Shown piece after piece: positions 1 to 64,000 of a stretch of 64,000 bases of DNA (within the stretch, counting starts at the first letter, position 1; each line of letters begins with the position of its first letter). This DNA comes from Cryptosporangium arvum DSM 44712 (GTDB lineage Bacteria > Actinomycetota > Actinomycetes > Mycobacteriales > Cryptosporangiaceae), in the NCBI RefSeq assembly GCF_000585375.1, contig NZ_KK073874.1, positions 4,402,001 to 4,466,000 on the forward strand, written 5' to 3'. The notes beneath the pieces are model-generated. The model saw only the letters and a program-made list of their open reading frames with translations, did no database searches and was not told the origin of the DNA. Position numbers and translations under genes: made by a program.

Positions 1-239
1 ACGCGGTGCCCGACATGGCCACCGACCTGGGGTTGCCGCTCGCGACGATCCCGGGACGCCCGGTCGACCCCGCGGACGTGCCTCCCGGCTGCGCCTACGC
101 GGCCCGGTGCCCGCTCGCCGACGACCACTGCCGGACCGTGGACCCGCCGCTGGCCGAGCACGGCACCGCACACCGGGTGGCCTGCTGGCACGCCGGCGAG
201 GAGCTGCCGGCGACCGAGCGCGGCGAGGAGGCACCGTGA
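1..239 (+). CDS. Peptide ABC transporter ATP-binding subunit, C-terminal end (partial)
   Basis: The frame is open at the left window edge and stops with TGA at 237-239, so only about 79 C-terminal residues are visible. The stretch PPGCAYAARCPLADDHC, with its cysteines, is the C-terminal extension (oligo_HPY type) found on DppD/OppD-class ATPases of peptide importers. The nucleotide-binding core lies outside the window. The next ATPase gene starts in a GTGA overlap with this stop, as in the usual dppD-dppF order, so the binding protein and permeases should lie just upstream. Confidence 0.85.
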   Translation, partial: AVPDMATDLGLPLATIPGRPVDPADVPPGCAYAARCPLADDHCRTVDPPLAEHGTAHRVACWHAGEELPATERGEEAP

Positions 240-952
240 GCGAGTTGCGCTTCGAGGACGTGACCGTGCGGTACGGGCGGCACACCGCCGTCGACGGCGT
301 CAGCCTGACCGTGCCGGACGGCGCCGTGATCGGGCTGGTCGGGGAGTCCGGGTCGGGCAAGTCGACGCTGGCCCGCGCGGCGGTCGGCCTGGCCCCGCTG
401 GCCGGTGGCCGGATCACGCTCGACGGGGCGCCGATCCCGACCCGGGGGCGGCGTCCACTGCAGATGGTCTTCCAGGACCCGTACTCGTCGCTGGACCCGC
501 GGATGACGGTCGGCGCCACGATCGCCGAGGCCATGCCCCGCGGCGCCGACCGGAAAGCCGGTGTCGCGCACCTGCTCGAGCAGGTGCACCTGGACCCCTC
601 GACCGCCCGGTCGCTGCCGTCCCGGCTCTCCGGCGGCCAGCGTCAACGCGTCGCGCTGGCCCGCGCCCTCGCGGCCGACCCCCAGGTCATCATCGCCGAC
701 GAGATCACCTCCGCCCTCGACGTCTCGGTGCAGGGCGCGGTGCTCAACCTCGTCCGCGAGCTCCAGGGCCTCTCGATGCTGTTCATCTCCCACAACCTCG
801 CGGTCGTCCGGTACGTCGCCTCGCACGTCGCGGTGATGCGCAACGGCCGGCTCGTCGAGCACGGCCCCACCGCCCAGGTGCTGGCCGAGCCCGAGCACGA
901 CTACACCCGCGAACTTCTCGCCGCCGTACCCGGCCGAAGGAGCAAGCCTTGA
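236..952 (+). CDS. Peptide ABC transporter ATP-binding subunit (DppF/OppF-like)
   Basis: This 238-residue ATPase would energise import of peptides at the inner face of the membrane together with the preceding subunit. Visible motifs are Walker A GESGSGKST (about residues 38-46), the Q-loop in QMVFQDPYSSLDP, the ABC signature LSGGQRQRV, Walker B VIIADEIT and the H-loop FISHN. I chose GTG 236 because it forms a GTGA overlap with the upstream stop and gives the usual start SELRFEDVTVRYG. An in-frame start at 107 would add unrelated residues inside the upstream gene. It lacks the long C-terminal extension of OppF, so it is a short version. Its stop overlaps the TTG start of the peptidase gene by four bases. 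Confidence 0.9.
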   Translation: MSELRFEDVTVRYGRHTAVDGVSLTVPDGAVIGLVGESGSGKSTLARAAVGLAPLAGGRITLDGAPIPTRGRRPLQMVFQDPYSSLDPRMTVGATIAEAMPRGADRKAGVAHLLEQVHLDPSTARSLPSRLSGGQRQRVALARALAADPQVIIADEITSALDVSVQGAVLNLVRELQGLSMLFISHNLAVVRYVASHVAVMRNGRLVEHGPTAQVLAEPEHDYTRELLAAVPGRRSKP

Positions 953-3900
953 ACATCGCCGATGTGGTGGTCCCGTCCCAGCCGGCGCTCTCGGCGGACG
1001 GCACCCGGATCGCCTACGTACTGCGGACCCTCGACACCGACCAGGACCGCAACGTCGACCAGCTGTGGCTGGTCGGCACCGACGGGGGTGCACCGCGGCG
1101 GCTCACCCGGGGGCCCTCGGACACCGCGCCGAGCTGGTCGCCCGACGGCCGCCGGCTCGCGTTCCTGCGCGACGGGCAGATCGCCCTGCTCGACCTCGAC
1201 GGGGGAGAGCCCGACCGGGTGACCGACCTGCCGCTGGGCGCCGGTGCGCCGCGCTGGAGCCCGGACGGCACCCGCCTCGCGTTCACCGCGCCGGTCGGCG
1301 ACACCGGCGGCCCGATGGTCAGCGACGGTCTCGACTACCAGGCCGACGGCTCGGGCTTCCACGGCGCCGTGCGCAGGCACCTGCACGTCGTCGACCTCGG
1401 TAGCGGTGACGTGCGGCAGCTCACCGACGGCGGGCACGACGTCGGCGCGGTGGCCTGGTCGCCGGACGGGACGACGCTGGCGTTCACCCGGAAGCACGGC
1501 GCCGACAGCGACCTGCGTCACCGCACGCCGGTGTTCCTGCTCGAGGTCGACGCGCCGCACGCCCGGCCCCGCCTGCGCGCGTTCGCCGACGGCGTGGCCT
1601 CCGCCGTGGACTGGGCCGGCTCCGCGCTGCTGGTCACCGGCTGGACCGGCGACCCGCGCGGACACGCCCGCCTGTACCGCGTCGACGACGAGGTGACCGA
1701 GCTCGCCGCCGACGTCGACCGCAACGTCATGCCGGGCGCGCCGGCCTACCCCGGCGGGCTGCCCCGGGAGGCCGACGGCCAGGTCTACTTCTGTCTGCGC
1801 GACCACGGCTGCACCCACCTCTGGGCGGTCGGCCTCGACGGCGCCGACGCCCACGCGGTCGTCGCCGGAGCGGGCCGCGTCGTCTCCGGGCTCTCGATCG
1901 CCGCCGGCCGCGCCGCGATCACGCTGGCCACCCCCACGTCGTTCGGCGAGATCGTCGTCGTGGACCTGGCCACCGGCGCCGAGACCGTGCTCACCGGCAA
2001 CCAGGTCGAGCTGCACCGGCGCGAGGAGCGGTGGTTCACGATCTCCGACGGCACCCGGGTGCAGGGCTGGATCATGCGTGACCCGGCCGCGAGCGGTCCG
2101 CGGCCGCTGGTGCTCGACATCCACGGCGGCCCGCACAACGCGTGGAACGCCGCCGCCGACGAGATGCACCTCTACCACCAGGAGCTGGTCGACCGCGGCT
2201 GGGCCGTGCTGCTGATCAACCCGCGCGGCAGCGACGGCTACGGCGAGGCGCTCTACGACAGCATCAACGGCGGCTGGGGCCTGGCCGACGCGGCCGACTT
2301 CCTCGAGCCGATCGACCAGCTCGTCGCCGAGGGCTTCGCCGACGGCGACCGGCTCGCGGTCACCGGCTACAGCTACGGCGGGTACATGACCTGCTGGCTG
2401 ACCGCCCACGACTACCGGTTCGCGGTCGCGGTGGCCGGTGGGACGGTCAGCGACCTGGTGAGCATCAGCGGCTCCAGCGACGACGCGCACTTCCTGAGCG
2501 TCTACGAGCTCGGCGGCCCGCCCTGGCAGAAGCCGGCCGAGTACGCCGCGATGTCGCCGCTCACCCACGTCTCCGACGTCCGCACGCCGACGCTGCTGCT
2601 GCACGGCGCCGACGACCTGACCTGCCCCGTCGGCCAGGCCCAGCAGTGGCACACCGCGCTGCGCCAGCTGGGCGTCCCGACCCGGCTGGTGGTGTACCCG
2701 AAGGCGTCGCACGCGTTCGTGCTGCTCGGCCCGCCGTCCCAGCGGGTCGACTACGGCCGTCGGCTGGTCGACTGGATCTCCGAGCACACCACCGGACGCG
2801 CCCGCGTCGACGCCGCGCACTGGCAGGACCGGCTGGCCCGGCTCGCCGATCGGCACCAGGTCCCGGGCGCGCAGCTCGGGATCCTCTCCGGTGACCAGTT
2901 GGTCGAGCTCGCCCACGGCGTGCTCCACACCGGCACCGGCGCTCCCGTGCGTACCGACTCGGTGTTCCAGATCGGTTCGATCACCAAGGTCTGGACCGCG
3001 ACCGTGGTGATGGGGCTGATCGACGAGGGCGCGCTGACGCTCGACACCCCGGTCGCCGAGATCGTGCCGGAGCTGCGCCTGGCCGACCCCGAGGTGACCA
3101 AGGCGGTCACCGTGCGGCACCTGCTCACCCACACCAGCGGCATCGACGGCGACGTGTTCACCGACACCGGCCGCGGCGACGACTGCATCGAGAAGTACGT
3201 CGAGCAGCTCGAGGAGGTCGGGCAGAACCACCCGCTCGGGGTCACGTTCTCGTACTGCAACTCCGGGTACTCGCTGCTCGGCCGGGTGATCGAGAAGATC
3301 ACCGGTCTGAGCTGGGACCAGGCGCTGCGCGAGCGGCTGTTCACGCCGCTCGGGCTGACCGGCACCAGCACGCTGCCGGAGGAGGCGCTGCTCTCGTCGG
3401 CCGCGGTCGGTCACCACGACGGCAAGCCGGTCGGTACCTGGATGCTGCCCCGCGCGATCGGGCCCGCCGGGCTGGTCAACTCCACCGTCGCCGACGTGCT
3501 CGCGTTCGCGCGGGCGCACCTGACCGGGGGGCTGATCAGCGCCGACAGCGCGGCCGCGATGGCCGCCTTCCAGGCCGACCTGCCGGACAAGCAGATCCTC
3601 GGCGACTCGTGGGGCCTCGGCTGGATCCGCTTCGACTGGGACGGCCACCGGCTGATCGGCCACGACGGCACGACGCTGGGCCAGGCCGCGTTCCTGCGGA
3701 TCCTGCCCTCGCACGGGCTGGCCGTCGTGCTGCTCACCAACGGCGGGCACGGCCGCGATCTGTACGAGGAGCTGTTCCGGGAGATCTTCGGCGAGCTCGC
3801 CGGCGTCGCGGTGCCGCGCCCGTTCGCGCCGGGGTCCTACGACGGCGACGTGACGCCGTACGTGGGCACCTACCAGCGGGCCGGGGTGCGGATGGAGGTC

Positions 3901-4119
3901 GAGGCCGACCCGCCGCTCCTGCGCACGACGATCATCGGCCCGCTCGCCGAGCTGGAGCCGAACACCGTCGACGAGTACACGCTGGTCCCGTCGGGCCCCG
4001 GCGTGTTCGCGGTGAAGCCACCGGAGGCGGAGAACTGGATGCCGGTCACCTTCTACTCCCTGCCCAGCGGCGAGCCGTACCTGCATTTCGGCGTGCGGGC
4101 GACCCCGAAGGTCAGCTGA
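949..4119 (+). CDS. S9 prolyl-oligopeptidase fused to a serine beta-lactamase-fold hydrolase
   Basis: This 1056-residue cytoplasmic protein has two hydrolase halves. Residues 1 to about 380 are a WD40-like beta-propeller with repeated WSPDG motifs (ARRLTRG, RLAFT). Residues of about 400-635 are an S9 catalytic domain with nucleophile Ser475 in GYSYGG, Asp556 in HGADD and His588 in KASHAF. Residues of about 640-1056 are a class C beta-lactamase/CubicO-type domain with Ser677-x-x-Lys680 in GSITK, Tyr769-x-Asn771 in YCN and a His905-Asp-Gly907 motif in place of KTG. No signal peptide is seen. The TTG start at 949 overlaps the transporter stop by four bases, which suggests translational coupling. 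Each half alone is a normal-length family member, so this is a true fusion. The second half could act on D-residue amide bonds, but that is inference. Confidence 0.9.
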   Translation: MNIADVVVPSQPALSADGTRIAYVLRTLDTDQDRNVDQLWLVGTDGGAPRRLTRGPSDTAPSWSPDGRRLAFLRDGQIALLDLDGGEPDRVTDLPLGAGAPRWSPDGTRLAFTAPVGDTGGPMVSDGLDYQADGSGFHGAVRRHLHVVDLGSGDVRQLTDGGHDVGAVAWSPDGTTLAFTRKHGADSDLRHRTPVFLLEVDAPHARPRLRAFADGVASAVDWAGSALLVTGWTGDPRGHARLYRVDDEVTELAADVDRNVMPGAPAYPGGLPREADGQVYFCLRDHGCTHLWAVGLDGADAHAVVAGAGRVVSGLSIAAGRAAITLATPTSFGEIVVVDLATGAETVLTGNQVELHRREERWFTISDGTRVQGWIMRDPAASGPRPLVLDIHGGPHNAWNAAADEMHLYHQELVDRGWAVLLINPRGSDGYGEALYDSINGGWGLADAADFLEPIDQLVAEGFADGDRLAVTGYSYGGYMTCWLTAHDYRFAVAVAGGTVSDLVSISGSSDDAHFLSVYELGGPPWQKPAEYAAMSPLTHVSDVRTPTLLLHGADDLTCPVGQAQQWHTALRQLGVPTRLVVYPKASHAFVLLGPPSQRVDYGRRLVDWISEHTTGRARVDAAHWQDRLARLADRHQVPGAQLGILSGDQLVELAHGVLHTGTGAPVRTDSVFQIGSITKVWTATVVMGLIDEGALTLDTPVAEIVPELRLADPEVTKAVTVRHLLTHTSGIDGDVFTDTGRGDDCIEKYVEQLEEVGQNHPLGVTFSYCNSGYSLLGRVIEKITGLSWDQALRERLFTPLGLTGTSTLPEEALLSSAAVGHHDGKPVGTWMLPRAIGPAGLVNSTVADVLAFARAHLTGGLISADSAAAMAAFQADLPDKQILGDSWGLGWIRFDWDGHRLIGHDGTTLGQAAFLRILPSHGLAVVLLTNGGHGRDLYEELFREIFGELAGVAVPRPFAPGSYDGDVTPYVGTYQRAGVRMEVEADPPLLRTTIIGPLAELEPNTVDEYTLVPSGPGVFAVKPPEAENWMPVTFYSLPSGEPYLHFGVRATPKVS

Positions 4120-5207
4120 TGGCCGACCTCCGGGACATGCTCGCCGACGCGCGTGCGCTGATCGAGTGCGAGTCGCCCTCCAGTGACCTGGCCGCCGTCG
4201 GGCGGTCGGCCGACGTCGTCGCCGAGGTCGGCGCCGGCATCCTCGGTGCCGCGCCGGAGCGGATCGTGATCGACGGCCGGACGCACCTGCGCTGGCGGCT
4301 CGGTGAGTCCGAGCCCCGCGTGCTGCTGCTCGGCCACCACGACACGGTCTGGCCGATCGGGACGCTCGCCGGCCGCCCGTTCGCGGTCGAGAGCGGGATC
4401 CTGCGCGGACCCGGCTGCTTCGACATGAAGATCGGGCTGGTCATGGCGTTGCACGCCGCCGCCGGTCTGGACGGCGTCACGCTGCTCGTGACCGGCGACG
4501 AGGAGATCGGCTCGCCGAGCTCGCGCGCGCTGATCGAGGAGGAGGCCAAGGCGGCGGCGGCCGCGCTGGTGCTCGAGGCGTCCGTCGACGGGCACGTCAA
4601 GTGCGAGCGCAAAGGCGTCTCGCTGTACGAGGTGCGCGTGGCCGGACGCGCCGCGCACGCCGGCCTCGAACCGGAGCGCGGCGTCAACGCCACCGTGGAG
4701 CTCGCCCACCAGGTGCTGGCGGTCAGCGCGCTCGCCGACCCGGCGACCGGAACGACGGTCACCCCGACGGTCGCGCGCTCCGGCGTCACCACGAACACGG
4801 TTCCGGCCGAGAGCACGTTCGCGGTCGACGTGCGGGCCGGGAGCGTGACCGAGCAGGAACGGGTGGACCGCGCGATGCGGTCGCTGTGGACGGTCGACCC
4901 GCGGGCCCGGATCGAGACGGCCGGCGGCGTGAACCGGCCGCCGCTGGAAGCGTCGGCCTCGGACGGGCTCTACGCGACGCTGTGCCGGATCGCGGTGGCC
5001 CGCGGCCTGCCGGTGCCCGGGCGCGCCGCGGTCGGGGGCGCGTCCGACGGGAACTTCACCGCCGGCGTCGGCACCCCCACCCTGGACGGGCTCGGCGCGG
5101 TCGGCGGCGGCGCCCACGCCGACGACGAGCACGTCGTCATCGGTGAGATCACCCCCCGGACCGCGCTGCTGCGCGCTCTGGTCGAGCACCTGCTGGTCTC
5201 CCAATGA
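4119..5207 (+). CDS. M20 family metallohydrolase (carboxypeptidase/desuccinylase type)
   Basis: The 362-residue product has the M20/ArgE/CPG2 layout. Metal-site motifs are LLLGHHDTVWP (His, Asp), GPGCFDMKIG (bridging Asp), TGDEEIGSPSS (catalytic Glu pair) and a late HADDEH. A dimerisation lid domain sits between about residues 165 and 270. Such enzymes hydrolyse N-acyl amino acids or C-terminal peptide bonds using two zinc ions. The ATG start overlaps the preceding stop by one base (TGATG). It lies directly before a GNAT acyltransferase and an NSAR/OSBS-type racemase. From that context I infer desuccinylation of N-succinyl-L-amino acids, though a glutamate carboxypeptidase-like role is possible. 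No signal peptide, so cytoplasmic. Confidence 0.85.
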   Translation: MADLRDMLADARALIECESPSSDLAAVGRSADVVAEVGAGILGAAPERIVIDGRTHLRWRLGESEPRVLLLGHHDTVWPIGTLAGRPFAVESGILRGPGCFDMKIGLVMALHAAAGLDGVTLLVTGDEEIGSPSSRALIEEEAKAAAAALVLEASVDGHVKCERKGVSLYEVRVAGRAAHAGLEPERGVNATVELAHQVLAVSALADPATGTTVTPTVARSGVTTNTVPAESTFAVDVRAGSVTEQERVDRAMRSLWTVDPRARIETAGGVNRPPLEASASDGLYATLCRIAVARGLPVPGRAAVGGASDGNFTAGVGTPTLDGLGAVGGGAHADDEHVVIGEITPRTALLRALVEHLLVSQ

Positions 5208-6013
5208 CGAGGAGCGAGAACGCCGTGACCGATCACCCGACGCAGACGGCGGAGGCCGCCGCGCACAAGGCCGGCGTCGTGGTGCGTGAGCTCACCGACA
5301 TGGTCCGCATCACCGAGGCGGTCGACCTGCTCGCGTCCATCTGGGGCCGCGCGGCGAACCCGCCGGTGACCGCGGAACTGATGCGCGCCTTCAGCAAGGC
5401 CGGCAACTACGTGACCGGCGCGTTCGACGACGACCGGCTGATCGGCGCCTGCGTCGCGTTCTTCCACGAGCCGGCCGGCAGCGCGCTGCACAGCCACATC
5501 GCCGGGGTGTCGCGCGACGCGGCCGGCCGGGGCGTGGGCTTCGCGCTCAAGCTGCACCAGCGCGCGTGGGCGCTGCAGCGCGGGGTCGCCGACATCGTCT
5601 GGACGTTCGACCCGCTGGTGGCCCGCAACGCCTACTTCAACATCGCCAAGCTCGGCGCCCGCCCGGCCGAGTACCTGCCGAACTTCTACGGCGCGATGTC
5701 CGACGCGATCAACACCGGCGAGGACTCCGACCGGCTGCTGGTGCACTGGCGGCTGCGTGAGTACGACGACGAGCGGCCCGGCACGCCGCCCGGCGCGGGG
5801 GTGTCGCTGGCCGTCGGTGCGGACGGCGGCCCGCTTCCGTCCCCGGTCGACGGCCCGGTCCACCTGGTCGCGGTCCCTCGCGACATCGAGGCGATGCGGG
5901 CCGATGACCCGGCGCTGGCGCGGCGCTGGCGGATCGCCGTGCGCGAAGCACTGACCGGCCAGATCGAGGGCTTCGACCCGGCCGGTTTCTACGTGGTACG
6001 GAGGGAATCGTGA
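5204..6013 (+). CDS. GNAT acyltransferase of the COG3375 type
   Basis: This 269-residue protein has a GNAT core. It contains the acceptor-loop signature VSRDAAGRGVGFALKL (acyl-CoA pyrophosphate binding, R-G-x-G pattern) and FNIAKLGARPAEYLPNFYG near residues 145-165, followed by a C-terminal extension rich in Asp and Pro. COG3375 proteins are often encoded beside OSBS/NSAR enzymes, and in Geobacillus such a protein is reported to succinylate D-amino acids from succinyl-CoA. The ATG at 5204 overlaps the M20 stop by four bases. A GTG at 5225 is an alternative start. Its own stop overlaps the racemase start, so the three enzymes are probably made together. Confidence 0.82.
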   Translation: MTRSENAVTDHPTQTAEAAAHKAGVVVRELTDMVRITEAVDLLASIWGRAANPPVTAELMRAFSKAGNYVTGAFDDDRLIGACVAFFHEPAGSALHSHIAGVSRDAAGRGVGFALKLHQRAWALQRGVADIVWTFDPLVARNAYFNIAKLGARPAEYLPNFYGAMSDAINTGEDSDRLLVHWRLREYDDERPGTPPGAGVSLAVGADGGPLPSPVDGPVHLVAVPRDIEAMRADDPALARRWRIAVREALTGQIEGFDPAGFYVVRRES

Positions 6014-7116
6014 AGCTGACCGGCGTCCAGTTGCGGCGCATCTCCATGCCCCTGGTGGCCCCGTTCCGGACGTCGTTCGGCACGCAGACCACCCGGGAGC
6101 TCCTGCTCGTCGGCGTGATCGGCGACGACGTGGAGGGCTGGGGCGAGTGCGTGGCGATGGCCGACCCGCTGTACTCACCCGAGTACCTCGACGCGGCCGC
6201 GGACGTGCTGCGCCGCTTCCTGGTGCCCGCCGTACGCGCCGCCGGTTCGCTCGCCGCGCCCGACGTCGCCCGGCTGCTGGCGCCGTTCAAGGGCCACCAG
6301 ATGGCCAAGGCGGCGCTCGAGATGGCGATCCTCGACGCCGAGCTGCGTGCCGCGGGCCGCTCGTTCGCGCGTGAGCTCGGCGCGGTGCGCGACCGGGTGC
6401 CGTGCGGAGTGTCGGTCGGCATCATGGACAGCATCCCGCAGCTGCTCGACGCCGTCGGCGGCTACCTCGACGAGGGCTACGTCCGGATCAAGCTCAAGAT
6501 CGAACCGGGCTGGGACGTCGAACCGGTCCGCGCGGTCCGCGAGCGCTTCGGCGACGACGTGCTGCTGCAGGTCGACGCGAACACCGCGTACACCGTCGGC
6601 GACGCGCGTCACCTGGCCCGGCTGGACCCGTTCGACCTGCTCCTGATCGAGCAGCCGCTCGACGAGGACGACATCCTCGGGCACGCCGAGCTCGCCCGGC
6701 AGATCAGCACGCCGGTCTGCCTGGACGAGTCGATCACCTCGGCCAGGGCCGCGGCGGCCGCGATCCGGCTGGACGCGTGCCGGATCGTCAACATCAAGCC
6801 GGGACGGGTCGGCGGCTACCTCGAGGCGCGGCGGATCCACGACGTCTGCGTCGCGCACGGCGTACCGGTCTGGTGCGGTGGCATGCTCGAGACCGGTCTG
6901 GGCCGGGCGGCGAACGTCGCGCTGGCCGCGCTGCCGGGCTTCACGCTGCCCGGTGACACGTCGGGCTCCGGGCGGTACTACGCCGCCGACGTCACCGAAC
7001 CGTTCGTGCTGCGCGACGGCCACCTCGACGTGCCCACCGGCCCCGGGCTCGGTGTCGTGCCGATCCCGGACCGGCTGGACGAGGTCACGACCTCGATCGA
7101 GTGGCTCCCGGGTTAA
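6010..7116 (+). CDS. N-succinylamino-acid racemase / o-succinylbenzoate synthase family enzyme
   Basis: This 368-residue enolase-superfamily enzyme has a complete active site. It has Lys161-x-Lys163 in VRIKLKIEPG, metal ligands Asp189 (QVDAN), Glu214 (LIEQP) and Asp239 (CLDES), and base Lys263 in VNIKPGRVGG. The length and residue numbers match what I recall for the Amycolatopsis NSAR/OSBS. The family interconverts D- and L-N-succinylamino acids and can also dehydrate SHCHC in menaquinone synthesis. No other men genes are nearby, whereas an acyltransferase and an M20 hydrolase are, so the racemase role is favoured by context. The GTG start at 6010 overlaps the GNAT stop (GTGA). Confidence 0.88.
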   Translation: MKLTGVQLRRISMPLVAPFRTSFGTQTTRELLLVGVIGDDVEGWGECVAMADPLYSPEYLDAAADVLRRFLVPAVRAAGSLAAPDVARLLAPFKGHQMAKAALEMAILDAELRAAGRSFARELGAVRDRVPCGVSVGIMDSIPQLLDAVGGYLDEGYVRIKLKIEPGWDVEPVRAVRERFGDDVLLQVDANTAYTVGDARHLARLDPFDLLLIEQPLDEDDILGHAELARQISTPVCLDESITSARAAAAAIRLDACRIVNIKPGRVGGYLEARRIHDVCVAHGVPVWCGGMLETGLGRAANVALAALPGFTLPGDTSGSGRYYAADVTEPFVLRDGHLDVPTGPGLGVVPIPDRLDEVTTSIEWLPG

Positions 7117-7125
7117 CGTGAGCAC

Positions 7126-8736
7126 GTGCGCCCACGCGTGAACCTCGGACGGGTCGTCGACGATCTGGGTGCCACGCTGCTGGAGCACGCGTACGGCGAG
7201 GTCGATCGGCCGGAGGAGATCGCCGCCGTGGTCTTCTACGACGTGCTCGACCAGCCGGTGCTGCCGGCCGACGCGCTGGTGCTCGGGATCGGCGTCGACG
7301 CCTCGCCCGGGCTCCTGCGCGCGCTGGGGGAGCAGAAGGCGGCCGCGCTCGTCGTCCGCGCGCCGGTCGAGGTGACCGACGAGCTGCGTGCCGCGGTCGA
7401 CGACACCGGGGTCACCGTGCTGGGCCTGCGCCGTGGAGCGTCCTGGGGTCACTTCAGCGACCTGCTGCGGTCCCTGCTCACGCCCGGCGCCGACGACGGG
7501 CCGGCCGACGAGGCCCTGCTCGGCGGCCTGCCCGCCGGTGACCTGTTCGCGGTCGCCAACGCGATCGCGGCGCTGCTCGACGCACCGGTCACGATCGAGG
7601 ACCGCAGCTCCCGCGTGCTGGCGTTCTCCGGACGGCAGGACGAGGCCGACTCGTCGCGCGTCGACACGATCCTCGGGCGGCAGGTGCCGGAGCGCTACGC
7701 CCGGATGCTGCACGAGCGGGGCGTCTTCCGGGAACTGCTCCGCGGCGACCAGCCGGTCTACGTCGAGCCGATCCCGGACCGGCACAACGGGTTCAGCATT
7801 CCCCGGGTCGCGATCTCGGTGCGCGCCGGCGACGAGGTGCTCGGCTCGATCTGGGCCGCGGTCCCCGGCCCGCTCACCGACGAGCGCAGCGCGGCGCTGC
7901 GGGAGGCCGCCACCCTGGTCGCGCTGCACCTGCTGCGGATCCGCGCCGGGGCCGACGTGCAGCGCCGGATGCGTGCCGACCTGCTCAACACCGCGCTCGA
8001 GGGCGGGCACGGCGCGCGCGAGGCCCTGGAGCGTCTCGGCCTGTCCAGCCAGCCGCTGCTCGTGCTCGGCGTGGCGCTCGACGAACGCGACAACGCCGAC
8101 AGCGCGGGCGTCATCCAGGACCGGCAGGGGCTCAGCGACGCGTTCGCGCTGCACCTCAACGCGGTGCACCCGCGGGCCGTCGCGGCGGCGATCGGGGCGG
8201 TCACGTACGGGCTGCTGCCGATGACCGGGGTGCCGGAGCGGGCCGAGACCCGGGCCGTGCGCATCCTGCAGGGGTTCGTCGACCGGGTCGGCGGCCGGCT
8301 GCCGTCGATCACGGCGGTGGGGCCGGTGGCCCGGGGGCTGTCCGACGTCGCCCGCAGCCGGTCGAGCGTCGACCGGGTGCTCCGGGTGCTGCGCGACGGG
8401 CGGCCCGACCGGCGGATCGGCCGGTTCGACGAGCTCCAGGGCGAGGCGCTGGTCTCCGAGCTGCGTGAGCTGGCCGCCGCCCGGGGCGAGAAACCGGCCG
8501 GTGCGCTGGCGCGCCTGGCCGACTACGACCGCGAGCACCGCGGCAACCTGGTGGAGACGCTGCGCGCGTGGCTCGACGCGTTCGGCGACTCGGTGCTGGC
8601 CGCGGAGGCGGTCGGCGTGCACCAGAACACGTTCCGGTACCGGCTGCGGCGGGTGGCCGAGGTCGGCCAGTGCGACCTGAACGACCCCGACCAGCGCTTC
8701 GGCCTGATGGTGCAGGTGCGTGTGCTGGGCGGCTAA
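7126..8736 (+). CDS. PucR family transcriptional regulator
   Basis: The 536-residue protein has the PucR/CdaR layout. It has an N-terminal sensing region, a central GGDEF-like CdaR segment (about 290-400), and a C-terminal helix-turn-helix in AEAVGVHQNTFRYRLRRV near residues 498-516. It starts at GTG 7126, nine bases after the racemase stop, so it is probably the last gene of the peptide/D-amino-acid unit and its local activator. In-frame GTG 7138 is an alternative. The 3' end overlaps the opposed LysR gene by four bases. Known PucR-type proteins activate catabolic operons in response to the substrate; the ligand here is not visible. Confidence 0.9.
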   Translation: MRPRVNLGRVVDDLGATLLEHAYGEVDRPEEIAAVVFYDVLDQPVLPADALVLGIGVDASPGLLRALGEQKAAALVVRAPVEVTDELRAAVDDTGVTVLGLRRGASWGHFSDLLRSLLTPGADDGPADEALLGGLPAGDLFAVANAIAALLDAPVTIEDRSSRVLAFSGRQDEADSSRVDTILGRQVPERYARMLHERGVFRELLRGDQPVYVEPIPDRHNGFSIPRVAISVRAGDEVLGSIWAAVPGPLTDERSAALREAATLVALHLLRIRAGADVQRRMRADLLNTALEGGHGAREALERLGLSSQPLLVLGVALDERDNADSAGVIQDRQGLSDAFALHLNAVHPRAVAAAIGAVTYGLLPMTGVPERAETRAVRILQGFVDRVGGRLPSITAVGPVARGLSDVARSRSSVDRVLRVLRDGRPDRRIGRFDELQGEALVSELRELAAARGEKPAGALARLADYDREHRGNLVETLRAWLDAFGDSVLAAEAVGVHQNTFRYRLRRVAEVGQCDLNDPDQRFGLMVQVRVLGG

Positions 8737-9656
8737 TTCGTCGCGTAGTGGCGCACGACGTACCGCTCGATGCGCGCCGCGAGGCCGGCCAGCGCGGGCG
8801 CGGCCGGGTGCCCCGGGTCCCACGCGCACGCCAGCCGGACGCTGACCGGCGTGCCGTCGGTGGCCACGACCGCGAGCGGCACCAGGTCGTAGCGCGGGTC
8901 GTCGGACACCACCGCGACGCCGCGCCCAGCGGCCGCGAGGGCCTGCGCGACCGTGCCGTTGCTGGCCTCGATCGTGGCGGGCACCCCGATCGCCCGGTCG
9001 AAGGCGTCCCGGGCCGGGTGCCCGGCCGGAAGCAGGATCAGCGCCTCCCCGACCAGCGCAGCAGCGTCGAGCGAGCCGCCCGGGCCGCCCGGGCCGGTCG
9101 CGGCGGCCGCTCCGAGTGGTCCCGGTGGCGCCAGGGCGTGGCCGGGCGGCACGTAGGCCCAGACCGGGAGCGGAGGCAGCGGGTGGAAGCTGCGGCGCCG
9201 GTCCGGCGGCTCGGCGGTGATCACCAGGTCGGCGCCCCGGCGCAACGCGTCGTCGACCGTGTTGCCGTCGGAGACGAACACGGCGGGCACCGGGTCGTCG
9301 GGCGTGAGCGTCACCAGGAACGGCGAGACGACGTCGGTCAGCGTGGTCGTCGGTGCGGCGATCGTGACGTGCGTGAGCCGGCCCCGGACCTGCAGTTCGG
9401 CCGCGGCGCGCAGGGCGTCGGCCCGGGCCAGCAGCTCACGGGCGTACGGCAGCAGCGCGCGCCCGGCGGGGGAGAGGCGCAGCCGCCCGTGGGCGCGGTC
9501 GAAGAGGTCGACGTCGAGGTCCTGTTCGAGCGCGCGGAGCTGCCGCGAGAGCGAGGGCTGGGCCACCCGCACGGCGTCGGCGGCCGCGCTGACCGTGCCG
9601 GCCTCGGCCACCGCGACGAAGTACGCCACCCACCGAAGCTCCAGGCTAGGCCTCAT
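8733..9656 (-). CDS. LysR family transcriptional regulator
   Basis: This 307-residue protein has an N-terminal winged HTH (residues about 5-62) with the typical AADAVRVAQPSLSRQLRALE helix pair and LFDRAHGRLRLSPAG wing. A periplasmic-binding-protein-like effector domain follows. It is divergent from the aldehyde dehydrogenase gene, the classical arrangement for a LysR regulator and its target. An ATG two codons upstream (9662) is equally possible. The effector domain carries a Gly/Pro/Ala-rich insert near residues 165-185. No clear ribosome binding site is present, so a leaderless transcript is possible. Confidence 0.88.
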   Translation of the reverse strand: MRPSLELRWVAYFVAVAEAGTVSAAADAVRVAQPSLSRQLRALEQDLDVDLFDRAHGRLRLSPAGRALLPYARELLARADALRAAAELQVRGRLTHVTIAAPTTTLTDVVSPFLVTLTPDDPVPAVFVSDGNTVDDALRRGADLVITAEPPDRRRSFHPLPPLPVWAYVPPGHALAPPGPLGAAAATGPGGPGGSLDAAALVGEALILLPAGHPARDAFDRAIGVPATIEASNGTVAQALAAAGRGVAVVSDDPRYDLVPLAVVATDGTPVSVRLACAWDPGHPAAPALAGLAARIERYVVRHYATN

Positions 9657-9719
9657 GGGCATGAAGACTATGGGAATCAAGTATTGGACAACATAGATGC
9701 CGCTGCTGAGCATGGAAGG
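9657..9719. promoter_or_regulatory. Divergent LysR / aldehyde dehydrogenase control region
   Basis: These 63 bases are AT-rich compared with the surroundings and hold both promoters. An inverted pair CTATG (9668-9672) and CATAG (9692-9696) lies 19 bases apart, and TTGGACA at 9684-9690 could be a -35 element toward the dehydrogenase. LysR proteins bind interrupted dyads in such positions. The exact site is a guess. Confidence 0.4.
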
Positions 9720-11165
9720 ATGTCTGATCTGATCGACGTCCTGGACCCGTCGCGCGGGCTGCTGATCGGTGCGGAACGCCGTCGCGGTGGTGCCGGTCTC
9801 TTCGACGTGCGGGACCCGGCGTCCGGCCGGGTCGTGGCGTCGGTCGCGGACGCCGACTCCGCCGACGCGACCGCCGCGGTGGACGCCGCGGCGGCGGCCT
9901 CCGAGGGCTGGGCCGCGCTCGCGCCCCGGGCCCGGTCGGAGATCCTGGCCCGCGCCCACGCGCTGATGCTGCGCGACGCCGACGACCTGGCGACGCTCAT
10001 CGCGCTGGAGAACGGCAAGTCGCGCAGCGACGCCCGCGGCGAGGTCGTCTACGCGGCGGAGTTCTTCCGCTGGTTCGCCGAGGAGGCCGTCCGCACCGGC
10101 GGCGACTACGGCTCCTCGCCCGCCGGTGGCACCCGCACGATCGTCACCCACCGCCCGGTGGGGGTGGCGGCGCTGGTGACGCCGTGGAACTTCCCGGCCG
10201 CGATGGCCACCCGCAAGATCGCGCCCGCGCTGGCCGCCGGGTGCACGGTGGTGCTCAAGCCGGCCGCGGAGACCCCGCTGACCGCGATCGCGGTCGTGCG
10301 GTTGCTCGTCGAGGCCGGGGTGCCCGACGGCGTCGTGAACCTGGTGCCGACGACCGACGCCGGGGGTGTCGTCGGCACCTGGCTGGCCGATCCGCGGATC
10401 CGGAAGATCTCGTTCACCGGATCGACGCGGGTCGGGCGGTTGCTGCTGCAGCAGGCCGCGGACCGGGTCGTGAACGCGTCGATGGAGCTCGGTGGCAACG
10501 CCCCGTTCGTCGTCACGGCCGACGCGGACCTCGACGCGGCGGTGGACGGCGCGATGATCGCGAAGTTCCGCGGCGGCGGGCAGGCCTGCACGGCCGCGAA
10601 CCGGTTCTTCGTCCACGCCGGCGTGGCCGAGGAGTTCGCCGCGCGGTTCGGGGCCCGGGTCGAGGCGCTCACCGTGGGGCCGTCGGACACCGGGGCGGAG
10701 ATCGGCCCGCTGATCTCCGCGGCGGCGGTCGCCAGGGTCACCGCGCTCGTCGACGACGCGGTCGCGGCCGGGGCCCGGGTGGCCTTCTCGGCTCCGGCCC
10801 CGGAGCAGGGCTGGTTCGTCGCCCCCACCGTGCTCACCGGCGTCCCCGCCGACGCCGCGATCCTCGACGAGGAGATCTTCGGCCCGGTCGCCCCGATCGT
10901 CACCTGGACCGACGAGGCCGACCTGGTCCGCAGGGTCAACGCCACCGAGGCCGGCCTGGCCGCCTACGTCTACGCCGGCGACCTCGGCCGCGCGCTGCGC
11001 CTGGCCGAGCGGATCGACGCGGGCATGGTCGGCGTCAACCGCGGCCTGGTCTCCGACCCGGCGGCTCCGTTCGGCGGCACCAAACAGTCCGGCCTCGGCC
11101 GCGAGGGCGCCCGCGCGGGCATCGAGGAGTTCCGCGAGACCCAGTACTTCTCGGTGGCCTGGTGA
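9720..11165 (+). CDS. NAD(P)-dependent succinate-semialdehyde dehydrogenase family protein
   Basis: The 481-residue product is a full-length aldehyde dehydrogenase. Visible motifs are the cofactor loop TPWNFPAAM, FTGSTRVGR, catalytic Glu256 in MELGGNAPF and nucleophile Cys290 in GGGQACTAANR. The C-terminal EEIFGPVAPI and FGGTKQSGLGREG are typical of GabD-type enzymes, which oxidise succinate semialdehyde to succinate. A GGAAGG sequence abuts the ATG directly, an unusually short spacing, so the true start may be slightly different. It is divergent from a LysR gene. Related substrates such as glutarate semialdehyde cannot be excluded. Confidence 0.87.
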   Translation: MSDLIDVLDPSRGLLIGAERRRGGAGLFDVRDPASGRVVASVADADSADATAAVDAAAAASEGWAALAPRARSEILARAHALMLRDADDLATLIALENGKSRSDARGEVVYAAEFFRWFAEEAVRTGGDYGSSPAGGTRTIVTHRPVGVAALVTPWNFPAAMATRKIAPALAAGCTVVLKPAAETPLTAIAVVRLLVEAGVPDGVVNLVPTTDAGGVVGTWLADPRIRKISFTGSTRVGRLLLQQAADRVVNASMELGGNAPFVVTADADLDAAVDGAMIAKFRGGGQACTAANRFFVHAGVAEEFAARFGARVEALTVGPSDTGAEIGPLISAAAVARVTALVDDAVAAGARVAFSAPAPEQGWFVAPTVLTGVPADAAILDEEIFGPVAPIVTWTDEADLVRRVNATEAGLAAYVYAGDLGRALRLAERIDAGMVGVNRGLVSDPAAPFGGTKQSGLGREGARAGIEEFRETQYFSVAW

Positions 11166-11173
11166 CCGTCACC
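11161..11173. terminator. Short palindrome spanning two convergent stop codons
   Basis: GGTGACCGTCACC is a perfect 6+1+6 palindrome that contains the TGA of the dehydrogenase gene and the opposed TGA of the next gene. It could act as a minimal bidirectional terminator, but there is no T-tract. Confidence 0.3.
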
Positions 11174-11750
11174 TCGCCGGGGGGCGGACGGTGGCGCGCC
11201 AGCAGGTGATGTCCCAGGAGTCGGCGCCGGTCGCGTCGCGGAAGCCGTGGCCGAGGCCGGTGGCGAACGTCAGCGTGCGCTGGTCGGTGAGGTAGTACCA
11301 GATCCGCAGGATCGCCCGCTCGGGCACCGGGACGTAGTACTGCACCCGGCGCAGCGACTCCGGCGCGCTCGCCGAGAACGGGTCCTCCAGCAGTTCGCGG
11401 GCCTGCGGCGGAAGGTACTCGCGCAGGTCGATGACCTCGGTCCGGCGGCGGTTGTGCGGGGGCGCCGGCTCCGGGTTCTCGACCACCCGCGCCCGCTGGA
11501 TCGACGCCGGGTCGAGCGGCACCGTGGTGAGGCGGTTCGCGAGCCGGCCGTCCGCGCCCATCGTGGGTTCCGCGACGATCAGGGCGTTGGTGCCCAGCAC
11601 CGTCACCGCCGGCCGCCGGTCCGCTCCGGGCGACGCCCACCATTCGAGGATGGTGCCCGCGCGCACGTTGATCCGGGCTTTCACGCTCTCGCCCAGCCGG
11701 TCCCAGAGCTGTTCCGGCGTGGCGACCGCCGCCACGCCGAAGTCAGGCAT
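11169..11750 (-). CDS. Hypothetical protein, 193 residues
   Basis: I do not recognise a family. The ATG at 11750 gives MPDFGVAAVATPEQLWDRL; the frame stays open upstream to 11819, but those residues look non-coding. The protein is soluble, with no signal peptide or membrane helix. The C-terminal half is rich in aromatic residues and ends with the pattern WDITCWRATVR, which looks like an edge strand of a beta domain. It is convergent with the dehydrogenase gene (three-base gap) and divergent from the peptide-transport operon. Third-position GC is as high as in neighbours, which supports it being coding. Confidence 0.65.
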   Translation of the reverse strand: MPDFGVAAVATPEQLWDRLGESVKARINVRAGTILEWWASPGADRRPAVTVLGTNALIVAEPTMGADGRLANRLTTVPLDPASIQRARVVENPEPAPPHNRRRTEVIDLREYLPPQARELLEDPFSASAPESLRRVQYYVPVPERAILRIWYYLTDQRTLTFATGLGHGFRDATGADSWDITCWRATVRPPAR

Positions 11751-11887
11751 GTTTCGTGACACTAACTTCTCCCCGTGTGTCGTCCGGGCCGCACGGCGGC
11801 CCGGACGCACAGTATCCACACAGGAAAGCCGGTCCTCGCGGGACGCGACCCCGGCCCCTCCGCCGCCGTGCCGACGAACGATGGCAT

Positions 11888-11927
11888 TGTGTTCGCAACA
11901 CAGCGGGCCGCGATTCTCTGAATTCTC
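11888..11927. promoter_or_regulatory. Candidate operator upstream of the second peptide-transport operon
   Basis: TGTGTTCGCAACACA (11888-11902) is a perfect 6+3+6 inverted repeat. It is followed by GATTCTC (11912-11918) and AATTCTC (11921-11927), a heptamer that also occurs twice in front of the DUF917 gene at 19428 and 19457. The site lies about 110 bases before the binding-protein start. The rest of the 262-base gap shows nothing else. Confidence 0.4.
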
Positions 11928-12012
11928 AGCACATTGTCCGGTGGGTCACACCTTCCTAGCCTCAGTCCATGGCCTCGGCCCCCACGAGGCCAGTCGACCC
12001 GAAGGACGACAC

Positions 12013-13608
12013 ATGACCAGGAAACATTTCCGGGCGTCCGCGGTGGTCGCCCTGTCGGCGGTAGCGGCGGTGACGCTCGCGGCGTGTGGTGGCACCACGG
12101 CGACGAACGACGATCCGGCCAACTTCGTCTCGGGCGGCACGTTCACCATCGCGCTCAACGAGGATCCGGGCAGCCTGTCGCCGCTCACGGGCGTGTCGCT
12201 CGTCCAGCGCGCGCTCGTTCCCTACGCCTACGACTCCCTGGTGGCCCTGAGCAAGGACGGCGAGGCCAAGCCGTGGCTCGCGGAGAGCTGGAAAGCGACG
12301 CCCACCTCGATCACCTACACGCTCAAAGACGGCGTGACCTGCGCGGACGGCAGCACGTTCACGGCCGGGACCGCGGCCAACAACGTCAAGTACCAGGCGA
12401 ACGCCAAGAACGGCACGTTCTGGCACGGGTCGACGATCACCGCCGACATGACCGCGACATCGAGCGGTAACACGCTGACGATCACCAGCAAGTCGAACAA
12501 CCCGTTCCTGCTCACCTCGACCGGCACGATCGAGATGGTCTGCCAGGCGGGGCTCGACAAGCCCGACTCGCTGAAGAACGCCACGAACGGCACCGGGCTG
12601 TTCAAGCTGACCTCGGTCAAGGGCGGCAGCGAGTACACCTACACCAAGCGCACCGACTACAAGTGGGGCCCGGACGACGTCACCAGTGACACCAAGGGGC
12701 TGCCCGACAAGGTCGTCGGCAAGGTCGTGACGAGCGAGTCGACGTCGGCGAACCTGCTGCTCTCCGGTGACCTCAACGCGGTGACGATCGCCGGCCCGGA
12801 CCGTGACCGCGTCGAGGCGGCCGGCAAGAAGTCGCAGGGCGTGCCGAACCCGCTCGGCGAGATGCTCTTCAACGAGCGCCCCAACCGCCCGACGGCCGAC
12901 CTGCGGGTGCGCCAGGCCCTGACGCTCTCCCTCGACCGGGCCGCGGTCGGCGAACTGGTCACCAACGGCCACTACGACGAGATGAAATCGCTCGTCGTCC
13001 AGTCGCCGCAAACCTGCGTCGAGGGTGGCCCGAAATGGACCCTGCCCCCCGCGGACGCGGCCAAGGCCGGTCAGCTGCTCGACGCGGCCGGGTACCCCAA
13101 GGGCACCGGCGGAATGCGGGCCAAGGACGGCAAGCCGCTGGTCATCCGGTTCCTTTACGATGCGGGCACACCGAGCCACGCGGCCGCGGCCGAGGAGGTC
13201 CAGGCCCAGTGGAAGAAGATCGGCGTCGACACGAAGCTGGTCGCCGAGGATCCCAACGGCTGGTCGACCGACCTCTACCAGACCTACGACTGGGACACCG
13301 GCTTCATCCAGCTGGCCCCCGGCACGCCGGTCGTGCTCAGCCTGTTCTTCCTCGGCGCCACCAGCGAGAAGGGCGGCTACAACTTCATGAACGTGCAGAA
13401 CGAGAAGTACAACGGCATCGCGCGCCAGGCGATGACCGCGGCCGACCCGGAGACCGCGTGCGGCCTGTGGCAGAGCGCCGAGAAGGAGCTCATCGACCGG
13501 GTCGACGTCTACCCGCTGGCGCAGACCGACTCGCCGATCTTCTTCAGCGGCGCGACGGCCGAGGTTCTGTGGGGCATCCGGCCGACGTCGATCCGGATGC
13601 TGGGCTGA
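12013..13608 (+). CDS. Peptide ABC transporter substrate-binding lipoprotein (family 5)
   Basis: The 531-residue product begins with a lipoprotein signal: basic MTRKHFR, a hydrophobic stretch and the lipobox LAAC with the acceptor Cys near residue 23. It is therefore exported and anchored outside the membrane. The mature part has the DppA/OppA layout (GGTFTIALNEDPGSLSP at the start, YDSLVALSKDGEAKPWLAESW, LNAVTIAG). The family binds di- or oligopeptides, or nickel and opines in some members. GAAGGACG at 12001-12008 is a good ribosome binding site. It heads an operon with permease, permease-ATPase and ATPase genes. Confidence 0.92.
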   Translation: MTRKHFRASAVVALSAVAAVTLAACGGTTATNDDPANFVSGGTFTIALNEDPGSLSPLTGVSLVQRALVPYAYDSLVALSKDGEAKPWLAESWKATPTSITYTLKDGVTCADGSTFTAGTAANNVKYQANAKNGTFWHGSTITADMTATSSGNTLTITSKSNNPFLLTSTGTIEMVCQAGLDKPDSLKNATNGTGLFKLTSVKGGSEYTYTKRTDYKWGPDDVTSDTKGLPDKVVGKVVTSESTSANLLLSGDLNAVTIAGPDRDRVEAAGKKSQGVPNPLGEMLFNERPNRPTADLRVRQALTLSLDRAAVGELVTNGHYDEMKSLVVQSPQTCVEGGPKWTLPPADAAKAGQLLDAAGYPKGTGGMRAKDGKPLVIRFLYDAGTPSHAAAAEEVQAQWKKIGVDTKLVAEDPNGWSTDLYQTYDWDTGFIQLAPGTPVVLSLFFLGATSEKGGYNFMNVQNEKYNGIARQAMTAADPETACGLWQSAEKELIDRVDVYPLAQTDSPIFFSGATAEVLWGIRPTSIRMLG

Positions 13609-13612
13609 GCCG

Positions 13613-14638
13613 ATGACCCTCCCCCCGAGCCCGAGCGTGACGACGGTCGAGGAGAAGGACACCCGGGGGGAGGTTCTGCGCTCGTTCGTCTCCTCGCCCC
13701 GGCTCACCTTCGTGCTGCGAAGGCTGGGCCGGGCCGCGATCTCCTTGCTCATCGTGCTCGTCGCGTCGTTCTTCATGGTGCAGTTCGTGCCGGGCGACCC
13801 GGTGCGCGCGGCGCTCGGCCCCACCGCCCCGGTCGCCACCGTCGACGCGCTGCGTGACCAGCTCGGCCTCGACCAGCCGCTGTGGTCGCAGTTCACCCAC
13901 TACGTCAGCGGGCTGCTGCACGGCGACCTCGGCACGTCGATCACCTCCCAGCGCTCGGTCGCCGAGACCCTCGGGGAGCGGCTCCCGACCACGCTCACGC
14001 TCGCGTTCCTCGCGTTCGTCGTCGCCGCGGCCGGTGCGTTCCCGATCGGCGTCGCGACGGCTGTCTCGGCGCGCGCCGGCCGTCGCCGGGTCGTCGACCT
14101 CGGTGTGTCCGGGCTGCTCGGGGTGCTGATCGCGATCCCGAACTTCCTGCTCGCGGTGCTGCTCGTCGCGGTGTTCAGCATCGGGCTGCGGGCGTTCCCG
14201 CCGGCCGGCTGGGGTGAGCCGAGCCAGGCGGTGCTGCCGGTGCTCGCGCTCGCGGTCGGCCCGCTCGCGTACCTGGCCCGGATCGTGCACGTCGAGATGC
14301 TGCGGGTGCTCGACGCGCCCTACCTGACCACCGCCAGGAGCAAACGGCTGCCCGGCCGGCTCCTGTACCTGCGTCACGCGCTGCCGAACATCGTCGCGGC
14401 GACGCTCACCGCGGGCGGTGTCGTGCTGGTCGGGCTGGTCGCGGGCACGGTCCTGGTCGAGACCGTGTTCACGGTGCCGGGGATCGGTTCGACGATCGTC
14501 TCGTCGATCACGGCCAAGGACTACCCGCTCATCCAGGGGCTCGTGCTGGTGTACGCGCTCCTGGTGCTCGGGGTGAACCTCCTGATCGACCTGGCCCTCG
14601 CGGTGCTCGATCCGCGCTCGACGATCGCGGAGGCGTGA
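13613..14638 (+). CDS. Peptide ABC transporter permease (DppB-like)
   Basis: This 341-residue membrane protein has one N-terminal helix (about 42-62), a large extracytoplasmic loop with FVPGDPVRAALGP and LYDQ-type DQLGLDQPLWSQF, then five further helices. The cytoplasmic EAA loop is visible around VEMLRVLDAPYLTTARSK and LPNIVAA near residues 225-265. It has an unusually long charged N-terminal tail of about 40 residues. It follows the binding-protein stop by four bases and overlaps the next gene in GTGA. Confidence 0.92.
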   Translation: MTLPPSPSVTTVEEKDTRGEVLRSFVSSPRLTFVLRRLGRAAISLLIVLVASFFMVQFVPGDPVRAALGPTAPVATVDALRDQLGLDQPLWSQFTHYVSGLLHGDLGTSITSQRSVAETLGERLPTTLTLAFLAFVVAAAGAFPIGVATAVSARAGRRRVVDLGVSGLLGVLIAIPNFLLAVLLVAVFSIGLRAFPPAGWGEPSQAVLPVLALAVGPLAYLARIVHVEMLRVLDAPYLTTARSKRLPGRLLYLRHALPNIVAATLTAGGVVLVGLVAGTVLVETVFTVPGIGSTIVSSITAKDYPLIQGLVLVYALLVLGVNLLIDLALAVLDPRSTIAEA

Positions 14639-16344
14639 GCATGCCGCGTACCTTCCGGAGCCCGCAGGGCATCGCGGTCGTCGTCGGCCTGCTCGTCGTG
14701 GTGCTCGCGACGGTGCTCGGGCCTACGCTCTCCGGCGACGCCGCCACCGCCCGCGACATCGCGAACCGCCAGGCGCCGGCGAGCCTCGCGCACCTCTTCG
14801 GCACCGACCCTCTCGGTCGTGACCTGCTCGCGCGCACGGTCGTCGCCACCCGCCTCTCGGTGCTGCTCACGCTGGGCGCGGTGGGGATCTCGGTCGGCGG
14901 CGGGGTGGTGCTCGGCGTGATCGCGGCCGTGCTGCCGAGGTTCCTGCGTCGGCTGGTCACCGCGTTCATCGACATCCTGCTGTCGTTCCCCTGGCTGCTG
15001 CTCGCGCTGTTCTTCTCGGTCATCTGGGGCGCGACGTCGACCGGCGCCATGCTCGCGATCGGGTTCGCCGGCATCCCGGTGTTCGCGCGGCTGGTGTCGA
15101 CGCTGGCGTCGTCGGTCGCGAACACCGACTACGTGCACGCCGCGCGCCTGCTGGGCAGCTCGCCGCTCCGCACGGCGGTCCGGCACGTGCTGCCGAACAT
15201 CCTGCCGCCGATGATCGTCAACACGGCCGCGCACGCGTCGGTCACGCTGCTCTCGTTCGCGGCGCTGTCGTTCCTCGGCCTGGGGGTGCAGGCGCCCGAG
15301 TACGACTGGGGCCGCCTGCTCAACGAGGGCTCGAAGCAGATCTACGTGGAGCCGATGGCGGCGATCGGTCCGGGCATCGCGATCGTGCTCACCGGGGTGC
15401 TGTTCTCGCTGCTCGGCGAGTTGCTGAGCGAGTCGGGCCCGCGGCGCGTCCGGGCGGCCCGCCCGGCCGGGGTGGCCGAGGCCACCGGCGAGGACGAGAA
15501 CGCGGTCGTCGACGTCGAGCAGTTGCGGGTCTCGTTCCGAGGCGAGGACGGGGCGCTGATCGAACGGGTCCACGGCGTGGATCTCACGATCGCGCCCGGC
15601 GAGGTCGTCGGCATCGTCGGCGAGTCCGGTTCCGGGAAGTCGGTGACCGCGATGGCCGTGGCCGGGCTGCTCGGCCCGGAGGCGCTGGTCGAGAGCGAGC
15701 GGCTGCGCTTCCGCGGCATCGACATGCGTACCCGCCCGTCCGCGGCCGAGCGTCGCACGCTCGGGCTGGAACAGGCGATGATCTTCCAGGACCCGCTGTC
15801 GTCGCTGAACCCGGCGCTGACCGTCGGGCGGCAGCTCACCGAGGCCAGCGAGGTGCACGCGGGGCACAAGCGGGGCGCGGCGACCAAGCGGGCGCTGGAG
15901 GCGATGGCGCTGGTCCGGATCCCGGAGCCGGCGAAACGGATCAAGCAGCTGCCGCACGAGTTCTCCGGCGGCATGCGCCAGCGCGCGATGATCGCGATGG
16001 GGCTGATGGGTTCGCCCCGGCTGATCATCGCCGACGAACCGACGACCGCGCTCGACGTGACCGTGCAGCGCCAGGTGCTGCGCGCGCTCGCCGACGCCCG
16101 GGAGCGCACCGGCGCCGCGATCCTGCTCATCTCGCACGACATCGCGTTGGTGAGCGGCTTCTGCGACCGGATCGTGGTGATGCGTGACGGCGCGGTCGTC
16201 GAGCAACTCGCGGTCGCCGACCTCGACCGGGCCGAACATCCCTACACCCGGGGCCTGATCGACTGCGTCCCCGACATGACGACCGACCGGGCCCGCCCGC
16301 TCCCGGTGATCGGGGTCGCGGCCGAGGAAGAGGTGCCGGTGTGA
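14635..16344 (+). CDS. Fused peptide ABC permease (DppC-like) and ATPase (DppD-like)
   Basis: The 569-residue protein joins two subunits that are usually separate. Residues 1 to about 275 are a DppC-type permease with six predicted helices, FGTDPLGRDLLARTV and the EAA loop DYVHAARLLGSS. Residues of about 295-569 are an ATPase with Walker A GESGSGKS (about 325), QAMIFQDPLSSLNP, signature FSGGMRQRA, Walker B LIIADEPTTALD and an H-loop ISHD. A linker rich in Ala, Glu and Asp joins the halves. The GTG at 14635 overlaps the DppB stop, and ATG 14641 is an alternative start. The ATPase lacks the Cys-rich C-terminal extension. Confidence 0.92.
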   Translation: MSMPRTFRSPQGIAVVVGLLVVVLATVLGPTLSGDAATARDIANRQAPASLAHLFGTDPLGRDLLARTVVATRLSVLLTLGAVGISVGGGVVLGVIAAVLPRFLRRLVTAFIDILLSFPWLLLALFFSVIWGATSTGAMLAIGFAGIPVFARLVSTLASSVANTDYVHAARLLGSSPLRTAVRHVLPNILPPMIVNTAAHASVTLLSFAALSFLGLGVQAPEYDWGRLLNEGSKQIYVEPMAAIGPGIAIVLTGVLFSLLGELLSESGPRRVRAARPAGVAEATGEDENAVVDVEQLRVSFRGEDGALIERVHGVDLTIAPGEVVGIVGESGSGKSVTAMAVAGLLGPEALVESERLRFRGIDMRTRPSAAERRTLGLEQAMIFQDPLSSLNPALTVGRQLTEASEVHAGHKRGAATKRALEAMALVRIPEPAKRIKQLPHEFSGGMRQRAMIAMGLMGSPRLIIADEPTTALDVTVQRQVLRALADARERTGAAILLISHDIALVSGFCDRIVVMRDGAVVEQLAVADLDRAEHPYTRGLIDCVPDMTTDRARPLPVIGVAAEEEVPV

Positions 16345-17102
16345 GCGAGTTGGTGTTCGACCACGTCACGGTGCGGTTCCGCGACCACACCGCGGTGGAC
16401 GACGTGTCGCTCGTCGTGCGGTCCGGGACCACGCACGGGCTGGTGGGTGAGTCCGGCTCCGGGAAGTCGACGATGGCGCGGGTCGCGGTCGGGCTCGAAC
16501 GCGCCGCCACCGGGACGGTCCGGCTGGACGGCGTCGACCTCGCCCGGGCCACCGGCGCCCGCCGCCGTGTGCAGATGATCTTCCAGGACCCGTTCGCGGC
16601 GCTCGATCCCCGCATGCCGGTCGGCGCGTCGGTGGCCGAGGGCCTGCTCGCGACCGGCCGGAAGTGGAGCCGGGCCGACCGCGTGAAACGCGTCCGCGAA
16701 CTGCTCGACCTCGTGCACATCGACCCCGGGCGGGCGGGCGAGCGGCCGGCCCGCTTCTCCGGCGGGCAGCGGCAACGCCTCACGATCGCGCGCGCACTGG
16801 CCGCCGAACCCGCGGTGCTGGTCGCCGACGAGATCACGTCCGCGCTCGACGTCAGCGTGCAGGGTGTCGTGCTGAACCTGCTGCGTGAGCTGCAGGCCGA
16901 GCTCGACCTGACGATGTTGTTCATCTCCCACAACCTCGCGGTCGTGCACTACGTGAGCGACGACGTGACGGTCCTGCGCGGCGGGCGCGTCGTGGAGCGC
17001 GGCTCCACCGACTCCGTGCTCGCCGACCCCGCCGACCCCTACACCCGCGAACTGCTGCGGTCGATCCCGGTCCTGGGTCAGCCGCTCGACCTGGAGGCCT
17101 GA
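16341..17102 (+). CDS. Peptide ABC transporter ATP-binding subunit (DppF-like)
   Basis: This 253-residue ATPase has Walker A GESGSGKST (about 36-44), RRVQMIFQDPFAALDP, signature FSGGQRQRL, Walker B VLVADEITSALD and H-loop FISHN. It would form the ATPase heterodimer with the ATPase half of the preceding fusion. The GTG start overlaps the fusion stop (GTGA), and its TGA overlaps the next ATG by one base. It resembles the ATPase at 236-952, including the DEITSALDVSVQG stretch, so the two loci probably carry paralogous transporters. Confidence 0.92.
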   Translation: MSELVFDHVTVRFRDHTAVDDVSLVVRSGTTHGLVGESGSGKSTMARVAVGLERAATGTVRLDGVDLARATGARRRVQMIFQDPFAALDPRMPVGASVAEGLLATGRKWSRADRVKRVRELLDLVHIDPGRAGERPARFSGGQRQRLTIARALAAEPAVLVADEITSALDVSVQGVVLNLLRELQAELDLTMLFISHNLAVVHYVSDDVTVLRGGRVVERGSTDSVLADPADPYTRELLRSIPVLGQPLDLEA

Positions 17103-17953
17103 TGCCGACCCTGACGACCGCGGCGGGCATCACGATCTACTACGAGACCGACGGGGACCCGTCCGGCCGCCCGCTGGTCCTCGTGCACGGCGGCGGTGCC
17201 CAGCTGATCGGCTGGCCCGACGAGTTCGTCGCCCATCTCGTCGGCGCCGGCTTCTTCGTGGTGCGGCCCGACAACCGCGACGTCGGCCTCTCGCAGCAGA
17301 CCGGCGGCCCGGACGACCTCGCCGCGACCTACGACATCTCGGACATGGCCGCGGACGTGGTCGCGCTGCTCGACCACCTCGGGATCGAGCGGGCGCACCT
17401 GACCGGCATGTCGCTGGGCGGCTACATCGTGCAGCTGGTCGCGATCGAGCACCCGGGGCGCGTCGCCAGCCTCGGGCTGATGTCGACCTCGCCGTCGAGC
17501 GAGCCGGAGTTCCTCGTCGGCACCCACGGCGACGGGCAGCCGGTGACGACCCCGCCCGAACGGCTCGACCGGGACGCGTACATCACGATGTTCGTGAACG
17601 GGCAGCGTGGCTGGCACTCGCCGGGCTTCCGGTTCGACGAGGACGAGTCGAGGGCGCTCGCCGCCCGCTACTACGACCGCGTCTACCGGCCCGACGGGCT
17701 GGTCCGGCAGTGGAACGCGATGCTGAACGGGCCGCTGGAGCGCCGGGAGGAGCTGCGCGCGGTCGACGTCCCGACGGTCGTGATCCACGGCCGGGGCGAC
17801 GGGACGCTGCACTGGCGCGCCGCGACCGCGTTCGCCGAGATCATGCCCCAGGCCGAGGTGCTCCTCTTCGAGGGGATGGGTCACGACGTGCCCCGGGAGC
17901 TGTGGCCCGACTTCGTGCGCGGCATCGCCCGCGCGGCGTCACGCGCTCAGTAG
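17102..17953 (+). CDS. Alpha/beta hydrolase
   Basis: The 283-residue product has an alpha/beta-hydrolase fold with oxyanion motif LVHGGGAQ, nucleophile Ser in GMSLGG (about residue 102) and an Asp-His pair late in the chain (IHGRGDGTLHW, then MGHDVP). PDNRDVGLSQ is typical of the TAP-like/aclacinomycin-esterase group. It is the last gene of the transport operon (TGATG overlap) and overlaps the opposed PucR gene by 15 bases. Ester, amide or lactone cleavage of the imported compound is the likely role; the substrate is unknown. Confidence 0.87.
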   Translation: MPTLTTAAGITIYYETDGDPSGRPLVLVHGGGAQLIGWPDEFVAHLVGAGFFVVRPDNRDVGLSQQTGGPDDLAATYDISDMAADVVALLDHLGIERAHLTGMSLGGYIVQLVAIEHPGRVASLGLMSTSPSSEPEFLVGTHGDGQPVTTPPERLDRDAYITMFVNGQRGWHSPGFRFDEDESRALAARYYDRVYRPDGLVRQWNAMLNGPLERREELRAVDVPTVVIHGRGDGTLHWRAATAFAEIMPQAEVLLFEGMGHDVPRELWPDFVRGIARAASRAQ

Positions 17954-19411
17954 GCGCACCCGGCACGCCAGCTCCACCGCGAACCGGGTGTCGGGGTCGT
18001 CGAGGTCCAGGTGCAGGACCTCGCGGACCCGCTTGAGCCGGTACCCGACCGCGTTCGGGTGCAGGTTGAGCTCACGGCCGGCGTGGGCGAGGGAGTTGCG
18101 GTGCGCGAGGTAGGCGAGCAGCGTCTGCACCGCGGTGTGCGCGCGCTCGGGCCCGAGCGCGTCCAGCGGGTGCAGGATGTCGGTGAGCAGGCTGCGGCTG
18201 GTGGGGGAGGCGTAGACGTCGAGCAGCACCCGGCGCAGCCCGGTGACGTCGGTCAGCTCGACGCCGCCGAACCGGCCGGCCGCGATCGCCGACTCGGCCG
18301 CGATCCGCGCCTCGGCCGCCGAGGAGCGCAGCCCGGTCGCGCCGCTCTGCGGGGTGCCGAGGCCGAGCGTGTACTCCCAGCCGTCCCCGGCCAGCGAGCG
18401 CGCGTACTCCTGGATGCGCTCGGCCACCCCGCGCAGCCGCCGCTGGTGGTCGCCGGCGCCGTGGTCCTCGGTGCTGACCAGGATCAGGTCGTCCTGCACG
18501 AACGCGACGTGCCACATCTCGTCCCGCCCGTCGACGAGCTGCAGCGCGAACAGCTCCAGCGCCGGCTGCAGGCTGCGCGGCGCCCGCGCCTCCGGGTTGG
18601 CCAGCCCGACCGGGATCAGCCAGGCGGCGACGTGCGAGAGCTGGAGCGGGAGCCCGAGCCGCGCGGCCTGCCCGACGAACCCCTCCACCCGGGACGACTC
18701 GGCCAGCACCAGCTCGACGATGAGGTCGGCCCGGGACTGGGTCGGCGCGAACCGGTCGGTGATGCGGCGCTGCGCGACCCGGGACAACAGCGAGGCGATG
18801 ACCGGGAGCGCGAGCGCCGAGGCCGGGTCGGACGCCCCGACGAGCCGCCCGATCGGCACCTCGCCCACGCACACCGCGTCGGCGGCCGACCACGGGACGC
18901 TCGCGTCCTCGACCAGCCTGAGCTCCGCGCCGAGCGCCCGGTTCGCGGCGGCCAGGATGCTCTCCGGCGTGCAGTCGTTCCGCGCGGCCGCCTCGGTGGC
19001 CTTCTCGATGCCGTGGGTCGCGCGCATGATCGCTTCCGGCGCGCCCCCGGACAGCAGCCGGTCGACGGCGAGCGCGAGGTCCGCCGGTTTCGTGCCGGGA
19101 GCGGCGAACACCGGGACGCCACCCCGCTTGGCCAGCGCGACCGCGGTCTCCGGCAGCGCCAGCGCGGTGGTGAAGACGAGGCCGGCCAGCCGGCGGGCGC
19201 TCGCCTGGCGCAGCGCCACGTCGAGGCGGTACGGCGCGGGGTGCGCCTCGCCGGGCACGATGACGAGGGTGTCGGCCGGCATCGTGCTCAGCAGGTCCAG
19301 CGGCGTCACGTCGACACGCGCGACCGTCCGCTCGTCGGCCGGGCCGGCGCTGTGGCTCAGCCCGAGCCGCTCACCGTGTCCGAGGAGGTCGAGGACCGTC
19401 AGTTGTGCCAT
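17939..19411 (-). CDS. PucR family transcriptional regulator
   Basis: This 490-residue regulator has an N-terminal PucR ligand domain (TVLDLLGHGERLGL at its start), a middle region with CdaR-like character and a C-terminal HTH in AGRELNLHPNAVGYRLKRV. It lies between the peptide-transport genes and the DUF917-HyuA-M20 genes and is opposed to both, which suggests that it controls both. ATG 19411 and GTG 19417 are both possible starts, and both fall inside a perfect palindrome, so the protein may repress its own gene. Confidence 0.9.
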   Translation of the reverse strand: MAQLTVLDLLGHGERLGLSHSAGPADERTVARVDVTPLDLLSTMPADTLVIVPGEAHPAPYRLDVALRQASARRLAGLVFTTALALPETAVALAKRGGVPVFAAPGTKPADLALAVDRLLSGGAPEAIMRATHGIEKATEAAARNDCTPESILAAANRALGAELRLVEDASVPWSAADAVCVGEVPIGRLVGASDPASALALPVIASLLSRVAQRRITDRFAPTQSRADLIVELVLAESSRVEGFVGQAARLGLPLQLSHVAAWLIPVGLANPEARAPRSLQPALELFALQLVDGRDEMWHVAFVQDDLILVSTEDHGAGDHQRRLRGVAERIQEYARSLAGDGWEYTLGLGTPQSGATGLRSSAAEARIAAESAIAAGRFGGVELTDVTGLRRVLLDVYASPTSRSLLTDILHPLDALGPERAHTAVQTLLAYLAHRNSLAHAGRELNLHPNAVGYRLKRVREVLHLDLDDPDTRFAVELACRVRLLSA

Positions 19412-19463
19412 TGGCACAGTGTCACCAGATTCTCTGGGTCAGCGGACCATTTCTGCGATTCTC
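19404..19463. promoter_or_regulatory. Control region between the PucR gene and the DUF917 operon
   Basis: TGTGCCATTGGCACA (19404-19418) is a perfect 7+1+7 palindrome that covers the PucR start codon. GATTCTC occurs at 19428-19434 and again at 19457-19463, the same heptamer seen twice before the peptide-transport operon. These are plausible binding sites for the PucR protein; no experiment supports this yet. Confidence 0.45.
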
Positions 19464-19484
19464 GGCCGGCCATATCGTGAGCGC

Positions 19485-20573
19485 ATGGCGCTCATCACTG
19501 ACCGGGTCACGGCCGTCGCGGTCACCGACGTGGCCGCGCTCGCGGCCGGAGCGGCGATCTTCGGCACCGGAGGCGGCGGGGCCGTCTACACGACCCAGAT
19601 CGTCGCCGAAGCCGCGCTGGCCGACAACGGGCCGGTCGAGCTCGTGACCGTCGGCGACCTCGGCCCCGACGACCTCGTCATCTCGATGTCGGGCATCGGC
19701 GCGCCGACCGTCGGTATCGAGATGCTCTCCTCCGCGGGCCAGATCGAGCTGCTGGTTCGTGAGGCGGAGCGGGCGGCCGGTCGTCCGATCACGACGCTCA
19801 TGGCGGCCGAGATCGGCGGCAGCAACGGGGTCGGGCCGGTGGGCTGGGCGTCCCGTCTCGGGCTCAAACTCCTCGACGCGGACGGCATGGGCAGAGCCTT
19901 CCCCGACGCGGCGATGGTCGCGATGAACGTCGCCGGGGTGCCGTGCGACTTCTCGGTGCTCAGCGACGTCGTCGGCAACGTGTCGGTGATCAAGACCGTC
20001 GACCTGCACTGGCTGGAACGCCACGCGCGGGCCCTCACCGTCGCCAGCGGCTCGATCTGCCTGGGCGTGCACTACCCGCTCACCCACGAGACGGCGCGCG
20101 GCGCGGTCATCGAGGGCACGGTCAGCGCCGCGATCCGGGTCGGCCACGCGCTGCTCTCGTCGCCGGAGCCGGTGGCCGCCGTCGCCGCGGCGCTGGACGG
20201 GAAGATCCTGCTCACCGGTAAGATCGCCGACCTCGACCGGCGCACCGAGGGTGGGTTCGCCCGCGGCTCGGTGACGATCGCCGGCACCGGGGCCGACCGC
20301 GACCGGCTGCAGCGCATCGAACTGCAGAACGAGAACCTGATCGTGCTCGAGGACGGCGAGGTCCTGGTGAGCGTGCCGGACAACGTGACGATCATCGACG
20401 CCGAGACCGGCCACGCGATCACGACCGAGATGCTCCGCTACGGGCAGCGCGTCTCGGTGCTGGCCTGGGCGTGCGACCCGATCTGGCGCAGCCGGCGCGG
20501 CCTGGAGCTCGCCGGGCCGCAGGCGTTCGGGTACGACCTGACCTACGTCCCGTTCGGAGGCGGTCTCCAGTGA
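19485..20573 (+). CDS. DUF917 domain protein (S-methyl-thiohydantoin desulfurase-like)
   Basis: The 362-residue product is a full-length DUF917 protein, with GTGGGGAVYTTQIVAEA near the start and GDLGPDDLVISMSGIGAPT, ETTLMAAEIGGSNG-type motifs in the first third. DUF917 proteins are commonly encoded beside HyuA-type hydantoinases, as here. Their biochemistry is poorly known, and the superfamily has been named after S-methyl-thiohydantoin desulfurase. ATG 19485 follows a short leader with two GATTCTC boxes. The stop overlaps the next GTG start by three bases. Confidence 0.88.
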   Translation: MALITDRVTAVAVTDVAALAAGAAIFGTGGGGAVYTTQIVAEAALADNGPVELVTVGDLGPDDLVISMSGIGAPTVGIEMLSSAGQIELLVREAERAAGRPITTLMAAEIGGSNGVGPVGWASRLGLKLLDADGMGRAFPDAAMVAMNVAGVPCDFSVLSDVVGNVSVIKTVDLHWLERHARALTVASGSICLGVHYPLTHETARGAVIEGTVSAAIRVGHALLSSPEPVAAVAAALDGKILLTGKIADLDRRTEGGFARGSVTIAGTGADRDRLQRIELQNENLIVLEDGEVLVSVPDNVTIIDAETGHAITTEMLRYGQRVSVLAWACDPIWRSRRGLELAGPQAFGYDLTYVPFGGGLQ

Positions 20574-22144
20574 ATCGCGATCTTTCCCTCGGCGTCGACG
20601 TCGGGGGCACGAACACCGACGCGGTCGTGATCGACGGCGCCGGCGCGGTGCTCGCCCACACCAAGCAGGCGACGACCGACGACGTCACCGGCGGCATCCG
20701 CGCCGCGATCGCCGCGGTGCTGGCGGCGCTCGGCGACGACCGCTCGCGGGTCTCCCGGGTAATGCTCGGCACCACCCACGCGACGAACGCGATCGTCGCC
20801 CGGCGCCACCTCGACCGCGTCGCGGCGATCCGCCTCGGCGCCCCCGCCGCCACCGAGTACCCCCCGCTGCTCGGCTGGCCCGCCGACCTGGCCGGACTGG
20901 TGTTGGCCGGCTCCGCGATGGTCGGCGGCGGCCACATGGTCGACGGGACGCCGATCGCTCCGCTGGACCGCGACACGATCCTGCGGTTCCTGGACCGGAA
21001 CCAGTTCGACGCGGTCGCGGTCACCGGCATCTTCAGCCCGTCGACGCCCGACCAGGAGCTGGAGGTCGCCGACCTCGTCCGCGCCCACCTCGGCCCGGAC
21101 GCGCGGATCTTCCTGAGCCACGACATCGGCCCCACCGGGCTGCTCGAACGCGAGAACGCCACCGTGCTGAACGCGGCCCTCTACAGCGTCGCCCGCGCGG
21201 TGACCGAGGCGCTGCTGACCGTCGTCGCGGAGGAAGGCCTGGACGCGGTCACGTTCTTCGCGCAGAACGACGGCACGCTGATGTCGCTCGACTACGCCGC
21301 GCAGTACCCCGTGCTGACGATCGGGTCGGGACCCGCGAACTCGATCCGCGGCGCCGCCTACCTGTCCGGCGCCGCCGACGCGATCGTCATCGACGTCGGC
21401 GGCACCACGTCCGACCTGGGTGTCGTCGTCAACGGCTTCCCGCGTGAGTCCACGCTCCCGCGCGAGATCGGCGGCGTCCGGACGAACTTCCGGATGCCCG
21501 ACGTGGTGAGCCTCGGCGTCGGCGGCGGCACCACGGTGGACGTGGCGACCGGTGCGGTGGGGCCCGGCTCGGTCGGGTACCGCATCGCCTCCGAGGCGCT
21601 ACTGTTCGGCGGCGGCACCCCGACGCTCACCGACGCGGCCGCGCTCGCGGGCGCGTCGATCGCCGGGCGGTCGCTGCCCACGCAGCCGGCCGCGGTCCGC
21701 TCGGCGCTGCGCGCCGCGCTCGACACCGCACGCACCCGCCTGGCCGACGCGGTCGAGCGCCTGTCGCTCGGGCGGGCCGACCTGCCGCTCGTGGTGGTGG
21801 GCGGCGGCGGGTTCCTGGTGCCCGACGACCTGCCGGGAGCCGGCCCGATCGTCCGGACCGAGCACGGCGACGTGGCCAACGCGGTGGGCGCGGCGATCTC
21901 GCTGGCCGGTGGCCGCGCGGACCGGATCGGGGTGCTCGACGACCGCGAGGCGACGATCGCCCAGGCCTCCGAGGCCGCGATCGCGAAAGCCATCCAGGCC
22001 GGCGCCGACCCCCTCGAAGTCGCCGTCGTCGACGTGCTCGAGGTGCCGGTCACCTACACCGACCGGCCGACCGTGAAGGTGTCGGTGAAGGCCGCCGGGC
22101 CGCTGGCCCGGCTGGGGGAGCGGGCCGGGGCGCGGTCGGCATGA
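20570..22144 (+). CDS. Hydantoinase/oxoprolinase family protein (HyuA-like)
   Basis: The 524-residue product has the ASKHA-type ATP-binding fold of HyuA and 5-oxoprolinase: phosphate-1 LGVDVGGTNTDAVV at the N-terminus, GTTHATNAIV, and the second phosphate motif IVIDVGGTTSDLGVV near residue 270. The family opens hydantoin or 5-oxoproline rings with ATP. It is shorter than classical HyuA (about 690 residues), the usual size for DUF917-linked members. No hyuB gene is present. GTG 20570 sits in a GTGA overlap. The following M20 amidohydrolase could remove the N-carbamoyl or N-acyl group that ring opening produces. Confidence 0.88.
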   Translation: MNRDLSLGVDVGGTNTDAVVIDGAGAVLAHTKQATTDDVTGGIRAAIAAVLAALGDDRSRVSRVMLGTTHATNAIVARRHLDRVAAIRLGAPAATEYPPLLGWPADLAGLVLAGSAMVGGGHMVDGTPIAPLDRDTILRFLDRNQFDAVAVTGIFSPSTPDQELEVADLVRAHLGPDARIFLSHDIGPTGLLERENATVLNAALYSVARAVTEALLTVVAEEGLDAVTFFAQNDGTLMSLDYAAQYPVLTIGSGPANSIRGAAYLSGAADAIVIDVGGTTSDLGVVVNGFPRESTLPREIGGVRTNFRMPDVVSLGVGGGTTVDVATGAVGPGSVGYRIASEALLFGGGTPTLTDAAALAGASIAGRSLPTQPAAVRSALRAALDTARTRLADAVERLSLGRADLPLVVVGGGGFLVPDDLPGAGPIVRTEHGDVANAVGAAISLAGGRADRIGVLDDREATIAQASEAAIAKAIQAGADPLEVAVVDVLEVPVTYTDRPTVKVSVKAAGPLARLGERAGARSA

Positions 22145-23286
22145 GCGGCGACCTGGTCGCGTTGCGGCGGGCGCTGCACGCCTCGCCGGAGGTGGGGCTG
22201 CACCTGCCGGGCACGCAGGCGGCGATCCTCGACGCGCTCGACGGGCTCGGTCTTCAGATCGTGGTGGGGCGCGGGCTCAGCTCGGTGACCGCGGTGCTGC
22301 GCGGCGGGCGGCCGGGCCCGGTGGTGCTGCTGCGCTCGGACATGGACGCGCTGCCGATCGTCGAGGCGACCGGGCTGCCGTTCGCGTCGCGGAACGGCGC
22401 GATGCACGCGTGCGGTCACGACCTGCACATGGCCGGGCTGGTCGGGGCGGCCCGGCTGCTGGCCGCGCGCCGGGCCTCGTTACCCGGCACGGTCGTGTTC
22501 ATGTTCCAGCCCGGCGAGGAGGGCTACGCGGGCGGCCGCCTGATGATCGACGAGGGTGTGCTCTCCGCGGCCGGCGAGCGTCCGGTCGCGGCCTACGCCG
22601 TGCACGTCGACTGCGTGACCCCCGGCGGGCAGCTCGTCACCCGGCCGGGGCCGATCATGTCGAGCGCCAGCGCCCTGCGGGTGCGGGTGACCGGGACCGG
22701 AGGCCACGCCGCCTACCCGCACCACGCGGTGGACCCGGTTCCGGTGGCCGCGGAGATCGTTCTCGCGGTGCAGTCGTTCGCCGCCCGCCGGGTGCCGGTC
22801 TCCGACCCCGCTGTGCTGTCGGTGACGCGCCTGGCGTCGGACTCGGCCGCGAGCAACGTGCTGGCCGGCGCGGTCGACCTCGAGGTGAACATCCGCACGC
22901 TCTCCCGGGAGACGCTCGAACTCGTCCGCTCCGGGCTGCCCGCGCTCGTCACCGGGATCGGCGAGGCCCACGGGTGCGCGGTCACCGTCGAGTACGTCGA
23001 CTCGTACCCGGTGACCGTCAACGACCCGGCCGAGACCGAGCGGGTGCTGGCGCTGCTCGACGAACGCTACGGCGACCGCGTGGTGCGCCTGCCGTTCCCC
23101 GGGATGGCGTCCGAGGACTTCGCGTACGTCCTCGACGAGGTGCCCGGCAGCCTGGTGTTCTTCGGCGTCCGGCCGCCGGAAGGATCCACCGGCGGAATGC
23201 ACTCCGACCGGGCCACGTTCGACGACTCCCACCTCGACGAGCACGCCGCGTTGCTCGCCGAACTGGCCGTCCGGCGCCTTCAATGA
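22141..23286 (+). CDS. M20 family amidohydrolase (hippurate/N-acyl-amino-acid hydrolase type)
   Basis: The 381-residue enzyme begins with the M20D motifs LRRALHASPEVGLHLPGTQ and has LLRSDMDALPI, NGAMHACGHDLHMA, FQPGEEGYAGG and TGTGGHAAYPH, followed by the late metal ligand in GMASEDFAY. These carry the conserved Cys and His metal ligands and the catalytic Glu pair. Family members cleave N-acyl amino acids and related amides. It is the last gene of the DUF917-HyuA unit (ATGA overlap). It belongs to a different subgroup from the M20 enzyme at 4119, so the two loci probably act on different acyl groups. Confidence 0.9.
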   Translation: MSGDLVALRRALHASPEVGLHLPGTQAAILDALDGLGLQIVVGRGLSSVTAVLRGGRPGPVVLLRSDMDALPIVEATGLPFASRNGAMHACGHDLHMAGLVGAARLLAARRASLPGTVVFMFQPGEEGYAGGRLMIDEGVLSAAGERPVAAYAVHVDCVTPGGQLVTRPGPIMSSASALRVRVTGTGGHAAYPHHAVDPVPVAAEIVLAVQSFAARRVPVSDPAVLSVTRLASDSAASNVLAGAVDLEVNIRTLSRETLELVRSGLPALVTGIGEAHGCAVTVEYVDSYPVTVNDPAETERVLALLDERYGDRVVRLPFPGMASEDFAYVLDEVPGSLVFFGVRPPEGSTGGMHSDRATFDDSHLDEHAALLAELAVRRLQ

Positions 23287-23289
23287 GGT

Positions 23290-23826
23290 ATGTCTGACGC
23301 CACCCTGTTCCTGATGGTCGGGCTCCCGGCCGCCGGCAAGACCACACGCGCCCGTGAGCTCGCCGCCGCGCACCGGGCGCTGCGCCTGACGCCGGACCAC
23401 TGGATGATCCCGCTGTTCGGCGACTCGATGGCCGACGGCAAACGCTGGGTGCTGGAAGGCCGGCTCGTCTCGGTCGCGCTGCAGGCGCTGCGGCTCGGCA
23501 CGAGCGTGGTGCTCGACTACGGGCTCTGGGGGCGGGACGAACGCTCCGCGCTCCGCTGGCTGGCCCGGTGGTGCTCGGCGACCTGCCAGGTGGTGTATCT
23601 GCCGGTGGAGAAGGAGATGCAGCTCGCGCGCATCGCCGCGCGCCGGGAGACGGCGGCGCACGAGACGTTCCCGATGACCGAGGCCGATCTGGACGGGTGG
23701 CGCCCGCAGTTCGAGGTGCCCGATGCCGCCGAGCTCGGTGGGGGTGAGCTCCCGGAGCCGCCGCCGGGGTGGGGGAACTGGGGTGAGTGGGCCGCGGACC
23801 ACTGGCCGTCGTGTCTCGACGGTTAG
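23290..23826 (+). CDS. P-loop kinase-like ATP-binding protein
   Basis: The 178-residue protein has a Walker A motif GLPAAGKTT at residues about 11-19, followed by DHWMIPLFGD and SVVLDYGLWGRDER, which resembles the Walker B/LID region of zeta-toxin- and chloramphenicol-phosphotransferase-like AAA proteins. The C-terminus is rich in Trp and Pro. It starts three bases after the M20 stop, so it may be the last operon member, but no pathway link is evident. It probably phosphorylates a small molecule; the substrate is unknown. Confidence 0.75.
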   Translation: MSDATLFLMVGLPAAGKTTRARELAAAHRALRLTPDHWMIPLFGDSMADGKRWVLEGRLVSVALQALRLGTSVVLDYGLWGRDERSALRWLARWCSATCQVVYLPVEKEMQLARIAARRETAAHETFPMTEADLDGWRPQFEVPDAAELGGGELPEPPPGWGNWGEWAADHWPSCLDG

Positions 23827-23832
23827 CCCGAC

Positions 23833-23860
23833 TTGACCTCACGTCGGCTTCAGCTTTTAC
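23833..23860 (+). promoter_or_regulatory. Possible promoter of the SnoaL-like gene
   Basis: TTGACC at 23833-23838 and TTTTAC at 23855-23860 are separated by 16 bases, a sigma-70-like arrangement that would start transcription about ten bases or fewer before the ATG at 23871. The match to -10 is weak. Confidence 0.35.
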
Positions 23861-23870
23861 CGTGCTGACC

Positions 23871-24302
23871 ATGACGAACGAACCGCCGTACTCCACCACC
23901 ACACTCGACTCCGACGACGAGGAGGCGATCCGCGGGATCGTCCGGGACGTCGAGGAGGGCTTCAACCGGAACGAGCCCGAGCTGCTCGGTGTCCACCTGG
24001 CTCAGGACGCCGTCGTCGGCAACGCCCTCGGCGTCTGGTCGGAGGGCCGGGCCGCGATCGACGAGGCGAACCGGGTGGGACTGGCCGGGTTCCTCCGGGA
24101 CGCGACCGCCCACTACGAGGTGTCCGGCGTGGCCGCCCTCGCGCCCGACGTCGCGGTGGCGCAGAAGCGCGCGTGGTCGACGCACACGGCGGCGGACGCC
24201 GGTGAGGAACCGGAGATGATCGCGCTCTACGTCTTCGTCCGGCGTGACGGACGCTGGTGGATCGCGCGTCGGCAGAACACGTTGGTGGCCCCGCGCGCCT
24301 AG
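23871..24302 (+). CDS. SnoaL/NTF2-like protein (SgcJ/EcaC type)
   Basis: The 143-residue product fits the cone-shaped SgcJ/EcaC/NTF2-like fold: EEAIRGIVRDVEEGFNRNEPE helix, the acidic turn LAQDAVVGNALG, and a final sheet with YVFVRRDGRWWIARRQNT. Such proteins bind small hydrophobic ligands or act as small isomerases; no catalytic set can be assigned. It uses ATG 23871 and ends with TAG directly before two 17-bp repeats and the IS element. It was convergent with the VOC gene before the insertion. Confidence 0.8.
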   Translation: MTNEPPYSTTTLDSDDEEAIRGIVRDVEEGFNRNEPELLGVHLAQDAVVGNALGVWSEGRAAIDEANRVGLAGFLRDATAHYEVSGVAALAPDVAVAQKRAWSTHTAADAGEEPEMIALYVFVRRDGRWWIARRQNTLVAPRA

Positions 24303-24336
24303 CCGAGCTGCGCGCCTGACCGAGCTGCGCGCCTAG
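24303..24336. repeat. Two tandem 17-bp repeats at the IS insertion site
   Basis: CCGAGCTGCGCGCCTGA (24303-24319) is followed by CCGAGCTGCGCGCCTAG (24320-24336), with a partial copy in the preceding stop region (24293-24302). The second copy ends in CTAG, the duplicated target of the IS. Confidence 0.7.
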
Positions 24337-25265
24337 GGCCTGTTTGAAAAGCTGGTCACCGTAGCCATTCGTTGATCGCGGCGATGTGCAGCGTCGTGAG
24401 AAAGCGGACGGCGAGTTTGTCGTAGCGAGTCGCGACCGCCCGGTAGCGCTTGAGGCGGTTGATCCCGCACTCGACCGCGTGGCGCTGCTTGTAGGTCTCG
24501 GCGTTGAACGTCGGTGGGCGGCCGCCGGCGCTGCCGCGACGTCGGCGGTGGGCCAACCGGTCGGCTGGTTCGGGGATGGTGGCGCGGATTCCGCGTCGGC
24601 GCAGGTAGACGCGGTTGGCGCGGGATCCGTAGGCCTTATCGGCTAGGACCCCGCGCCGGCCGTGTCCTGGGCCTGCCGACTCGACCGGGGACACCGATCG
24701 CGTCGATCACCGGCTGGAACTGCGGCGCGTCTCCGGCCTGCCCGGCGGTGACCAGCAGCGACAGCGGACGCTGTCCGCCCTCGGCCGCGAGATGGATCTT
24801 GGTGCTCAACCCGCCGCGTGACCGTCCCAGACCATGGTCGTTGGGCTCTGCGGTGCACCCTCCCGGCGGTTGTTTCTGATCGACCCCCTTTTACGGGCGC
24901 CCGCGGCGTGCTGGTGAGCCCGGACCACGGTGGAGTCGACGGACACGTCCCAGGTGATCAGCCCCCGGGCCTGGGCGCGGGACTGCAGATCGGACACGAT
25001 GCGCGCCCAGGTCCCGTCCCGCTGCCAGTCCCGGAACAGCGCATACGCGGTCTCCCACGGCCCATACCGTTCGGGCAGGTCCCGCCACGGCGCCCCGGTC
25101 CTCACCCGCCACCGGATCCCATCAATGACCTGCCGCCGCGAACGCGGCGGCCGACCACCCGGCTTAGCCGACGGCAACACCGCCGACAAGACTTCCCACT
25201 CCGCATTCGTCAGATCACCACGAGCCACGCATCACCCAACGAACGAAGCGCTTTTCAAACACGCC
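24337..25265 (-). mobile_element. IS5-family insertion sequence with CTAG target duplication
   Basis: The element is 929 bp. Its ends are inverted repeats: GGCCTGTTTGAAAAGC at 24337-24352 and, read on the minus strand, GGCGTGTTTGAAAAGC at 25250-25265 (15 of 16 match). CTAG flanks both sides (24333-24336 and 25266-25269), which fits the 4-bp target duplication of this family. One transposase reading unit on the minus strand fills it. The right CTAG supplies the stop codon of the neighbouring VOC gene, so the insertion did no coding damage. Confidence 0.88.
24356..25228 (-). pseudogene. IS5-family transposase, split by two frame changes
   Basis: The N-terminal part (25228 down to about 24890) starts MARGDLTNAEWEVL and carries the DUF4096-like region plus SVDSTVVRAHQHAAGARK with the first catalytic Asp. 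Similarity then continues in another frame (QPPGGCTAEPNDHGLGRS, GGLSTKIHLA) after a run AAAAGGGGG on the minus strand (24884-24892), a plausible -1 slippage site. It returns to the first frame at [20 protein letters not shown] after a run of four G (24649-24652), where an extra base seems inserted. The C-terminal [24 protein letters not shown] contains the catalytic Glu. The first shift may be programmed; the second looks like a mutation, so the copy is probably inactive. Confidence 0.8.
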
Positions 25266-25706
25266 CTAGTCGAGCTGCTCGGCCAGGGCGACGAGGATGC
25301 CGGCGGGGCCGCGGAGGTAGCAGAGCCGGTAGCTGTCGCCGTACCGGATCAGGTCGCCGAGCAGCTCGGCGCCGTGCGGACGCAGGCGGTCGAGCACGGC
25401 GTCGAGGTCGTCGACGGCGAACATGAGGCGGTGGGCGCCCAGCGTGTTCGCCGGGGCGCGCGGATCGTCGGCAGGGGTGTCCGGCGAGTGGTACCTGGTC
25501 AGCTCGACCCGCGCGTGGCCGTCGGGGGTACGCATCATCGCGATGTCCGACCGGACGCCCACCAGCCCGACGAGGCGATCCACCTCGCTGCCCTCGACCG
25601 TCGCCTCACCTTCCAGCTCCAGCCCGAGCGCACCGAAGAACGCCTTCGCCGCCTCCAGGTCGTCGACGACGATCGCGACGTTGTCCAGTCGTTTCAGTCC
25701 GGTCAT
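25266..25706 (-). CDS. VOC family protein (glyoxalase/dioxygenase fold)
   Basis: The 146-residue product has the paired beta-alpha-beta-beta-beta modules of the vicinal-oxygen-chelate fold: LKRLDNVAIVVDDLEAAKAF at the N-terminus and HRLMFAVDDLDAVLDRL in the middle, ending YLRGPAGILVALAEQ. Putative metal ligands are the His/Glu residues of these strands. I chose ATG 25706; the upstream in-frame ATG at 25790 adds unrelated residues. Substrate unknown. Its TAG stop coincides with the right CTAG of the IS. Confidence 0.82.
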   Translation of the reverse strand: MTGLKRLDNVAIVVDDLEAAKAFFGALGLELEGEATVEGSEVDRLVGLVGVRSDIAMMRTPDGHARVELTRYHSPDTPADDPRAPANTLGAHRLMFAVDDLDAVLDRLRPHGAELLGDLIRYGDSYRLCYLRGPAGILVALAEQLD

Positions 25707-25752
25707 ACCGTTCAGCCTTCCGCACGCACCGCGATTTGTCGGCCCGGAGCGG

Positions 25753-26160
25753 TCAGCCGATGCGGAACGTCTTCGTGGACTTGGTGCCACCCGCGTACCA
25801 GACCTCGAGCACGGCCTTGTCGATCGAGCCCGGGTCGACCGTCGGAATACTCGCCTGCACGGTGCGGCCGGTGGTGCAGGACGTCGCGGTGGAGGACGTC
25901 TTCACGACGGAGTTCGACGGCGTCCGGTACACCACGCGCGCGGAGATGCACTTCGAACCGGACGTCTTCTTGGCCGTGACGAACCCGGTGAGCACGTACG
26001 GGCTGTCGTCGGACTGCGAGACCTTCGTGTAGCCCTGACCGCCGAGAATGGAGTGCGTGCCGGTCGCGACGACACGCGCCGCCTGCGCCGCGGGCGCGAA
26101 CGCCAGGGCCGCCACGGTGCTTGCTGCGGCCGTGGCGATGACCAGGTGCGAGGTGCGCAT
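25753..26160 (-). CDS. Small secreted protein of unknown function
   Basis: The 135-residue product begins with a Sec signal peptide (MRTSHLVIATAAASTVAALAF then an AQA-like cleavage site near residue 27). The mature domain of about 105 residues is rich in Ser, Thr and Val, has two cysteines (SKCISARV and ATSCTTGR) that could form a disulfide, and looks like an all-beta domain. I do not recognise a family. The gene stands alone between the VOC gene and a second secreted-protein gene in the opposite direction. Confidence 0.7.
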   Translation of the reverse strand: MRTSHLVIATAAASTVAALAFAPAAQAARVVATGTHSILGGQGYTKVSQSDDSPYVLTGFVTAKKTSGSKCISARVVYRTPSNSVVKTSSTATSCTTGRTVQASIPTVDPGSIDKAVLEVWYAGGTKSTKTFRIG

Positions 26161-26430
26161 GAGGCTCCGTTCGTCGTTCCCGTGGCAGTTCCCGGCGGAT
26201 GGTAGGACACCGCGGCGAGCGGCAACCGGTCGTCGGCGTGCGCTCCAGACCGTCGGTGGCCCCGGGCGAGGGCCGGAACCGCGGACCCAGCCGTTCGGCC
26301 CAGGGGCGGGTCCACCCGACGGCTCTTGGCGAGGTGCGGTGAAAGCGCCGTGACCGCGCCCGAGCGCCTCCGTTGTGCCGGGAGCCGGACGAAGGTGATT
26401 CGGCTGATCGGAAACTCTTGGGGGGATTCC
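26161..26430. other. Intergenic region without recognised feature
   Basis: These 270 bases separate two divergent secreted-protein genes and must hold both promoters. I see no clear -35/-10 pair, hairpin or repeat in it. Confidence 0.5.
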
Positions 26431-26820
26431 ATGAACAGCAAAGCAGCACTAGCGGCGGCGGGGCTGGCATCGCTCGGTGTACTCGCGGTCCCGCAGACCG
26501 CGTCGGCCGCTCAGCCGGCGGGATCACGGACCGCTGTTCCCGCCGCGGTCTCCTGCGGCAACCCGGAGACCCATCGGGTGACGAGCCGCCTTCGTACGGT
26601 GGGCCGTTCGGAGCGGCGGCGCTGCTATTCGGGCAGCAGCGTCCGGGTCAACGGCTGGGTCGACGACACCAATACCGGCGACGGTCGGTGCGTCACCGTG
26701 GACCTGTACTGGAGCAGCGGCGCGCACGAGTGGGCGCAGGCGTGCAACGGCGAGACGAAGCAGTTTCGCTCGTCGTGGCAGGGCGGCACCGTGCGGGTCA
26801 CCATCCGCCGGGGCGAGTAG
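26431..26820 (+). CDS. Small secreted protein of unknown function
   Basis: The 129-residue product has a signal peptide (MNSKAALAAAGLASLGVLAV, cleavage after ASA near residue 27). The mature part has three or four cysteines (SCGNPE, RRCYSG, GRCVTV, QACNGE), many Arg and Trp residues and a short beta-rich end WQGGTVRVTIRR. A strong TTGGGGGGATTCC leader precedes ATG 26431. No family recognised. Two cysteine pairs suggest an extracellular disulfide-stabilised domain. Confidence 0.7.
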   Translation: MNSKAALAAAGLASLGVLAVPQTASAAQPAGSRTAVPAAVSCGNPETHRVTSRLRTVGRSERRRCYSGSSVRVNGWVDDTNTGDGRCVTVDLYWSSGAHEWAQACNGETKQFRSSWQGGTVRVTIRRGE

Positions 26821-26943
26821 GCGCGTCGTGCGGGTGGCCGGGCGCCCGCTCCGCGGTCGCCTCGACGCCACCGTGACGGGTGGGCCGGCCACCATGGCGA
26901 CGTGGGCCGCGGTCGATGGGGAGCGGTGCGCTAGCGTGCGCTC

Positions 26944-28224
26944 ATGAGCGCGAACGACCCCGGGCGACGTGCGGGCGGACGCGATCGCGCCGCCGGGCTG
27001 GTGTTCGCCGCCGCGGTGGGGGCGTTGGCCGGCGCGTCGGTGGTCCGGCGCCGCCGGGGCCGCGCGGCGCTGGCCGGTGCGGTCGCGCTCGCGGCGACCG
27101 AGGCGGTGGCGCGCACCCGGCAGCAGCCCGGTGAGGTCCCGCCGTGGTGGTCGCGGGTCGTGATGAGCGGCGCGGTGGCGGCACCGGTGGGCCGGCTCGG
27201 CGGGCGTCTCACCGACGCCGGTCCGGTGGCGGTGGGCACGGTGGCCGGTGCGGCGGCGGGCGCGCTCGGGTTGCGTCCGCAGAAGGTGGCGCTCGGCCCG
27301 GTGGTGGGCGCCGCGGTCGGGTGGGCCTGGCGCGCGGCCGGCGGCCGGGAGCCCGGCGCGGTCGCCGCCACCGCCGTGGTCGGCTTCCGGGCGCTGTCCG
27401 CGTTGCTGTTCCGCGACGCCCAGGTGAGCCTGCTGGCCGAGGGCGTGCCGGCCGGGCAACTGCCGTTCGTCGTGCCGCTCGAGGCCCGGACGCGCTACGT
27501 CGGCACCGGCTACGTCCGCGACCTCGCCGCGGTGATCGGCGGCGAGTACCGGGCCGACGCCCCCGACGTGGGGATCGTCGCCTCGCTCGACGACCTGTCC
27601 GGCCCGGAGTTCGACCCCGCCGACGTCGAGCCGCTCGTCCGCGAGTTCTACGAGCACACCACCCGCTTCCGGCTCGACATCGTGCCCGAGTGGCGGCTCT
27701 GGGTGCGTCCCGGTTACCTGCTCTACCGCACGCTCGTGGCACGCCCGGTGGGCCAGGCCAACGTGCCGATGAACCAGCGCGAGACCGTGCGTGGCGTCCG
27801 CAGCCGTATCGACACGATCACCCCCGACGGCACCGACGTGATCGGCGTCCGGGGCTGGATCCGTTCGTTCGCCGACACCGATGAGCCCATCTACGTGGGC
27901 ATCTACACCACCTACCGGCACGAGGGCCGCGGCTACGTCAGCGTCGGCTTCCCGGTGCCCCAGGGCAGCTTCACCGCCACCCTGGAGCCCCGCTCCCGCC
28001 CCGACCGCGGTCTGGTGCTGACCAGCCGCAGCCCGCGGCCCCACCCCGGCCACTACCTGACCTACATCGACCCCACCACGCGCGCGCTCACGACCCTGAG
28101 CGTCGCGGGCTTCGCCGAACGGCTGGACGTGTACTCGGCGGGCGGCGAGCTCCGCGCCGAACACGCCTTCTCCCTGTACGGCTTCCCGTTCCTCGTCCTG
28201 CACTACACGATCCGCCGCAAGTAG
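26944..28224 (+). CDS. Conserved hypothetical protein with hydrophobic N-terminal region
   Basis: The 426-residue product starts with about 140 residues rich in Ala, Gly and Val that alternate with Arg clusters and could form several membrane-associated helices. A soluble C-terminal domain (about 170-426) follows with many aromatic residues, for example [35 protein letters not shown] and a final [18 protein letters not shown]. The second half looks beta-rich and might be a lipid- or ligand-binding domain. I do not recognise a named family. It is a single gene convergent with mraY. Confidence 0.72.
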
Positions 28225-28266
28225 CCGGACGACCGGGGTCCGGATCCGGCGCCGTGAAGGCCGCGC

Positions 28267-29337
28267 TCACAGCGGAAACAGTTCCAGGAAATCCGCGATG
28301 AACAGGCTCAGGCCCGCGGCCACGAAGAATCCGGCCACGATCCAGAACCGGGCGACGATCGTGGTCTCCGGCCAGCCGGCCAGTTCGAAGTGGTGCTGCA
28401 GCGGCGCCATCCGGAACACCCGCTTGCCGGTGCTGCGGAACGAGATGATCTGGATGACGACCGACATCGTCACGATGACGAACAGCCCGCCGAGGATCAG
28501 CAGCAGCAGCGTGGTGCGGGTGGTGAGCGCCAGGCCGGCGATCAGGCCGCCGATGCCGAGCGCGCCGGTGTCGCCCATGAACAGCCGGGCCGGGGGCGCG
28601 TTCCACCACAGGAACCCCGCCAGCGCGCCCGCGGCCGCGGCGGCGACCAACGCGATGTCGAGCGGGTCGCGGACCGTGTAGCAGGCCGGGCCGCCGACCT
28701 CGGCGCAGATGTGCCGGTACTGCCACAGCCCGATCAGGACGTAGCTGAGCAGCACCATGATCGACGGGCCGGTGGCCAGGCCGTCCAACCCGTCGGTGAG
28801 GTTGACGCCGTTGGCCGCCGCGATCACGACGAAGACGAAGAACAGTGCGGCGCCGACCTGGGTCAGCTGGGCCCAGTCGAGGTCCCGGGTGAACGAGAGC
28901 TTCTCCGACGCGATCGGGTAGCCGTTCCCGTCGGGCAGGTTCAGCGCGAGAACCGCGAATCCGGCCGCGACGACGGCCTGGCCGATCAGCTTGCCCCGCT
29001 TGTTCAGGCCGAGGCTGCGCTTCTTGCGGATCTTGATGTAGTCGTCGACGAAACCGACCGCGCCCATGCCGACGAAGAGGCCGAGCAGCGTCACCGCGGT
29101 CGGGCTGATCCGGTGGTCACCGACCACGACGTCGGTGACCAGGTACGCGATCACGGTCGCGGCGATGAACACGATGCCGCCCATCGTCGGCGTGCCGCGT
29201 TTGGACTGGTGGTGCCTGGGACCCTCCTCGCGGATCTCCTGCCCGAACTTCAGGCGGCGCAAATGGCCGATGGCGACCGGCGTGCTGAAGATCGAGACGA
29301 CGAACGCCACGAACCCTGCCGCCAGAACACTTCTCAC
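28267..29337 (-). CDS. mraY: Phospho-N-acetylmuramoyl-pentapeptide-transferase (MraY)
   Basis: The 356-residue polytopic membrane enzyme transfers phospho-MurNAc-pentapeptide to undecaprenyl phosphate, giving lipid I. Family hallmarks are all present: the cytoplasmic-loop motif [16 protein letters not shown], the Asp pair in [42 protein letters not shown] and [13 protein letters not shown]. About ten helices are predicted. The GTG at 29337 gives the usual length. Unusually, no mur, fts or other dcw-cluster gene lies nearby; neighbours are a GNAT acetyltransferase and an unknown protein. It may be a relocated single copy or a paralogue. Confidence 0.95.
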
Positions 29338-29415
29338 GTGTGGCCCCCGCTCACTCCGGACTTCGCGCGAGGGTACGGCCGGCCGCCAACACGACGTCCG
29401 CCACACTGGCCCGTG

Positions 29416-29967
29416 ATGAACACCTACCTGCACACCGAGCGTCTGATCCTGCGCCGATTCACCGCCGACGACGCGGACGCCCTGATCGAACTGGACAGCG
29501 ATCCGGAGGTCATGCGCTACCTGACCGGTGGTGCCCCGACCGCGCCGGACGAGATCCGCGAGCGTGACCTGCCGGGCATCCTCGCCGGCTACGAGAGGTG
29601 GGGCGGCGACTTCGGGGTGTTCGCCGCCGAGACCAAGGACCGCGGGGTGTTCGTCGGCTGGTTCCTCCTGCGTCCCGAGCCGGGCGGCCCGGCCGACGAG
29701 GCCGAGCTCGGCTACCGGCTGCGCCGGGCGGAGTGGGGTAAGGGCTACGCCACCGAGGGTTCGAGGGCGCTGCTCGACAAGGCGTTCACCGAACTCGGCC
29801 TCCGCACGGTCTGGGCCGAGACGATGACCGTGAACCGGAGCTCCCGCAACGTGCTGGAGAAGCTCGGGATGACGGTGACCGGCACCCTCGACACCCCGCC
29901 GGACATGCGGTCGATCGAGGGCGCCGAACACGGCGGCGTCCGCTACGGGATCACCCCGCGGGACTGA
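29416..29967 (+). CDS. GNAT family N-acetyltransferase (RimJ/RimL-like)
   Basis: The 183-residue product has the RimJ/RimL layout: [19 protein letters not shown] at the N-terminus, [10 protein letters not shown] on strand 4, acetyl-CoA loop [13 protein letters not shown] (about 108-120) and [14 protein letters not shown] near the C-terminus. Such enzymes acetylate protein N-termini or small amines. ATG 29416 is used, and GTG 29413 is possible. It is divergent from mraY (78-base gap) and overlaps the 3' end of the opposed oxidase gene by 17 bases. Confidence 0.85.
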
Positions 29968-31069
29968 ACGCGGAGATGTCGTCGGTCGTCGCCCCGTCCA
30001 GCGCCAGGTCGGCGAGGATCCGGCCGATCGCCGGGGTGAACTTGAACGCGTGCCCCGCGCCCAGGGCCACGATCACGTCGGGGTACCCGGCCAGCGGGCC
30101 GAGCACGAACTCGCGGTCGGCGGTGAGCGCGTACTGGCAGGTCACCGTGCGCAGCGCGGAGCCGCTGCCGGGGATCGTCGCGTGCATGAACTCGGTGAGC
30201 TCGGACAGCAGCGCGGCCGACGGCTCGAACGAGCGCTCGTCCGGGGTCATGTAGTTGTTCGAGACGTCACGCGCGGCCTTGATCGTCGGCTCGCCGTACG
30301 TCGGGAAGCCGTAGTAGCAGTGGGCGTCGAGCCAGACCCAGAGCGGGAAGCGCGCGGGGTCGTAGGCCGCGGGGTCGGCCGGCTTGAAGTACGTGACCTG
30401 CTCCTGCATGGTCACCAGCGGGATCTCGGCGCCGAGCGGGGCGAGCAGTTCGTTGGTCCACGCGTCGGTGGCGAGAACGACCTTGCGTGCGCGGACCGGA
30501 CCCGACGCGGTCTCCAGGAGCACGCCGTCCGGGCCGGGCCGGACCGCGGTCACCGGGGTGTTCGCCCGGAGCTCGGCCCCGGACACCCGGGCCTGGAGCT
30601 GGAGGACGGCGACCGTGCGCGCGGCGTGCACGATCGCGCTGTCCCCGGTCCAGATCGTCTCGACGCCGGCCGGGATCCGGAACTGCGGCCAGCGCGCGTG
30701 CACCTCGTCCGGCGTGAGCTCCTCGTACGGCACGCCGGTCTCGGTCAGCGACGACACGAACGCGCTCGCCGAGTACGGGCCGCCGGCCGGGGCGAAGATC
30801 AGCCCGCCGGTGGTCGTCACCAGCTTCTCGCCGGACACGGTCTCCAGGTCGGCCCAGTCCCGGTACGCCGACTGGGCGAGCCGCACGTACCGGGTCTCGC
30901 CGTAGGAGGTCCGCAGGATGCGTGACGTGTCGTGCGACGCCCCGCGCACGTGCCCCAGCTCGAACCGCTCGAACGCGACGACGTTCACGCCCCGTCGCGC
31001 GAGCTGGTAGGCGGCGGCGCTGCCGAGGGCGCCGAGGCCGACGACGGCGACGTCGAAGCTCTGAGTCAT
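29951..31069 (-). CDS. FAD-dependent N-methyl-amino-acid oxidase (MSOX/SolA-like)
   Basis: The 372-residue flavoenzyme starts with the Rossmann motif [19 protein letters not shown] and has the family segments [29 protein letters not shown] and [14 protein letters not shown], with the late [13 protein letters not shown] that contributes to FAD binding. Monomeric sarcosine oxidase and N-methyltryptophan oxidase oxidatively demethylate N-methyl amino acids to the amine, formaldehyde and H2O2. The usual covalent-FAD cysteine of MSOX is not in the late GAGHAFKF motif (a Cys is typical a little earlier), so covalent attachment is uncertain. ATG 31069 is preceded by a promoter box shared with the paiB-like gene. 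The substrate is not known. Confidence 0.87.
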
Positions 31070-31101
31070 GGCGGTGACGCTAGAGCGCGCGGACGGCGCG
31101 G

Positions 31102-31153
31102 CCACTGTCGTCACCTCCCGATCCCCGGTGGCCGTCTTGTGCCGGCGCACAAG
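31102..31153 (-). promoter_or_regulatory. Promoter/operator box shared with the paiB-like operon
   Basis: Plus-strand CCACTGTCGTCA (31102-31113) begins 33 bases from the oxidase start at 31069. Over 40 ungapped bases (31101-31140) it matches 36391-36430 at 29 positions, with CCGATC, CCGG and CTTGT blocks also kept. It ends in a perfect dyad CTTGTGC-CGGC-GCACAAG (31136-31153). The conserved distance suggests a common activator, most likely one of the local PucR proteins. Confidence 0.65.
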
Positions 31154-31232
31154 CAAGTCGGGGCTGCGAACCGTTGTGCGACGCCCACCCCGGCCGCGAC
31201 GCTCGAGGAGAACCCCGAGCCCGGAGGTAACC

Positions 31233-32036
31233 ATGGCTGATCAGCGCGGAATGGCCGTCGGTACGCACTTGAAACTGGCGGCACCGCCCACGTTCGACTC
31301 CGTCGACGACGAACGCGCCCACCGCAAGGCCGTGCTGGCCGCGGCGTTCCGGATGTTCAGCCGGGCCGGCCTCGACGAGGGCGTCGCCGGGCACATCACG
31401 GTGCGCGACCCCGGCGAACCCGACACGTTCTGGGTCAACCCGTTCGGGATGCACTTCAGCCTGATCAAGAGCAGCGACCTGGTGCGGGTGGGGCACGACG
31501 CGCAGGTCGTCGAAGGCGACCGGGCCGTCAACGGGGCGGCGGTGGCGATCCACACCGCGGTGCACGCCGCCCGCCCGGACGTGCTGGCCGCGGCACACGC
31601 CCACGGCCCGGCCGGCAAGACGCTCTCCGCCCTGGACATGACGATCGAGCCGCTCACCCAGGACGCCTGCGCGTTTTACCAGGACATCGGCGTCTTCGAC
31701 GACTACACCGGCGTGGTGCTCGACCCGGCCGAGGGCAAGCGGATCGGCGAGGCCCTCGGCCCGCACAAGGCCGTCATCCTGCGTAACCACGGCATGCTCA
31801 CGGTGGGAGCCAGCGTCGAGAGCGCGGCCTGGTGGTTCCTCACCCTGGAGCGCACCGCGCAGTGCCAGCTGCAGGCCTACGCGGCCGCGGCCGGCCACGG
31901 ATCGAAGCCGCGGCTGATCCGTCCCGAGGAGGCCGAGGCGACCCGAGGGCAGGTGGGCGGCGAGTTCGCGGGCTGGTTCCAGTTCCAGCCGATCTGGGAG
32001 CGGATCAGCGCCGATCACCCGGATGTCTACGCGTGA
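31233..32036 (+). CDS. Class II aldolase/adducin family protein
   Basis: The 267-residue product has the zinc-dependent class II aldolase fold: FSRAGLDEGVAGHITVRDP, FWVNPFGMHFS, HTAVHAARPDVLAAAHAHGP with the metal-binding His pair (HAH), QDACAFYQDIGVF and ILRNHGMLTVG, which gives the third His. Members cleave or epimerise sugar phosphates or decarboxylate. ATG 31233 has a strong GGAGG ribosome binding site at 31223-31227. It is divergent from the N-methyl-amino-acid oxidase gene, so the 18-bp dyad between them may serve both. The substrate cannot be told from sequence. Confidence 0.87.
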   Translation: MADQRGMAVGTHLKLAAPPTFDSVDDERAHRKAVLAAAFRMFSRAGLDEGVAGHITVRDPGEPDTFWVNPFGMHFSLIKSSDLVRVGHDAQVVEGDRAVNGAAVAIHTAVHAARPDVLAAAHAHGPAGKTLSALDMTIEPLTQDACAFYQDIGVFDDYTGVVLDPAEGKRIGEALGPHKAVILRNHGMLTVGASVESAAWWFLTLERTAQCQLQAYAAAAGHGSKPRLIRPEEAEATRGQVGGEFAGWFQFQPIWERISADHPDVYA

Positions 32037-32712
32037 GGTCCAGCGCGACGGCCTCCAGCGCGAACAGCAGCTCGGCGGCCTCGCGGGGACGGTCGACCGA
32101 GCGGCCGGTGAGGGCCTCGACCCGGCTGAGCCGGTAACGCACGGTGTTGCGGTGGCAGAACATCGCCGCCGCCGCGCGTGTCGTCGACCCGTCGGCGTCG
32201 AACCAGGCCCGCGCGGTACGCAGCAGCGCGTCGCGGTCGTCGGCGGGCAGCTCCAGGAGGCCGCCGGGGACGCGGCGGGCCAGGTCGTCGGCCGTCCCGG
32301 GGTTGTCGGCGATCACGGTGGCGATCGGACGCTCGCCGTAGTGGCAGACGCCCGCGGTGCCGGGCGGCACCGCGGCCAGGGCGAGCCGGGCGAGCCGGAG
32401 CGCCTCGGCGCTCTGCGAGAGCGGCTGGTAAGGCGGGCTGACGCCGAACCGGCTGCCGCGCAGCGACGGGAACGCGGCGCCGTCGGGCCGGGGGAGGACG
32501 GCCAGCAACCTCCCGGTAGACCGCGCACAGCGCCTCCGAGACCTGTTCCAGCCGGTACGCAGTTGTTCCGCGCAGACCGCGGCGAGGTCCTCGGGCGGCA
32601 CGACGTCCAGTTCCCGCTCGGCGAGGCGCACCCGGGCCGCGAGTTCCCCGGCGAGCACGTCGACCTTCGCGAGCAGGCTCTGCCCCAGCGCGGTGAACGT
32701 GGCGTCGGCCAT
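32005..32712 (-). CDS. Shortened PucR/CdaR-type regulator, probably damaged
   Basis: The frame encodes 235 residues instead of the usual 370-400. Residues 1-52 look like the N-terminal helices of this family (EDLAAVCAEQLRT), and residues from about 67 on match the central and HTH parts (LLAVLPRPDGAAF, RFGVSPPYQPLSQSAEALRLARLAL, MFCHRNTVRYRLSRV). The segment between (about 32500-32560) reads poorly in this frame but as AYRLEQVSEALCAVYREVAG in another, with better third-position GC. This suggests two frameshifts or an out-of-frame deletion junction. It overlaps the opposed aldolase gene by 32 bases. It could still bind DNA through the intact HTH. Confidence 0.7.
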   Translation of the reverse strand: MADATFTALGQSLLAKVDVLAGELAARVRLAERELDVVPPEDLAAVCAEQLRTGWNRSRRRCARSTGRLLAVLPRPDGAAFPSLRGSRFGVSPPYQPLSQSAEALRLARLALAAVPPGTAGVCHYGERPIATVIADNPGTADDLARRVPGGLLELPADDRDALLRTARAWFDADGSTTRAAAAMFCHRNTVRYRLSRVEALTGRSVDRPREAAELLFALEAVALDLTRRHPGDRR

Positions 32713-32719
32713 CCACCGA

Positions 32720-34315
32720 TTATTCGACGGCGACCCGCTCGGTGAGCGGATAACTGACGCACAGCAGCGCGCGGTCCCCGACGACGGGGCCGTCGACCGC
32801 GCCCTCGAGCACCCGCGCCTCGCAGGTCCGGCAGGTGCCGGCCCGGCAGTCCGAGGGCCGGTCGAGCCCGGCGGCTTCGGCCAGTTCGAGCAGGGTCTGC
32901 TCCCGGTCGGCCGGCCACCGGACCTCGTGCCCGCCGAACCGCACGATCGCGTCGGTGCGCCGGCGCGGGCCGGCGGGGGGCGACGCGGCGGCGACGAAGT
33001 CCTCGGCGAAGACCAGGTCCGGGTTCGCGCCGAGCGCGATCAGCCCGTCGCGGACCTCGGTGGTGAACGCGAGCGACCCGCAGACGTAGACGTCGCTCTC
33101 GAACCAGGGGACGTCCCCGGCGCCGGGCAGGTAGTTCCCGCGCATCACCTCGACCACCCGCTCGGCGGTCAGCGGCGCGTGGAAGTAGCGCAGGTGCAGG
33201 TGCTCGTGCCGGGCGAACAGCTGGTCGAGGTACGCGCCGAACGCGGTCCGCTCCGCGCGGGTGCGGTAGAGCAGCCAGAGCGGCGGGACGAACCCGTTGC
33301 GGTCGAGGTGCGCCTGGATCATCGCGATCATCGGCGTGATCCCGATGCCCGACGCGACCAGCACGACCGGCCGGAAGCTGCCGCGGTCGAGGTGGAATCG
33401 CCCGGCGGGCGAGCGCAGGTCCACGGTCGAGGCGGCTGCCAGCGCGGTGCTGCCCGCGCCCCGGCGCTTCACCGTGATCCGGTAGTGGTCGGTGCCGTAC
33501 GCCGACAGGCTCCAGGTGCGGACGACGTCGCCGACCCGGACGACGACGTGCTGGCCGGCCCGGAACCCGGGGAGCGCGCCGGCGTCGACCGGCCGCAGGA
33601 CGTACGAGTTCACGTCCGGGGTCTCCGGCACGACCTCGTCGACCGTGAAGCGCCGCCACCCCCGCCACCCGTCGGCCGCCGCGTCCCGGGCCAGGTTCGC
33701 CATCTTGAGCGTCAACGTGCCCCGGACGCCGTCGCTCAGGTCCGGGCAGGCCAGCGCCCGGTCGATGACCTCCCGGTCGGCCGCGGTGATCGCCGTGCCG
33801 GAGTCGCAGAGCCGGGACAGTTCCGCGACGGTCGGGGCGCCGGGATCCCCGGACACCGGCACGAGCGGGTCACCGGGTTCCACGACGCCGGGGGACACCA
33901 CGTTGAAGTACGCCCCCGAGCGTCCGGACAGCCGGAACTCACGCATGAACGTCTTCGGCCGTCCCAGCCGCCAGGTCAGCTTCCAGCAGGGGATGCGCGG
34001 GCCGGTCACGACGACGACCGCGGTGCCGACACGGAACCGGTCGCCGACCCGCAGCGCCGACTGGTCCAGGACGTCGAGCGTGAGGTTCTCGGCGAAGAGC
34101 CCGTCCTCGGCGGAGGCGTACCCCCAGTGCCCGTAGCTCTCCCGGTCGATCGCGTACAGGTGGTTGGTGTGCACCGCGACCTCGTCGCCGTCCGCCCCCG
34201 CGGCGGTGATCGTCCAGGGCGCGGCGACCGGCGACTTCAGGTACGCGGTCCGGACCTCCTCGCCGTCGATCCGCTGCGTCCGGACCTTCCCGGCGTTGCA
34301 CCCGAGGACCTTCAC
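32720..34315 (-). CDS. MOSC domain - flavodoxin-reductase - ferredoxin fusion (YiiM/Hcr-like)
   Basis: The 531-residue protein has three modules. Residues 1 to about 215 are a MOSC domain with the conserved Cys in GPRIPCWKLTWRLG. Residues of about 225-430 are a ferredoxin-NADP reductase module with the FAD motif RTWSLSAYG and NAD motif LVASGIGITPMIAM. Residues of about 445-531 are a plant-type 2Fe-2S ferredoxin with DCRAGTCRTCEARV and a final LLC cysteine. The architecture is a known actinobacterial and proteobacterial fusion. It could reduce N-hydroxylated or other substrates, or serve as an electron-transfer partner for an oxygenase. The GTG start overlaps the amidohydrolase stop by four bases. 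Confidence 0.88.
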   Translation of the reverse strand: MKVLGCNAGKVRTQRIDGEEVRTAYLKSPVAAPWTITAAGADGDEVAVHTNHLYAIDRESYGHWGYASAEDGLFAENLTLDVLDQSALRVGDRFRVGTAVVVVTGPRIPCWKLTWRLGRPKTFMREFRLSGRSGAYFNVVSPGVVEPGDPLVPVSGDPGAPTVAELSRLCDSGTAITAADREVIDRALACPDLSDGVRGTLTLKMANLARDAAADGWRGWRRFTVDEVVPETPDVNSYVLRPVDAGALPGFRAGQHVVVRVGDVVRTWSLSAYGTDHYRITVKRRGAGSTALAAASTVDLRSPAGRFHLDRGSFRPVVLVASGIGITPMIAMIQAHLDRNGFVPPLWLLYRTRAERTAFGAYLDQLFARHEHLHLRYFHAPLTAERVVEVMRGNYLPGAGDVPWFESDVYVCGSLAFTTEVRDGLIALGANPDLVFAEDFVAAASPPAGPRRRTDAIVRFGGHEVRWPADREQTLLELAEAAGLDRPSDCRAGTCRTCEARVLEGAVDGPVVGDRALLCVSYPLTERVAVE

Positions 34316-35757
34316 CGCCGGTAGGTGAAGTCGCCGCCCACGAGCGTCGCGAGCACGATGGTGCCGCGCAGCGACTCCTCGGACGCGGCCGACGGGTCCC
34401 CGGCGACGACGGTCAGGTCGGCCACCGCGCCCACCTCCACCGAGGCGCGCCCGGCGCACGCGGCGGTGATCGCCACGTCCAGCGGCAGCGCCTGCTCCGG
34501 GTGCCACGCGGGCCGGCCGTCGTCGCTGCGGTGGACCGCGTCGGCGATGGCCTGCCACGGGTCGAGCGGGCTGACCGGGGCGTCGGAGCCGAGTTCGAGG
34601 CGGGCCCCGGCGTCGTGCAGCGTCCGGTAGGCGAACGCGCGGTCGGTGCGGCCGGCCCAGAGCCGGTCGGCGACGTCGCGGTCGGTGACCGCGTGCTGCG
34701 GCTGCACCGACGCGACCACGCCGAGCTCGGCGAAGCGGGGCACGTCGTCGAGCGCGACCAGCTGGGCGTGTTCGATCCGGCCGGTGCAGCCGATCCGCGC
34801 GAAGACGTCGAGCACGGCGGTGTTGGCCCGGTCCCCGATCGCGTGGATCGCCGGCACCAGCCCCGCCGCCCATGCCCTGCTCATCAGCGCTTCCAGCTCG
34901 TCGGCCGGCACCAGGCACAGCCCGTGGGAGTCGTCCGGGTAGGGGTCGGCGCACCAGGCCGTGCGGGTGTTGAGCGAGCCGTCGCTGACGATCTTGTACG
35001 GCCCCACCCGCACCCGGCCGGAGGTTCCCTCGACGACCTCACCGGTCCGCCGCCCGGCGGCGATCGCGGCGTCCAGCCACGGCGTCCAGATCCCGGCGTG
35101 GACGCGGACCGGCGGCGCTCCGTGGGCCGCGACGCGGCGGGGCCAGGCGGCCAGGTTGTCGCTGAACTCCAGGTCGATCAGGCCGGTGAGCCCGAGGGAC
35201 GGCAACTCCGCGAGCGCTTCGGCGATCCACCCGTCGACCTCGGCGGCGGGCGTGAGCTCGCTCAGGCGATGGTTCGCCTCGATCGACTCGGTCTCGCGCA
35301 GCACACCGGTCGGGTGGTCCGGAAGGCCGACGAGCGCCAGCGCCGCGCTGTTGAACCAGGTCGTGTGCAGGTCGATGCTGCGGACCACGACCGGAACGTC
35401 GCCCAGTTCGCCGTCGAGGAAACGCTTGTGCGCGGGGGTGTCCCAGAGCGCGGGCACGATGTCGCGGCCGCTGAGCCACTGACCGGGCGCGGGTGCGGTG
35501 GCGCGCAGCGCCCGCGCCGCCTCGGCCGGCCCGGTCGCGGCCGACAGGTCGACGCTGCGCCGGTGGCGCACCCACTGTTCGACGTGGACGTGCCCGTCGA
35601 CCAGCCCGGGCAGGACGGTCGCGTCGCCGAGCGACACGACCTCGGTCGCGTCCAGGCTGCCGGCCGGTCCCACCGCGGTCACGGTCCCGTCGTCGATCCG
35701 GACGTCGGACGCCGCACCACCGAGGCCGAGGCGCCCCCCACGCAGCAGGACGCTCAT
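34312..35757 (-). CDS. Amidohydrolase family protein (AepA/YtcJ-like)
   Basis: The 481-residue metal-dependent hydrolase has the metal-binding VDGHVHVEQW motif (HxH) near residue 55, the central WFNSAAL, HAIGDRANTAVLDVF with His, EHAQLV with His, and late GSDAPVSPLDPW with catalytic Asp. These match the AepA/YtcJ group of the amidohydrolase superfamily, whose substrates are mostly unknown amides or imides. The ATG overlaps the PaiB-like gene stop (ATGA). It is the middle gene of a three-gene operon that carries the shared promoter box. Confidence 0.87.
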   Translation of the reverse strand: MSVLLRGGRLGLGGAASDVRIDDGTVTAVGPAGSLDATEVVSLGDATVLPGLVDGHVHVEQWVRHRRSVDLSAATGPAEAARALRATAPAPGQWLSGRDIVPALWDTPAHKRFLDGELGDVPVVVRSIDLHTTWFNSAALALVGLPDHPTGVLRETESIEANHRLSELTPAAEVDGWIAEALAELPSLGLTGLIDLEFSDNLAAWPRRVAAHGAPPVRVHAGIWTPWLDAAIAAGRRTGEVVEGTSGRVRVGPYKIVSDGSLNTRTAWCADPYPDDSHGLCLVPADELEALMSRAWAAGLVPAIHAIGDRANTAVLDVFARIGCTGRIEHAQLVALDDVPRFAELGVVASVQPQHAVTDRDVADRLWAGRTDRAFAYRTLHDAGARLELGSDAPVSPLDPWQAIADAVHRSDDGRPAWHPEQALPLDVAITAACAGRASVEVGAVADLTVVAGDPSAASEESLRGTIVLATLVGGDFTYRR

Positions 35758-36359
35758 CGCGGACCCCGCATCGCGGCGGCGAGCGCGGGGTTGGCGTGCA
35801 GATCCATCGGGTCCTCCAGACCGTGCAGTACCCCGGCCACGTCCTCGGCCGGCTTGTCCTGGCTCAACTTGCGCTTGGCCTCGACCCGGCTCGGCACCAG
35901 CCGGAACCCGGTGACGTACGGCGTGAGCTTCGCGGCGTAGCCGGCGACCCGCGCGGTCAGGTACGGGTCGGGCCGGCCGGATTCGAAGTGGTCCTGGGTG
36001 CGGGTCAGCACGTCGAGCGTCTGTTCCGGGCCGAGCGCCGACGGCCGGCCGTGCAGGTGGGCGACGACGTAGTTCCAGGTCGACACGCTCGGGCCGTGGA
36101 CGTACCAGCCCGCGCTGACGTACCCGTGCGGCCCCGCCACCACCAGCACCGTGTCGACCCGGCCCAGCCGGTGCTGCGCGGCGTCGGAGGCGGACAGGTG
36201 ACCGAGCAGGGTCAGCCGGTCGGCGGTGTGGTCGACGACGATCGGCAGGTGCGAGACGACGAGGCCGTCGCTGATCATCGTGACCCACGGGTGGGCCTCG
36301 ACGAGACGCGCCAGCTCGGCGTCGTCCGCGGGCCACGCGTAGTCGGCGCGCGTGTGCAT
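35754..36359 (-). CDS. FMN-binding PaiB-like protein
   Basis: The 201-residue product is a typical PaiB-type FMN-binding split-barrel protein: HPWVTMISDGLVVSHLPIVVD at the N-terminus, LGHLSASDAAQHR, GPHGYVSAGWYV, VSTWNYVVAHLHG and late VPSRVEAKRKLSQDKP. In Bacillus PaiB is a negative regulator of sporulation and degradative enzymes, but many homologues are probably FMN-dependent enzymes. It is the first gene of the operon, ten bases downstream of the PucR stop. Its promoter box lies in the 3' end of that PucR gene. Confidence 0.87.
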   Translation of the reverse strand: MHTRADYAWPADDAELARLVEAHPWVTMISDGLVVSHLPIVVDHTADRLTLLGHLSASDAAQHRLGRVDTVLVVAGPHGYVSAGWYVHGPSVSTWNYVVAHLHGRPSALGPEQTLDVLTRTQDHFESGRPDPYLTARVAGYAAKLTPYVTGFRLVPSRVEAKRKLSQDKPAEDVAGVLHGLEDPMDLHANPALAAAMRGPR

Positions 36360-36369
36360 GCCGACGACG

Positions 36370-37986
36370 TTAGGCGCCGGGATCCGCGCGCCCACTGTCG
36401 TCAGACACCGATCGCCGGGTGTCCGCTTGTAGCCGCCGACAGGCGTTGCGCAGCTGCAGCCAGGTCACGAGCGTCTCGTCACCGGCGCCGAGCTCGATGC
36501 CGAACCGCTCGGTCAGGCGGCGCACCCGGTAGCGGGCGGTGTTCTCGTGGACGTTGAGCGCCTGGGCGGTGGCGGTGATGTTGCCGAACGTGCCCAGGTA
36601 GGTCAGCAGTGTCGCCGCGTAGTCGGTGCCCTGGGTGGCGTCGTGCTCGAGCACGCTGCGTACCGGCGCGAGCCGCAGCGCCTCGTCGTCGTCGGGCAGC
36701 GCGGTCAGCACGAGCTCGCTGCGGACGTCGTCGAGGACGGCGACCGGCCGCCCGGCGAGCAGGACCCGCTCGGCGAGCTGCCGCGACCGGCGGGCCTGGT
36801 CGAGTCCGGACACTTCCGGGCCGAAGCCGACGCGCAGCGCGATCCCGGCCGAGCGGCGGGCCGCGGTCGCCAGGTCGGTGCCGAGTTTGCGCAGCCGGGG
36901 CGTGGACGCCGGGCCGGGGAGCAGCAGCAGGAGGTCGTCGCCGTCGAGCACCGAGGCCGCGCCGGAGTGCCAGTACTCCCCGTGCAGGGCGACCAGGTCG
37001 GCGACGCGCGCGGCGTGCAGGCCCGGCTGCGTGACCGGGCGGACCACGCCGACCACCACCGGCGTGGCCTCCGGCAGGGCCAGCGCGGCGGCCGCGGCCG
37101 GAGCGTCGAGGGTGTCGGCGAGCAGGCCGCGTAGCGCCTCCCCGCGGCGGGTGCGGTCGGGGTCGTGCGAGCCGCGCCGGCGCAGCAGGTGCATCGCGGT
37201 CGTGCGGGCGGCGTCGATGAGCACCCGGTCGGCGTCCTCGACGAGCTGCGGGCGGCCGCACAGCACCCAGATGACGCCGAGCACCTGGTGGCCGGCGCGG
37301 ACGGCGACGGCCAGCCGATCGGCGTAGTCGGGGTGCGAGCTCTCGAAGAACACCGGGCCCGGGGCGGTCAGCACGGCCTGGTACTCCACCGCGTTGGTGG
37401 GCCGTTCGGGGGTCTGGCGGCCGAGGATGGCCAGCCGCCGGATCGGGTCGATGTCCTGCCCGGGCAGGTTGGAGTAGGCCATGATGCGGCCCGTCGTCTC
37501 CTCGATCGTCACCGGCCCGCCGAGCGACGCCGCGATCGCGTTGGCCAGGCTGAACAGGTCGCCGCTGGGCTCGTTCACGGCCGAGCCCGGGAGGCGGGCC
37601 GTGGTGATCAGCGCGTCGAGGTGGCGCCAGGCCATCTCGTCGGGAGTGCAGAGCAGGGTGAGCCCGTGATCGTCGCCGATCTCCTGTTTCCAGGCTTTGA
37701 GCACGACCGTGTGACCGCCGGCGGCGGCGATCCGGCGGAGGGCCTCCGGCTGCCCGGCCCGGGCGCCGGTGACGAAGACGATGCTGTCGCCGACGTCGGG
37801 CAGCGGCTCGCCGGGGCCGTAGATCAGTGGTTCGCCGATCGGCTCGTCCAGGCGCTGCCCGGCCACCAGGCGCAGTGCGTGCGGACCGAGGGCGCCGAGG
37901 AGCTCGCGCAGCGTGACCGGGCGCGGCTGCGGGTTCGGCGGGGGCAGGATCGTCGTTGATCTGGCGACCACGTCCCCCGGTTCCAT
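36370..37986 (-). CDS. PucR family transcriptional regulator
   Basis: The 538-residue protein has an N-terminal PucR ligand domain, a long middle region (FSLANAIAASLGGPVTIEETTG and a CdaR-like segment) and the C-terminal HTH AQALNVHENTARYRVRRL near residues 485-502. Its gene ends ten bases before the paiB-like gene and contains that gene's promoter box. The start at 37986 lies near an AT-rich region shared with the divergent ArsR gene. It is closely similar in layout to the PucR at 7126, so both may sense amino-acid-derived ligands. It is the best candidate for the activator that uses the shared box. Confidence 0.9.
   Translation of the reverse strand: MEPGDVVARSTTILPPPNPQPRPVTLRELLGALGPHALRLVAGQRLDEPIGEPLIYGPGEPLPDVGDSIVFVTGARAGQPEALRRIAAAGGHTVVLKAWKQEIGDDHGLTLLCTPDEMAWRHLDALITTARLPGSAVNEPSGDLFSLANAIAASLGGPVTIEETTGRIMAYSNLPGQDIDPIRRLAILGRQTPERPTNAVEYQAVLTAPGPVFFESSHPDYADRLAVAVRAGHQVLGVIWVLCGRPQLVEDADRVLIDAARTTAMHLLRRRGSHDPDRTRRGEALRGLLADTLDAPAAAAALALPEATPVVVGVVRPVTQPGLHAARVADLVALHGEYWHSGAASVLDGDDLLLLLPGPASTPRLRKLGTDLATAARRSAGIALRVGFGPEVSGLDQARRSRQLAERVLLAGRPVAVLDDVRSELVLTALPDDDEALRLAPVRSVLEHDATQGTDYAATLLTYLGTFGNITATAQALNVHENTARYRVRRLTERFGIELGAGDETLVTWLQLRNACRRLQADTRRSVSDDSGRADPGA
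36392..36430 (-). promoter_or_regulatory. Promoter/operator box of the paiB-like operon
   Basis: CCACTGTCGTCA (36392-36403) begins 33 bases from the paiB-like start at 36359, the same spacing as in front of the oxidase gene at 31102. GACACC and GGTGTC (36404-36422) form an imperfectly centred inverted repeat around CGATCGCC. It lies inside the 3' end of the PucR coding sequence. Confidence 0.65.
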
Positions 37987-38013
37987 CAGGTCAGCCTACA
38001 TGCGTGCCTTGAT

Positions 38014-38025
38014 ATTCATATGAAT
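38014..38025. promoter_or_regulatory. ArsR-type operator candidate
   Basis: ATTCATATGAAT is a perfect 12-bp palindrome in an AT-rich stretch between the divergent PucR and ArsR genes. ArsR regulators bind such dyads near their own promoter. It overlaps the first possible ATG of the ArsR gene (38024), which argues for the GTG start at 38045. Confidence 0.5.
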
Positions 38026-38044
38026 GGCTGGTAATACTTGCGTC

Positions 38045-38359
38045 GTGGACGGTTTCACGGTCATCGCCGAGCCGACGCGGCGCGCCATCGTCGACCGTCT
38101 CCGGGTCGCCGAGAGCGACGTCGGGGCGCTGGTCGGCGCACTGGAGCTGTCCCAGTCGCTGGTCTCCAAGCACCTGCGCGTGCTGCGTGACGCCGGCGTC
38201 GTCGAGGCCCAGGTCGTCGGAAAACGCCGGGTGTACCGCCTCGCGGCGGACCCGCTGCCCGACGTGGTCGCGTGGGTGCAGCCGTACCTGCGCACCTGGG
38301 CCTCGAGCTTCGACCGGTTGGCCAACGCACTCGACGAGGAGGACGCTCATGACACGTGA
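38045..38359 (+). CDS. ArsR family transcriptional regulator
   Basis: The 104-residue winged-helix protein has VIAEPTRRAIVDRLRV, LSQSLVSKHLRVLRDAGVV as recognition helix and wing, and VGKRRVYRLAA. No metal-binding cysteine pair (CVC) is present, so it is not a metal sensor. This subgroup typically pairs with an SRPBCC protein, as here. I prefer GTG 38045 over ATG 38024, because the latter sits in the operator palindrome. The 3' end overlaps the next gene by 11 bases. Confidence 0.85.
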   Translation: MDGFTVIAEPTRRAIVDRLRVAESDVGALVGALELSQSLVSKHLRVLRDAGVVEAQVVGKRRVYRLAADPLPDVVAWVQPYLRTWASSFDRLANALDEEDAHDT

Positions 38360-38873
38360 CGACGTGGTGTTCGGGGAGATCCAGGCCCCGGTGGACGCCG
38401 TGCTCGAGCGCGACGGGGAACGCTGGACGCTGGTGCTGCGCCGGCGGTTCCGGCACGACGAGAAGCGCCTCTGGGAGATGCTCGTCGACCCCGCCCACCT
38501 GCGCCGGTGGTCCCCGGTGGTGCCCGAACGGCCGCTGACCTCACCCGGCCCGGCCACCTGCCGGGAGAACCCCGGCGACGAGCCCAACGACGCCGAGGTG
38601 CTCGTCGTGGAGCCACCGCACACGCTCGTGCACCGCTGGGGCGACGACCTGCTGCGCTGGACGATCACGCCCGCGGAGGGCGGCGCCGTGCTCGAACTGC
38701 GGCAGACCTTCGACGACCGCGCGGCGGCGGCGAGCTACGCGGCCGGCTGGCAGGTGTGCCTGGGGCGGCTCGCGGCCGAGGACGACAGCCCCCGTGAACG
38801 GGTCACCGGCCCGCGCGCGCTGGACTACGGCTGGCCGGATCTGCGCGAGCGCTACGACGCGGCGTGGCGGTGA
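38349..38873 (+). CDS. SRPBCC/AHSA1 domain protein
   Basis: The 174-residue product has the START-like AHSA1 layout: RFRHDEKRLWEMLVDPAHLRRW, VVEPPHTLVHRWGDDLLRW and a final long helix with AAGWQVCLGRLA. Such proteins form a hydrophobic ligand pocket, and many are co-transcribed with an ArsR regulator. Overlap with the ArsR gene supports one operon. Function of the pair is unknown. Confidence 0.83.
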   Translation: MTRDDVVFGEIQAPVDAVLERDGERWTLVLRRRFRHDEKRLWEMLVDPAHLRRWSPVVPERPLTSPGPATCRENPGDEPNDAEVLVVEPPHTLVHRWGDDLLRWTITPAEGGAVLELRQTFDDRAAAASYAAGWQVCLGRLAAEDDSPRERVTGPRALDYGWPDLRERYDAAWR

Positions 38874-38937
38874 CCGCGTACGGCGGTGACCGCGCGCGGA
38901 CCGACGCGGTGTTCGGTTGCCCCGTTACCGTCGGATC

Positions 38938-40149
38938 ATGACTCTTCCGCTGACCGGGCTGCACGTCGTCGACCTGTGCACCTATGTGGCCGGTCCGTCC
39001 GCGTGCATGACGCTGGCCCAGCTGGGCGCGGACGTCGTGCGGATCGACCCGCTCGGCGGTGCGACCGACACACGGCGGCTGCCGCTGGCGCCGGGCGGGC
39101 AGAGCCTGTACTGGGCCGGGCTCAACCGCGGCAAGCGCTCGATCGAGGTCGACCTGCGCGGCGAGGGCGGCCGGGACGTCGTCCGCCGGCTGCTCGGGGT
39201 GCCCGGCGAGGGGCACGGCATCCTCGTCACGAACGCGGTCGGGCAGTCGTGGCTGCGCCACGAGGAACTGCTCGCGGTCCGGCCCGATCTCATCCAGATC
39301 CGGATCGGCGGGCGGGCGGACGGACGCCCGGCGGTGGATTACACGGTCAACTGCGAGGTCGGGCTGCCGTGGGTCACCGGTCCGGTGGACGCGAGCGCGC
39401 CGGTCAACCACGTCCTGCCGGCGGGGGACCTGATCACCGGGGCGCACGCGGCGCTGTCGGTGGTGTCGGCGGAGCGGTTGCGGCGCGCGACCGGCGCGCC
39501 CCAGTACGTCGAGATCAACCTGGCCGACGTCGCCGTGGCGACGATGGCGCACCTCGGGTTCGTCGCGGACGTGGTGGTGAACGGGTCGCAGCGGCTGCGC
39601 GAGGGCAACTACCTGTACGGCTCGTACGGCTGCGACTTCGCGACCGTGGACGCGCGGCGGGTGATGGTCGTCGCGCTGACCAACCGGCACTGGAACGCGC
39701 TGATCCGGCTGACCGGCACCGCGGACGTGCTGGCCGCGATGGAGAAGGCGCTCGGTGTCACGTTCGCCGAGGAGGAGGCGCGCTACCGGTACCGGGACGT
39801 GATCTCGGCCCTGCTCCGCCCGTGGTTCGAGCAGCGGACGCACGCCGAGGTGGTGGCGTCGCTGGAGACCGCGAAGGTGCTGTGGGGTGACTACCGCACG
39901 ATCGAGGAGATGACCCGGTCGTCGGACGGGCTGCTCGCGGCGAGCGGGTTGTTCACCGAGGTCGACGACCCGGCGCTGGGCCGCTACCCGGTGCCGGCGC
40001 CGGTCGGGCGGCCGACCGGGTGGACACCGCCCGCTCCGGCGCCGGCCCCCGCGGTGGGCGCCGACACCGGCGACGTGCTCACCGACTGGCTCGGTCTGCC
40101 TCCGGCCGAGATCGAGGCCCTCGCGGCGGACGGCGCCATCCGGCGCTGA
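38938..40149 (+). CDS. mct: Mesaconyl-CoA C1-C4 CoA transferase (family III CoA transferase)
   Basis: The 403-residue enzyme is a family III CoA transferase with MTLAQLGADVVRIDPLGG, YWAGLNRGKRSIEVDLRG, VDYTVNCEVGLPWVTGP, NHVLPAGD and a catalytic Asp in NLADVA, then EGNYLYGSYGCDFATVD. This pattern closely follows the Chloroflexus Mct as I recall it, which moves CoA within mesaconyl-CoA. In actinobacteria this step serves glyoxylate/methylmalyl-CoA metabolism. It stands convergent to an Mch-like hydratase gene. No malyl-CoA lyase gene lies in the window. ATG 38938 has a weak ribosome binding site. Confidence 0.82.
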   Translation: MTLPLTGLHVVDLCTYVAGPSACMTLAQLGADVVRIDPLGGATDTRRLPLAPGGQSLYWAGLNRGKRSIEVDLRGEGGRDVVRRLLGVPGEGHGILVTNAVGQSWLRHEELLAVRPDLIQIRIGGRADGRPAVDYTVNCEVGLPWVTGPVDASAPVNHVLPAGDLITGAHAALSVVSAERLRRATGAPQYVEINLADVAVATMAHLGFVADVVVNGSQRLREGNYLYGSYGCDFATVDARRVMVVALTNRHWNALIRLTGTADVLAAMEKALGVTFAEEEARYRYRDVISALLRPWFEQRTHAEVVASLETAKVLWGDYRTIEEMTRSSDGLLAASGLFTEVDDPALGRYPVPAPVGRPTGWTPPAPAPAPAVGADTGDVLTDWLGLPPAEIEALAADGAIRR

Positions 40150-40163
40150 CCCGCGCGGGTCAG
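40146..40163. terminator. Palindrome spanning the convergent mct and hydratase stop codons
   Basis: CTGACCCGCGCGGGTCAG is a perfect 18-bp palindrome (7-bp stem, 4-base loop) that contains both TGA stop codons of the facing genes. It could act as a bidirectional terminator. Confidence 0.5.
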
Positions 40164-41131
40164 GCGAACAGGGCCCGGAAGCGCCAGTCGAGCACGGGGC
40201 GGCCGGTGGAGTCCGCGACCTCGCTGCGGAGCGTCACCAGCGAACCGCCGGCCCACGCCGGGACGATCCCCTCGACGGTGACGACGCTGTGCAGGGTGTC
40301 GCCCTCGTGCACCGGGCCGACGTGGTCGCAGCTGTCCCAGCCCACCACGGTCACCAGCTCCGGCAGCGCCCGGCCGACCTGGCTGAGCGCCAGCCCGATC
40401 GTGTGCCCGCCGTACACCAGCCGCCGACCGCCACCGGCGTCCGCGTCGTGGTGCACGCGGGCGACGTTCAGCGTGAGCCGGGCCAGCTCGGGTGCGCTGG
40501 TGACGACGTCCCCGCCGATCACCTCGATCCTCGACCCGACCTCCCGGTCCGGTCCGGCCGGCACGCGCTCCCGCCACGCGTCCAGGTCCCAGCCCGCCAC
40601 CCCACCGCGGCCCGCGTCGGCGGCCGGCGCGACCTCGAGCGCGTCCAGGTCGTCGCGGTGCCCGGTGTCGGCGTCGGAACGCAGCAGCAGCATCGCGCAG
40701 CGGTAGAAGTCGAGGACCGACCGGCCCTCCTGGTCGACGGTCACGATCCGCAGCGCTGCCAACCCGGTCGGCGGACGCCCCTCCCGCCGGGTGTTCTGAC
40801 GCAGCCCCGCCACCGTCGTCACGGTGTGCAGCGTGTCACCGAGCGCGGGCAGCCGGTGCAGGGCCAGGTTCCGGTAGAACAGGTTCGCCCGCACGTGGTG
40901 CGTGACCACCGTCGACTGCCCGATCGCGACGTCCCAGACGAACGCCGGGTGCGCCAGGGCGCCCCGCCCGGCCACGGCGTCGGCCAGCCCGGAGTCGAGC
41001 GGCAGCCGCAGCCGGTCCCCGAGGATCGCCTGGTGGGCGGCCGCGCGCCCGGACGTCAGCGTGTACGCCGGCGCGCCGGCGAACTCCTGCCCGACGCTCA
41101 GCTCGTCGAAGTAAGGGCCTTCCGCCCGCAT
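40160..41131 (-). CDS. MaoC-type double hot-dog hydratase, mesaconyl-CoA hydratase-like
   Basis: The 323-residue protein has two hot-dog domains. The first starts YFDELSVGQEFAGAPAYTLT and contains FYRNLALHRLPALGDTLH; the second contains NVARVHHDADAGGGRRLVYGGHTIGLAL, which resembles the RRLIYGGH motif of Rhodobacter mesaconyl-CoA hydratase (Mch). The hydration His and Asp candidates lie in VHHDAD. Together with mct it points to C5 methylmalyl/mesaconyl-CoA chemistry. It lies eight bases downstream of lexA in the same direction. A general enoyl-CoA hydratase role cannot be excluded. Confidence 0.75.
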   Translation of the reverse strand: MRAEGPYFDELSVGQEFAGAPAYTLTSGRAAAHQAILGDRLRLPLDSGLADAVAGRGALAHPAFVWDVAIGQSTVVTHHVRANLFYRNLALHRLPALGDTLHTVTTVAGLRQNTRREGRPPTGLAALRIVTVDQEGRSVLDFYRCAMLLLRSDADTGHRDDLDALEVAPAADAGRGGVAGWDLDAWRERVPAGPDREVGSRIEVIGGDVVTSAPELARLTLNVARVHHDADAGGGRRLVYGGHTIGLALSQVGRALPELVTVVGWDSCDHVGPVHEGDTLHSVVTVEGIVPAWAGGSLVTLRSEVADSTGRPVLDWRFRALFA

Positions 41132-41139
41132 GGTGCCCC

Positions 41140-41775
41140 CTAGGTACGGCGCAGGACCGAGACGACCTTGCCCAGGATGACGGCGTGGTCGCCGTCGATG
41201 TCGGCGTAGGCCGGGTTGCGCGGTTCGAGGATCACGTGGCCGCCGCGCCGGCGGAACACCTTCACGGTGGCCTCGTCGTCGATCATCGCGGCCACGATCT
41301 CGCCGTTGTACGCCTCCGGTTGCTGCTTGACGACGACGATGTCCCCGTCGCAGATCGCGGCGTCGATCATCGAGTCGCCGCGCACCCGCAGGCCGAACAG
41401 CGTGCCCTTGCCGACCAGGTCCCGGGGGAGCGCAAGCACCTCGTCCGAGGTCTCCTCGGCCAGGATCGGCGTACCGGCGGCGATGTCGCCGAGCACCGGG
41501 ACGCCGATCGTGCCCGGGTCCTCCCGCGGCGCGGCGACCGGCTCCAGGAACATCCGCACGTCGATCGGGCGGGTGGCCCGCCCCCGCCGTAAGAAACCCA
41601 GCTCCTCCAGACGACGCAGGTGCCTGCTCACCGTGGAGGCCGACGCGAGCCCGACCGCGTCGGCGATCTCACGCGTCGACGGCGAGTAGCCGAAACGCTG
41701 CGCCGACCTCTGGATGACGGCGAGGATCCGGCGCTGCCGTTCGCTCAACACCGACGTGTCCAGGTCCTCGTTCAT
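41140..41775 (-). CDS. lexA: LexA repressor
   Basis: The 211-residue protein has an N-terminal winged HTH ([41 protein letters not shown]), the autocleavage Ala-Gly in [13 protein letters not shown], and the Ser/Lys dyad in VRGDSMIDA and [10 protein letters not shown]. It should repress SOS genes and self-cleave with RecA. It is slightly short for an actinobacterial LexA. I saw no GAAC-N4-GTTC SOS box upstream, so it may not repress itself, or may be a second lexA. It is followed in the same direction by the hydratase gene. Confidence 0.93.
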
Positions 41776-41835
41776 GCCCGCATCCTGCCGCAACGCCGAA
41801 ACCGGCCGGCCGGAGGGTGACCACCGCCGACGCGC

Positions 41836-41862
41836 GTCGCCGGTCCGCGAGTGACCGGCGAC
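41836..41862. promoter_or_regulatory. Perfect 10-bp inverted repeat between lexA and the sugar transporter gene
   Basis: GTCGCCGGTC (41836-41845) and GACCGGCGAC (41853-41862) are perfect inverted copies with seven bases between. They lie 51 bases upstream of the transporter ATG and about 60 upstream of lexA. An operator is more likely than a terminator, because both genes point away. Confidence 0.5.
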
Positions 41863-41912
41863 CGACGTGGGTATGACCCGCGCCACGCTTCGCTGCGCAC
41901 CGGGAGGTCACG

Positions 41913-43310
41913 ATGGGTCAGGCCGTCTCGTCGGAACAGAAGAACGATCGGCTCACCGGGTCGGTCGTCGTCGTCGCCCTGGTCTCCGCCATCTCGGGGC
42001 TGCTCTACGGCTACGACACCGGCATCATCTCCGGGGCGTTGCTCCAGATCGGTGACGACTTCGACATCGGACACGTCTGGGAGCAGACGATCGCGGCGTC
42101 GATCCTGGTCGGCGCGGTCATCGGTGCGCTCACCTGCAGCCGGCTGGCCGAGCGCCGCGGCCGCCACGGCACGCTGCTGCTCATCGGCATCGTCTTCGTC
42201 GTCGGTGCGGTCGCGGCGGCGCTCTCCCCGGAGCCGATCACGCTGTCGCTGAGCCGTCTCGTGCTCGGCTTCGCGGTCGGCGGCGCGACGCAGACCGCGC
42301 CGGTCTACGTCGCCGAGCTCGCCCCGTCCGCCTACCGCGGGCGGCTGGTGCTGTTCTTCCAGATCGCGATCGGCGTCGGCATCGTGATCGCCACCATCGT
42401 CGGCGCGGCCGAGGTCATCGACTGGCGGGTCTCGATCGGCCTGGCCGCCGTCCCCGCGGCGATCATGTTCGTGCTGATGCTGCGGCTGCCGGAGAGCCCG
42501 CGCTGGCTCGCCCGCGAGGGCCACGACGACCGCGCCCGCGAAGCGCTGGCCCGGGTGCGTCACCCGGAGGCCGATCTGACCCGGGAGCTGGACGAGATCC
42601 AGGAGAACGTCCGGGCCGAGCGGGAGGCCAGCACCCGCGGCTGGGCCGGCCTCAAGGCCGCCTGGGTCCGTCCGGCGCTCGTCGTCGGCTGCGGTCTCGC
42701 GATCTTCACGCAGCTGTCCGGCATCGAGATGATCGTGTACTACACGCCGACGATCCTGACCGACAACGGTTTCACCGACTCGACCGCGCTGCGGGTGTCG
42801 GTCGCGCTCGGCCTGACCTACCTGATCGCGCAGCTGATCGGGCTGGCGATCATCGACCGGGTCGGGCGGCGCCGCCTGACGCTGGTCACGCTGCCGTTCG
42901 CCGCGCTCTCGCTGATCGTGCTGGGCTGGTTCTTCGTCTCCGGCAACGACGGCAAGTCGATGATCCCGTGGATCATCGCGACGCTGATCGCGTTCATGGC
43001 GTTCACCGCCGGGGGCATCCAGCTCATGGGGTGGCTGACCGGCTCGGAGATCTACCCGCTCGCGACGCGGGCGGCCGGTGCCGCGGCCCAGTCCGCCTCG
43101 CTGTGGGGCACGAACGTGCTGATCACGCTGACGCTGCTGAGCACGATGAAGGCGATCGGCACCGGCCAGACGTTCTGGATGTACGCCGCGTTCAACATCG
43201 CCGCGTTCGTGTTCCTGTACGTCAAGATGCCCGAGCTGACCGGGCGCAGCCTCGAACAGATCGAGGAGCACCTGGCCGACCGCAAGTTCAAGCCGGCCGA
43301 CTTCCGCTGA
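41913..43310 (+). CDS. MFS sugar porter
   Basis: The 465-residue protein is a 12-helix sugar porter. It has LLYGYDTGIISGALL in helix 1, the loop 2-3 motif RLAERRGRHG, PESPRWLAREG after helix 6, the second-half motif IDRVGRRRL and the final PELTGRSLEQIEEH. These are the MFS sugar-porter signatures, which imply proton-coupled sugar or polyol uptake. A strong GGGAGG ribosome binding site (41902-41907) precedes ATG 41913. It is divergent from lexA. Confidence 0.92.
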   Translation: MGQAVSSEQKNDRLTGSVVVVALVSAISGLLYGYDTGIISGALLQIGDDFDIGHVWEQTIAASILVGAVIGALTCSRLAERRGRHGTLLLIGIVFVVGAVAAALSPEPITLSLSRLVLGFAVGGATQTAPVYVAELAPSAYRGRLVLFFQIAIGVGIVIATIVGAAEVIDWRVSIGLAAVPAAIMFVLMLRLPESPRWLAREGHDDRAREALARVRHPEADLTRELDEIQENVRAEREASTRGWAGLKAAWVRPALVVGCGLAIFTQLSGIEMIVYYTPTILTDNGFTDSTALRVSVALGLTYLIAQLIGLAIIDRVGRRRLTLVTLPFAALSLIVLGWFFVSGNDGKSMIPWIIATLIAFMAFTAGGIQLMGWLTGSEIYPLATRAAGAAAQSASLWGTNVLITLTLLSTMKAIGTGQTFWMYAAFNIAAFVFLYVKMPELTGRSLEQIEEHLADRKFKPADFR

Positions 43311-43449
43311 TCCCCGCCGGGTCGGTGCGCCACGCCGCCCGACGGCGATGGTCACCGCCCCGGTTTGTGCACTGTGGAGCGGTTCGAACGCCTAGGGTGT
43401 GCTCGACCGGTGCGTCACGGGGGCGTCCGGCGGTAGGAGAGGGACGCGG

Positions 43450-43980
43450 ATGTTCCGACGTGTCATCATCACGGTCTTAGTGGCGGCCGCCTCGGTGCTG
43501 TTCGTGACGGGCCCGGCCCAGGCGTTCCCGGCGACGGCGTGCGACCGCACCGCCGGGCCCGAAGGCCGGCCCGGGGACTACAAGGACTACACGAGCCCAC
43601 TCGACCGCACCGTGTGGACCCACAACATGTACGCCTGCCAGTGGCTCGACAACGGCAAGAGCTGGACGTTCTACAAGGGCACCGCGACCCTCCGGATGGT
43701 CAACGGCGACCTCGGCGTCTACAACAAGGCCGGCGTGCGCAAGTGGCACACGAACACCGCGGGGTCCGGGGCCACCCAGATGCTCTTCCAGCAGGACGGC
43801 AACCTCGTCCTCTACACGTCCGGCTACGGGCGGGCGGTCTGGTCGAGCGGCACCTACAACAAGTGCGACCGCTACTCCGAGTTCCCGATCCTGGCGACGC
43901 AGAGCGACAACAACCTCGTCATCTACTGCGGCATCGCCGGCACCAAGGCGATCTGGGCGACGCACACCGCGGGCATCTAG
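43450..43980 (+). CDS. Secreted B-lectin domain protein
   Basis: The 176-residue product begins with a signal peptide (MFRRVIITVLVAAASVLFVT, cleavage after AQA near residue 25). The rest has bulb-lectin repeats: MVNGDLGVYNKAG, MLFQQDGNLVLYTSG and LATQSDNNLVIYCG, which carry the QxDxNxVxY mannose-binding pattern, plus two to four cysteines that may form disulfides. The protein should be exported and could bind mannose-type sugars on cell envelopes. It is a single gene, transcribed away from the cupin gene. Confidence 0.85.
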   Translation: MFRRVIITVLVAAASVLFVTGPAQAFPATACDRTAGPEGRPGDYKDYTSPLDRTVWTHNMYACQWLDNGKSWTFYKGTATLRMVNGDLGVYNKAGVRKWHTNTAGSGATQMLFQQDGNLVLYTSGYGRAVWSSGTYNKCDRYSEFPILATQSDNNLVIYCGIAGTKAIWATHTAGI

Positions 43981-44013
43981 GCCGCAGCCGAGCACGGATT
44001 CGCAGGACACGGC

Positions 44014-44355
44014 CTAGCTCCAGGCCGGTTTGCCCCCGGCCGCGGTCGACGTGATCTCCGGGCCGACGAGGAGGAACTTCACCTCGTCGTCGGCCCGGGG
44101 ACAGTGCTCGACGCCCCGGGGGATCACGAGCAGGTCGCCGGGGGAGAGCTCGACGTCGCCGTCGCGCAGCTGCACGGTGAGCGTCCCCTCGAGGAGCAGG
44201 AACGTCTCGTCCTGGTCGTCGTGGCGGTGCCAGGTCGTCGAACCGATGCCTTTGGCGACCTTGAAGAGGGTGCCGTTGCCCTGCGCGAGCACCCGCTGGG
44301 ACCAGAACTCGGTCAGCCGGTCGGCCTCGGGCAGCAAGGAGATTTTCTCGATCAC
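44014..44355 (-). CDS. Cupin domain protein
   Basis: The 113-residue product is a single cupin with metal-binding motif 1 in WHRHDDQDETFLLLEG (His, His, Glu) and motif 2 in VIPRGVEHCP (His). GTG 44355 is the likely start. Divergent from the GlxA-type regulator (51-base gap), which suggests that the regulator controls it. Role unknown, perhaps a small metalloenzyme or a sensing protein. Confidence 0.82.
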   Translation of the reverse strand: MIEKISLLPEADRLTEFWSQRVLAQGNGTLFKVAKGIGSTTWHRHDDQDETFLLLEGTLTVQLRDGDVELSPGDLLVIPRGVEHCPRADDEVKFLLVGPEITSTAAGGKPAWS

Positions 44356-44406
44356 GTGTCGATCCTGACCGCGTGGCGACCGCGCCGACAGTGTTAGAAA
44401 TGATGC

Positions 44407-45414
44407 ATGTCGAAAGGATCCTGCGCCACGCGCACGGTGGCGCTGATCGTCGACGAGCACTCGAACCCGTTCGAGGTCGGCTGCGCGACCGAGATCTTCG
44501 GCATCAGCCGGCGCGACGCGATCGGCTTCGAGCCGTACACGCTCACGGTCGTCACCCCCCGCCCCGGTGTCCGCATGCGTGACGGGTTGTTCCAGGTCAG
44601 CGCGGAGGGACGGCTGGCCGACGTGGTCTCGGCCGACCTGGTGATCGTCCCGAACCGGCCCGCGGTGGAGCTGACGTCGAGGCCGGCGGTGCTGCGGACG
44701 ATCCGGCGCGCGCACGAGCGCGGCGCCCACCTGATCGGCCTGTGCACGGGCGCGTTCACGCTGGCCGAGGCCGGGGTCCTGGACGGCAGGCGGGCGACCG
44801 TGCACTGGCAGCTGGCGGCGGAGTTCCGGCGCCGGTTCCCGGCCGTCCACCTGGAACCGGACGTGCTCTTCGTCGACGACGGGGACGTGCTGACCTCGGC
44901 GGGCAGCGCGGCGGCGCTCGACCTCGGGTTGCACGTCGTCCGCCGGGATTTCGGGGCCGAGGTCGCCAACCACGTCGCGCGCCGGCTCGTATTCGCGGCC
45001 GTGCGCGACGGTGGACAGCGGCAGTTCGTCGAGCAGCCGCTCCCGCCGCCGACGGTGAACTCGCTGGCGCCGGTGCTGGAGTGGGCGTCGGCGAACCTGC
45101 ACCGGCGGCTGGCCGTGGACGACCTGGCGCGGCGGGCGCGGCTCACGCCGGGCACGTTCCACCGCCGGTTCCGCCGCGAGGTCGGCAGCACGCCGGTCGA
45201 GTGGCTCACCGCGCAGCGGGTCGCGCTGGCCTGCCGGCTCATCGAGCAGGGCGCGAGCGGCGTCGAGTCGGTGGCGCACCACGCCGGCCTGGGCACCGGC
45301 GCCAACCTGCGTTCGGTGTTCCGCCGTCACCTGGGCGTGACCCCCAGCGAGTACCGCAGGAGGTTCGCGGTCCGACCGGGTCCGGCTCAACCTCGGACAA
45401 ACGTCCAGGGTTGA
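44407..45414 (+). CDS. GlxA/FtrA-type regulator: DJ-1/PfpI domain with AraC HTH
   Basis: The 335-residue protein has an N-terminal DJ-1/PfpI domain (VALIVDEHSNPFEVGCATEIFG, LIGLCTGAFTLAEAGVLDGR with the nucleophile-elbow Cys, and VHWQLAAEF) and a C-terminal AraC double HTH (LARRARLTPGTFHRRFRREVG, WLTAQRVALACRLIE, GLGTGANLRSVFRRHLGVTP). It probably activates the divergent cupin gene, the downstream kinase, or both. Start ATG 44407. Confidence 0.88.
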   Translation: MSKGSCATRTVALIVDEHSNPFEVGCATEIFGISRRDAIGFEPYTLTVVTPRPGVRMRDGLFQVSAEGRLADVVSADLVIVPNRPAVELTSRPAVLRTIRRAHERGAHLIGLCTGAFTLAEAGVLDGRRATVHWQLAAEFRRRFPAVHLEPDVLFVDDGDVLTSAGSAAALDLGLHVVRRDFGAEVANHVARRLVFAAVRDGGQRQFVEQPLPPPTVNSLAPVLEWASANLHRRLAVDDLARRARLTPGTFHRRFRREVGSTPVEWLTAQRVALACRLIEQGASGVESVAHHAGLGTGANLRSVFRRHLGVTPSEYRRRFAVRPGPAQPRTNVQG

Positions 45415-45428
45415 CGCTAGGGTGCCGC

Positions 45429-46361
45429 ATGACCGTCACCGTCGCCACGATCGGCGTCCACGTCCTCGACACCCACGTCCTCGGCATCCAGTCGATCCCG
45501 GAGGGTTCCGAGGGGCAGTTGGTCGAGTCGATCCGCATCTCACCGGCCGGTACCGCGGGTGGCACCGCCGTGGTGCTCAGCCGGCTGGGCGTGACCGTGC
45601 GCAGCCAGGGCGCGGTCGGCACCGACCCGCTCGGCGACGCCCTGCTCGGCGCGCTGAGCCGGGAAGGCGTCGACGTCAGCGGCATCGTGCGCACCGACGC
45701 CGCGCAGACCTCCTCGTCGGTCCTCCCGGTGCGCCCCAACGGCGACCGCCCGGCCTGGCACTGCATCGGCGCCAACGGAGTGTTCACGCTCGACCACGTC
45801 GACCGGGCCGCGCTCGAGGGCGCGGCCCACCTGCACCTGGGCGGCCCGGAGTTCCTCGGCGGCGACGCCGCCGGCGAACTGCTGGCCCACGCCAGGGGCC
45901 TCGGCCTGAGCACCTCGATCGACCTGCTCGCCCCCGGCGACCCGGGGATGCTCGAGTGGATCGCGGCGGCGTTGCCGCACACCGACTACTTCCTGCCCAA
46001 CGACGAGCAGGTACTCGGCTTCACCGGCGCCGACGACCTCGTCGCCGGCTCGCGGGCGCTGCTCGGAGCAGGCGCCGGCTGCGTCGCGACGACCCGGGGC
46101 AAACAGGGCGCCCTGGTCGTGACGCCCGACGAGGTGATCGAGGTGCCCGCGTTCCGGATCGACGTCGTCGACACCACCGGGTGCGGTGACGCGTTCTCGG
46201 CCGGCTTCGTGCTTGGCCGCGCCCAGGGCCGTTCGCTGGCGGACGCCGCCCGGCTCGGGTGCGCGGCGGCGGCCCAGGTCGCGCAGGGCGTCGGCACCGA
46301 CGCCGGTTCCTACGACCTGGCCTCGGTGGAGGCGTTCGCGGCGTCCACACCGACGTGGTGA
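45429..46361 (+). CDS. PfkB family carbohydrate kinase
   Basis: The 310-residue kinase has the PfkB fold: GGTAVVLSRLGVTVRSQGAVGTD near residue 42, and the ATP/catalytic motif DTTGCGDAFSAGFVLG (about 253-268) with the catalytic Asp. It should phosphorylate a sugar or nucleoside; the substrate cannot be told. It starts 14 bases after the GlxA-type regulator and overlaps the TetR gene by four bases, so the three may be co-transcribed. Confidence 0.87.
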   Translation: MTVTVATIGVHVLDTHVLGIQSIPEGSEGQLVESIRISPAGTAGGTAVVLSRLGVTVRSQGAVGTDPLGDALLGALSREGVDVSGIVRTDAAQTSSSVLPVRPNGDRPAWHCIGANGVFTLDHVDRAALEGAAHLHLGGPEFLGGDAAGELLAHARGLGLSTSIDLLAPGDPGMLEWIAAALPHTDYFLPNDEQVLGFTGADDLVAGSRALLGAGAGCVATTRGKQGALVVTPDEVIEVPAFRIDVVDTTGCGDAFSAGFVLGRAQGRSLADAARLGCAAAAQVAQGVGTDAGSYDLASVEAFAASTPTW

Positions 46362-46918
46362 CCAAGCGGTACACCCGCGGGGAGCTGCGCCGGGCGCAGC
46401 TCCTCGACGCCGCGGTCGCGGTGATCGCCGAGCACGGGCTGGAAGGCGTCACCCATCGCGCGATCGCCGCCGCCGCCGGTGTCCCGCTCGCCACGACGTC
46501 GTACTTCTTCTCGTCGCTGGACGAGCTCGTCGGCGCCGCCGTGACCCGCGTCGCCGACGGCATCCTGGAGTCGGCCGACGTGCTGGCCGAGGGCGCGCCG
46601 GTGGAGCACACCATCGACCTGCTGGTGGAGGTGGTCACCGCGCCGACCGTGCTGGTGCAGTTCGAGGCCTACCTGGGCCGGTCGCGCCGCCCCGAGCTGG
46701 TCGAGCCGGTGCGTCGCATCGTCGAGGCCTACGAGAGCGCCGCGACGACCGTGCTGCGCTCGCTCGGCGCGCCCGAACCCGCGCGGGCCGCGCGTCATCT
46801 CATCGCCCTGCTCGACGGGTTCGCGCTCCAGCGCATCGCCCACCCGCGTCCCGACGACCGCGACGTGCTCCGGGACGCGGTGCGGCTCTTCGCCCGGTCG
46901 TACCTGCCGGCTCAGTGA
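46358..46918 (+). CDS. TetR family transcriptional regulator
   Basis: The 186-residue protein has an N-terminal HTH (AQLLDAAVAVIAEHGLEGVTHRAIAAAAGVPLATTSYFF) and an all-helical ligand domain. The GTG at 46358 overlaps the kinase stop (GTGA); GTG 46355 is also possible. The 3' end overlaps the opposed DUF808 gene by seven bases. It may regulate the kinase operon; no operator was seen. Confidence 0.85.
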   Translation: MTKRYTRGELRRAQLLDAAVAVIAEHGLEGVTHRAIAAAAGVPLATTSYFFSSLDELVGAAVTRVADGILESADVLAEGAPVEHTIDLLVEVVTAPTVLVQFEAYLGRSRRPELVEPVRRIVEAYESAATTVLRSLGAPEPARAARHLIALLDGFALQRIAHPRPDDRDVLRDAVRLFARSYLPAQ

Positions 46919-47844
46919 GCCTTCTTCCTCCGCTTCGCGACGAGCGTCATGACGACGACGACCAGCGCGCCGACGATCAGCCCGAGGATCGCGCTGAACA
47001 CGGTGTTGACGATCCAGCCGACGACCCCGCCGAGCGCGCCGGTGGCGTCGTGGGCGGCTTCCTCGACGTGGTGCACCGCGCCGTAGAGGGCGTGCAGGCC
47101 GAGCTCGTCGGTGCCGACCAGCAGGATGTGCCCGCCGACCCAGAGCATCGCCGCGGTGCCGATGATCGTCAGCGCGGTCAGGACGATCGGCATCGCCTTG
47201 ACCATGCCGCGGCCGAGCGCGGCGACCGCACCGGGGCCCTGCGCGAGGCGTAGCCCGGCGTCGTCCATCTTGACGATCAGCCCCACCGCGCCGTAGACGA
47301 CGACGGTCATGACCAGCGCGACCACGGCCAGGATCGCCAGGCGGGACCAGAACGGCTGGTCGATGACCTCGTTCAGCGTGATCACCATGATCTCCGCCGA
47401 CAGGATCAGGTCGGTGCGCACGGCGCCGGAGATCAGCGTCTTCTCGTCCTTGGCGCCCTCGTCCTCCTCGGCGTGGGCGCTGCCGCGGTGGGCGACCTTG
47501 TGCCAGACCTTCTCCGCACCCTCGTAGCAGAGGTACGCGCCGCCGACCATGAGGATCGGCGTCAGCAGGACCGGCAGGAACTGGCTGAGCAGCAGCACCA
47601 CCGGCAGGATGATCAGGAACTTGTTCCGCAGCGACCCGATCGCGATGCGTTTGATGATCGGCAGCTCACGCTTGGCCGCGAGGCCGCGCACGTACTGGGG
47701 CGTGACCGCCGCGTCGTCGATGACGACGCCGGCCGCCTTGGTTCCCGCCTTCGCCGCCGCCGCACCGATGTCATCGATGGAGGCGGCGGCCGTGCGGGCC
47801 AGTACCGCCACGTCGTCCAACAGGGCAACAAGTCCACCGGCCAC
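46912..47844 (-). CDS. DUF808 family membrane protein (YedI-like)
   Basis: The 310-residue protein matches DUF808/YedI: GGLVALLDDVAVLARTAAAS at the N-terminus, VTPQYVRGL, RELPIIKRIAIGSLRNKFLIILP, GGAYLCYEGAEKVWHK and several hydrophobic helices up to the basic tail VAKRRKKAH. Eight or so membrane spans are predicted. The function of the family is unknown. It starts at GTG 47844. Confidence 0.9.
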   Translation of the reverse strand: MAGGLVALLDDVAVLARTAAASIDDIGAAAAKAGTKAAGVVIDDAAVTPQYVRGLAAKRELPIIKRIAIGSLRNKFLIILPVVLLLSQFLPVLLTPILMVGGAYLCYEGAEKVWHKVAHRGSAHAEEDEGAKDEKTLISGAVRTDLILSAEIMVITLNEVIDQPFWSRLAILAVVALVMTVVVYGAVGLIVKMDDAGLRLAQGPGAVAALGRGMVKAMPIVLTALTIIGTAAMLWVGGHILLVGTDELGLHALYGAVHHVEEAAHDATGALGGVVGWIVNTVFSAILGLIVGALVVVVMTLVAKRRKKAH

Positions 47845-47934
47845 GGGTAGTCCTCCACAGGGCTCGAGCAGTGTCCGCGCTGGTCATTGTCGCAAGCGCG
47901 GCCCGACTGCCGGTTGGTTGCTGCGAGCATCGTC

Positions 47935-47955
47935 TTGACATAAGCATAGACTTAT
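47935..47955 (+). promoter_or_regulatory. Promoter/operator candidate of the DNA alkylation repair gene
   Basis: TTGACA at 47935-47940 is a perfect -35 hexamer. It is followed by an AT-rich dyad ATAAG-N6-CTTAT (47940-47955). TATACG at 47954-47959 is spaced too closely for a standard -10. The dyad may bind a repressor just before ATG 47961. Confidence 0.4.
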
Positions 47956-47960
47956 ACGTC

Positions 47961-48626
47961 ATGACGGTGACCGAGGTGCTGGCGGAACTGCGCGCGCTGG
48001 AGGACCCGAAGGTCCGCGCGGTGAACGAGAAACACGGTGACGACCACGGGGTGAACCTCGGCCGCCTGCGCGCGGTCGCGAAGCGGCTCACGACCCGGCA
48101 CGATCTCGCGCGCGAACTCTGGGCGACCGGTGACAGCGCGGCGCGCCTGCTGGCCCTGCTGATCTGCCGCCCGAAGGCGTTCGACCACGACGAGCTGGAC
48201 GCGATGCTCCGCGCGTCGCGCACCCCCAAGGTGCAGGACTGGCTCGTCAACTACGTCGTGAAGAAAAGCCCTCATGCCGACGCCCTGCGCGAGCGGTGGT
48301 GGCACGACCCCGATCCGCTCGTCGCGAGCGCGGGCTGGGCGTTGGTCACCGAACGGGTCGCGAAGAAGCCGGAAGGCCTCGACCTCGCCGCGCTCCTCGA
48401 CGAGCTCGAGGCCGGGATGAAGGACGCGCCGGACCGCCTGCAGTGGGCGATGAACCACTGCCTGGCCCAGATCGGGATCGAGCACGCCGGGCACCGGGCC
48501 CGGGCGATCGACATCGGCGAACGCCTGGAGGTGCTCAAGGACTACCCGACGGCGCCCGGCTGCACGTCCCCGTTCGCGCCGATCTGGATCACCGAGATGG
48601 TCGGCCGCCGCGACGTACCGGTCTAA
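47961..48626 (+). CDS. DNA alkylation repair protein (AlkD-like HEAT repeat family)
   Basis: The 221-residue helical protein fits the AlkD/AlkC-type alkylation-repair family: LRAVAKRLTTRHDLARELWATG, ARLLALLICRPKAFD, VQDWLVNYVVKKSPHADALRERWW and WALVTERVAKK, each an alpha-alpha repeat. AlkD removes 3- and 7-alkylpurines without base flipping; whether this divergent member has glycosylase activity is not certain. Start ATG 47961. Confidence 0.82.
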   Translation: MTVTEVLAELRALEDPKVRAVNEKHGDDHGVNLGRLRAVAKRLTTRHDLARELWATGDSAARLLALLICRPKAFDHDELDAMLRASRTPKVQDWLVNYVVKKSPHADALRERWWHDPDPLVASAGWALVTERVAKKPEGLDLAALLDELEAGMKDAPDRLQWAMNHCLAQIGIEHAGHRARAIDIGERLEVLKDYPTAPGCTSPFAPIWITEMVGRRDVPV

Positions 48627-48633
48627 TAGGACC

Positions 48634-48780
48634 ATGAAGACGAAGCTGAGCTGCCCGTGCGGCGAATGGATCGAAGGTGTCGACGAGGACGACCTCGTCG
48701 CCAGGACCCAGGCCCACCTCGCGGCCGCCCACCCCGACCTCGACTACTCCCGCGACGAGATCCTCTTCCTCGCGTACTAG
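48634..48780 (+). CDS. Small DUF1059-like protein, 48 residues
   Basis: The frame starts at ATG 48634 and stops at TAG 48778-48780. It encodes a short protein with a CPCG pair (LSCPCGEWIEG) and HLAAAH near the end, a possible zinc-binding C-x-C...H-x4-H set, followed by PDLDYSRDEILFLAY. This is the pattern of DUF1059 proteins, common in actinobacteria and of unknown function. The gene lies seven bases after the alkylation-repair gene and may be co-transcribed. Confidence 0.75.
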   Translation: MKTKLSCPCGEWIEGVDEDDLVARTQAHLAAAHPDLDYSRDEILFLAY

Positions 48781-49253
48781 AACGGCGGGGTCGGCGACCA
48801 GCTGCCCCCTCCCGGCGTCGCTCGGGCGGCGGGCGGGGGCGCGACGTCCTCGCACGCGGCGACCACCTCCAGCGCCGCGTGGGCCACGGTGAGGTCGGCG
48901 TCGGTCCGGAACGCGTCCATGGCGTCGCGCACCCGCGGTCGCCTCGCGAGGCAGGCGTCGACGTCGGCGGGATGGCCGGCTTTCCAGCGGGCCGCGTCGA
49001 GCACCGAGGTCAGCCAGCGCAGCAGCGCCACCCGCATCGGGTCGGCGCGCGGATCGCCCAGGATCGTGAGCACGTAGTCCACCGCCGGAGCGGTGGCCCC
49101 GTACACGGTGTCCTGGTGGTGCAGCGCGCCGTACAGGTACCCGAGTGCGTCGGCCCGGGTCGTGGCATCGGCGCTCAAGACTCCGGGGAGGATGTCCGTT
49201 GCCGCGAACGCGACGCCGAACGCGTCCTCGAAGTTCGACCAGTCGGGTGTCAT
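48777..49253 (-). CDS. Hypothetical helical protein, 158 residues
   Basis: The product is helical with HEAT-like segments. A stretch LYGALHHQDTVYGATAPAVDYVLTIL resembles LRSELLHQGTVYDITSAAIPHLVDLA in the large protein at 51387, a motif found in a family of HEAT-repeat proteins. No enzyme motif is seen. ATG 49253 overlaps the TetR stop (ATGA), so it is probably co-transcribed with the TetR gene. The 3' end overlaps the DUF1059-like stop. Confidence 0.7.
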   Translation of the reverse strand: MTPDWSNFEDAFGVAFAATDILPGVLSADATTRADALGYLYGALHHQDTVYGATAPAVDYVLTILGDPRADPMRVALLRWLTSVLDAARWKAGHPADVDACLARRPRVRDAMDAFRTDADLTVAHAALEVVAACEDVAPPPAARATPGGGSWSPTPPF

Positions 49254-49828
49254 CCGAGCTGGAACAGCGCCCTCTGCTGGGCGCAGGTGGCGCGGAAGAC
49301 CCCGGCGAGGTCGGCGTCCTCGCCGTGGTGGCGGCGGATGGCCCAGTCGTCGAGCGCGGTGTTCAGGGCGACCGCGAGGGTCTCGACGAGCAGGCGGGCG
49401 TGCATGTCGCCGCCGAGGTGCCGCTGGCGCTGACGGCACTGCTCGGCGTCGAGCAGCAGCGCGCGGTGGCGCAGGTTGGCGTCGTGCTCTCCGAGACAGC
49501 GCACCCGCACCATCCGGTGCAGGAACGTGGCGCTGAACGACTCCAGGGCCTCGGCGGTGGCCCCGGCGAGGTCGTCGAACCCGATCGCACCGGGCGGGAT
49601 GCGCTCGCTGACCGCCGCGTAGAAGTCGCGCTTCACGCCGAGGACCGCGTCCTCCTTGGTGGGGAAGTAGCGGAAGAACGTCCGCGGGGAGACGCCGGCC
49701 GCCGCGGCGATGTCGTCGACGGTGGTGTGTTCGGACCCGCCGCACGCGAACAGTTCCAGCGCCGCGGCCTCGATCTCGGCCGCGGTGGCCAGCCGGCGGC
49801 GCTCCCGAAGACTGGTGATGTCGGTCAC
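49250..49828 (-). CDS. TetR family transcriptional regulator of the adjacent MFS gene
   Basis: The 192-residue protein has the TetR HTH (TAAEIEAAALELFACGG, TTVDDIAAAAGVSPRTFFRYFPTKED) and a helical ligand domain. It is divergent from the MFS gene, the usual repressor/efflux pair. GTG 49828 is preferred over ATG 49855, because the latter falls in the operator palindrome. It is followed by the hypothetical gene at 48777. Confidence 0.88.
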   Translation of the reverse strand: MTDITSLRERRRLATAAEIEAAALELFACGGSEHTTVDDIAAAAGVSPRTFFRYFPTKEDAVLGVKRDFYAAVSERIPPGAIGFDDLAGATAEALESFSATFLHRMVRVRCLGEHDANLRHRALLLDAEQCRQRQRHLGGDMHARLLVETLAVALNTALDDWAIRRHHGEDADLAGVFRATCAQQRALFQLG

Positions 49829-49854
49829 GGACCCGATGCTAGCGCGTGCCGACA

Positions 49855-49869
49855 TGGCAGTCACTGCCA
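49855..49869. promoter_or_regulatory. TetR operator palindrome
   Basis: TGGCAGTCACTGCCA is a perfect 7+1+7 palindrome in the 54-base gap between the divergent TetR and MFS starts. It is ideally placed to block both promoters. Confidence 0.75.
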
Positions 49870-49882
49870 CTAAGCTGGGCCC

Positions 49883-51331
49883 GTGACCCTCGCTGCCGAC
49901 GCCCCTCGGACCGCCCCCTCGACGGAGCAGCGGCTCAGCCCCGCTGACCGCAACCTCATCGGCCTGCTGGTCATCTCGACCTTCGTCGTCATCTTCAACG
50001 AGACCGTGATGTCGCTGGCCCTGCCCCGGCTGATGAGCGACCTGAACGTCTCCGCCGCCACCGGCCAGTGGCTGACCACCGGCTTCCTGCTCACGATGGC
50101 GGTGGTGATCCCCGCCACCGGGTTCGTCATGGAGCGGTTCAGCGTCCGCCAGGTGTTCGTCGCCGCGATGGGGCTCTTCAGCACCGGCACGCTGATCGCC
50201 GCGGCCGCTCCCGGCTTCGGCGTGCTGCTGCTCGGCCGGGTCGTGCAGGCCGGCGGTACCGGCGTGATGATCCCGCTGCTCATGACCACCGCGATGAGCC
50301 TGGTCTCGCCGGGTTCGCGGGGCCGGATCATGGGCGTCATCTCGATCGTCATCTCGGTGGCCCCGGCGATCGGCCCGACCGTGTCCGGCCTGGTCCTCTC
50401 CCGGCTGAGCTGGCGCTGGCTGTTCCTCGTCGTCCTGCCGATCGCGCTTCTCAGCCTGGCGCTGGGGGCCTGGAAGGTCCGGAACGTGACCACGCCCCGG
50501 CGTGCCCACCTCGACGTGCTCTCGCTCGTGCTCTCCGCGGCCGGCTTCGGTGGCCTCATCTACGGCCTCGCCGGCCTCGGCGAGAGCGGCGGCCACGCCC
50601 CGGTCGCCCCGTGGATCCCGGTCGTCGTCGGCCTGGTCGCGCTCGTCCTGTTCGTCCGGCGCCAGCGGGCCCTGCAGCGCGGCCGCGGCCCGCTGATGGA
50701 CCTGCGTGTCTTCGCCCAGCGCTCGTTCACGGTCTCGGTGCTGGTGATGATCGCCGGCTTCATGTCGCTGTTCGGCGCGCTCATCCTGCTCCCGATCTAC
50801 CTGCAGAGCGTCCACGGTCTGAGCACGCTCGCGGCCGGTCTGCTCGTGCTGCCCGGCGGCCTCGCGATGGGCACGCTCTCACCGCTGGTCGGGCGCCTCT
50901 ACGACCGGTTCGGCCCGCAACCGCTGGTGCTCCCGGGCACGGTCGTGCTCAGCGCCGCGCTCTGGCTGCTCGCCACCGTCGGCCCGGAGACGTCGACCGC
51001 GCTCGTGGTGCTGTTCCACGTCATGGTGATGTCCGCGCTGGCCCTGATGCTCACGCCGCTGATGACCTCGGCCCTGGGCAGCCTCCCGGCCGACCTCTAC
51101 GGCCACGGCAGCGCGGTGATCAGTACGTTGCAGCAGGTCGCCGGAGCGGCCGGCACCGCGCTGTTCGTCACGGTGCTCTCCCGCACGACCGCCGCCGGGC
51201 TCGCCGGCGGCGCCGACACCGTGACCGCGACCGCCGACGGGGTGCAGGCCGCGTTCGTCTGGGGCGGGGTCATCTCGCTGGTCGCCGTCGTGGCCGCGCT
51301 GTGGGTCCGGCGCACGCCCGCCGTCCCCTAG
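49883..51331 (+). CDS. DHA2-type MFS drug transporter (EmrB/QacA-like)
   Basis: The 482-residue protein has 14 predicted helices of the DHA2 family: VVIFNETVMSLALPRLM in helix 1, WLTTGFLLTMAVVIPATGF, LLLGRVVQAGGTGVMIPL, and GAGTGVFxP-like motif C in VISVAPAIGPTVSG. It should export drugs or natural products in exchange for protons. Start GTG 49883. It is paired with a TetR repressor and a palindromic operator. Confidence 0.9.
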   Translation: MTLAADAPRTAPSTEQRLSPADRNLIGLLVISTFVVIFNETVMSLALPRLMSDLNVSAATGQWLTTGFLLTMAVVIPATGFVMERFSVRQVFVAAMGLFSTGTLIAAAAPGFGVLLLGRVVQAGGTGVMIPLLMTTAMSLVSPGSRGRIMGVISIVISVAPAIGPTVSGLVLSRLSWRWLFLVVLPIALLSLALGAWKVRNVTTPRRAHLDVLSLVLSAAGFGGLIYGLAGLGESGGHAPVAPWIPVVVGLVALVLFVRRQRALQRGRGPLMDLRVFAQRSFTVSVLVMIAGFMSLFGALILLPIYLQSVHGLSTLAAGLLVLPGGLAMGTLSPLVGRLYDRFGPQPLVLPGTVVLSAALWLLATVGPETSTALVVLFHVMVMSALALMLTPLMTSALGSLPADLYGHGSAVISTLQQVAGAAGTALFVTVLSRTTAAGLAGGADTVTATADGVQAAFVWGGVISLVAVVAALWVRRTPAVP

Positions 51332-51386
51332 GGTCTGGTGAATCGGTCCCCGGATCCACTATGTACGGCGTTCGGTAGGGTGCGGC

Positions 51387-53324
51387 ATGCTCGCGAAGTT
51401 GCCGCTCGACAGTCCGCTCTGGCTCGAGTTCGATGCCTCGTTCTCGACCGAACAGGCGCTCGACGCACTCCGTGAGGTGCTGACCCGGCGGCAGCTCGGC
51501 GAGTCGTGGGACGAGCTCCGGTCCGAGCTGCTGCACCAGGGAACCGTGTACGACATCACGTCGGCCGCGATCCCGCACCTGGTCGACCTGGCGCCCGCGC
51601 TGTCGGTCGAGGAACGCGCCGAACTCTGGACCGAGATCGGCTTCTGGGTCACCGCGGGAGCGGACTACTACGAGGGCCCGGTCGCCGACGGCCTCCAGGA
51701 GAGCCTGACCGCGGCGCTCGCGGTGGCCGAGGCCGGCGCGCTCGAGCTGTTCCGCGAACGCGCCGGCCTCGGCGACAGTTACTTCGCGCTCGCGTGCGTG
51801 ACGCTCGCCGGGCACCCGAGCGGCGGCGCGATGTGGTCGTTCCTCTCGCCCGGCGAGGGGTACGTGACGCTGACCTGCCCGACCTGCGAGGAACAGGACG
51901 AGGTGGACGGGTTCGGCGATCCGCTCGGGCCGCCCGGCGCGCCGCCGGCGGTTCCGGACCTGCGTGCGGACGCCCGCGACGTGCCGGGCTGGGCGTCGCT
52001 GGCCGACGAGATCGAGGCCGCGCCCGACCTGTTCGGCCCCGGCTGGGACGGTTTCGCCCGGGTCGCGGTCGCGGTCGCCCGGGCCGGTGTGCCGGAGACG
52101 GCGCCGCCGGCCGCGGTCTGGTGCCTGATCGCGGCGATGGTGGCGCTGCGCGGCGACGTCGCCTGGGCCCGCACGATCACCCGGCTCGCCGGGCACTACC
52201 AGTGCGTGAGCTGCCAGGACGTGTACTCGATCGGGGACCTGATCGCGGAGGACGAGTTCGCCGAGCCGATCGTCCCCGACGGGCTCGACCCGGCGACGTT
52301 CGCCGACGCCGGCGGGTTCCGCCCGGCGCCGGGCGGGTGGCCGGTCGTGGCCGGACCGACCGTCGCGACCCGGTGGCGCGCGTCGACCGGCCCGGTGGAC
52401 ACGCTCACGGTGGCGACGCTGCCGACCGGGCAGTCGATCGTGGCCGGTGTCGGACCGTCGGGTCTGCACCGCTGGGACCTGGGGACCGGGGCGCCGCTGC
52501 CGGTCGCGGCCGGGGGAGCCGTGCGCTCCTCGGCGGTGGTGACGGCACCCGACGGCCGCACCTACGTCGTCGCCGGCGGTGACCGGCTCCACCGCTGGGA
52601 CGCGCTGACCGGCGACCCCCTGCCCGCGCGGCCGGCCGCGGTCCGGGCGCTGGCCCCGGCCGTGATCCCCGCCCCCACGCACGGACGCCACCCGGAGGAC
52701 CCCGGGTGGCTGGCCGGGCTGCGCGACGGCCGGACCGTGCTGGTCACCGGCGAGGAGGACGGTGCGGTGCGGCTGTGGGACCCGCTCACCGCCGAGCCGC
52801 TCGGCGAGCTCTACCGCACCGACGGGATCGGCGCGATGACGTCGGTGCCCGACCGCTCGTTCGGCGACCAGGTCGTCACGCTCTCCGGTGCGCTCACCGT
52901 CGACGTCTGGAGCTCCGCTGCGGTCACCGGCCGGCGCTCCTCGATGGCGCCCCCGGCCACCCGGCTCGCCGCGCTCGGCCACGAGTCGCTCGTCGACGTG
53001 ACCGGCGCGCCCGGCGGGATCCTGCTCGCCGACGCCGGCGGCCTGGTCTCGCTCTGGACGACGTTCGGCGTCCGCCTGGGCGACCCGCTCCCTCCCGACC
53101 CCGGCCACACCGGGGTCGTCGCCGTCGCGGCCGTGACCACCACCGCCGGCCCGCTCGTCGTCGCCACCGCGAGCGCGGCCGACGCGACCCTGCGCCTCTG
53201 GACCCCGTCGACCGGCGGCGTCACGCTCGTCGACCTGGACGCGCCCCCGCGCGCCCTCCACGCCACCGGCCCGCTCCTTCTGGTCGCCACCGACACCGGC
53301 GTGCTCGCGCTAACCCTCGAGTAG
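51387..53324 (+). CDS. Large hypothetical protein with helical N-terminus and propeller-like C-terminus
   Basis: The 645-residue product has a helical N-terminal half with the LLHQGTVYDITSAAIPHLVDLA motif, a CPTCEEQ zinc-binding-like pair and a second CVSCQD pair in the middle (about residues 170 and 274). The C-terminal half, from about 340, has repeated GLHRWDLGTG, RLHRWDALTG, AVRLWDPLTA and TLRLWTPSTGG units, a degenerate beta-propeller of WD40 type. No signal peptide. Such proteins may be scaffolds. I recognise no named family for the whole. It overlaps the opposed acyltransferase gene by 15 bases. Confidence 0.75.
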   Translation: MLAKLPLDSPLWLEFDASFSTEQALDALREVLTRRQLGESWDELRSELLHQGTVYDITSAAIPHLVDLAPALSVEERAELWTEIGFWVTAGADYYEGPVADGLQESLTAALAVAEAGALELFRERAGLGDSYFALACVTLAGHPSGGAMWSFLSPGEGYVTLTCPTCEEQDEVDGFGDPLGPPGAPPAVPDLRADARDVPGWASLADEIEAAPDLFGPGWDGFARVAVAVARAGVPETAPPAAVWCLIAAMVALRGDVAWARTITRLAGHYQCVSCQDVYSIGDLIAEDEFAEPIVPDGLDPATFADAGGFRPAPGGWPVVAGPTVATRWRASTGPVDTLTVATLPTGQSIVAGVGPSGLHRWDLGTGAPLPVAAGGAVRSSAVVTAPDGRTYVVAGGDRLHRWDALTGDPLPARPAAVRALAPAVIPAPTHGRHPEDPGWLAGLRDGRTVLVTGEEDGAVRLWDPLTAEPLGELYRTDGIGAMTSVPDRSFGDQVVTLSGALTVDVWSSAAVTGRRSSMAPPATRLAALGHESLVDVTGAPGGILLADAGGLVSLWTTFGVRLGDPLPPDPGHTGVVAVAAVTTTAGPLVVATASAADATLRLWTPSTGGVTLVDLDAPPRALHATGPLLLVATDTGVLALTLE

Positions 53325-55040
53325 CGCGGTGAGTTCACGCACCGCGACGCCGAGCTGCGCGGCGAACGCGGCCATGCCGTCCTCCACCGCGCGAGGCGTG
53401 CTGAGGTGGATCGCCACCCGGTCCGGCAGCAGCACGTAGCCGACGCCGATGCACGTGCTGCTCGTCGACCCGAACCCGAAGTAGTCGATCGACGTCGACG
53501 GAGCCGAGCTCGTGCTCAGGTAGTCGTCGCGCATGATCAGCCAGCCGGGCGTGGAGAACAGGGCGGGCTCGGTGTCGACGCCGAGCTCGGCGCCGCGCCG
53601 CCGCTGGATCAGCTGCAGCTCCCAGAGGTGCTGCTCCGGGGCCCGCCCGAGCCGGCACTCCGTCGCCCGCCGCACGTGGGCCTCGGCCGCCGCACGGAAC
53701 GCGTCGCGCTTCCGGGCGTCCCCGGCGGCCGGATCCTCCATCGTGTCGACGAACGCCACGGCCTCCGGGGTGACCACCCGCATGGCCTCGGTGCGGCCCC
53801 ACTGGTACTGCCGGGTGCCGATCGACTCGTAGGTGGCCCCGGTGACGCCCTTCGCGCGCCGATGGGCCAGCTGATAGGTCATCTGCAGGAACGCGTCCGG
53901 CGACATCCGCAGGCTCTTGGCCCGGTCGGAGCCGAAGTCGGTGAACGTCAGCACGGTCGTCGCGGTGGCCGCGGCGTAGTCGGCGAACGAGGCCGCCGCG
54001 TCGCGCACCGCCGCGCGCTGCGCGTCGTCCAGCGCGAACTCGAGCGGACGCGCGACCGGGACCCCCTGCGGCGTCTCCGCGTAGTCGTCCGGCGCGTAGC
54101 TCAGCACGAAGTCGGTGAACCCGAGGATCGTGGTGCCGTCGAGCTCGCAGTGCTCGACGTTGATCCCGGCCCGGCCGTCGGCGAACACGACGAACGACAC
54201 CGCTTTGTCGAACCAGCGGTTGCCGCTGTCGCCGTGCAGCAGCTGGTCGGCCGCCTCCAGATCGGAGGCCGGCGTCAGGTCCTCCAGGCAGACGCAGAAC
54301 AACGCGCTCTCGACCTCGTCCAGCAACGCCGGGTCCAGGGCCCGCCGGTCGGCCGCCCACTCGGCGCGGGCCTTCGTCGTGAGGTGCCCGACCGGGTACT
54401 CGGTCCGCCGCCCGCCGGCCAGCACCGCGCGCAGACCGGCGGCGATCTCGTCCAGGGTGTGCCCGACGACGTCGAGCCGGTAGATCGTGCCGCGGTGGAG
54501 CACCAGGATGTGCCGGGCCGTGGACGGGCCGTCCCACCCCTTGCCGTACGGCCCGCGGACGGTGTCCTGCACCGCGCCGGGGATCCGCGTGGTCGAGAAC
54601 AGGTACTTGTTCTGCTCCATGGTCTGCGGCACCCCACGCACGACCGCGGGTGGCAGCTCCTCGGCGTCGACCGCCTGTTTGAACGCCAGGGCTCCGGCGA
54701 TGAGCGCGGTCGCCCGCTCCACCTGGCCGAGCGGGGCGTCGCGGAAGAGGAAGAAGAAGTTGGCGTTGAGCGCGATGCGGTCGCGCCGGCCCAGGTAGCG
54801 GTAGGGCCAGAAGGTGTCCAGCCAGCTGTGCACGCCTTCGCTCGCGTCGTACTTCTCCAGCGCGGCGTGGAGCGTGCGCCCGGAGCCGCCCAGGAACTCG
54901 GTCACCGACGCCTCGGTGGCCGCGCGCTGCTCCGCGGTCAGCAGCGGCGCGCACCAGTCCAGGAACCGGGCGCAGCTGTCCTCCAGCGTGGGCAACGGCG
55001 AGCGGGGGAGGTGATCCTCGTTGGCGAAGGTGCGGGTCAC
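53310..55040 (-). CDS. Choline/carnitine O-acyltransferase family protein
   Basis: The 576-residue protein has a full CRAT-type catalytic domain: catalytic His297 in VEHCELDG, YESIGTRQYQWGRTEAMR (the carnitine/CoA-side motif), and a STSS motif near residue 525 in FGFGSTSSTCIG that binds the substrate alcohol. The N-terminus PLPTLEDSCARFLDWCAPLLT also matches. The family moves acyl groups between CoA and the hydroxyl of carnitine or choline. It is rare in bacteria. GTG 55040 has a GGAGAGAG site and overlaps the methyltransferase stop (GTGA). It is the third gene of the oxygenase-methyltransferase-acyltransferase operon. Confidence 0.9.
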   Translation of the reverse strand: MTRTFANEDHLPRSPLPTLEDSCARFLDWCAPLLTAEQRAATEASVTEFLGGSGRTLHAALEKYDASEGVHSWLDTFWPYRYLGRRDRIALNANFFFLFRDAPLGQVERATALIAGALAFKQAVDAEELPPAVVRGVPQTMEQNKYLFSTTRIPGAVQDTVRGPYGKGWDGPSTARHILVLHRGTIYRLDVVGHTLDEIAAGLRAVLAGGRRTEYPVGHLTTKARAEWAADRRALDPALLDEVESALFCVCLEDLTPASDLEAADQLLHGDSGNRWFDKAVSFVVFADGRAGINVEHCELDGTTILGFTDFVLSYAPDDYAETPQGVPVARPLEFALDDAQRAAVRDAAASFADYAAATATTVLTFTDFGSDRAKSLRMSPDAFLQMTYQLAHRRAKGVTGATYESIGTRQYQWGRTEAMRVVTPEAVAFVDTMEDPAAGDARKRDAFRAAAEAHVRRATECRLGRAPEQHLWELQLIQRRRGAELGVDTEPALFSTPGWLIMRDDYLSTSSAPSTSIDYFGFGSTSSTCIGVGYVLLPDRVAIHLSTPRAVEDGMAAFAAQLGVAVRELTALLEG

Positions 55041-55876
55041 GGCTCTCTCCGGGGGCGCGAGATGTGCAGCTGGGCGTAGAACCAACCGTCGGTCTCCCGG
55101 CCGGCTGGGTCGACGCCCAGCTCGGACAGGCGGTCCAGGACGGACGACCGCTCGTCGGCGGTGGCGAACCTCCGCTGCCGGACCGGTTCGCCGATCGGCG
55201 CCGTGTCGTACCCGAGGTCGTCGAGGTGACCGGCGATCGCATCGTAGGGGAACATCCGCAGGCAGTAGTGCGCCATCCACGGCCGACGGTCCCCGGCCGC
55301 GTCGACGATCCGCAGCAGCGTCTTCTCGGTCACGTAGCCGATGCAGCCGGTGGAGATCACCAGGTCGGTGCCGGCGATCCGGGCCCGCTGCGCCTCCTCC
55401 GGTTCACCGGCCTCCAGGTCGGCGTGGACCGCGTCGTCGAGGAAACCGGCGGCGACCGCGTACTCGAGCGCCGGGGCGGACGGGTCCAGTCCGGTGAACC
55501 AGGCCCGCTCCGGCCGGGGACGCGACCGCACGAGCGCCCGGTCGGCGGCCAGCAGCGCGGCGCGGGTCCCGCCGACCGCGGTGTATCGGTCATACAGCTC
55601 GGCGAGCGTGACGTCGCAGCGCAGCAGAGCGGCGTTGACGCCGTACGAGCACCCCAGGTCGAGCACCCTCGGGGTGGCGACGTCCCGCGCGGCGCGGTAC
55701 TCGGCAAACAGGCGGGCGAACCGCGGCGCGGCCACGCCCGGGATGCCGTACTCGAACTCGCGCAGCGTCCGGAAGAACGGCCGCGGGTCGGGACGCGAGT
55801 AGATGTGGTCGAAGGAAACTTTGCCGGTCTCGTCGCTCGTCACCAGCGGAGGCCTCTCAGTCGAGTAACTGGTCAC
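55037..55876 (-). CDS. Class I SAM-dependent methyltransferase
   Basis: The 279-residue protein has a Rossmann-like SAM domain with motif I VLDLGCSYG at residues 71-79, RRxLRCDVTLAELYDRY-type helix and VISTGCIGYVTEKTLLRIV (post-motif region) near residue 175. The N-terminal DETGKVSFDHIYSRPDPRPFF is typical of one actinobacterial subfamily. The methyl acceptor cannot be deduced. GTG 55876 lies inside the end of the oxygenase gene (20-base overlap); GTG 55843 is an alternative. Confidence 0.8.
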   Translation of the reverse strand: MTSYSTERPPLVTSDETGKVSFDHIYSRPDPRPFFRTLREFEYGIPGVAAPRFARLFAEYRAARDVATPRVLDLGCSYGVNAALLRCDVTLAELYDRYTAVGGTRAALLAADRALVRSRPRPERAWFTGLDPSAPALEYAVAAGFLDDAVHADLEAGEPEEAQRARIAGTDLVISTGCIGYVTEKTLLRIVDAAGDRRPWMAHYCLRMFPYDAIAGHLDDLGYDTAPIGEPVRQRRFATADERSSVLDRLSELGVDPAGRETDGWFYAQLHISRPRREP

Positions 55877-56684
55877 CGCGGACGGTCGCGCCGGCCTCGT
55901 GGGCGGCCAGCGTGCGGCCGAAGAGCTGCCGGGTGCGCGCCGCGCTGCCGATGACCCCGGGACGCTCGGTGTAGGAGAAGATCGCGGTGTGCCGTGGCCG
56001 GGTGCCGGTCACCGTGGTCACCCGGTGCATCGCGAACCGCCCGCGGAACAGCTGCAGGTCCCCGGGGCGCAGCGTGAGCCGGCGCGGCGGCCGCCCGCGG
56101 CCCTCGATGACCGCGCGCACGTCGCCGAAGTTCTCGGCCCGGGCGGTGCGGATCTCCGGGCAGTACTCGAACACGCCGCCGCCCTCCGGTGCCTGGGTGA
56201 GCAGGCTGACCGCGAACTCGTTGGTGTCGAAGTGCCACGGATGGCCCCGGCCGGGCGCCACCACGTTCAGGCACAACCCGGCCAGCGGGTCCGCGAGCTC
56301 GTGGATCCGCGGCTTGCCGAAGCAGGCCGCGAGGAAGCGCTGGAAGTCCGCGTCGGTGTAGAGGCGCTGGATGAGCGCGTCGGGCGGGATCAGGTCGCGG
56401 GCGGTGAACGCGTTCTCCCGGCGCATCGGGATGCGCGCCGGGTGGTCGGCGGGCAGCGACTCGTCGAGCGCGATGTTGTAGACGTTCACCGTCTCGACGT
56501 CGTAGTGGGCGAGCGGCGCCACCGACGCGCCCTCGGCCCGCAGGGTCTCGTGCAGCTCCGGCCGGACGAAATCGGGGAGCACGCTGCAGCCGTGCGCGGC
56601 GAGCTCGGCGTGGACCGTGCTGATGACGTCCCGCCAGCTCGCACTGCCGGGTTCGTGCAGGGGATAACGCTCGGTGTCCCACAC
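55857..56684 (-). CDS. Fe(II)/2-oxoglutarate oxygenase of the BesD/HalD family, hydroxylase-type
   Basis: The 275-residue product has the BesD/HalD fold with iron ligands His151 and Asp153 in HPWHFDTNEF and His220 in FAMHRVT. BesD-type lysine halogenases have Gly in place of the Asp, so the Asp here indicates a hydroxylase. The family acts on free amino acids such as lysine, mostly at C3 or C4. GTG 56684 has a GGAGG site and heads the operon; the frame overlaps the methyltransferase gene. Confidence 0.88.
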   Translation of the reverse strand: MWDTERYPLHEPGSASWRDVISTVHAELAAHGCSVLPDFVRPELHETLRAEGASVAPLAHYDVETVNVYNIALDESLPADHPARIPMRRENAFTARDLIPPDALIQRLYTDADFQRFLAACFGKPRIHELADPLAGLCLNVVAPGRGHPWHFDTNEFAVSLLTQAPEGGGVFEYCPEIRTARAENFGDVRAVIEGRGRPPRRLTLRPGDLQLFRGRFAMHRVTTVTGTRPRHTAIFSYTERPGVIGSAARTRQLFGRTLAAHEAGATVRGDQLLD

Positions 56685-56850
56685 AGGCGCCTCCTCGGAT
56701 TCCGCGTCGAATCCCGTCGAAGGCGTTCAGAGTAAGCACATGCGTCGCAATGGGACCTTTGCTTCGTAACGGCTGTGACCCTTCGCACGCCTACGCTCAC
56801 GCGCGGAGGCCGGCCGTTCAGCACCTTCTCCCCGGCGCTGCGGCCCGCCT

Positions 56851-56883
56851 GGCGGGGCTCGGGCCGCTGACCCGAGCCCCGCC
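56851..56883 (-). terminator. Strong 13-bp stem hairpin after the small membrane-protein gene
   Basis: GGCGGGGCTCGGG (56851-56863) and CCCGAGCCCCGCC (56871-56883) are perfect inverted copies around a 7-base loop. It follows the stop of the minus-strand gene at 56888 directly. It lacks a U-tract but is very stable, which is typical of high-GC terminators. It also insulates the operon promoter region. Confidence 0.6.
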
Positions 56884-56887
56884 CCTG

Positions 56888-57067
56888 CTAACGCTCGGTG
56901 GTCACCGCGTCGAGGACCGGCTCGGCGCCGTACTCCAGCGGGAGGACGCCGCTCTCGCGCAGCTCGGCCTCCTCCCGGCGGCGCGCCACCACCACGGCGA
57001 CCGCGGTCGCCGACACTCCCAGTGCCGTCAGGAACAGAACCGTCTTCAGACGCCGACGCTTAGCCAT
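56888..57067 (-). CDS. Small single-span membrane protein, 59 residues
   Basis: The product starts MAKRRRLKT, followed by a single hydrophobic helix VLFLTALGVSATAVAVVVA (about 10-28), then a basic cluster RRREE and an acidic soluble tail ending VTTER. This is a typical small actinobacterial membrane protein of unknown role. ATG 57067; a short leader separates it from the divergent monooxygenase gene. Confidence 0.65.
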   Translation of the reverse strand: MAKRRRLKTVLFLTALGVSATAVAVVVARRREEAELRESGVLPLEYGAEPVLDAVTTER

Positions 57068-57166
57068 GCACAGACGGTAGCGCTCCGGTGCCACTGATCC
57101 TCTGTGGACCTCGCGGTCCCCGGCCCAGGTAATGTGCCCGCTGTCCGGTTCGGCGAAGGGACTGAC

Positions 57167-58219
57167 GTGGCCGCCAAGGAGTACGGGATCTTCCTGCCGA
57201 TCGGCAGCGGCGGCTGGATGCTCTCCACCACCGCTCCGCATCCGGAGGCCACCTACGCCTACAACAAGCGCGCCGCGAGGCACGCGGAAGCCATCGGGCT
57301 CGACTTCATCATGTCGATGGCGAAGTGGCGCGGGTTCGGCGGCACCACCGACCACTGGGGCGAGAGCCTCGAGTCGATAACGATGATGTCGGCGCTCGCC
57401 GAGGCCACCGAGCGCGTCAAGATCTGGGCGACGGTGCACGCGAATGTCCACAACCCGGGCATCGCCGCGAAGATGTTCACCACGCTGCAGCAGATCTCCG
57501 GGGGTCGCGCCGGGATGAACATCGTCAACGGCGCCTATGCGGCGGAGTTCGTCCAGTACGACCTGTGGAGCGACCTCTCGAAGGAGGATCGCTACCGGAT
57601 GACCGCCGAGTGGACCGAGGCGGTGCTGCGGCTCTGGTCCGAGCACAGCGTCACGCTCGACGGCGAGTTCTACACGCTGCGTGACGCCGAGTCCCGTCCG
57701 CACCCCGAGGTGCGCCCGACGATCATCAGCGCCGGCCAGTCCCCGGCCGGACGGGCGTTCCAAGCCGCGTACGCCGACGGCGCGTTCCTGTCGGCGAACT
57801 CGCTGGAGGACATGCGCGACTTCTCCCGCGACGTCCACCGGAAGGCCGCCGACGCCGGGCGGGACGTGAAGACGTACTCGATGCTGATGGTCGTGCAGGA
57901 CGAGACCGACGCCGGCGCGGCCGAGAAGGTACGCCGCTGGAGCGAGGGCCTCGACCGCGAGGCGCTCGCCGCGATGCGTGAGTCCTGGGGCTTCCCCGAG
58001 GACCGGGCCCGCGCCTGGGCCGAGGGCGCGACCGGCTCGGCCGTGTTCCAGACGCCGTACGTCAGCGGCTCCGCCGACACGGTCGTCGAGCACATCCGCA
58101 CGATCGTCACCGAGGCCGAGCTCGACGGGCTGATGCTGATCTTCCCGGAGTACGACCAGGACATGCTGCTCTTCGGCGAGACCGTTCTGCCCGTGCTCCG
58201 GAAACTCGACGCCGACTAG
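57167..58219 (+). CDS. Luciferase-like flavin monooxygenase, RutA-like
   Basis: The 350-residue product follows the RutA pattern: YGIFLPIGSGGWMLS, FIMSMAKWRGFGGTTDHWGESLES, ISGGRAGMNIVNG, IISAGQSPAGRAF and GLMLIFPEYDQDMLLFGE. RutA opens the uracil ring with FMNH2 and O2, but RutB-F and other pyrimidine genes are absent here, so another substrate is possible. GTG 57167 is preferred; it has a GAAGGG ribosome binding site at 57155-57160, and the upstream in-frame ATG at 57104 adds unlike residues. Confidence 0.83.
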   Translation: MAAKEYGIFLPIGSGGWMLSTTAPHPEATYAYNKRAARHAEAIGLDFIMSMAKWRGFGGTTDHWGESLESITMMSALAEATERVKIWATVHANVHNPGIAAKMFTTLQQISGGRAGMNIVNGAYAAEFVQYDLWSDLSKEDRYRMTAEWTEAVLRLWSEHSVTLDGEFYTLRDAESRPHPEVRPTIISAGQSPAGRAFQAAYADGAFLSANSLEDMRDFSRDVHRKAADAGRDVKTYSMLMVVQDETDAGAAEKVRRWSEGLDREALAAMRESWGFPEDRARAWAEGATGSAVFQTPYVSGSADTVVEHIRTIVTEAELDGLMLIFPEYDQDMLLFGETVLPVLRKLDAD

Positions 58220-58396
58220 CTCCCGGCCGGCACCGTGCCCGGGACGTCGTCGTGCCACGCCGAACCGGCGTGGCCCGGCATCGGGCCTCGGAGACGCCGG
58301 CGCACGGGCCGGTGATGAAGGGTCGGTCGCGGCGGGTGGGCCCCGGCCGGTGGTCAGGGGTGCGGTCCCGCGGTCCGGCGCGCGTCCTCGGGCGTC
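58220..58396. other. Noncoding region after the monooxygenase gene
   Basis: I see no gene, repeat or clear terminator here. It passes into a decayed SDR gene. Confidence 0.4.
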
Positions 58397-58680
58397 GAGA
58401 TCATGGGCGTCGAGCTCTGCGCGTCGGTGGCGTACCGCGGGACGTCCGGCGAGGAGGACCAGGCGGCCTGGGACGACGTGCTCGGGGTGAACCTCACCGG
58501 GGGTGGGCTACGGCGCGGGCCGTGATCCCGCACCTAGTCGCGGCGGTGCGATCGTGCTCACCGGCTTCATCGCCGGACCGCGTGGGGCACGGGTGGGTGC
58601 GGCTACGGTGACGCGACGCACGGGGTGGTCGGGATCATGGTGGTCCGGCCAGCGACCTGGCCGCGCATCGGGTGAATGGC
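58397..58680 (+). pseudogene. Decayed short-chain dehydrogenase fragment
   Basis: SDR-like peptides occur in three frames in the right order: EEDQAAWDDVLGVNLTG, then ARAVIPHLV, then GGAIVLTGFIAGPRG, then THGVVGIM before a stop. WDDVLGVNLTG and the HGVVG stretch match the middle of mycofactocin-type SDR enzymes, where a Y-x-x-x-K site would lie before HGVVG. Several frameshifts and the missing N-terminal Rossmann motif show that it is a remnant. Confidence 0.55.
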
Positions 58681-58744
58681 TATTGACGCGGTGCCGGGAG
58701 CGAGCCCGCCCGACGACCTCTCCGTGAACCGCCTCGGCGGGCGA

Positions 58745-58915
58745 GTGTCCTGCCGGCCATCGGAACCGGAGCGCGATCGCGGCGAGGATGAGTTCGGGTG
58801 GCCAGGACGCGGAACTGTTCAAGCCGGTTGAAGCAGCGTTCGACGACGGTGGGTTGCTCATGTGACCGCGGGTTGAAGGACGGCGGACGACCGCCCGCCG
58901 AGCTGGTCGCGGCGG
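58745..58915 (-). pseudogene. IS5-family transposase C-terminal remnant
   Basis: On the minus strand GGRPPSFNPRSHEQPTVVER continues to CFNRLEQFRVLATR, which matches the C-terminal end of IS5-type transposases with the catalytic Glu in VVERCFNR. The family similarity then moves to another frame with ELILAAIALRF. The N-terminal two thirds and the ends are absent. It is not a copy of the element at 24337. Confidence 0.65.
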
Positions 58916-58950
58916 GCTCTTCCGGCGCAGCAGCTCGGGGCGCGAGCGCA

Positions 58951-59590
58951 GGCACGGAGCACGGAGCACGGAGCACGGAGCACGGAGCATGGCGTGGGGC
59001 GGGTCCCGCTGTCGCATGGCCCGAAGCACGGCATGGCACGGCGCGGGACGCGGCACGGCACGGCACGGGGCGAGGCGGCCGGCACGGGGGCGGCACGGCA
59101 CGGTGCGGTGCGACACCGCACGAGGTGGCGCGGCACGGCGCAGCGCGGGGCGGCGCGGCCCGGCACGGCATGGGGCGGTCCGGCACGACACGACACGACA
59201 CGGGGCGGCGCGGGGCGGGGCGGCCCGGCACGGCACGGCACGCGCGGCACGGTGCGGCACGACACGACACGACACGACACGGGGCGGCGCGGTGCGGGGC
59301 GGCGCAGTGCGGCGCGGGGCGGCGCAGTGCGGTGCGGCATGGGGCGGCCCGGCACGGCACGCGCGGTATGGGGCGGCCCGGCACGGCACGCGCGGCATGG
59401 GGCGGCCCGGCACGGCATTCGCGGCATGGGGCGGCATGGGGCGGGGCGGGCCGGCACGGGGCGGCACGACACGACACGGCGCGGGGCGGGGCGGCGCGGC
59501 ACGGGGTGGCGCGGCGCAGCGCGCTGCGGCATGGGGCGGCGGTGCGGGCCGGGGCGGAGGCGGGCGGCGCGGAAGCGGGCACGGTAGTGC
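58951..59590. repeat. Purine-skewed low-complexity repeat island, about 640 bp
   Basis: It begins with five copies of the 7-mer ACGGAGC (58954-58988), followed by irregular GGCACGG, GACACGACAC and GGGGCGGC words for about 600 bp. The plus strand is dominated by G and C with some A and almost no T. All six frames are open for long stretches but encode only Arg/Pro/Ala/His/Cys strings, so I do not call genes here. Confidence 0.75.
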
Positions 59591-59655
59591 CCTGACCACG
59601 AATGCCGGGCGGGTTCGCGGCCTGGCACCGACGAGTTTCGGAGGGCTCGAACGCG

Positions 59656-59710
59656 TTCTCGGGCCTACGCGGGCTGCGGTAGCGCCGGGAAGTCGGCGTA
59701 GGCCCGGGAA
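59656..59710. repeat. 15-bp inverted repeat downstream of the repeat island
   Basis: TTCTCGGGCCTACGC (59656-59670) pairs with GCGTAGGCCCGGGAA (59696-59710), with one mismatch and 25 bases between. It may be a terminator or a transposon-end relic. Confidence 0.4.
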
Positions 59711-60068
59711 GAGGTCGGTGCAGGCTGTCGTCGGGCCGAGAAACAGTGCCACCCGCGCCCTAGAAACCGTTGCCCTCGAGTGGGAAGCGCACTAGCGGGC
59801 GTCCGGTAAGTCATCAGAGCCGGAGCACGATCGCGCCGCTGGTCGAAGGCCGGTCGGCGGCCACCGGTCCAGCCTCGAGCCGCCCTCCACCCAACCTGGC
59901 CGGACCGTGCAGGACAAATGTTGCGGAGGGCGGATCCTAGGCACTAAGCCGTGTCCGCGATCACCCGGACCGAGCGGGTACGTATCCGGCCCGATCCCCG
60001 CGACCCGGATCCAGCGAAGCAACGGCCGCCCACGCCCGATCCACGACCCACTACTGCCAGGTCATCCG
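59711..60068. other. Noncoding region before the heme oxygenase gene
   Basis: No coding frame with normal codon use is visible in these 358 bases. GGATCCTAGGCACTAAG near 59933 might be a mobile-element end relic, but it has no partner that I can find. Confidence 0.35.
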
Positions 60069-60662
60069 CTAGGCCACCGCCTCCGTGGGCGGACCCGGGG
60101 TGATGCCGCAGCGGATCGCGGTGGTGGCGATGTGGTCGAAGGTGGCGCGGGCGGACGCGACCGCCTCGTCGCGTTCGGCGGCGGTCCAGGGGCGGGCGGC
60201 CAGCGCCACCCGGAAGTCACGCCACTCGCGGCCGGGGTTGCGGCCCTCGCGCCGGAAGAAGCGGGTCGCGTCGGGGGCGCCCGGCCCGAGCACCCGCCGG
60301 ATCTCCGGCGCGAGCACCTGCCCGCCCAGCGCGCTGCCGAGCAGCACGTACCGGGCGCCGACCGCGGCCGGGAGCGAGCCGAACGGCGGGCTCGGCGCCG
60401 GGGGGAGCTCCGCGCCGCCCACCGCGCCGAGGTCGGCGCGGAGCAGCGGGGAGGACGTGCCGAGGTCCGCGGGCAGACCGAGCGACCCCCAGCCGGGAGT
60501 GGCGGCGAGCGAGGCCTCCAGCGGCTCCCAGGCGGCCAGGAACGCGGCCAGCACCGCACCGGCGTCGCCCGGCGTCCGGATGCGGCCGGGTAGGTCGAGG
60601 TGCTCCTCGAGGCGGTGGTGGTGGTCCCGGGTCCCCGTCCGCAACGCCTCGATGATGCTCAT
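60069..60662 (-). CDS. Biliverdin-producing heme oxygenase (BphO-like)
   Basis: The 197-residue helical protein has the proximal-His region RTGTRDHHHRLEEHLDL and the distal-helix glycine motif YVLLGSALGGQVLAPEI, typical of bacterial heme oxygenases of the BphO type. It converts heme to biliverdin, CO and iron. Its ATG overlaps the lysoplasmalogenase stop (ATGA). No bacteriophytochrome gene is in the window; the biliverdin might serve one elsewhere or iron recovery. Confidence 0.83.
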   Translation of the reverse strand: MSIIEALRTGTRDHHHRLEEHLDLPGRIRTPGDAGAVLAAFLAAWEPLEASLAATPGWGSLGLPADLGTSSPLLRADLGAVGGAELPPAPSPPFGSLPAAVGARYVLLGSALGGQVLAPEIRRVLGPGAPDATRFFRREGRNPGREWRDFRVALAARPWTAAERDEAVASARATFDHIATTAIRCGITPGPPTEAVA

Positions 60663-61273
60663 GACTGAGGCTTACCTAATTCGGCGTCGGGGTCAAGGCG
60701 GGCCCAGCCGGTGACGATGAGCGCCAGCGCGGCGATGTAGGTCACCATCACCAGCAGGTCCTGGCCCGGCACCGTGATGTCGGCCGCCCCGAGCCCGATC
60801 AGGAAGTCCGACACCAGGAACAGCGCACCCCCGGCCGCGACCCGCCGGGAGATGCCCGCTGCGGTGGCCGCCATGACGCTCAGCGCCAGGCTGTAGACCA
60901 GCACGGGCACGCGCAGGTCGCCCAGCCGCTCCCACAGCGCGGCGTTCGCGCCCGCCCAGAGCACCGCGTACCCCGCCAGAGCCCCGCGCCGCAGCCGTCC
61001 CCGCCGGGTGAACACGCTGATCAGGCACGCCTGCGTCCCGAGGAAGAACGCCATGCCGACGAGGAACGCCCGCTCGTCGTCGATCAGCAGAGCGACGTCC
61101 CCGGCGGTGGCGAACCCGAGCGCGACGACCACCGGACCGAACCCCCGCCGCCGCAGCAGGTAGATCGCCAGCAGGGGCGCGAGCAGCGGTTTGGCGACCC
61201 ACTGCAGCACCGCGACGTCGAACGCGACGCCGATCAGTTCGAGCCCGGCGGCCACCGCGAACAACGTCAGCAT
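60659..61273 (-). CDS. Lysoplasmalogenase family membrane protein (YhhN-like)
   Basis: The 204-residue protein has seven to eight predicted helices and the YhhN motifs KPLLAPLLAIYLL, GFATAGDVALL and VSDFLIGL, with conserved Asp residues in the membrane. Members hydrolyse the vinyl-ether bond of lysoplasmalogens. It is the first gene of a two-gene operon with the heme oxygenase. Confidence 0.85.
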   Translation of the reverse strand: MLTLFAVAAGLELIGVAFDVAVLQWVAKPLLAPLLAIYLLRRRGFGPVVVALGFATAGDVALLIDDERAFLVGMAFFLGTQACLISVFTRRGRLRRGALAGYAVLWAGANAALWERLGDLRVPVLVYSLALSVMAATAAGISRRVAAGGALFLVSDFLIGLGAADITVPGQDLLVMVTYIAALALIVTGWARLDPDAELGKPQS

Positions 61274-61314
61274 CGCCGGACCCTATCCAGCGGTGACTAA
61301 GACCGACCCCCGAA

Positions 61315-63627
61315 GTGCCGATCGGTGCAGGTGTGACCCGAGTGCTCGTGCCCGAGCGCACCGGCTCCGTGCTTCCGGTGCGGCCGGGCGCCCCACCGCG
61401 CGGCGTCCGTGCCGGGTCGTGGGCGCTGACCGGCGCCGCCGCGGCCGGCCTGCTGGTGGTCGGGTTCGGGCCCGAACCGCTGCGAGGCCCGGTGGGGCTG
61501 GCCGGCGTCCTGGTCGGGCTGGCGGCGTTGGGCTTCGGCACGGCCCGGGTCGCCCGGCCCGGCGACCGGGCGCCCTGGCAGCACATGTGCGTCGCCGGTC
61601 TGCTGTTCCTCACCGGGATCGCCATCCGGATCATCGTTCCGGAGACGGCCGTCTCGCCGCCGACGCCGATGGCGATGATCCCGAACGTCGTGGTCATCCC
61701 CGGCTACCTGATGAGCGCGTACGCGTTCGCGGGTCTGCTGCGGCGGCGCCGGGCCGACGAGGACGACCCCGCCTGGGTCGACGCGGTGCTCGTCGGCGTC
61801 GCCTCGGCGTTGCTGGCGTGGACGTACCTGGTGCAGCCCTCGATCGAGCGGACCGGGCTGCCGCTGATCCAGCTGGCCAACTCGTTCTTCCCGGTCATCG
61901 ATGTCGTGCTGGTCGTGCTCGTCGCGCAGCTCGCCCTCGCCGGTGGGGTCCGCGCGCCGACGCTGTGGCTGCTCATCGTCGGTTCGGCGAGCCTGTTCGG
62001 CGGCGACTTCCTGTACAGCGTCCGCGACGGCAACCTGGCCGACCTGCCCGCCCACTACGTCGACGCCCTCTACACGGCCGCGTTCCTGCTCTTCGGCGCC
62101 GCGACCCTGCACCCGTCGATGCGCACGCTCACCGAGCCGCAGCAGATCGTCGTGCGTGACCTGTCCCGGGCCCGGACCGTGGTGATCGCGGTGGTGCTGC
62201 TGATCCCGATCGGGGTCATGACCGCCGAGCCGGTCGGCGGGGCGCTCGACCGGTGGGTGCGCGCGGTGCTCTGCAGCCTGATCGTCCTCGCGCTGCTGTT
62301 CCGGGTGGTCCGGTCGAACAACTCCCGGGCCCGGGCCGAGGACGCGATCCGCCGCCGCGCCACGCACGACGCGCTCACCGATCTCCCCAACCGGGAACTG
62401 CTCAGCGAGACGATCGCGACCTGGGGCGACCGGGCCGTGGCCGACGGCCAGGAGATCAGCCTCCTGTTCATCGACCTCGACCGCTTCAAGATGATCAACG
62501 ACCACTGGGGCCACCGGGTCGGCGACGAGCTGCTCTGCGCGGTCGCCGGCCGGCTCTCGGCCAACCTCCGCGGCACCGACCTGGTCTGCCGGACCGGCGG
62601 CGACGAGTTCGTCGTCGTCCTGGCCGGCCCGTCCGCCCGCACGCTCGCCGAGGCGACCGCGGGACGGGTGCTCGACCTGTTCTCCCGTCCGTTCCTGCTC
62701 TCGGTCGGCGAGGTCGTGACCTCCGCGTCGATCGGGGTGGCCAGCGCCGTGAGCGGAGCCGAGGCCCTCGAGCTCATCCGCGACGCCGACACCGCGATGT
62801 ACGAGGCGAAGGCGACCGGCCGCAACACCTACGCCCGGTTCGACACCCGGATGCGCGACGACGTGCGCGACCGGATGACGCTCGAGCAGGAGCTGCGCGG
62901 CGCCCTCGAACGCGGCGAGCTCTACCCGACCTATCAGCCGATCGTCGACCTGTCGACCGGCGAGCTGGACGGCTACGAGACGCTGATGCGCTGGCGGCAC
63001 CCGACGCTGGGCCTGATCTCGCCGTTGCGGTTCGTCCCGATCGCCGAGGAGACCGGCCTGATCGTCGACGCCGGCGCCTGGCTGCTGCGTGAGGCGGCCA
63101 CCCAGCTCGCGACCTGGCGGGCCGAGCGCGGCCCCGGCGACCGGCCGCTGCACATCTCGGTGAACATCTCGGTGCGCCAGCTGCGTGACCGGGAACTGGT
63201 CGCGATCGTGCGCGACGTGCTCGACGAGACCGGCCTCCCGCCCGACGCGCTCTGGCTGGAGATCACCGAGTCCGGCGTCATGGAGGACCTGGAGACCGCG
63301 CTCGCCACGCTCGACGAGCTGCGCGGGCTGGGCGTCACGCTCGCGGTCGACGACTTCGGCACCGGCTACTCGTCGCTCAGCTACCTCAACCGGCTGCCGG
63401 TCGGCATCGTGAAGCTGGACCGGTCGTTCGTCTCCGAGGTGGGCGAGCAGGGCGCGAACGAGTCGATCGTGCGTGCGGTGCTGGCGATGGCCGGTGCCCT
63501 CGACCTGAAGGTCGTGGCCGAGGGCGTCGAGACCGACGTGCAGCGCGACTGGCTGCGTGACCAGGGCTGCGACCTGGGGCAGGGCTGGCTCTACGGCAAA
63601 CCGGTCCCGGCGTCAGAGATCGGGTAG
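61315..63627 (+). CDS. Membrane-bound GGDEF-EAL protein (c-di-GMP turnover)
   Basis: The 770-residue protein has an N-terminal membrane sensor of about nine helices (to about residue 335), a GGDEF domain with GGDEF at residues 428-432 and an I-site RGTD five residues before it, and a complete EAL domain starting YETL at residue 554 in place of EAL, with HISVNIS, LEITES, VDDFGTGYSSL, VKLDRSF and VAEGVET. Synthesis and breakdown of c-di-GMP both look possible. GTG 61315 or GTG 61333 may be the start. It overlaps the opposed carotenoid oxygenase gene. Confidence 0.92.
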   Translation: MPIGAGVTRVLVPERTGSVLPVRPGAPPRGVRAGSWALTGAAAAGLLVVGFGPEPLRGPVGLAGVLVGLAALGFGTARVARPGDRAPWQHMCVAGLLFLTGIAIRIIVPETAVSPPTPMAMIPNVVVIPGYLMSAYAFAGLLRRRRADEDDPAWVDAVLVGVASALLAWTYLVQPSIERTGLPLIQLANSFFPVIDVVLVVLVAQLALAGGVRAPTLWLLIVGSASLFGGDFLYSVRDGNLADLPAHYVDALYTAAFLLFGAATLHPSMRTLTEPQQIVVRDLSRARTVVIAVVLLIPIGVMTAEPVGGALDRWVRAVLCSLIVLALLFRVVRSNNSRARAEDAIRRRATHDALTDLPNRELLSETIATWGDRAVADGQEISLLFIDLDRFKMINDHWGHRVGDELLCAVAGRLSANLRGTDLVCRTGGDEFVVVLAGPSARTLAEATAGRVLDLFSRPFLLSVGEVVTSASIGVASAVSGAEALELIRDADTAMYEAKATGRNTYARFDTRMRDDVRDRMTLEQELRGALERGELYPTYQPIVDLSTGELDGYETLMRWRHPTLGLISPLRFVPIAEETGLIVDAGAWLLREAATQLATWRAERGPGDRPLHISVNISVRQLRDRELVAIVRDVLDETGLPPDALWLEITESGVMEDLETALATLDELRGLGVTLAVDDFGTGYSSLSYLNRLPVGIVKLDRSFVSEVGEQGANESIVRAVLAMAGALDLKVVAEGVETDVQRDWLRDQGCDLGQGWLYGKPVPASEIG

Positions 63628-64000
63628 CCAGTTCCCGTGGAACCCGGTCGGTATCCGTACCGGCAGGTGGACGGCCGCGACCGGATCCAGGGTCTCGGCG
63701 TCGAGGACCGCCAGCTCGGTCGTGTCGTCGGCCAGCCGGGAGACGAAACCCAGCAGGTAGCCGTGGCCCTCCGGGGCGTCGGGTGACGCGGGCTCGAACA
63801 CGAACTCGCCGATCGCGGTGCCGGGGCCGAAATCGCGGCTCCGGGTGGCTCCGCTGACCAGGTCCTGCCGGAGCAGCGTGGTGTTGAGCGTGGACGCGCC
63901 CGGTGTCAGCGCCATCGTGTAGCCGTAGCGGTGCCTGCGCCCGGCGAACCGCTCGTCGATGCGGGGGAACTCCTGGTGACGGTCGTCGAGTGCGGTGCAC
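63613..64000 (-). CDS. Carotenoid cleavage oxygenase, C-terminal part (partial)
   Basis: The frame is open at the right window edge; about 129 C-terminal residues are visible. LDDRHQEFPRIDERFAGRRH followed by RYGYTM, and GHGYLLGFVSR, match the RPE65/CCD family. The last iron-ligand His is in GFHGNW. The enzyme cleaves carotenoids with O2. Substrate and start are outside the window. Confidence 0.88.
   Translation of the reverse strand, partial: CTALDDRHQEFPRIDERFAGRRHRYGYTMALTPGASTLNTTLLRQDLVSGATRSRDFGPGTAIGEFVFEPASPDAPEGHGYLLGFVSRLADDTTELAVLDAETLDPVAAVHLPVRIPTGFHGNWLPDL

Follow-up and report, generated by a model that had tools for sequence, protein, structure and literature searches.

Acyltransferases of the carnitine type are known mainly from eukaryotes, and acylcarnitine chemistry from animal mitochondria. 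The occurrence of such an enzyme in the actinomycete Cryptosporangium arvum DSM 44712, encoded directly behind an oxygenase and a methyltransferase, raises the question of which hydroxyl it acylates and what the two neighbouring genes contribute to that acceptor. The locus lies in a window of 64,000 nucleotides, the whole stretch of DNA that was analyzed, and all coordinates given below refer to it.

Organization of the locus

The three genes are consecutive open reading frames at 53310-56684 of the window, all on the minus strand, as the preliminary description had it. The first (55857..56684, GTG start) encodes a BesD-fold Fe(II)/2OG hydroxylase of 275 aa, the second (55037..55843) a class I SAM-dependent methyltransferase from an uncharacterized family, 268 aa long if read from the GTG at 55843, and the third (53310..55040) a carnitine/choline-type O-acyltransferase of 576 aa. 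Among Pfam families, the oxygenase matches HalD (PF23169) above the cut-off with an E value of 6e-12. The acyltransferase matches PF00755 over profile positions 2-572 of 574 (E 1e-152, 509.8 bits against a cut-off of 22.3), the one match to this family in the 9.2-Mb genome. The methyltransferase yields sub-threshold methyltransferase matches only, and no NCBIfam family is matched by any of the three proteins at an E value of 1 or better.

Gene overlaps of 20 and 4 bases had been described. The second, between the methyltransferase stop and the acyltransferase start, holds. The first requires a methyltransferase start at the upstream GTG at 55876; the N-termini of orthologues fit the GTG at 55843 better, so that the oxygenase and methyltransferase genes lie 13 bases apart and do not overlap. 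An overlap of these two genes was therefore rejected as a sign of coupling, as it depends on the choice of the methyltransferase start.

Distribution and conservation of the gene trio

The distribution of the trio is patchy, and most genomes are devoid of PF00755. Among 150 relatives, the oxygenase was found in 15, the methyltransferase in 17 and PF00755 in 16, and the 134 genomes without a PF00755 match include one of the window's own genus (G001). Of 246 genomes of the class, 21 have a PF00755 match and 225 do not. The union of these two sets of positives, with three genomes common to both, comprises 34 acyltransferase-positive genomes, and the three genes stand cleanly side by side in 29 of them. 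Other arrangements were detected in G165 (oxygenase, a methyltransferase fragment and acyltransferase at one place, methyltransferase and acyltransferase at another), G148 (oxygenase and acyltransferase, with no methyltransferase match in the genome), G021 (methyltransferase and acyltransferase, with no oxygenase match in the genome), G050 (acyltransferase without a match to either partner) and G226 (a distant acyltransferase only). Matches to HalD were obtained in 13 of the 148 class genomes searched, and 12 of these 13 are also acyltransferase-positive.

Methyltransferase relatives extend beyond the trio. At 1e-10, matches occur in 27 of 396 genomes of the phylum and in 31 of 298 of the order, trio genomes included; relatives without the trio are also present in other Actinomycetota. 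A scan of named genomes, evaluated for the best 80 of 91 methyltransferase loci, includes 59 actinobacterial loci (L068-L126) from Actinomadura, Lentzea, Amycolatopsis, Labedaea and Nocardia, and all three genes are present in 57 of these; of the other two, L083 ends at a contig edge and L078 (Labedaea) has the methyltransferase only. Relatives outside the trio, again among the best 80 of 91 loci, belong to Bradyrhizobium, Nitrobacter, Afipia and other Proteobacteria.

Gene content was compared across 140 loci. As each was selected because one of the genes or families had a match there, they are not a random sample. The complete trio is present in 89, the methyltransferase alone in 43, methyltransferase plus acyltransferase in two, the acyltransferase alone in two, oxygenase plus acyltransferase in one and the oxygenase alone in one, and the remaining loci hold oxygenase plus methyltransferase (one cut locus) or none of the genes (one); these counts are not independent, with many loci coming from Nocardia and three trio loci being contigs counted twice (L053/L075, L052/L110, L054/L081). 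A search for the trio in other genomes had been proposed, and wherever the trio was compared, gene order and strand are identical (87 of 87 loci, one of which, L182, has a methyltransferase fragment only). Compared between the three proteins over 82 loci, the pairwise distances give correlation coefficients r of 0.931 to 0.938, and none of 1000 permutations is as high; shared species history adds to this correlation. Chance co-occurrence of the three genes was rejected on the basis of conserved order and co-inheritance.

The flanking genes mostly group by genus, and the few inspected families that are common to several genera are broad ones, e.g. a protein kinase (Nocardia, L050). As the flanks vary by genus, the trio itself is the conserved unit, and the earlier proposal that the genes belong together is borne out by the 29 genomes described above. 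Neighbours in Nocardia that resemble metH and hisE/hisG were considered as a clue to SAM or histidine chemistry and were given little weight, as they are not seen beside the trio in the other genera compared.

Betaine-related genes near relatives of the trio

In G148, whose assembly is 91% complete so that a methyltransferase could be missed, the oxygenase and acyltransferase genes adjoin a divergent importer of the betaine type. Its OpuAC binding protein, its ATPase and one permease are recognized by Pfam, and a second permease by similarity to other permeases only. Genes for betaine importers, either an OpuAC-type binding protein or a matching permease, also occur at up to about 4 kb from the methyltransferase in seven of the 43 methyltransferase-only loci (L133, L135, L138, L260, L262, L266 and L272, the last with a permease fragment at the edge only). 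The importers of L135, L138 and L133 are 56-84% identical, and by this similarity they may represent one event. Two further methyltransferase-only loci (L270 and L271) have a GbcA-like oxygenase, scoring below the family cut-off, 1 to 2 kb from the methyltransferase, and L271 additionally has a gene above the cut-off for N-methyl-tryptophan oxidase. Importer or betaine-oxygenase-like genes together are thus present at nine of the 43 loci, and the betaine genes searched for are absent from the stretches of the other 34; stretch lengths differ between loci in this count. Around the 89 trio loci, no betaine importer or GbcA-like gene was found in the stretches searched. Glycine-betaine systems, i.e. 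OpuAC importers and the monooxygenase GbcA, therefore adjoin relatives of the methyltransferase or of the oxygenase-acyltransferase pair in some lineages and lie outside the trio itself. With this scope, the genome context supports a tie between relatives of the trio genes and betaine uptake.

Recurrent neighbours of the methyltransferase were compiled for 20 loci, each family being annotated from one member. They comprise asparagine synthase (7 loci), AttM-family lactonase (6), a nitrilase-type hydrolase (6), an iron alcohol dehydrogenase related to GbsB (5) and an acyl-CoA ligase (5). GbsB is a choline dehydrogenase. These neighbours may be catabolic, which would speak against a purely biosynthetic methyltransferase. 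The betaine genes next to the methyltransferase in other Actinomycetota may likewise have a catabolic role, a context in which an enzyme that makes betaine would be less expected. At the solitary acyltransferase of G050, a neighbouring importer ATPase scores best with a phosphonate-type model, below the cut-off of that model, and the binding protein upstream appears by eye to be of the iron type; this neighbourhood was left out of the argument.

The methyltransferase and the oxygenase

The SAM motif reported for the second gene is present (VLDLGCSYG). In addition to this motif I, the methyltransferase has the acidic residue after strand 2, and D62, G68 and D120 are invariant in 36 aligned sequences. 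The predicted structure (pLDDT 93.5) has a class I Rossmann-type fold, in which an additional helical segment separates motif I from the following strand. A profile search against the PDB returned nothing convincing, and structure comparison left many class I methyltransferases tied, without singling out a substrate class. The family assignments do not draw on these negative results or on the lack of NCBIfam matches. It is the genome context that suggests an amine as the methyl acceptor, the enzyme being a putative N-methyltransferase.

Structure comparison gives the oxygenase the BesD fold. It shares this fold, the iron histidines, the 2OG arginine and, as far as aligned, probably a carboxylate-binding histidine with the halogenases BesD, HalA, HalB and HalD and with the lysine hydroxylase Hydrox (7jsd), and differs from the BesD/Hydrox group in having a methyltransferase and an acyltransferase as partner genes. 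The HFD motif and distal histidine of the earlier reading are in place: the iron ligands H151-F152-D153 (56226..56234, minus strand) and H220 (56025..56027, minus strand), as well as the 2OG-binding R231, are kept in 90 of 90 aligned sequences, a set that takes in the window, duplicates and the remote L062. The aspartate form of the motif is typical of hydroxylases. The halogenases have glycine at this position, a ligand set that is absent from the oxygenase, with Asp153 in all 90 sequences; a halogenase function was thereby ruled out, and the assignment as a hydroxylase of the BesD structural group stands.

The substrate pocket appears to differ from those of BesD and Hydrox. In BesD, E123 and D143 form salt bridges to the lysine amine (PMC13244439), and H137 binds the lysine carboxylate. 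In alignments with only about 14-20% identity, and with BesD numbered as in the 6nie chain, the E123 position corresponds to Leu134 in 90 of 90 sequences (HMMER and MAFFT; hhalign leaves E123 unpaired), D143 to Thr154 in 89 of 90 and H137 to His148 in 89 of 90. Of the other two residues that bind the substrate carboxylate in BesD, R77 is paired with Arg89 (88 of 90) in both alignments, in a gapped region, and W241 was left unaligned. The comparison of ammonium-binding acids is based on E123 and D143, the third acid, D239, being without a reliable alignment. As judged from these alignments, the oxygenase has no acid at two positions that bind the substrate ammonium in BesD, unlike BesD and Hydrox, which use a glutamate and an aspartate for the substrate amine. 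An invariant aspartate, Asp132, is located two residues from Leu134 and could take over amine binding.

These features bear on a route that starts from a free amino acid, in which the oxygenase would act first, as relatives of BesD do on free amino acids, the acyltransferase would then acylate, and the methyltransferase would modify something else, for instance the carboxylate or another atom, leading to an acylated derivative of a hydroxy amino acid that has no quaternary amine. The loss of both acids speaks against it, as do the betaine-transport context of the methyltransferase and oxygenase-acyltransferase relatives and the solved structures of the acyltransferase family, which are named carnitine or choline acyltransferases. 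Such a route is considered unlikely, even though structures of the BesD group are titled as lysine or ornithine complexes, the methyltransferase fold gives no N-specificity and Asp132 might serve as an amine ligand.

The acceptor site of the acyltransferase

The closest PDB match of the acyltransferase is carnitine acetyltransferase 1nm8 (E 1.6e-64), and most of the length of carnitine acetyltransferase, of CPT2 and of choline acetyltransferase is covered by the alignments with the protein. The preliminary description listed a complete set of motifs, and EHCELDG, STSS and GRTEAMR are indeed present. The catalytic machinery is complete, including the catalytic H297 (54150..54152, minus strand; 322 in the 1nm8 chain), which is kept in 91 of 91 bacterial sequences, the window included, together with Tyr404, Thr417 and Phe523. 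The carnitine site is incomplete. The 1nm8 chain is that of the human enzyme, and its numbering agrees with the human residues named in PMC11820905. In human carnitine acetyltransferase, the carnitine carboxylate is held by Tyr431, Arg497 and Thr444 (PMC11820905). In the window, Arg497 is replaced by Gln470 (53631..53633, minus strand) and Thr446 by Ala419 (53784..53786, minus strand). Each replacement is found in 90 of 91 sequences, and the exception in both columns is L199 of G226, which is 27% identical and has Arg and Cys, respectively; CPT2 has Arg and Thr. The known carnitine/choline enzymes of PF00755 thus share the catalytic histidine, the STS motif and the tyrosine and threonine of the acceptor site with the bacterial protein, and differ from it in Gln470, Ala419 and Phe521. 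Additionally, the bacterial enzyme sits in a biosynthesis-like operon, unlike carnitine acetyltransferase, CPT2 and choline acetyltransferase. The glutamine for Arg497 and the alanine for Thr446 suggest that its acceptor is probably a compound other than carnitine.

The same replacements weigh on a carnitine pathway proper, in which the methyltransferase would trimethylate 4-aminobutyrate to gamma-butyrobetaine, the oxygenase would substitute for gamma-butyrobetaine hydroxylase and the third enzyme would be a true carnitine acyltransferase. In its favour, the three activities are precisely those that such a pathway would need, all 91 sequences keep Tyr404 and Thr417 of the carboxylate site, and betaine-type importers adjoin some relatives. 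With one of the three carboxylate residues named in PMC11820905 exchanged for glutamine, and Thr446 for alanine, in all sequences but one, this pathway appears quite unlikely.

The acyl group may be considered through Phe521, which is kept in 87 of 91 sequences (Trp in two, Leu in one and Ala in one) and occupies a column where 1nm8 has Met and CPT2 has Gly. This column, which is 543 of the 1nm8 chain and 564 in full numbering, presumably has a role in acyl chain length, and a literature search on this role found nothing. A phenylalanine at this column suggests that the acyl groups are probably short.

A proposed route to an acylated hydroxy betaine

From the families, folds, catalytic residues, conservation and genome context described above, we infer a chemistry in which the operon would produce an O-acylated hydroxy betaine in three steps, a reading that is given about an even chance. 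Here, the methyltransferase would form a quaternary betaine by SAM-dependent N-methylation of an amine resembling an amino acid, and the oxygenase, by its fold and iron ligands a hydroxylase, would hydroxylate a C-H bond of this carboxylate-bearing betaine. The acyltransferase, with its family assignment and catalytic histidine, would then transfer an acyl group, probably a short one, from CoA to the new hydroxyl. The acceptor would be carnitine-like, with a quaternary amine near the hydroxyl and an acid or polar group for which the usual arginine contact is missing. Where the methyltransferase is absent, the betaine would probably be imported.

The preliminary description had already proposed an acylated hydroxy betaine, with hydroxylation before methylation. 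The product fits the betaine context of the relatives; the order does not hold up as well. The oxygenase is without the two ammonium-binding acids of BesD, and G148, which has an importer and no methyltransferase match, suggests that oxygenase and acyltransferase would use a betaine, so that methylation first is likelier. In G021, the methyltransferase and acyltransferase occur without an oxygenase, so some relatives would obtain the hydroxyl in another way and the oxygenase is not always needed. The solitary acyltransferase of G050 also speaks against the oxygenase as a constant requirement. Carnitine acyltransferases are reversible, and a module working mainly in reverse, in which acylated quaternary amines would be taken up from the surroundings and their acyl groups passed back to CoA, would match the importer of G148, but is very unlikely given that a methyltransferase, pointing to synthesis, is normally part of the trio and that no importer gene was found around the 89 trio loci.

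Eukaryotic carnitine biosynthesis employs trimethyllysine and gamma-butyrobetaine hydroxylases. Together with carnitine acyltransferase, it follows the same logic as the route proposed for the trio, i.e. a methylated amine, hydroxylation by a 2OG enzyme and subsequent O-acylation. The trio differs in that its hydroxylase belongs to the BesD group, a single operon encodes all the steps and the acceptor site is not of the carnitine type. The trio is not described among the literature matches listed, a weak negative with most subscription papers outside the coverage. The component families are known; the way they are combined, the change in the acceptor site and the product that is likely to result are likewise not described among those matches.

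In Nocardia, Amycolatopsis, Actinomadura and Lentzea, the trio is locked together, which places a carnitine-type acyltransferase in a conserved bacterial operon. It is tentatively suggested, as a possibility that is still rather doubtful, that actinomycetes make their own counterpart of carnitine de novo, a hydroxylated amino-acid betaine with a dedicated acyltransferase that would act as a non-CoA acyl carrier or a buffer of acyl-CoA; its acceptor would be an undescribed one, and the acyltransferase would have been re-tuned through the loss of the carboxylate arginine. If the proposed route is true, a new class of acylated betaine would be made by these bacteria, and bacterial acyl-carrier or osmolyte chemistry would become directly testable. 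The BesD group would also be extended to enzymes for quaternary amines, of use in C-H functionalization.

Sequence features around the operon

At the 3' end of the carnitine/choline-type O-acyltransferase gene, the last 15 bases of the reading frame (window 53310-53324) are overlapped by a convergent plus-strand gene (51387-53324), which is called WD40-like here on the basis of a WD40 match below the cut-off. Elsewhere in the window, approximately 600 bases (58952-59580) consist of degenerate short GC repeats with units of 5 or 15 bases (e.g. GGCGC). The 15-base unit is present in about 34 copies at 59035-59541, and the repeats generate long open frames on both strands that are rich in proline, alanine and arginine.

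Genomic contexts of the module and of methyltransferase relatives

In Nocardia (loci L079-L126; e.g. L081), the trio of hydroxylase, methyltransferase and acyltransferase genes is mostly flanked on one side by a methionine-synthase-like gene together with a protein kinase gene, and on the other by hisE/hisG-like genes; the kinase was assigned with Pfam, and the metH and his names were given by eye from the sequence. One genome (G165) carries the module in two copies at separate places (L182 and L184), one comprising the hydroxylase, a methyltransferase fragment and the acyltransferase, the other the methyltransferase and acyltransferase without the hydroxylase. A distant bacterial acyltransferase (L199 in genome G226; 27% identical) retains the carboxylate-binding arginine (Arg497 of carnitine acetyltransferase), and neither hydroxylase nor methyltransferase was found in its stretch. 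This protein is perhaps a true carnitine acyltransferase.

Among Proteobacteria, a ProV-like ATPase directly follows the methyltransferase gene at four loci (L133, L135, L138 and L146) and is itself followed by an OpuAC-permease fusion in L133, L135 and L138. This fusion was not found in L146, where the stretch is long enough to include its place; the importer genes of L135 and L146 are seemingly split over frames.

In actinomycetotal families outside the window's class (L258-L275 without L273), methyltransferase relatives number at most three per genome. Recurrent neighbours at these loci are an AttM-family lactonase, an iron alcohol dehydrogenase, an acyl-CoA ligase, an asparagine synthase and a nitrilase-type hydrolase, joined in a few cases by a betaine importer. 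These neighbourhoods possibly represent a separate, uncharacterised betaine pathway.
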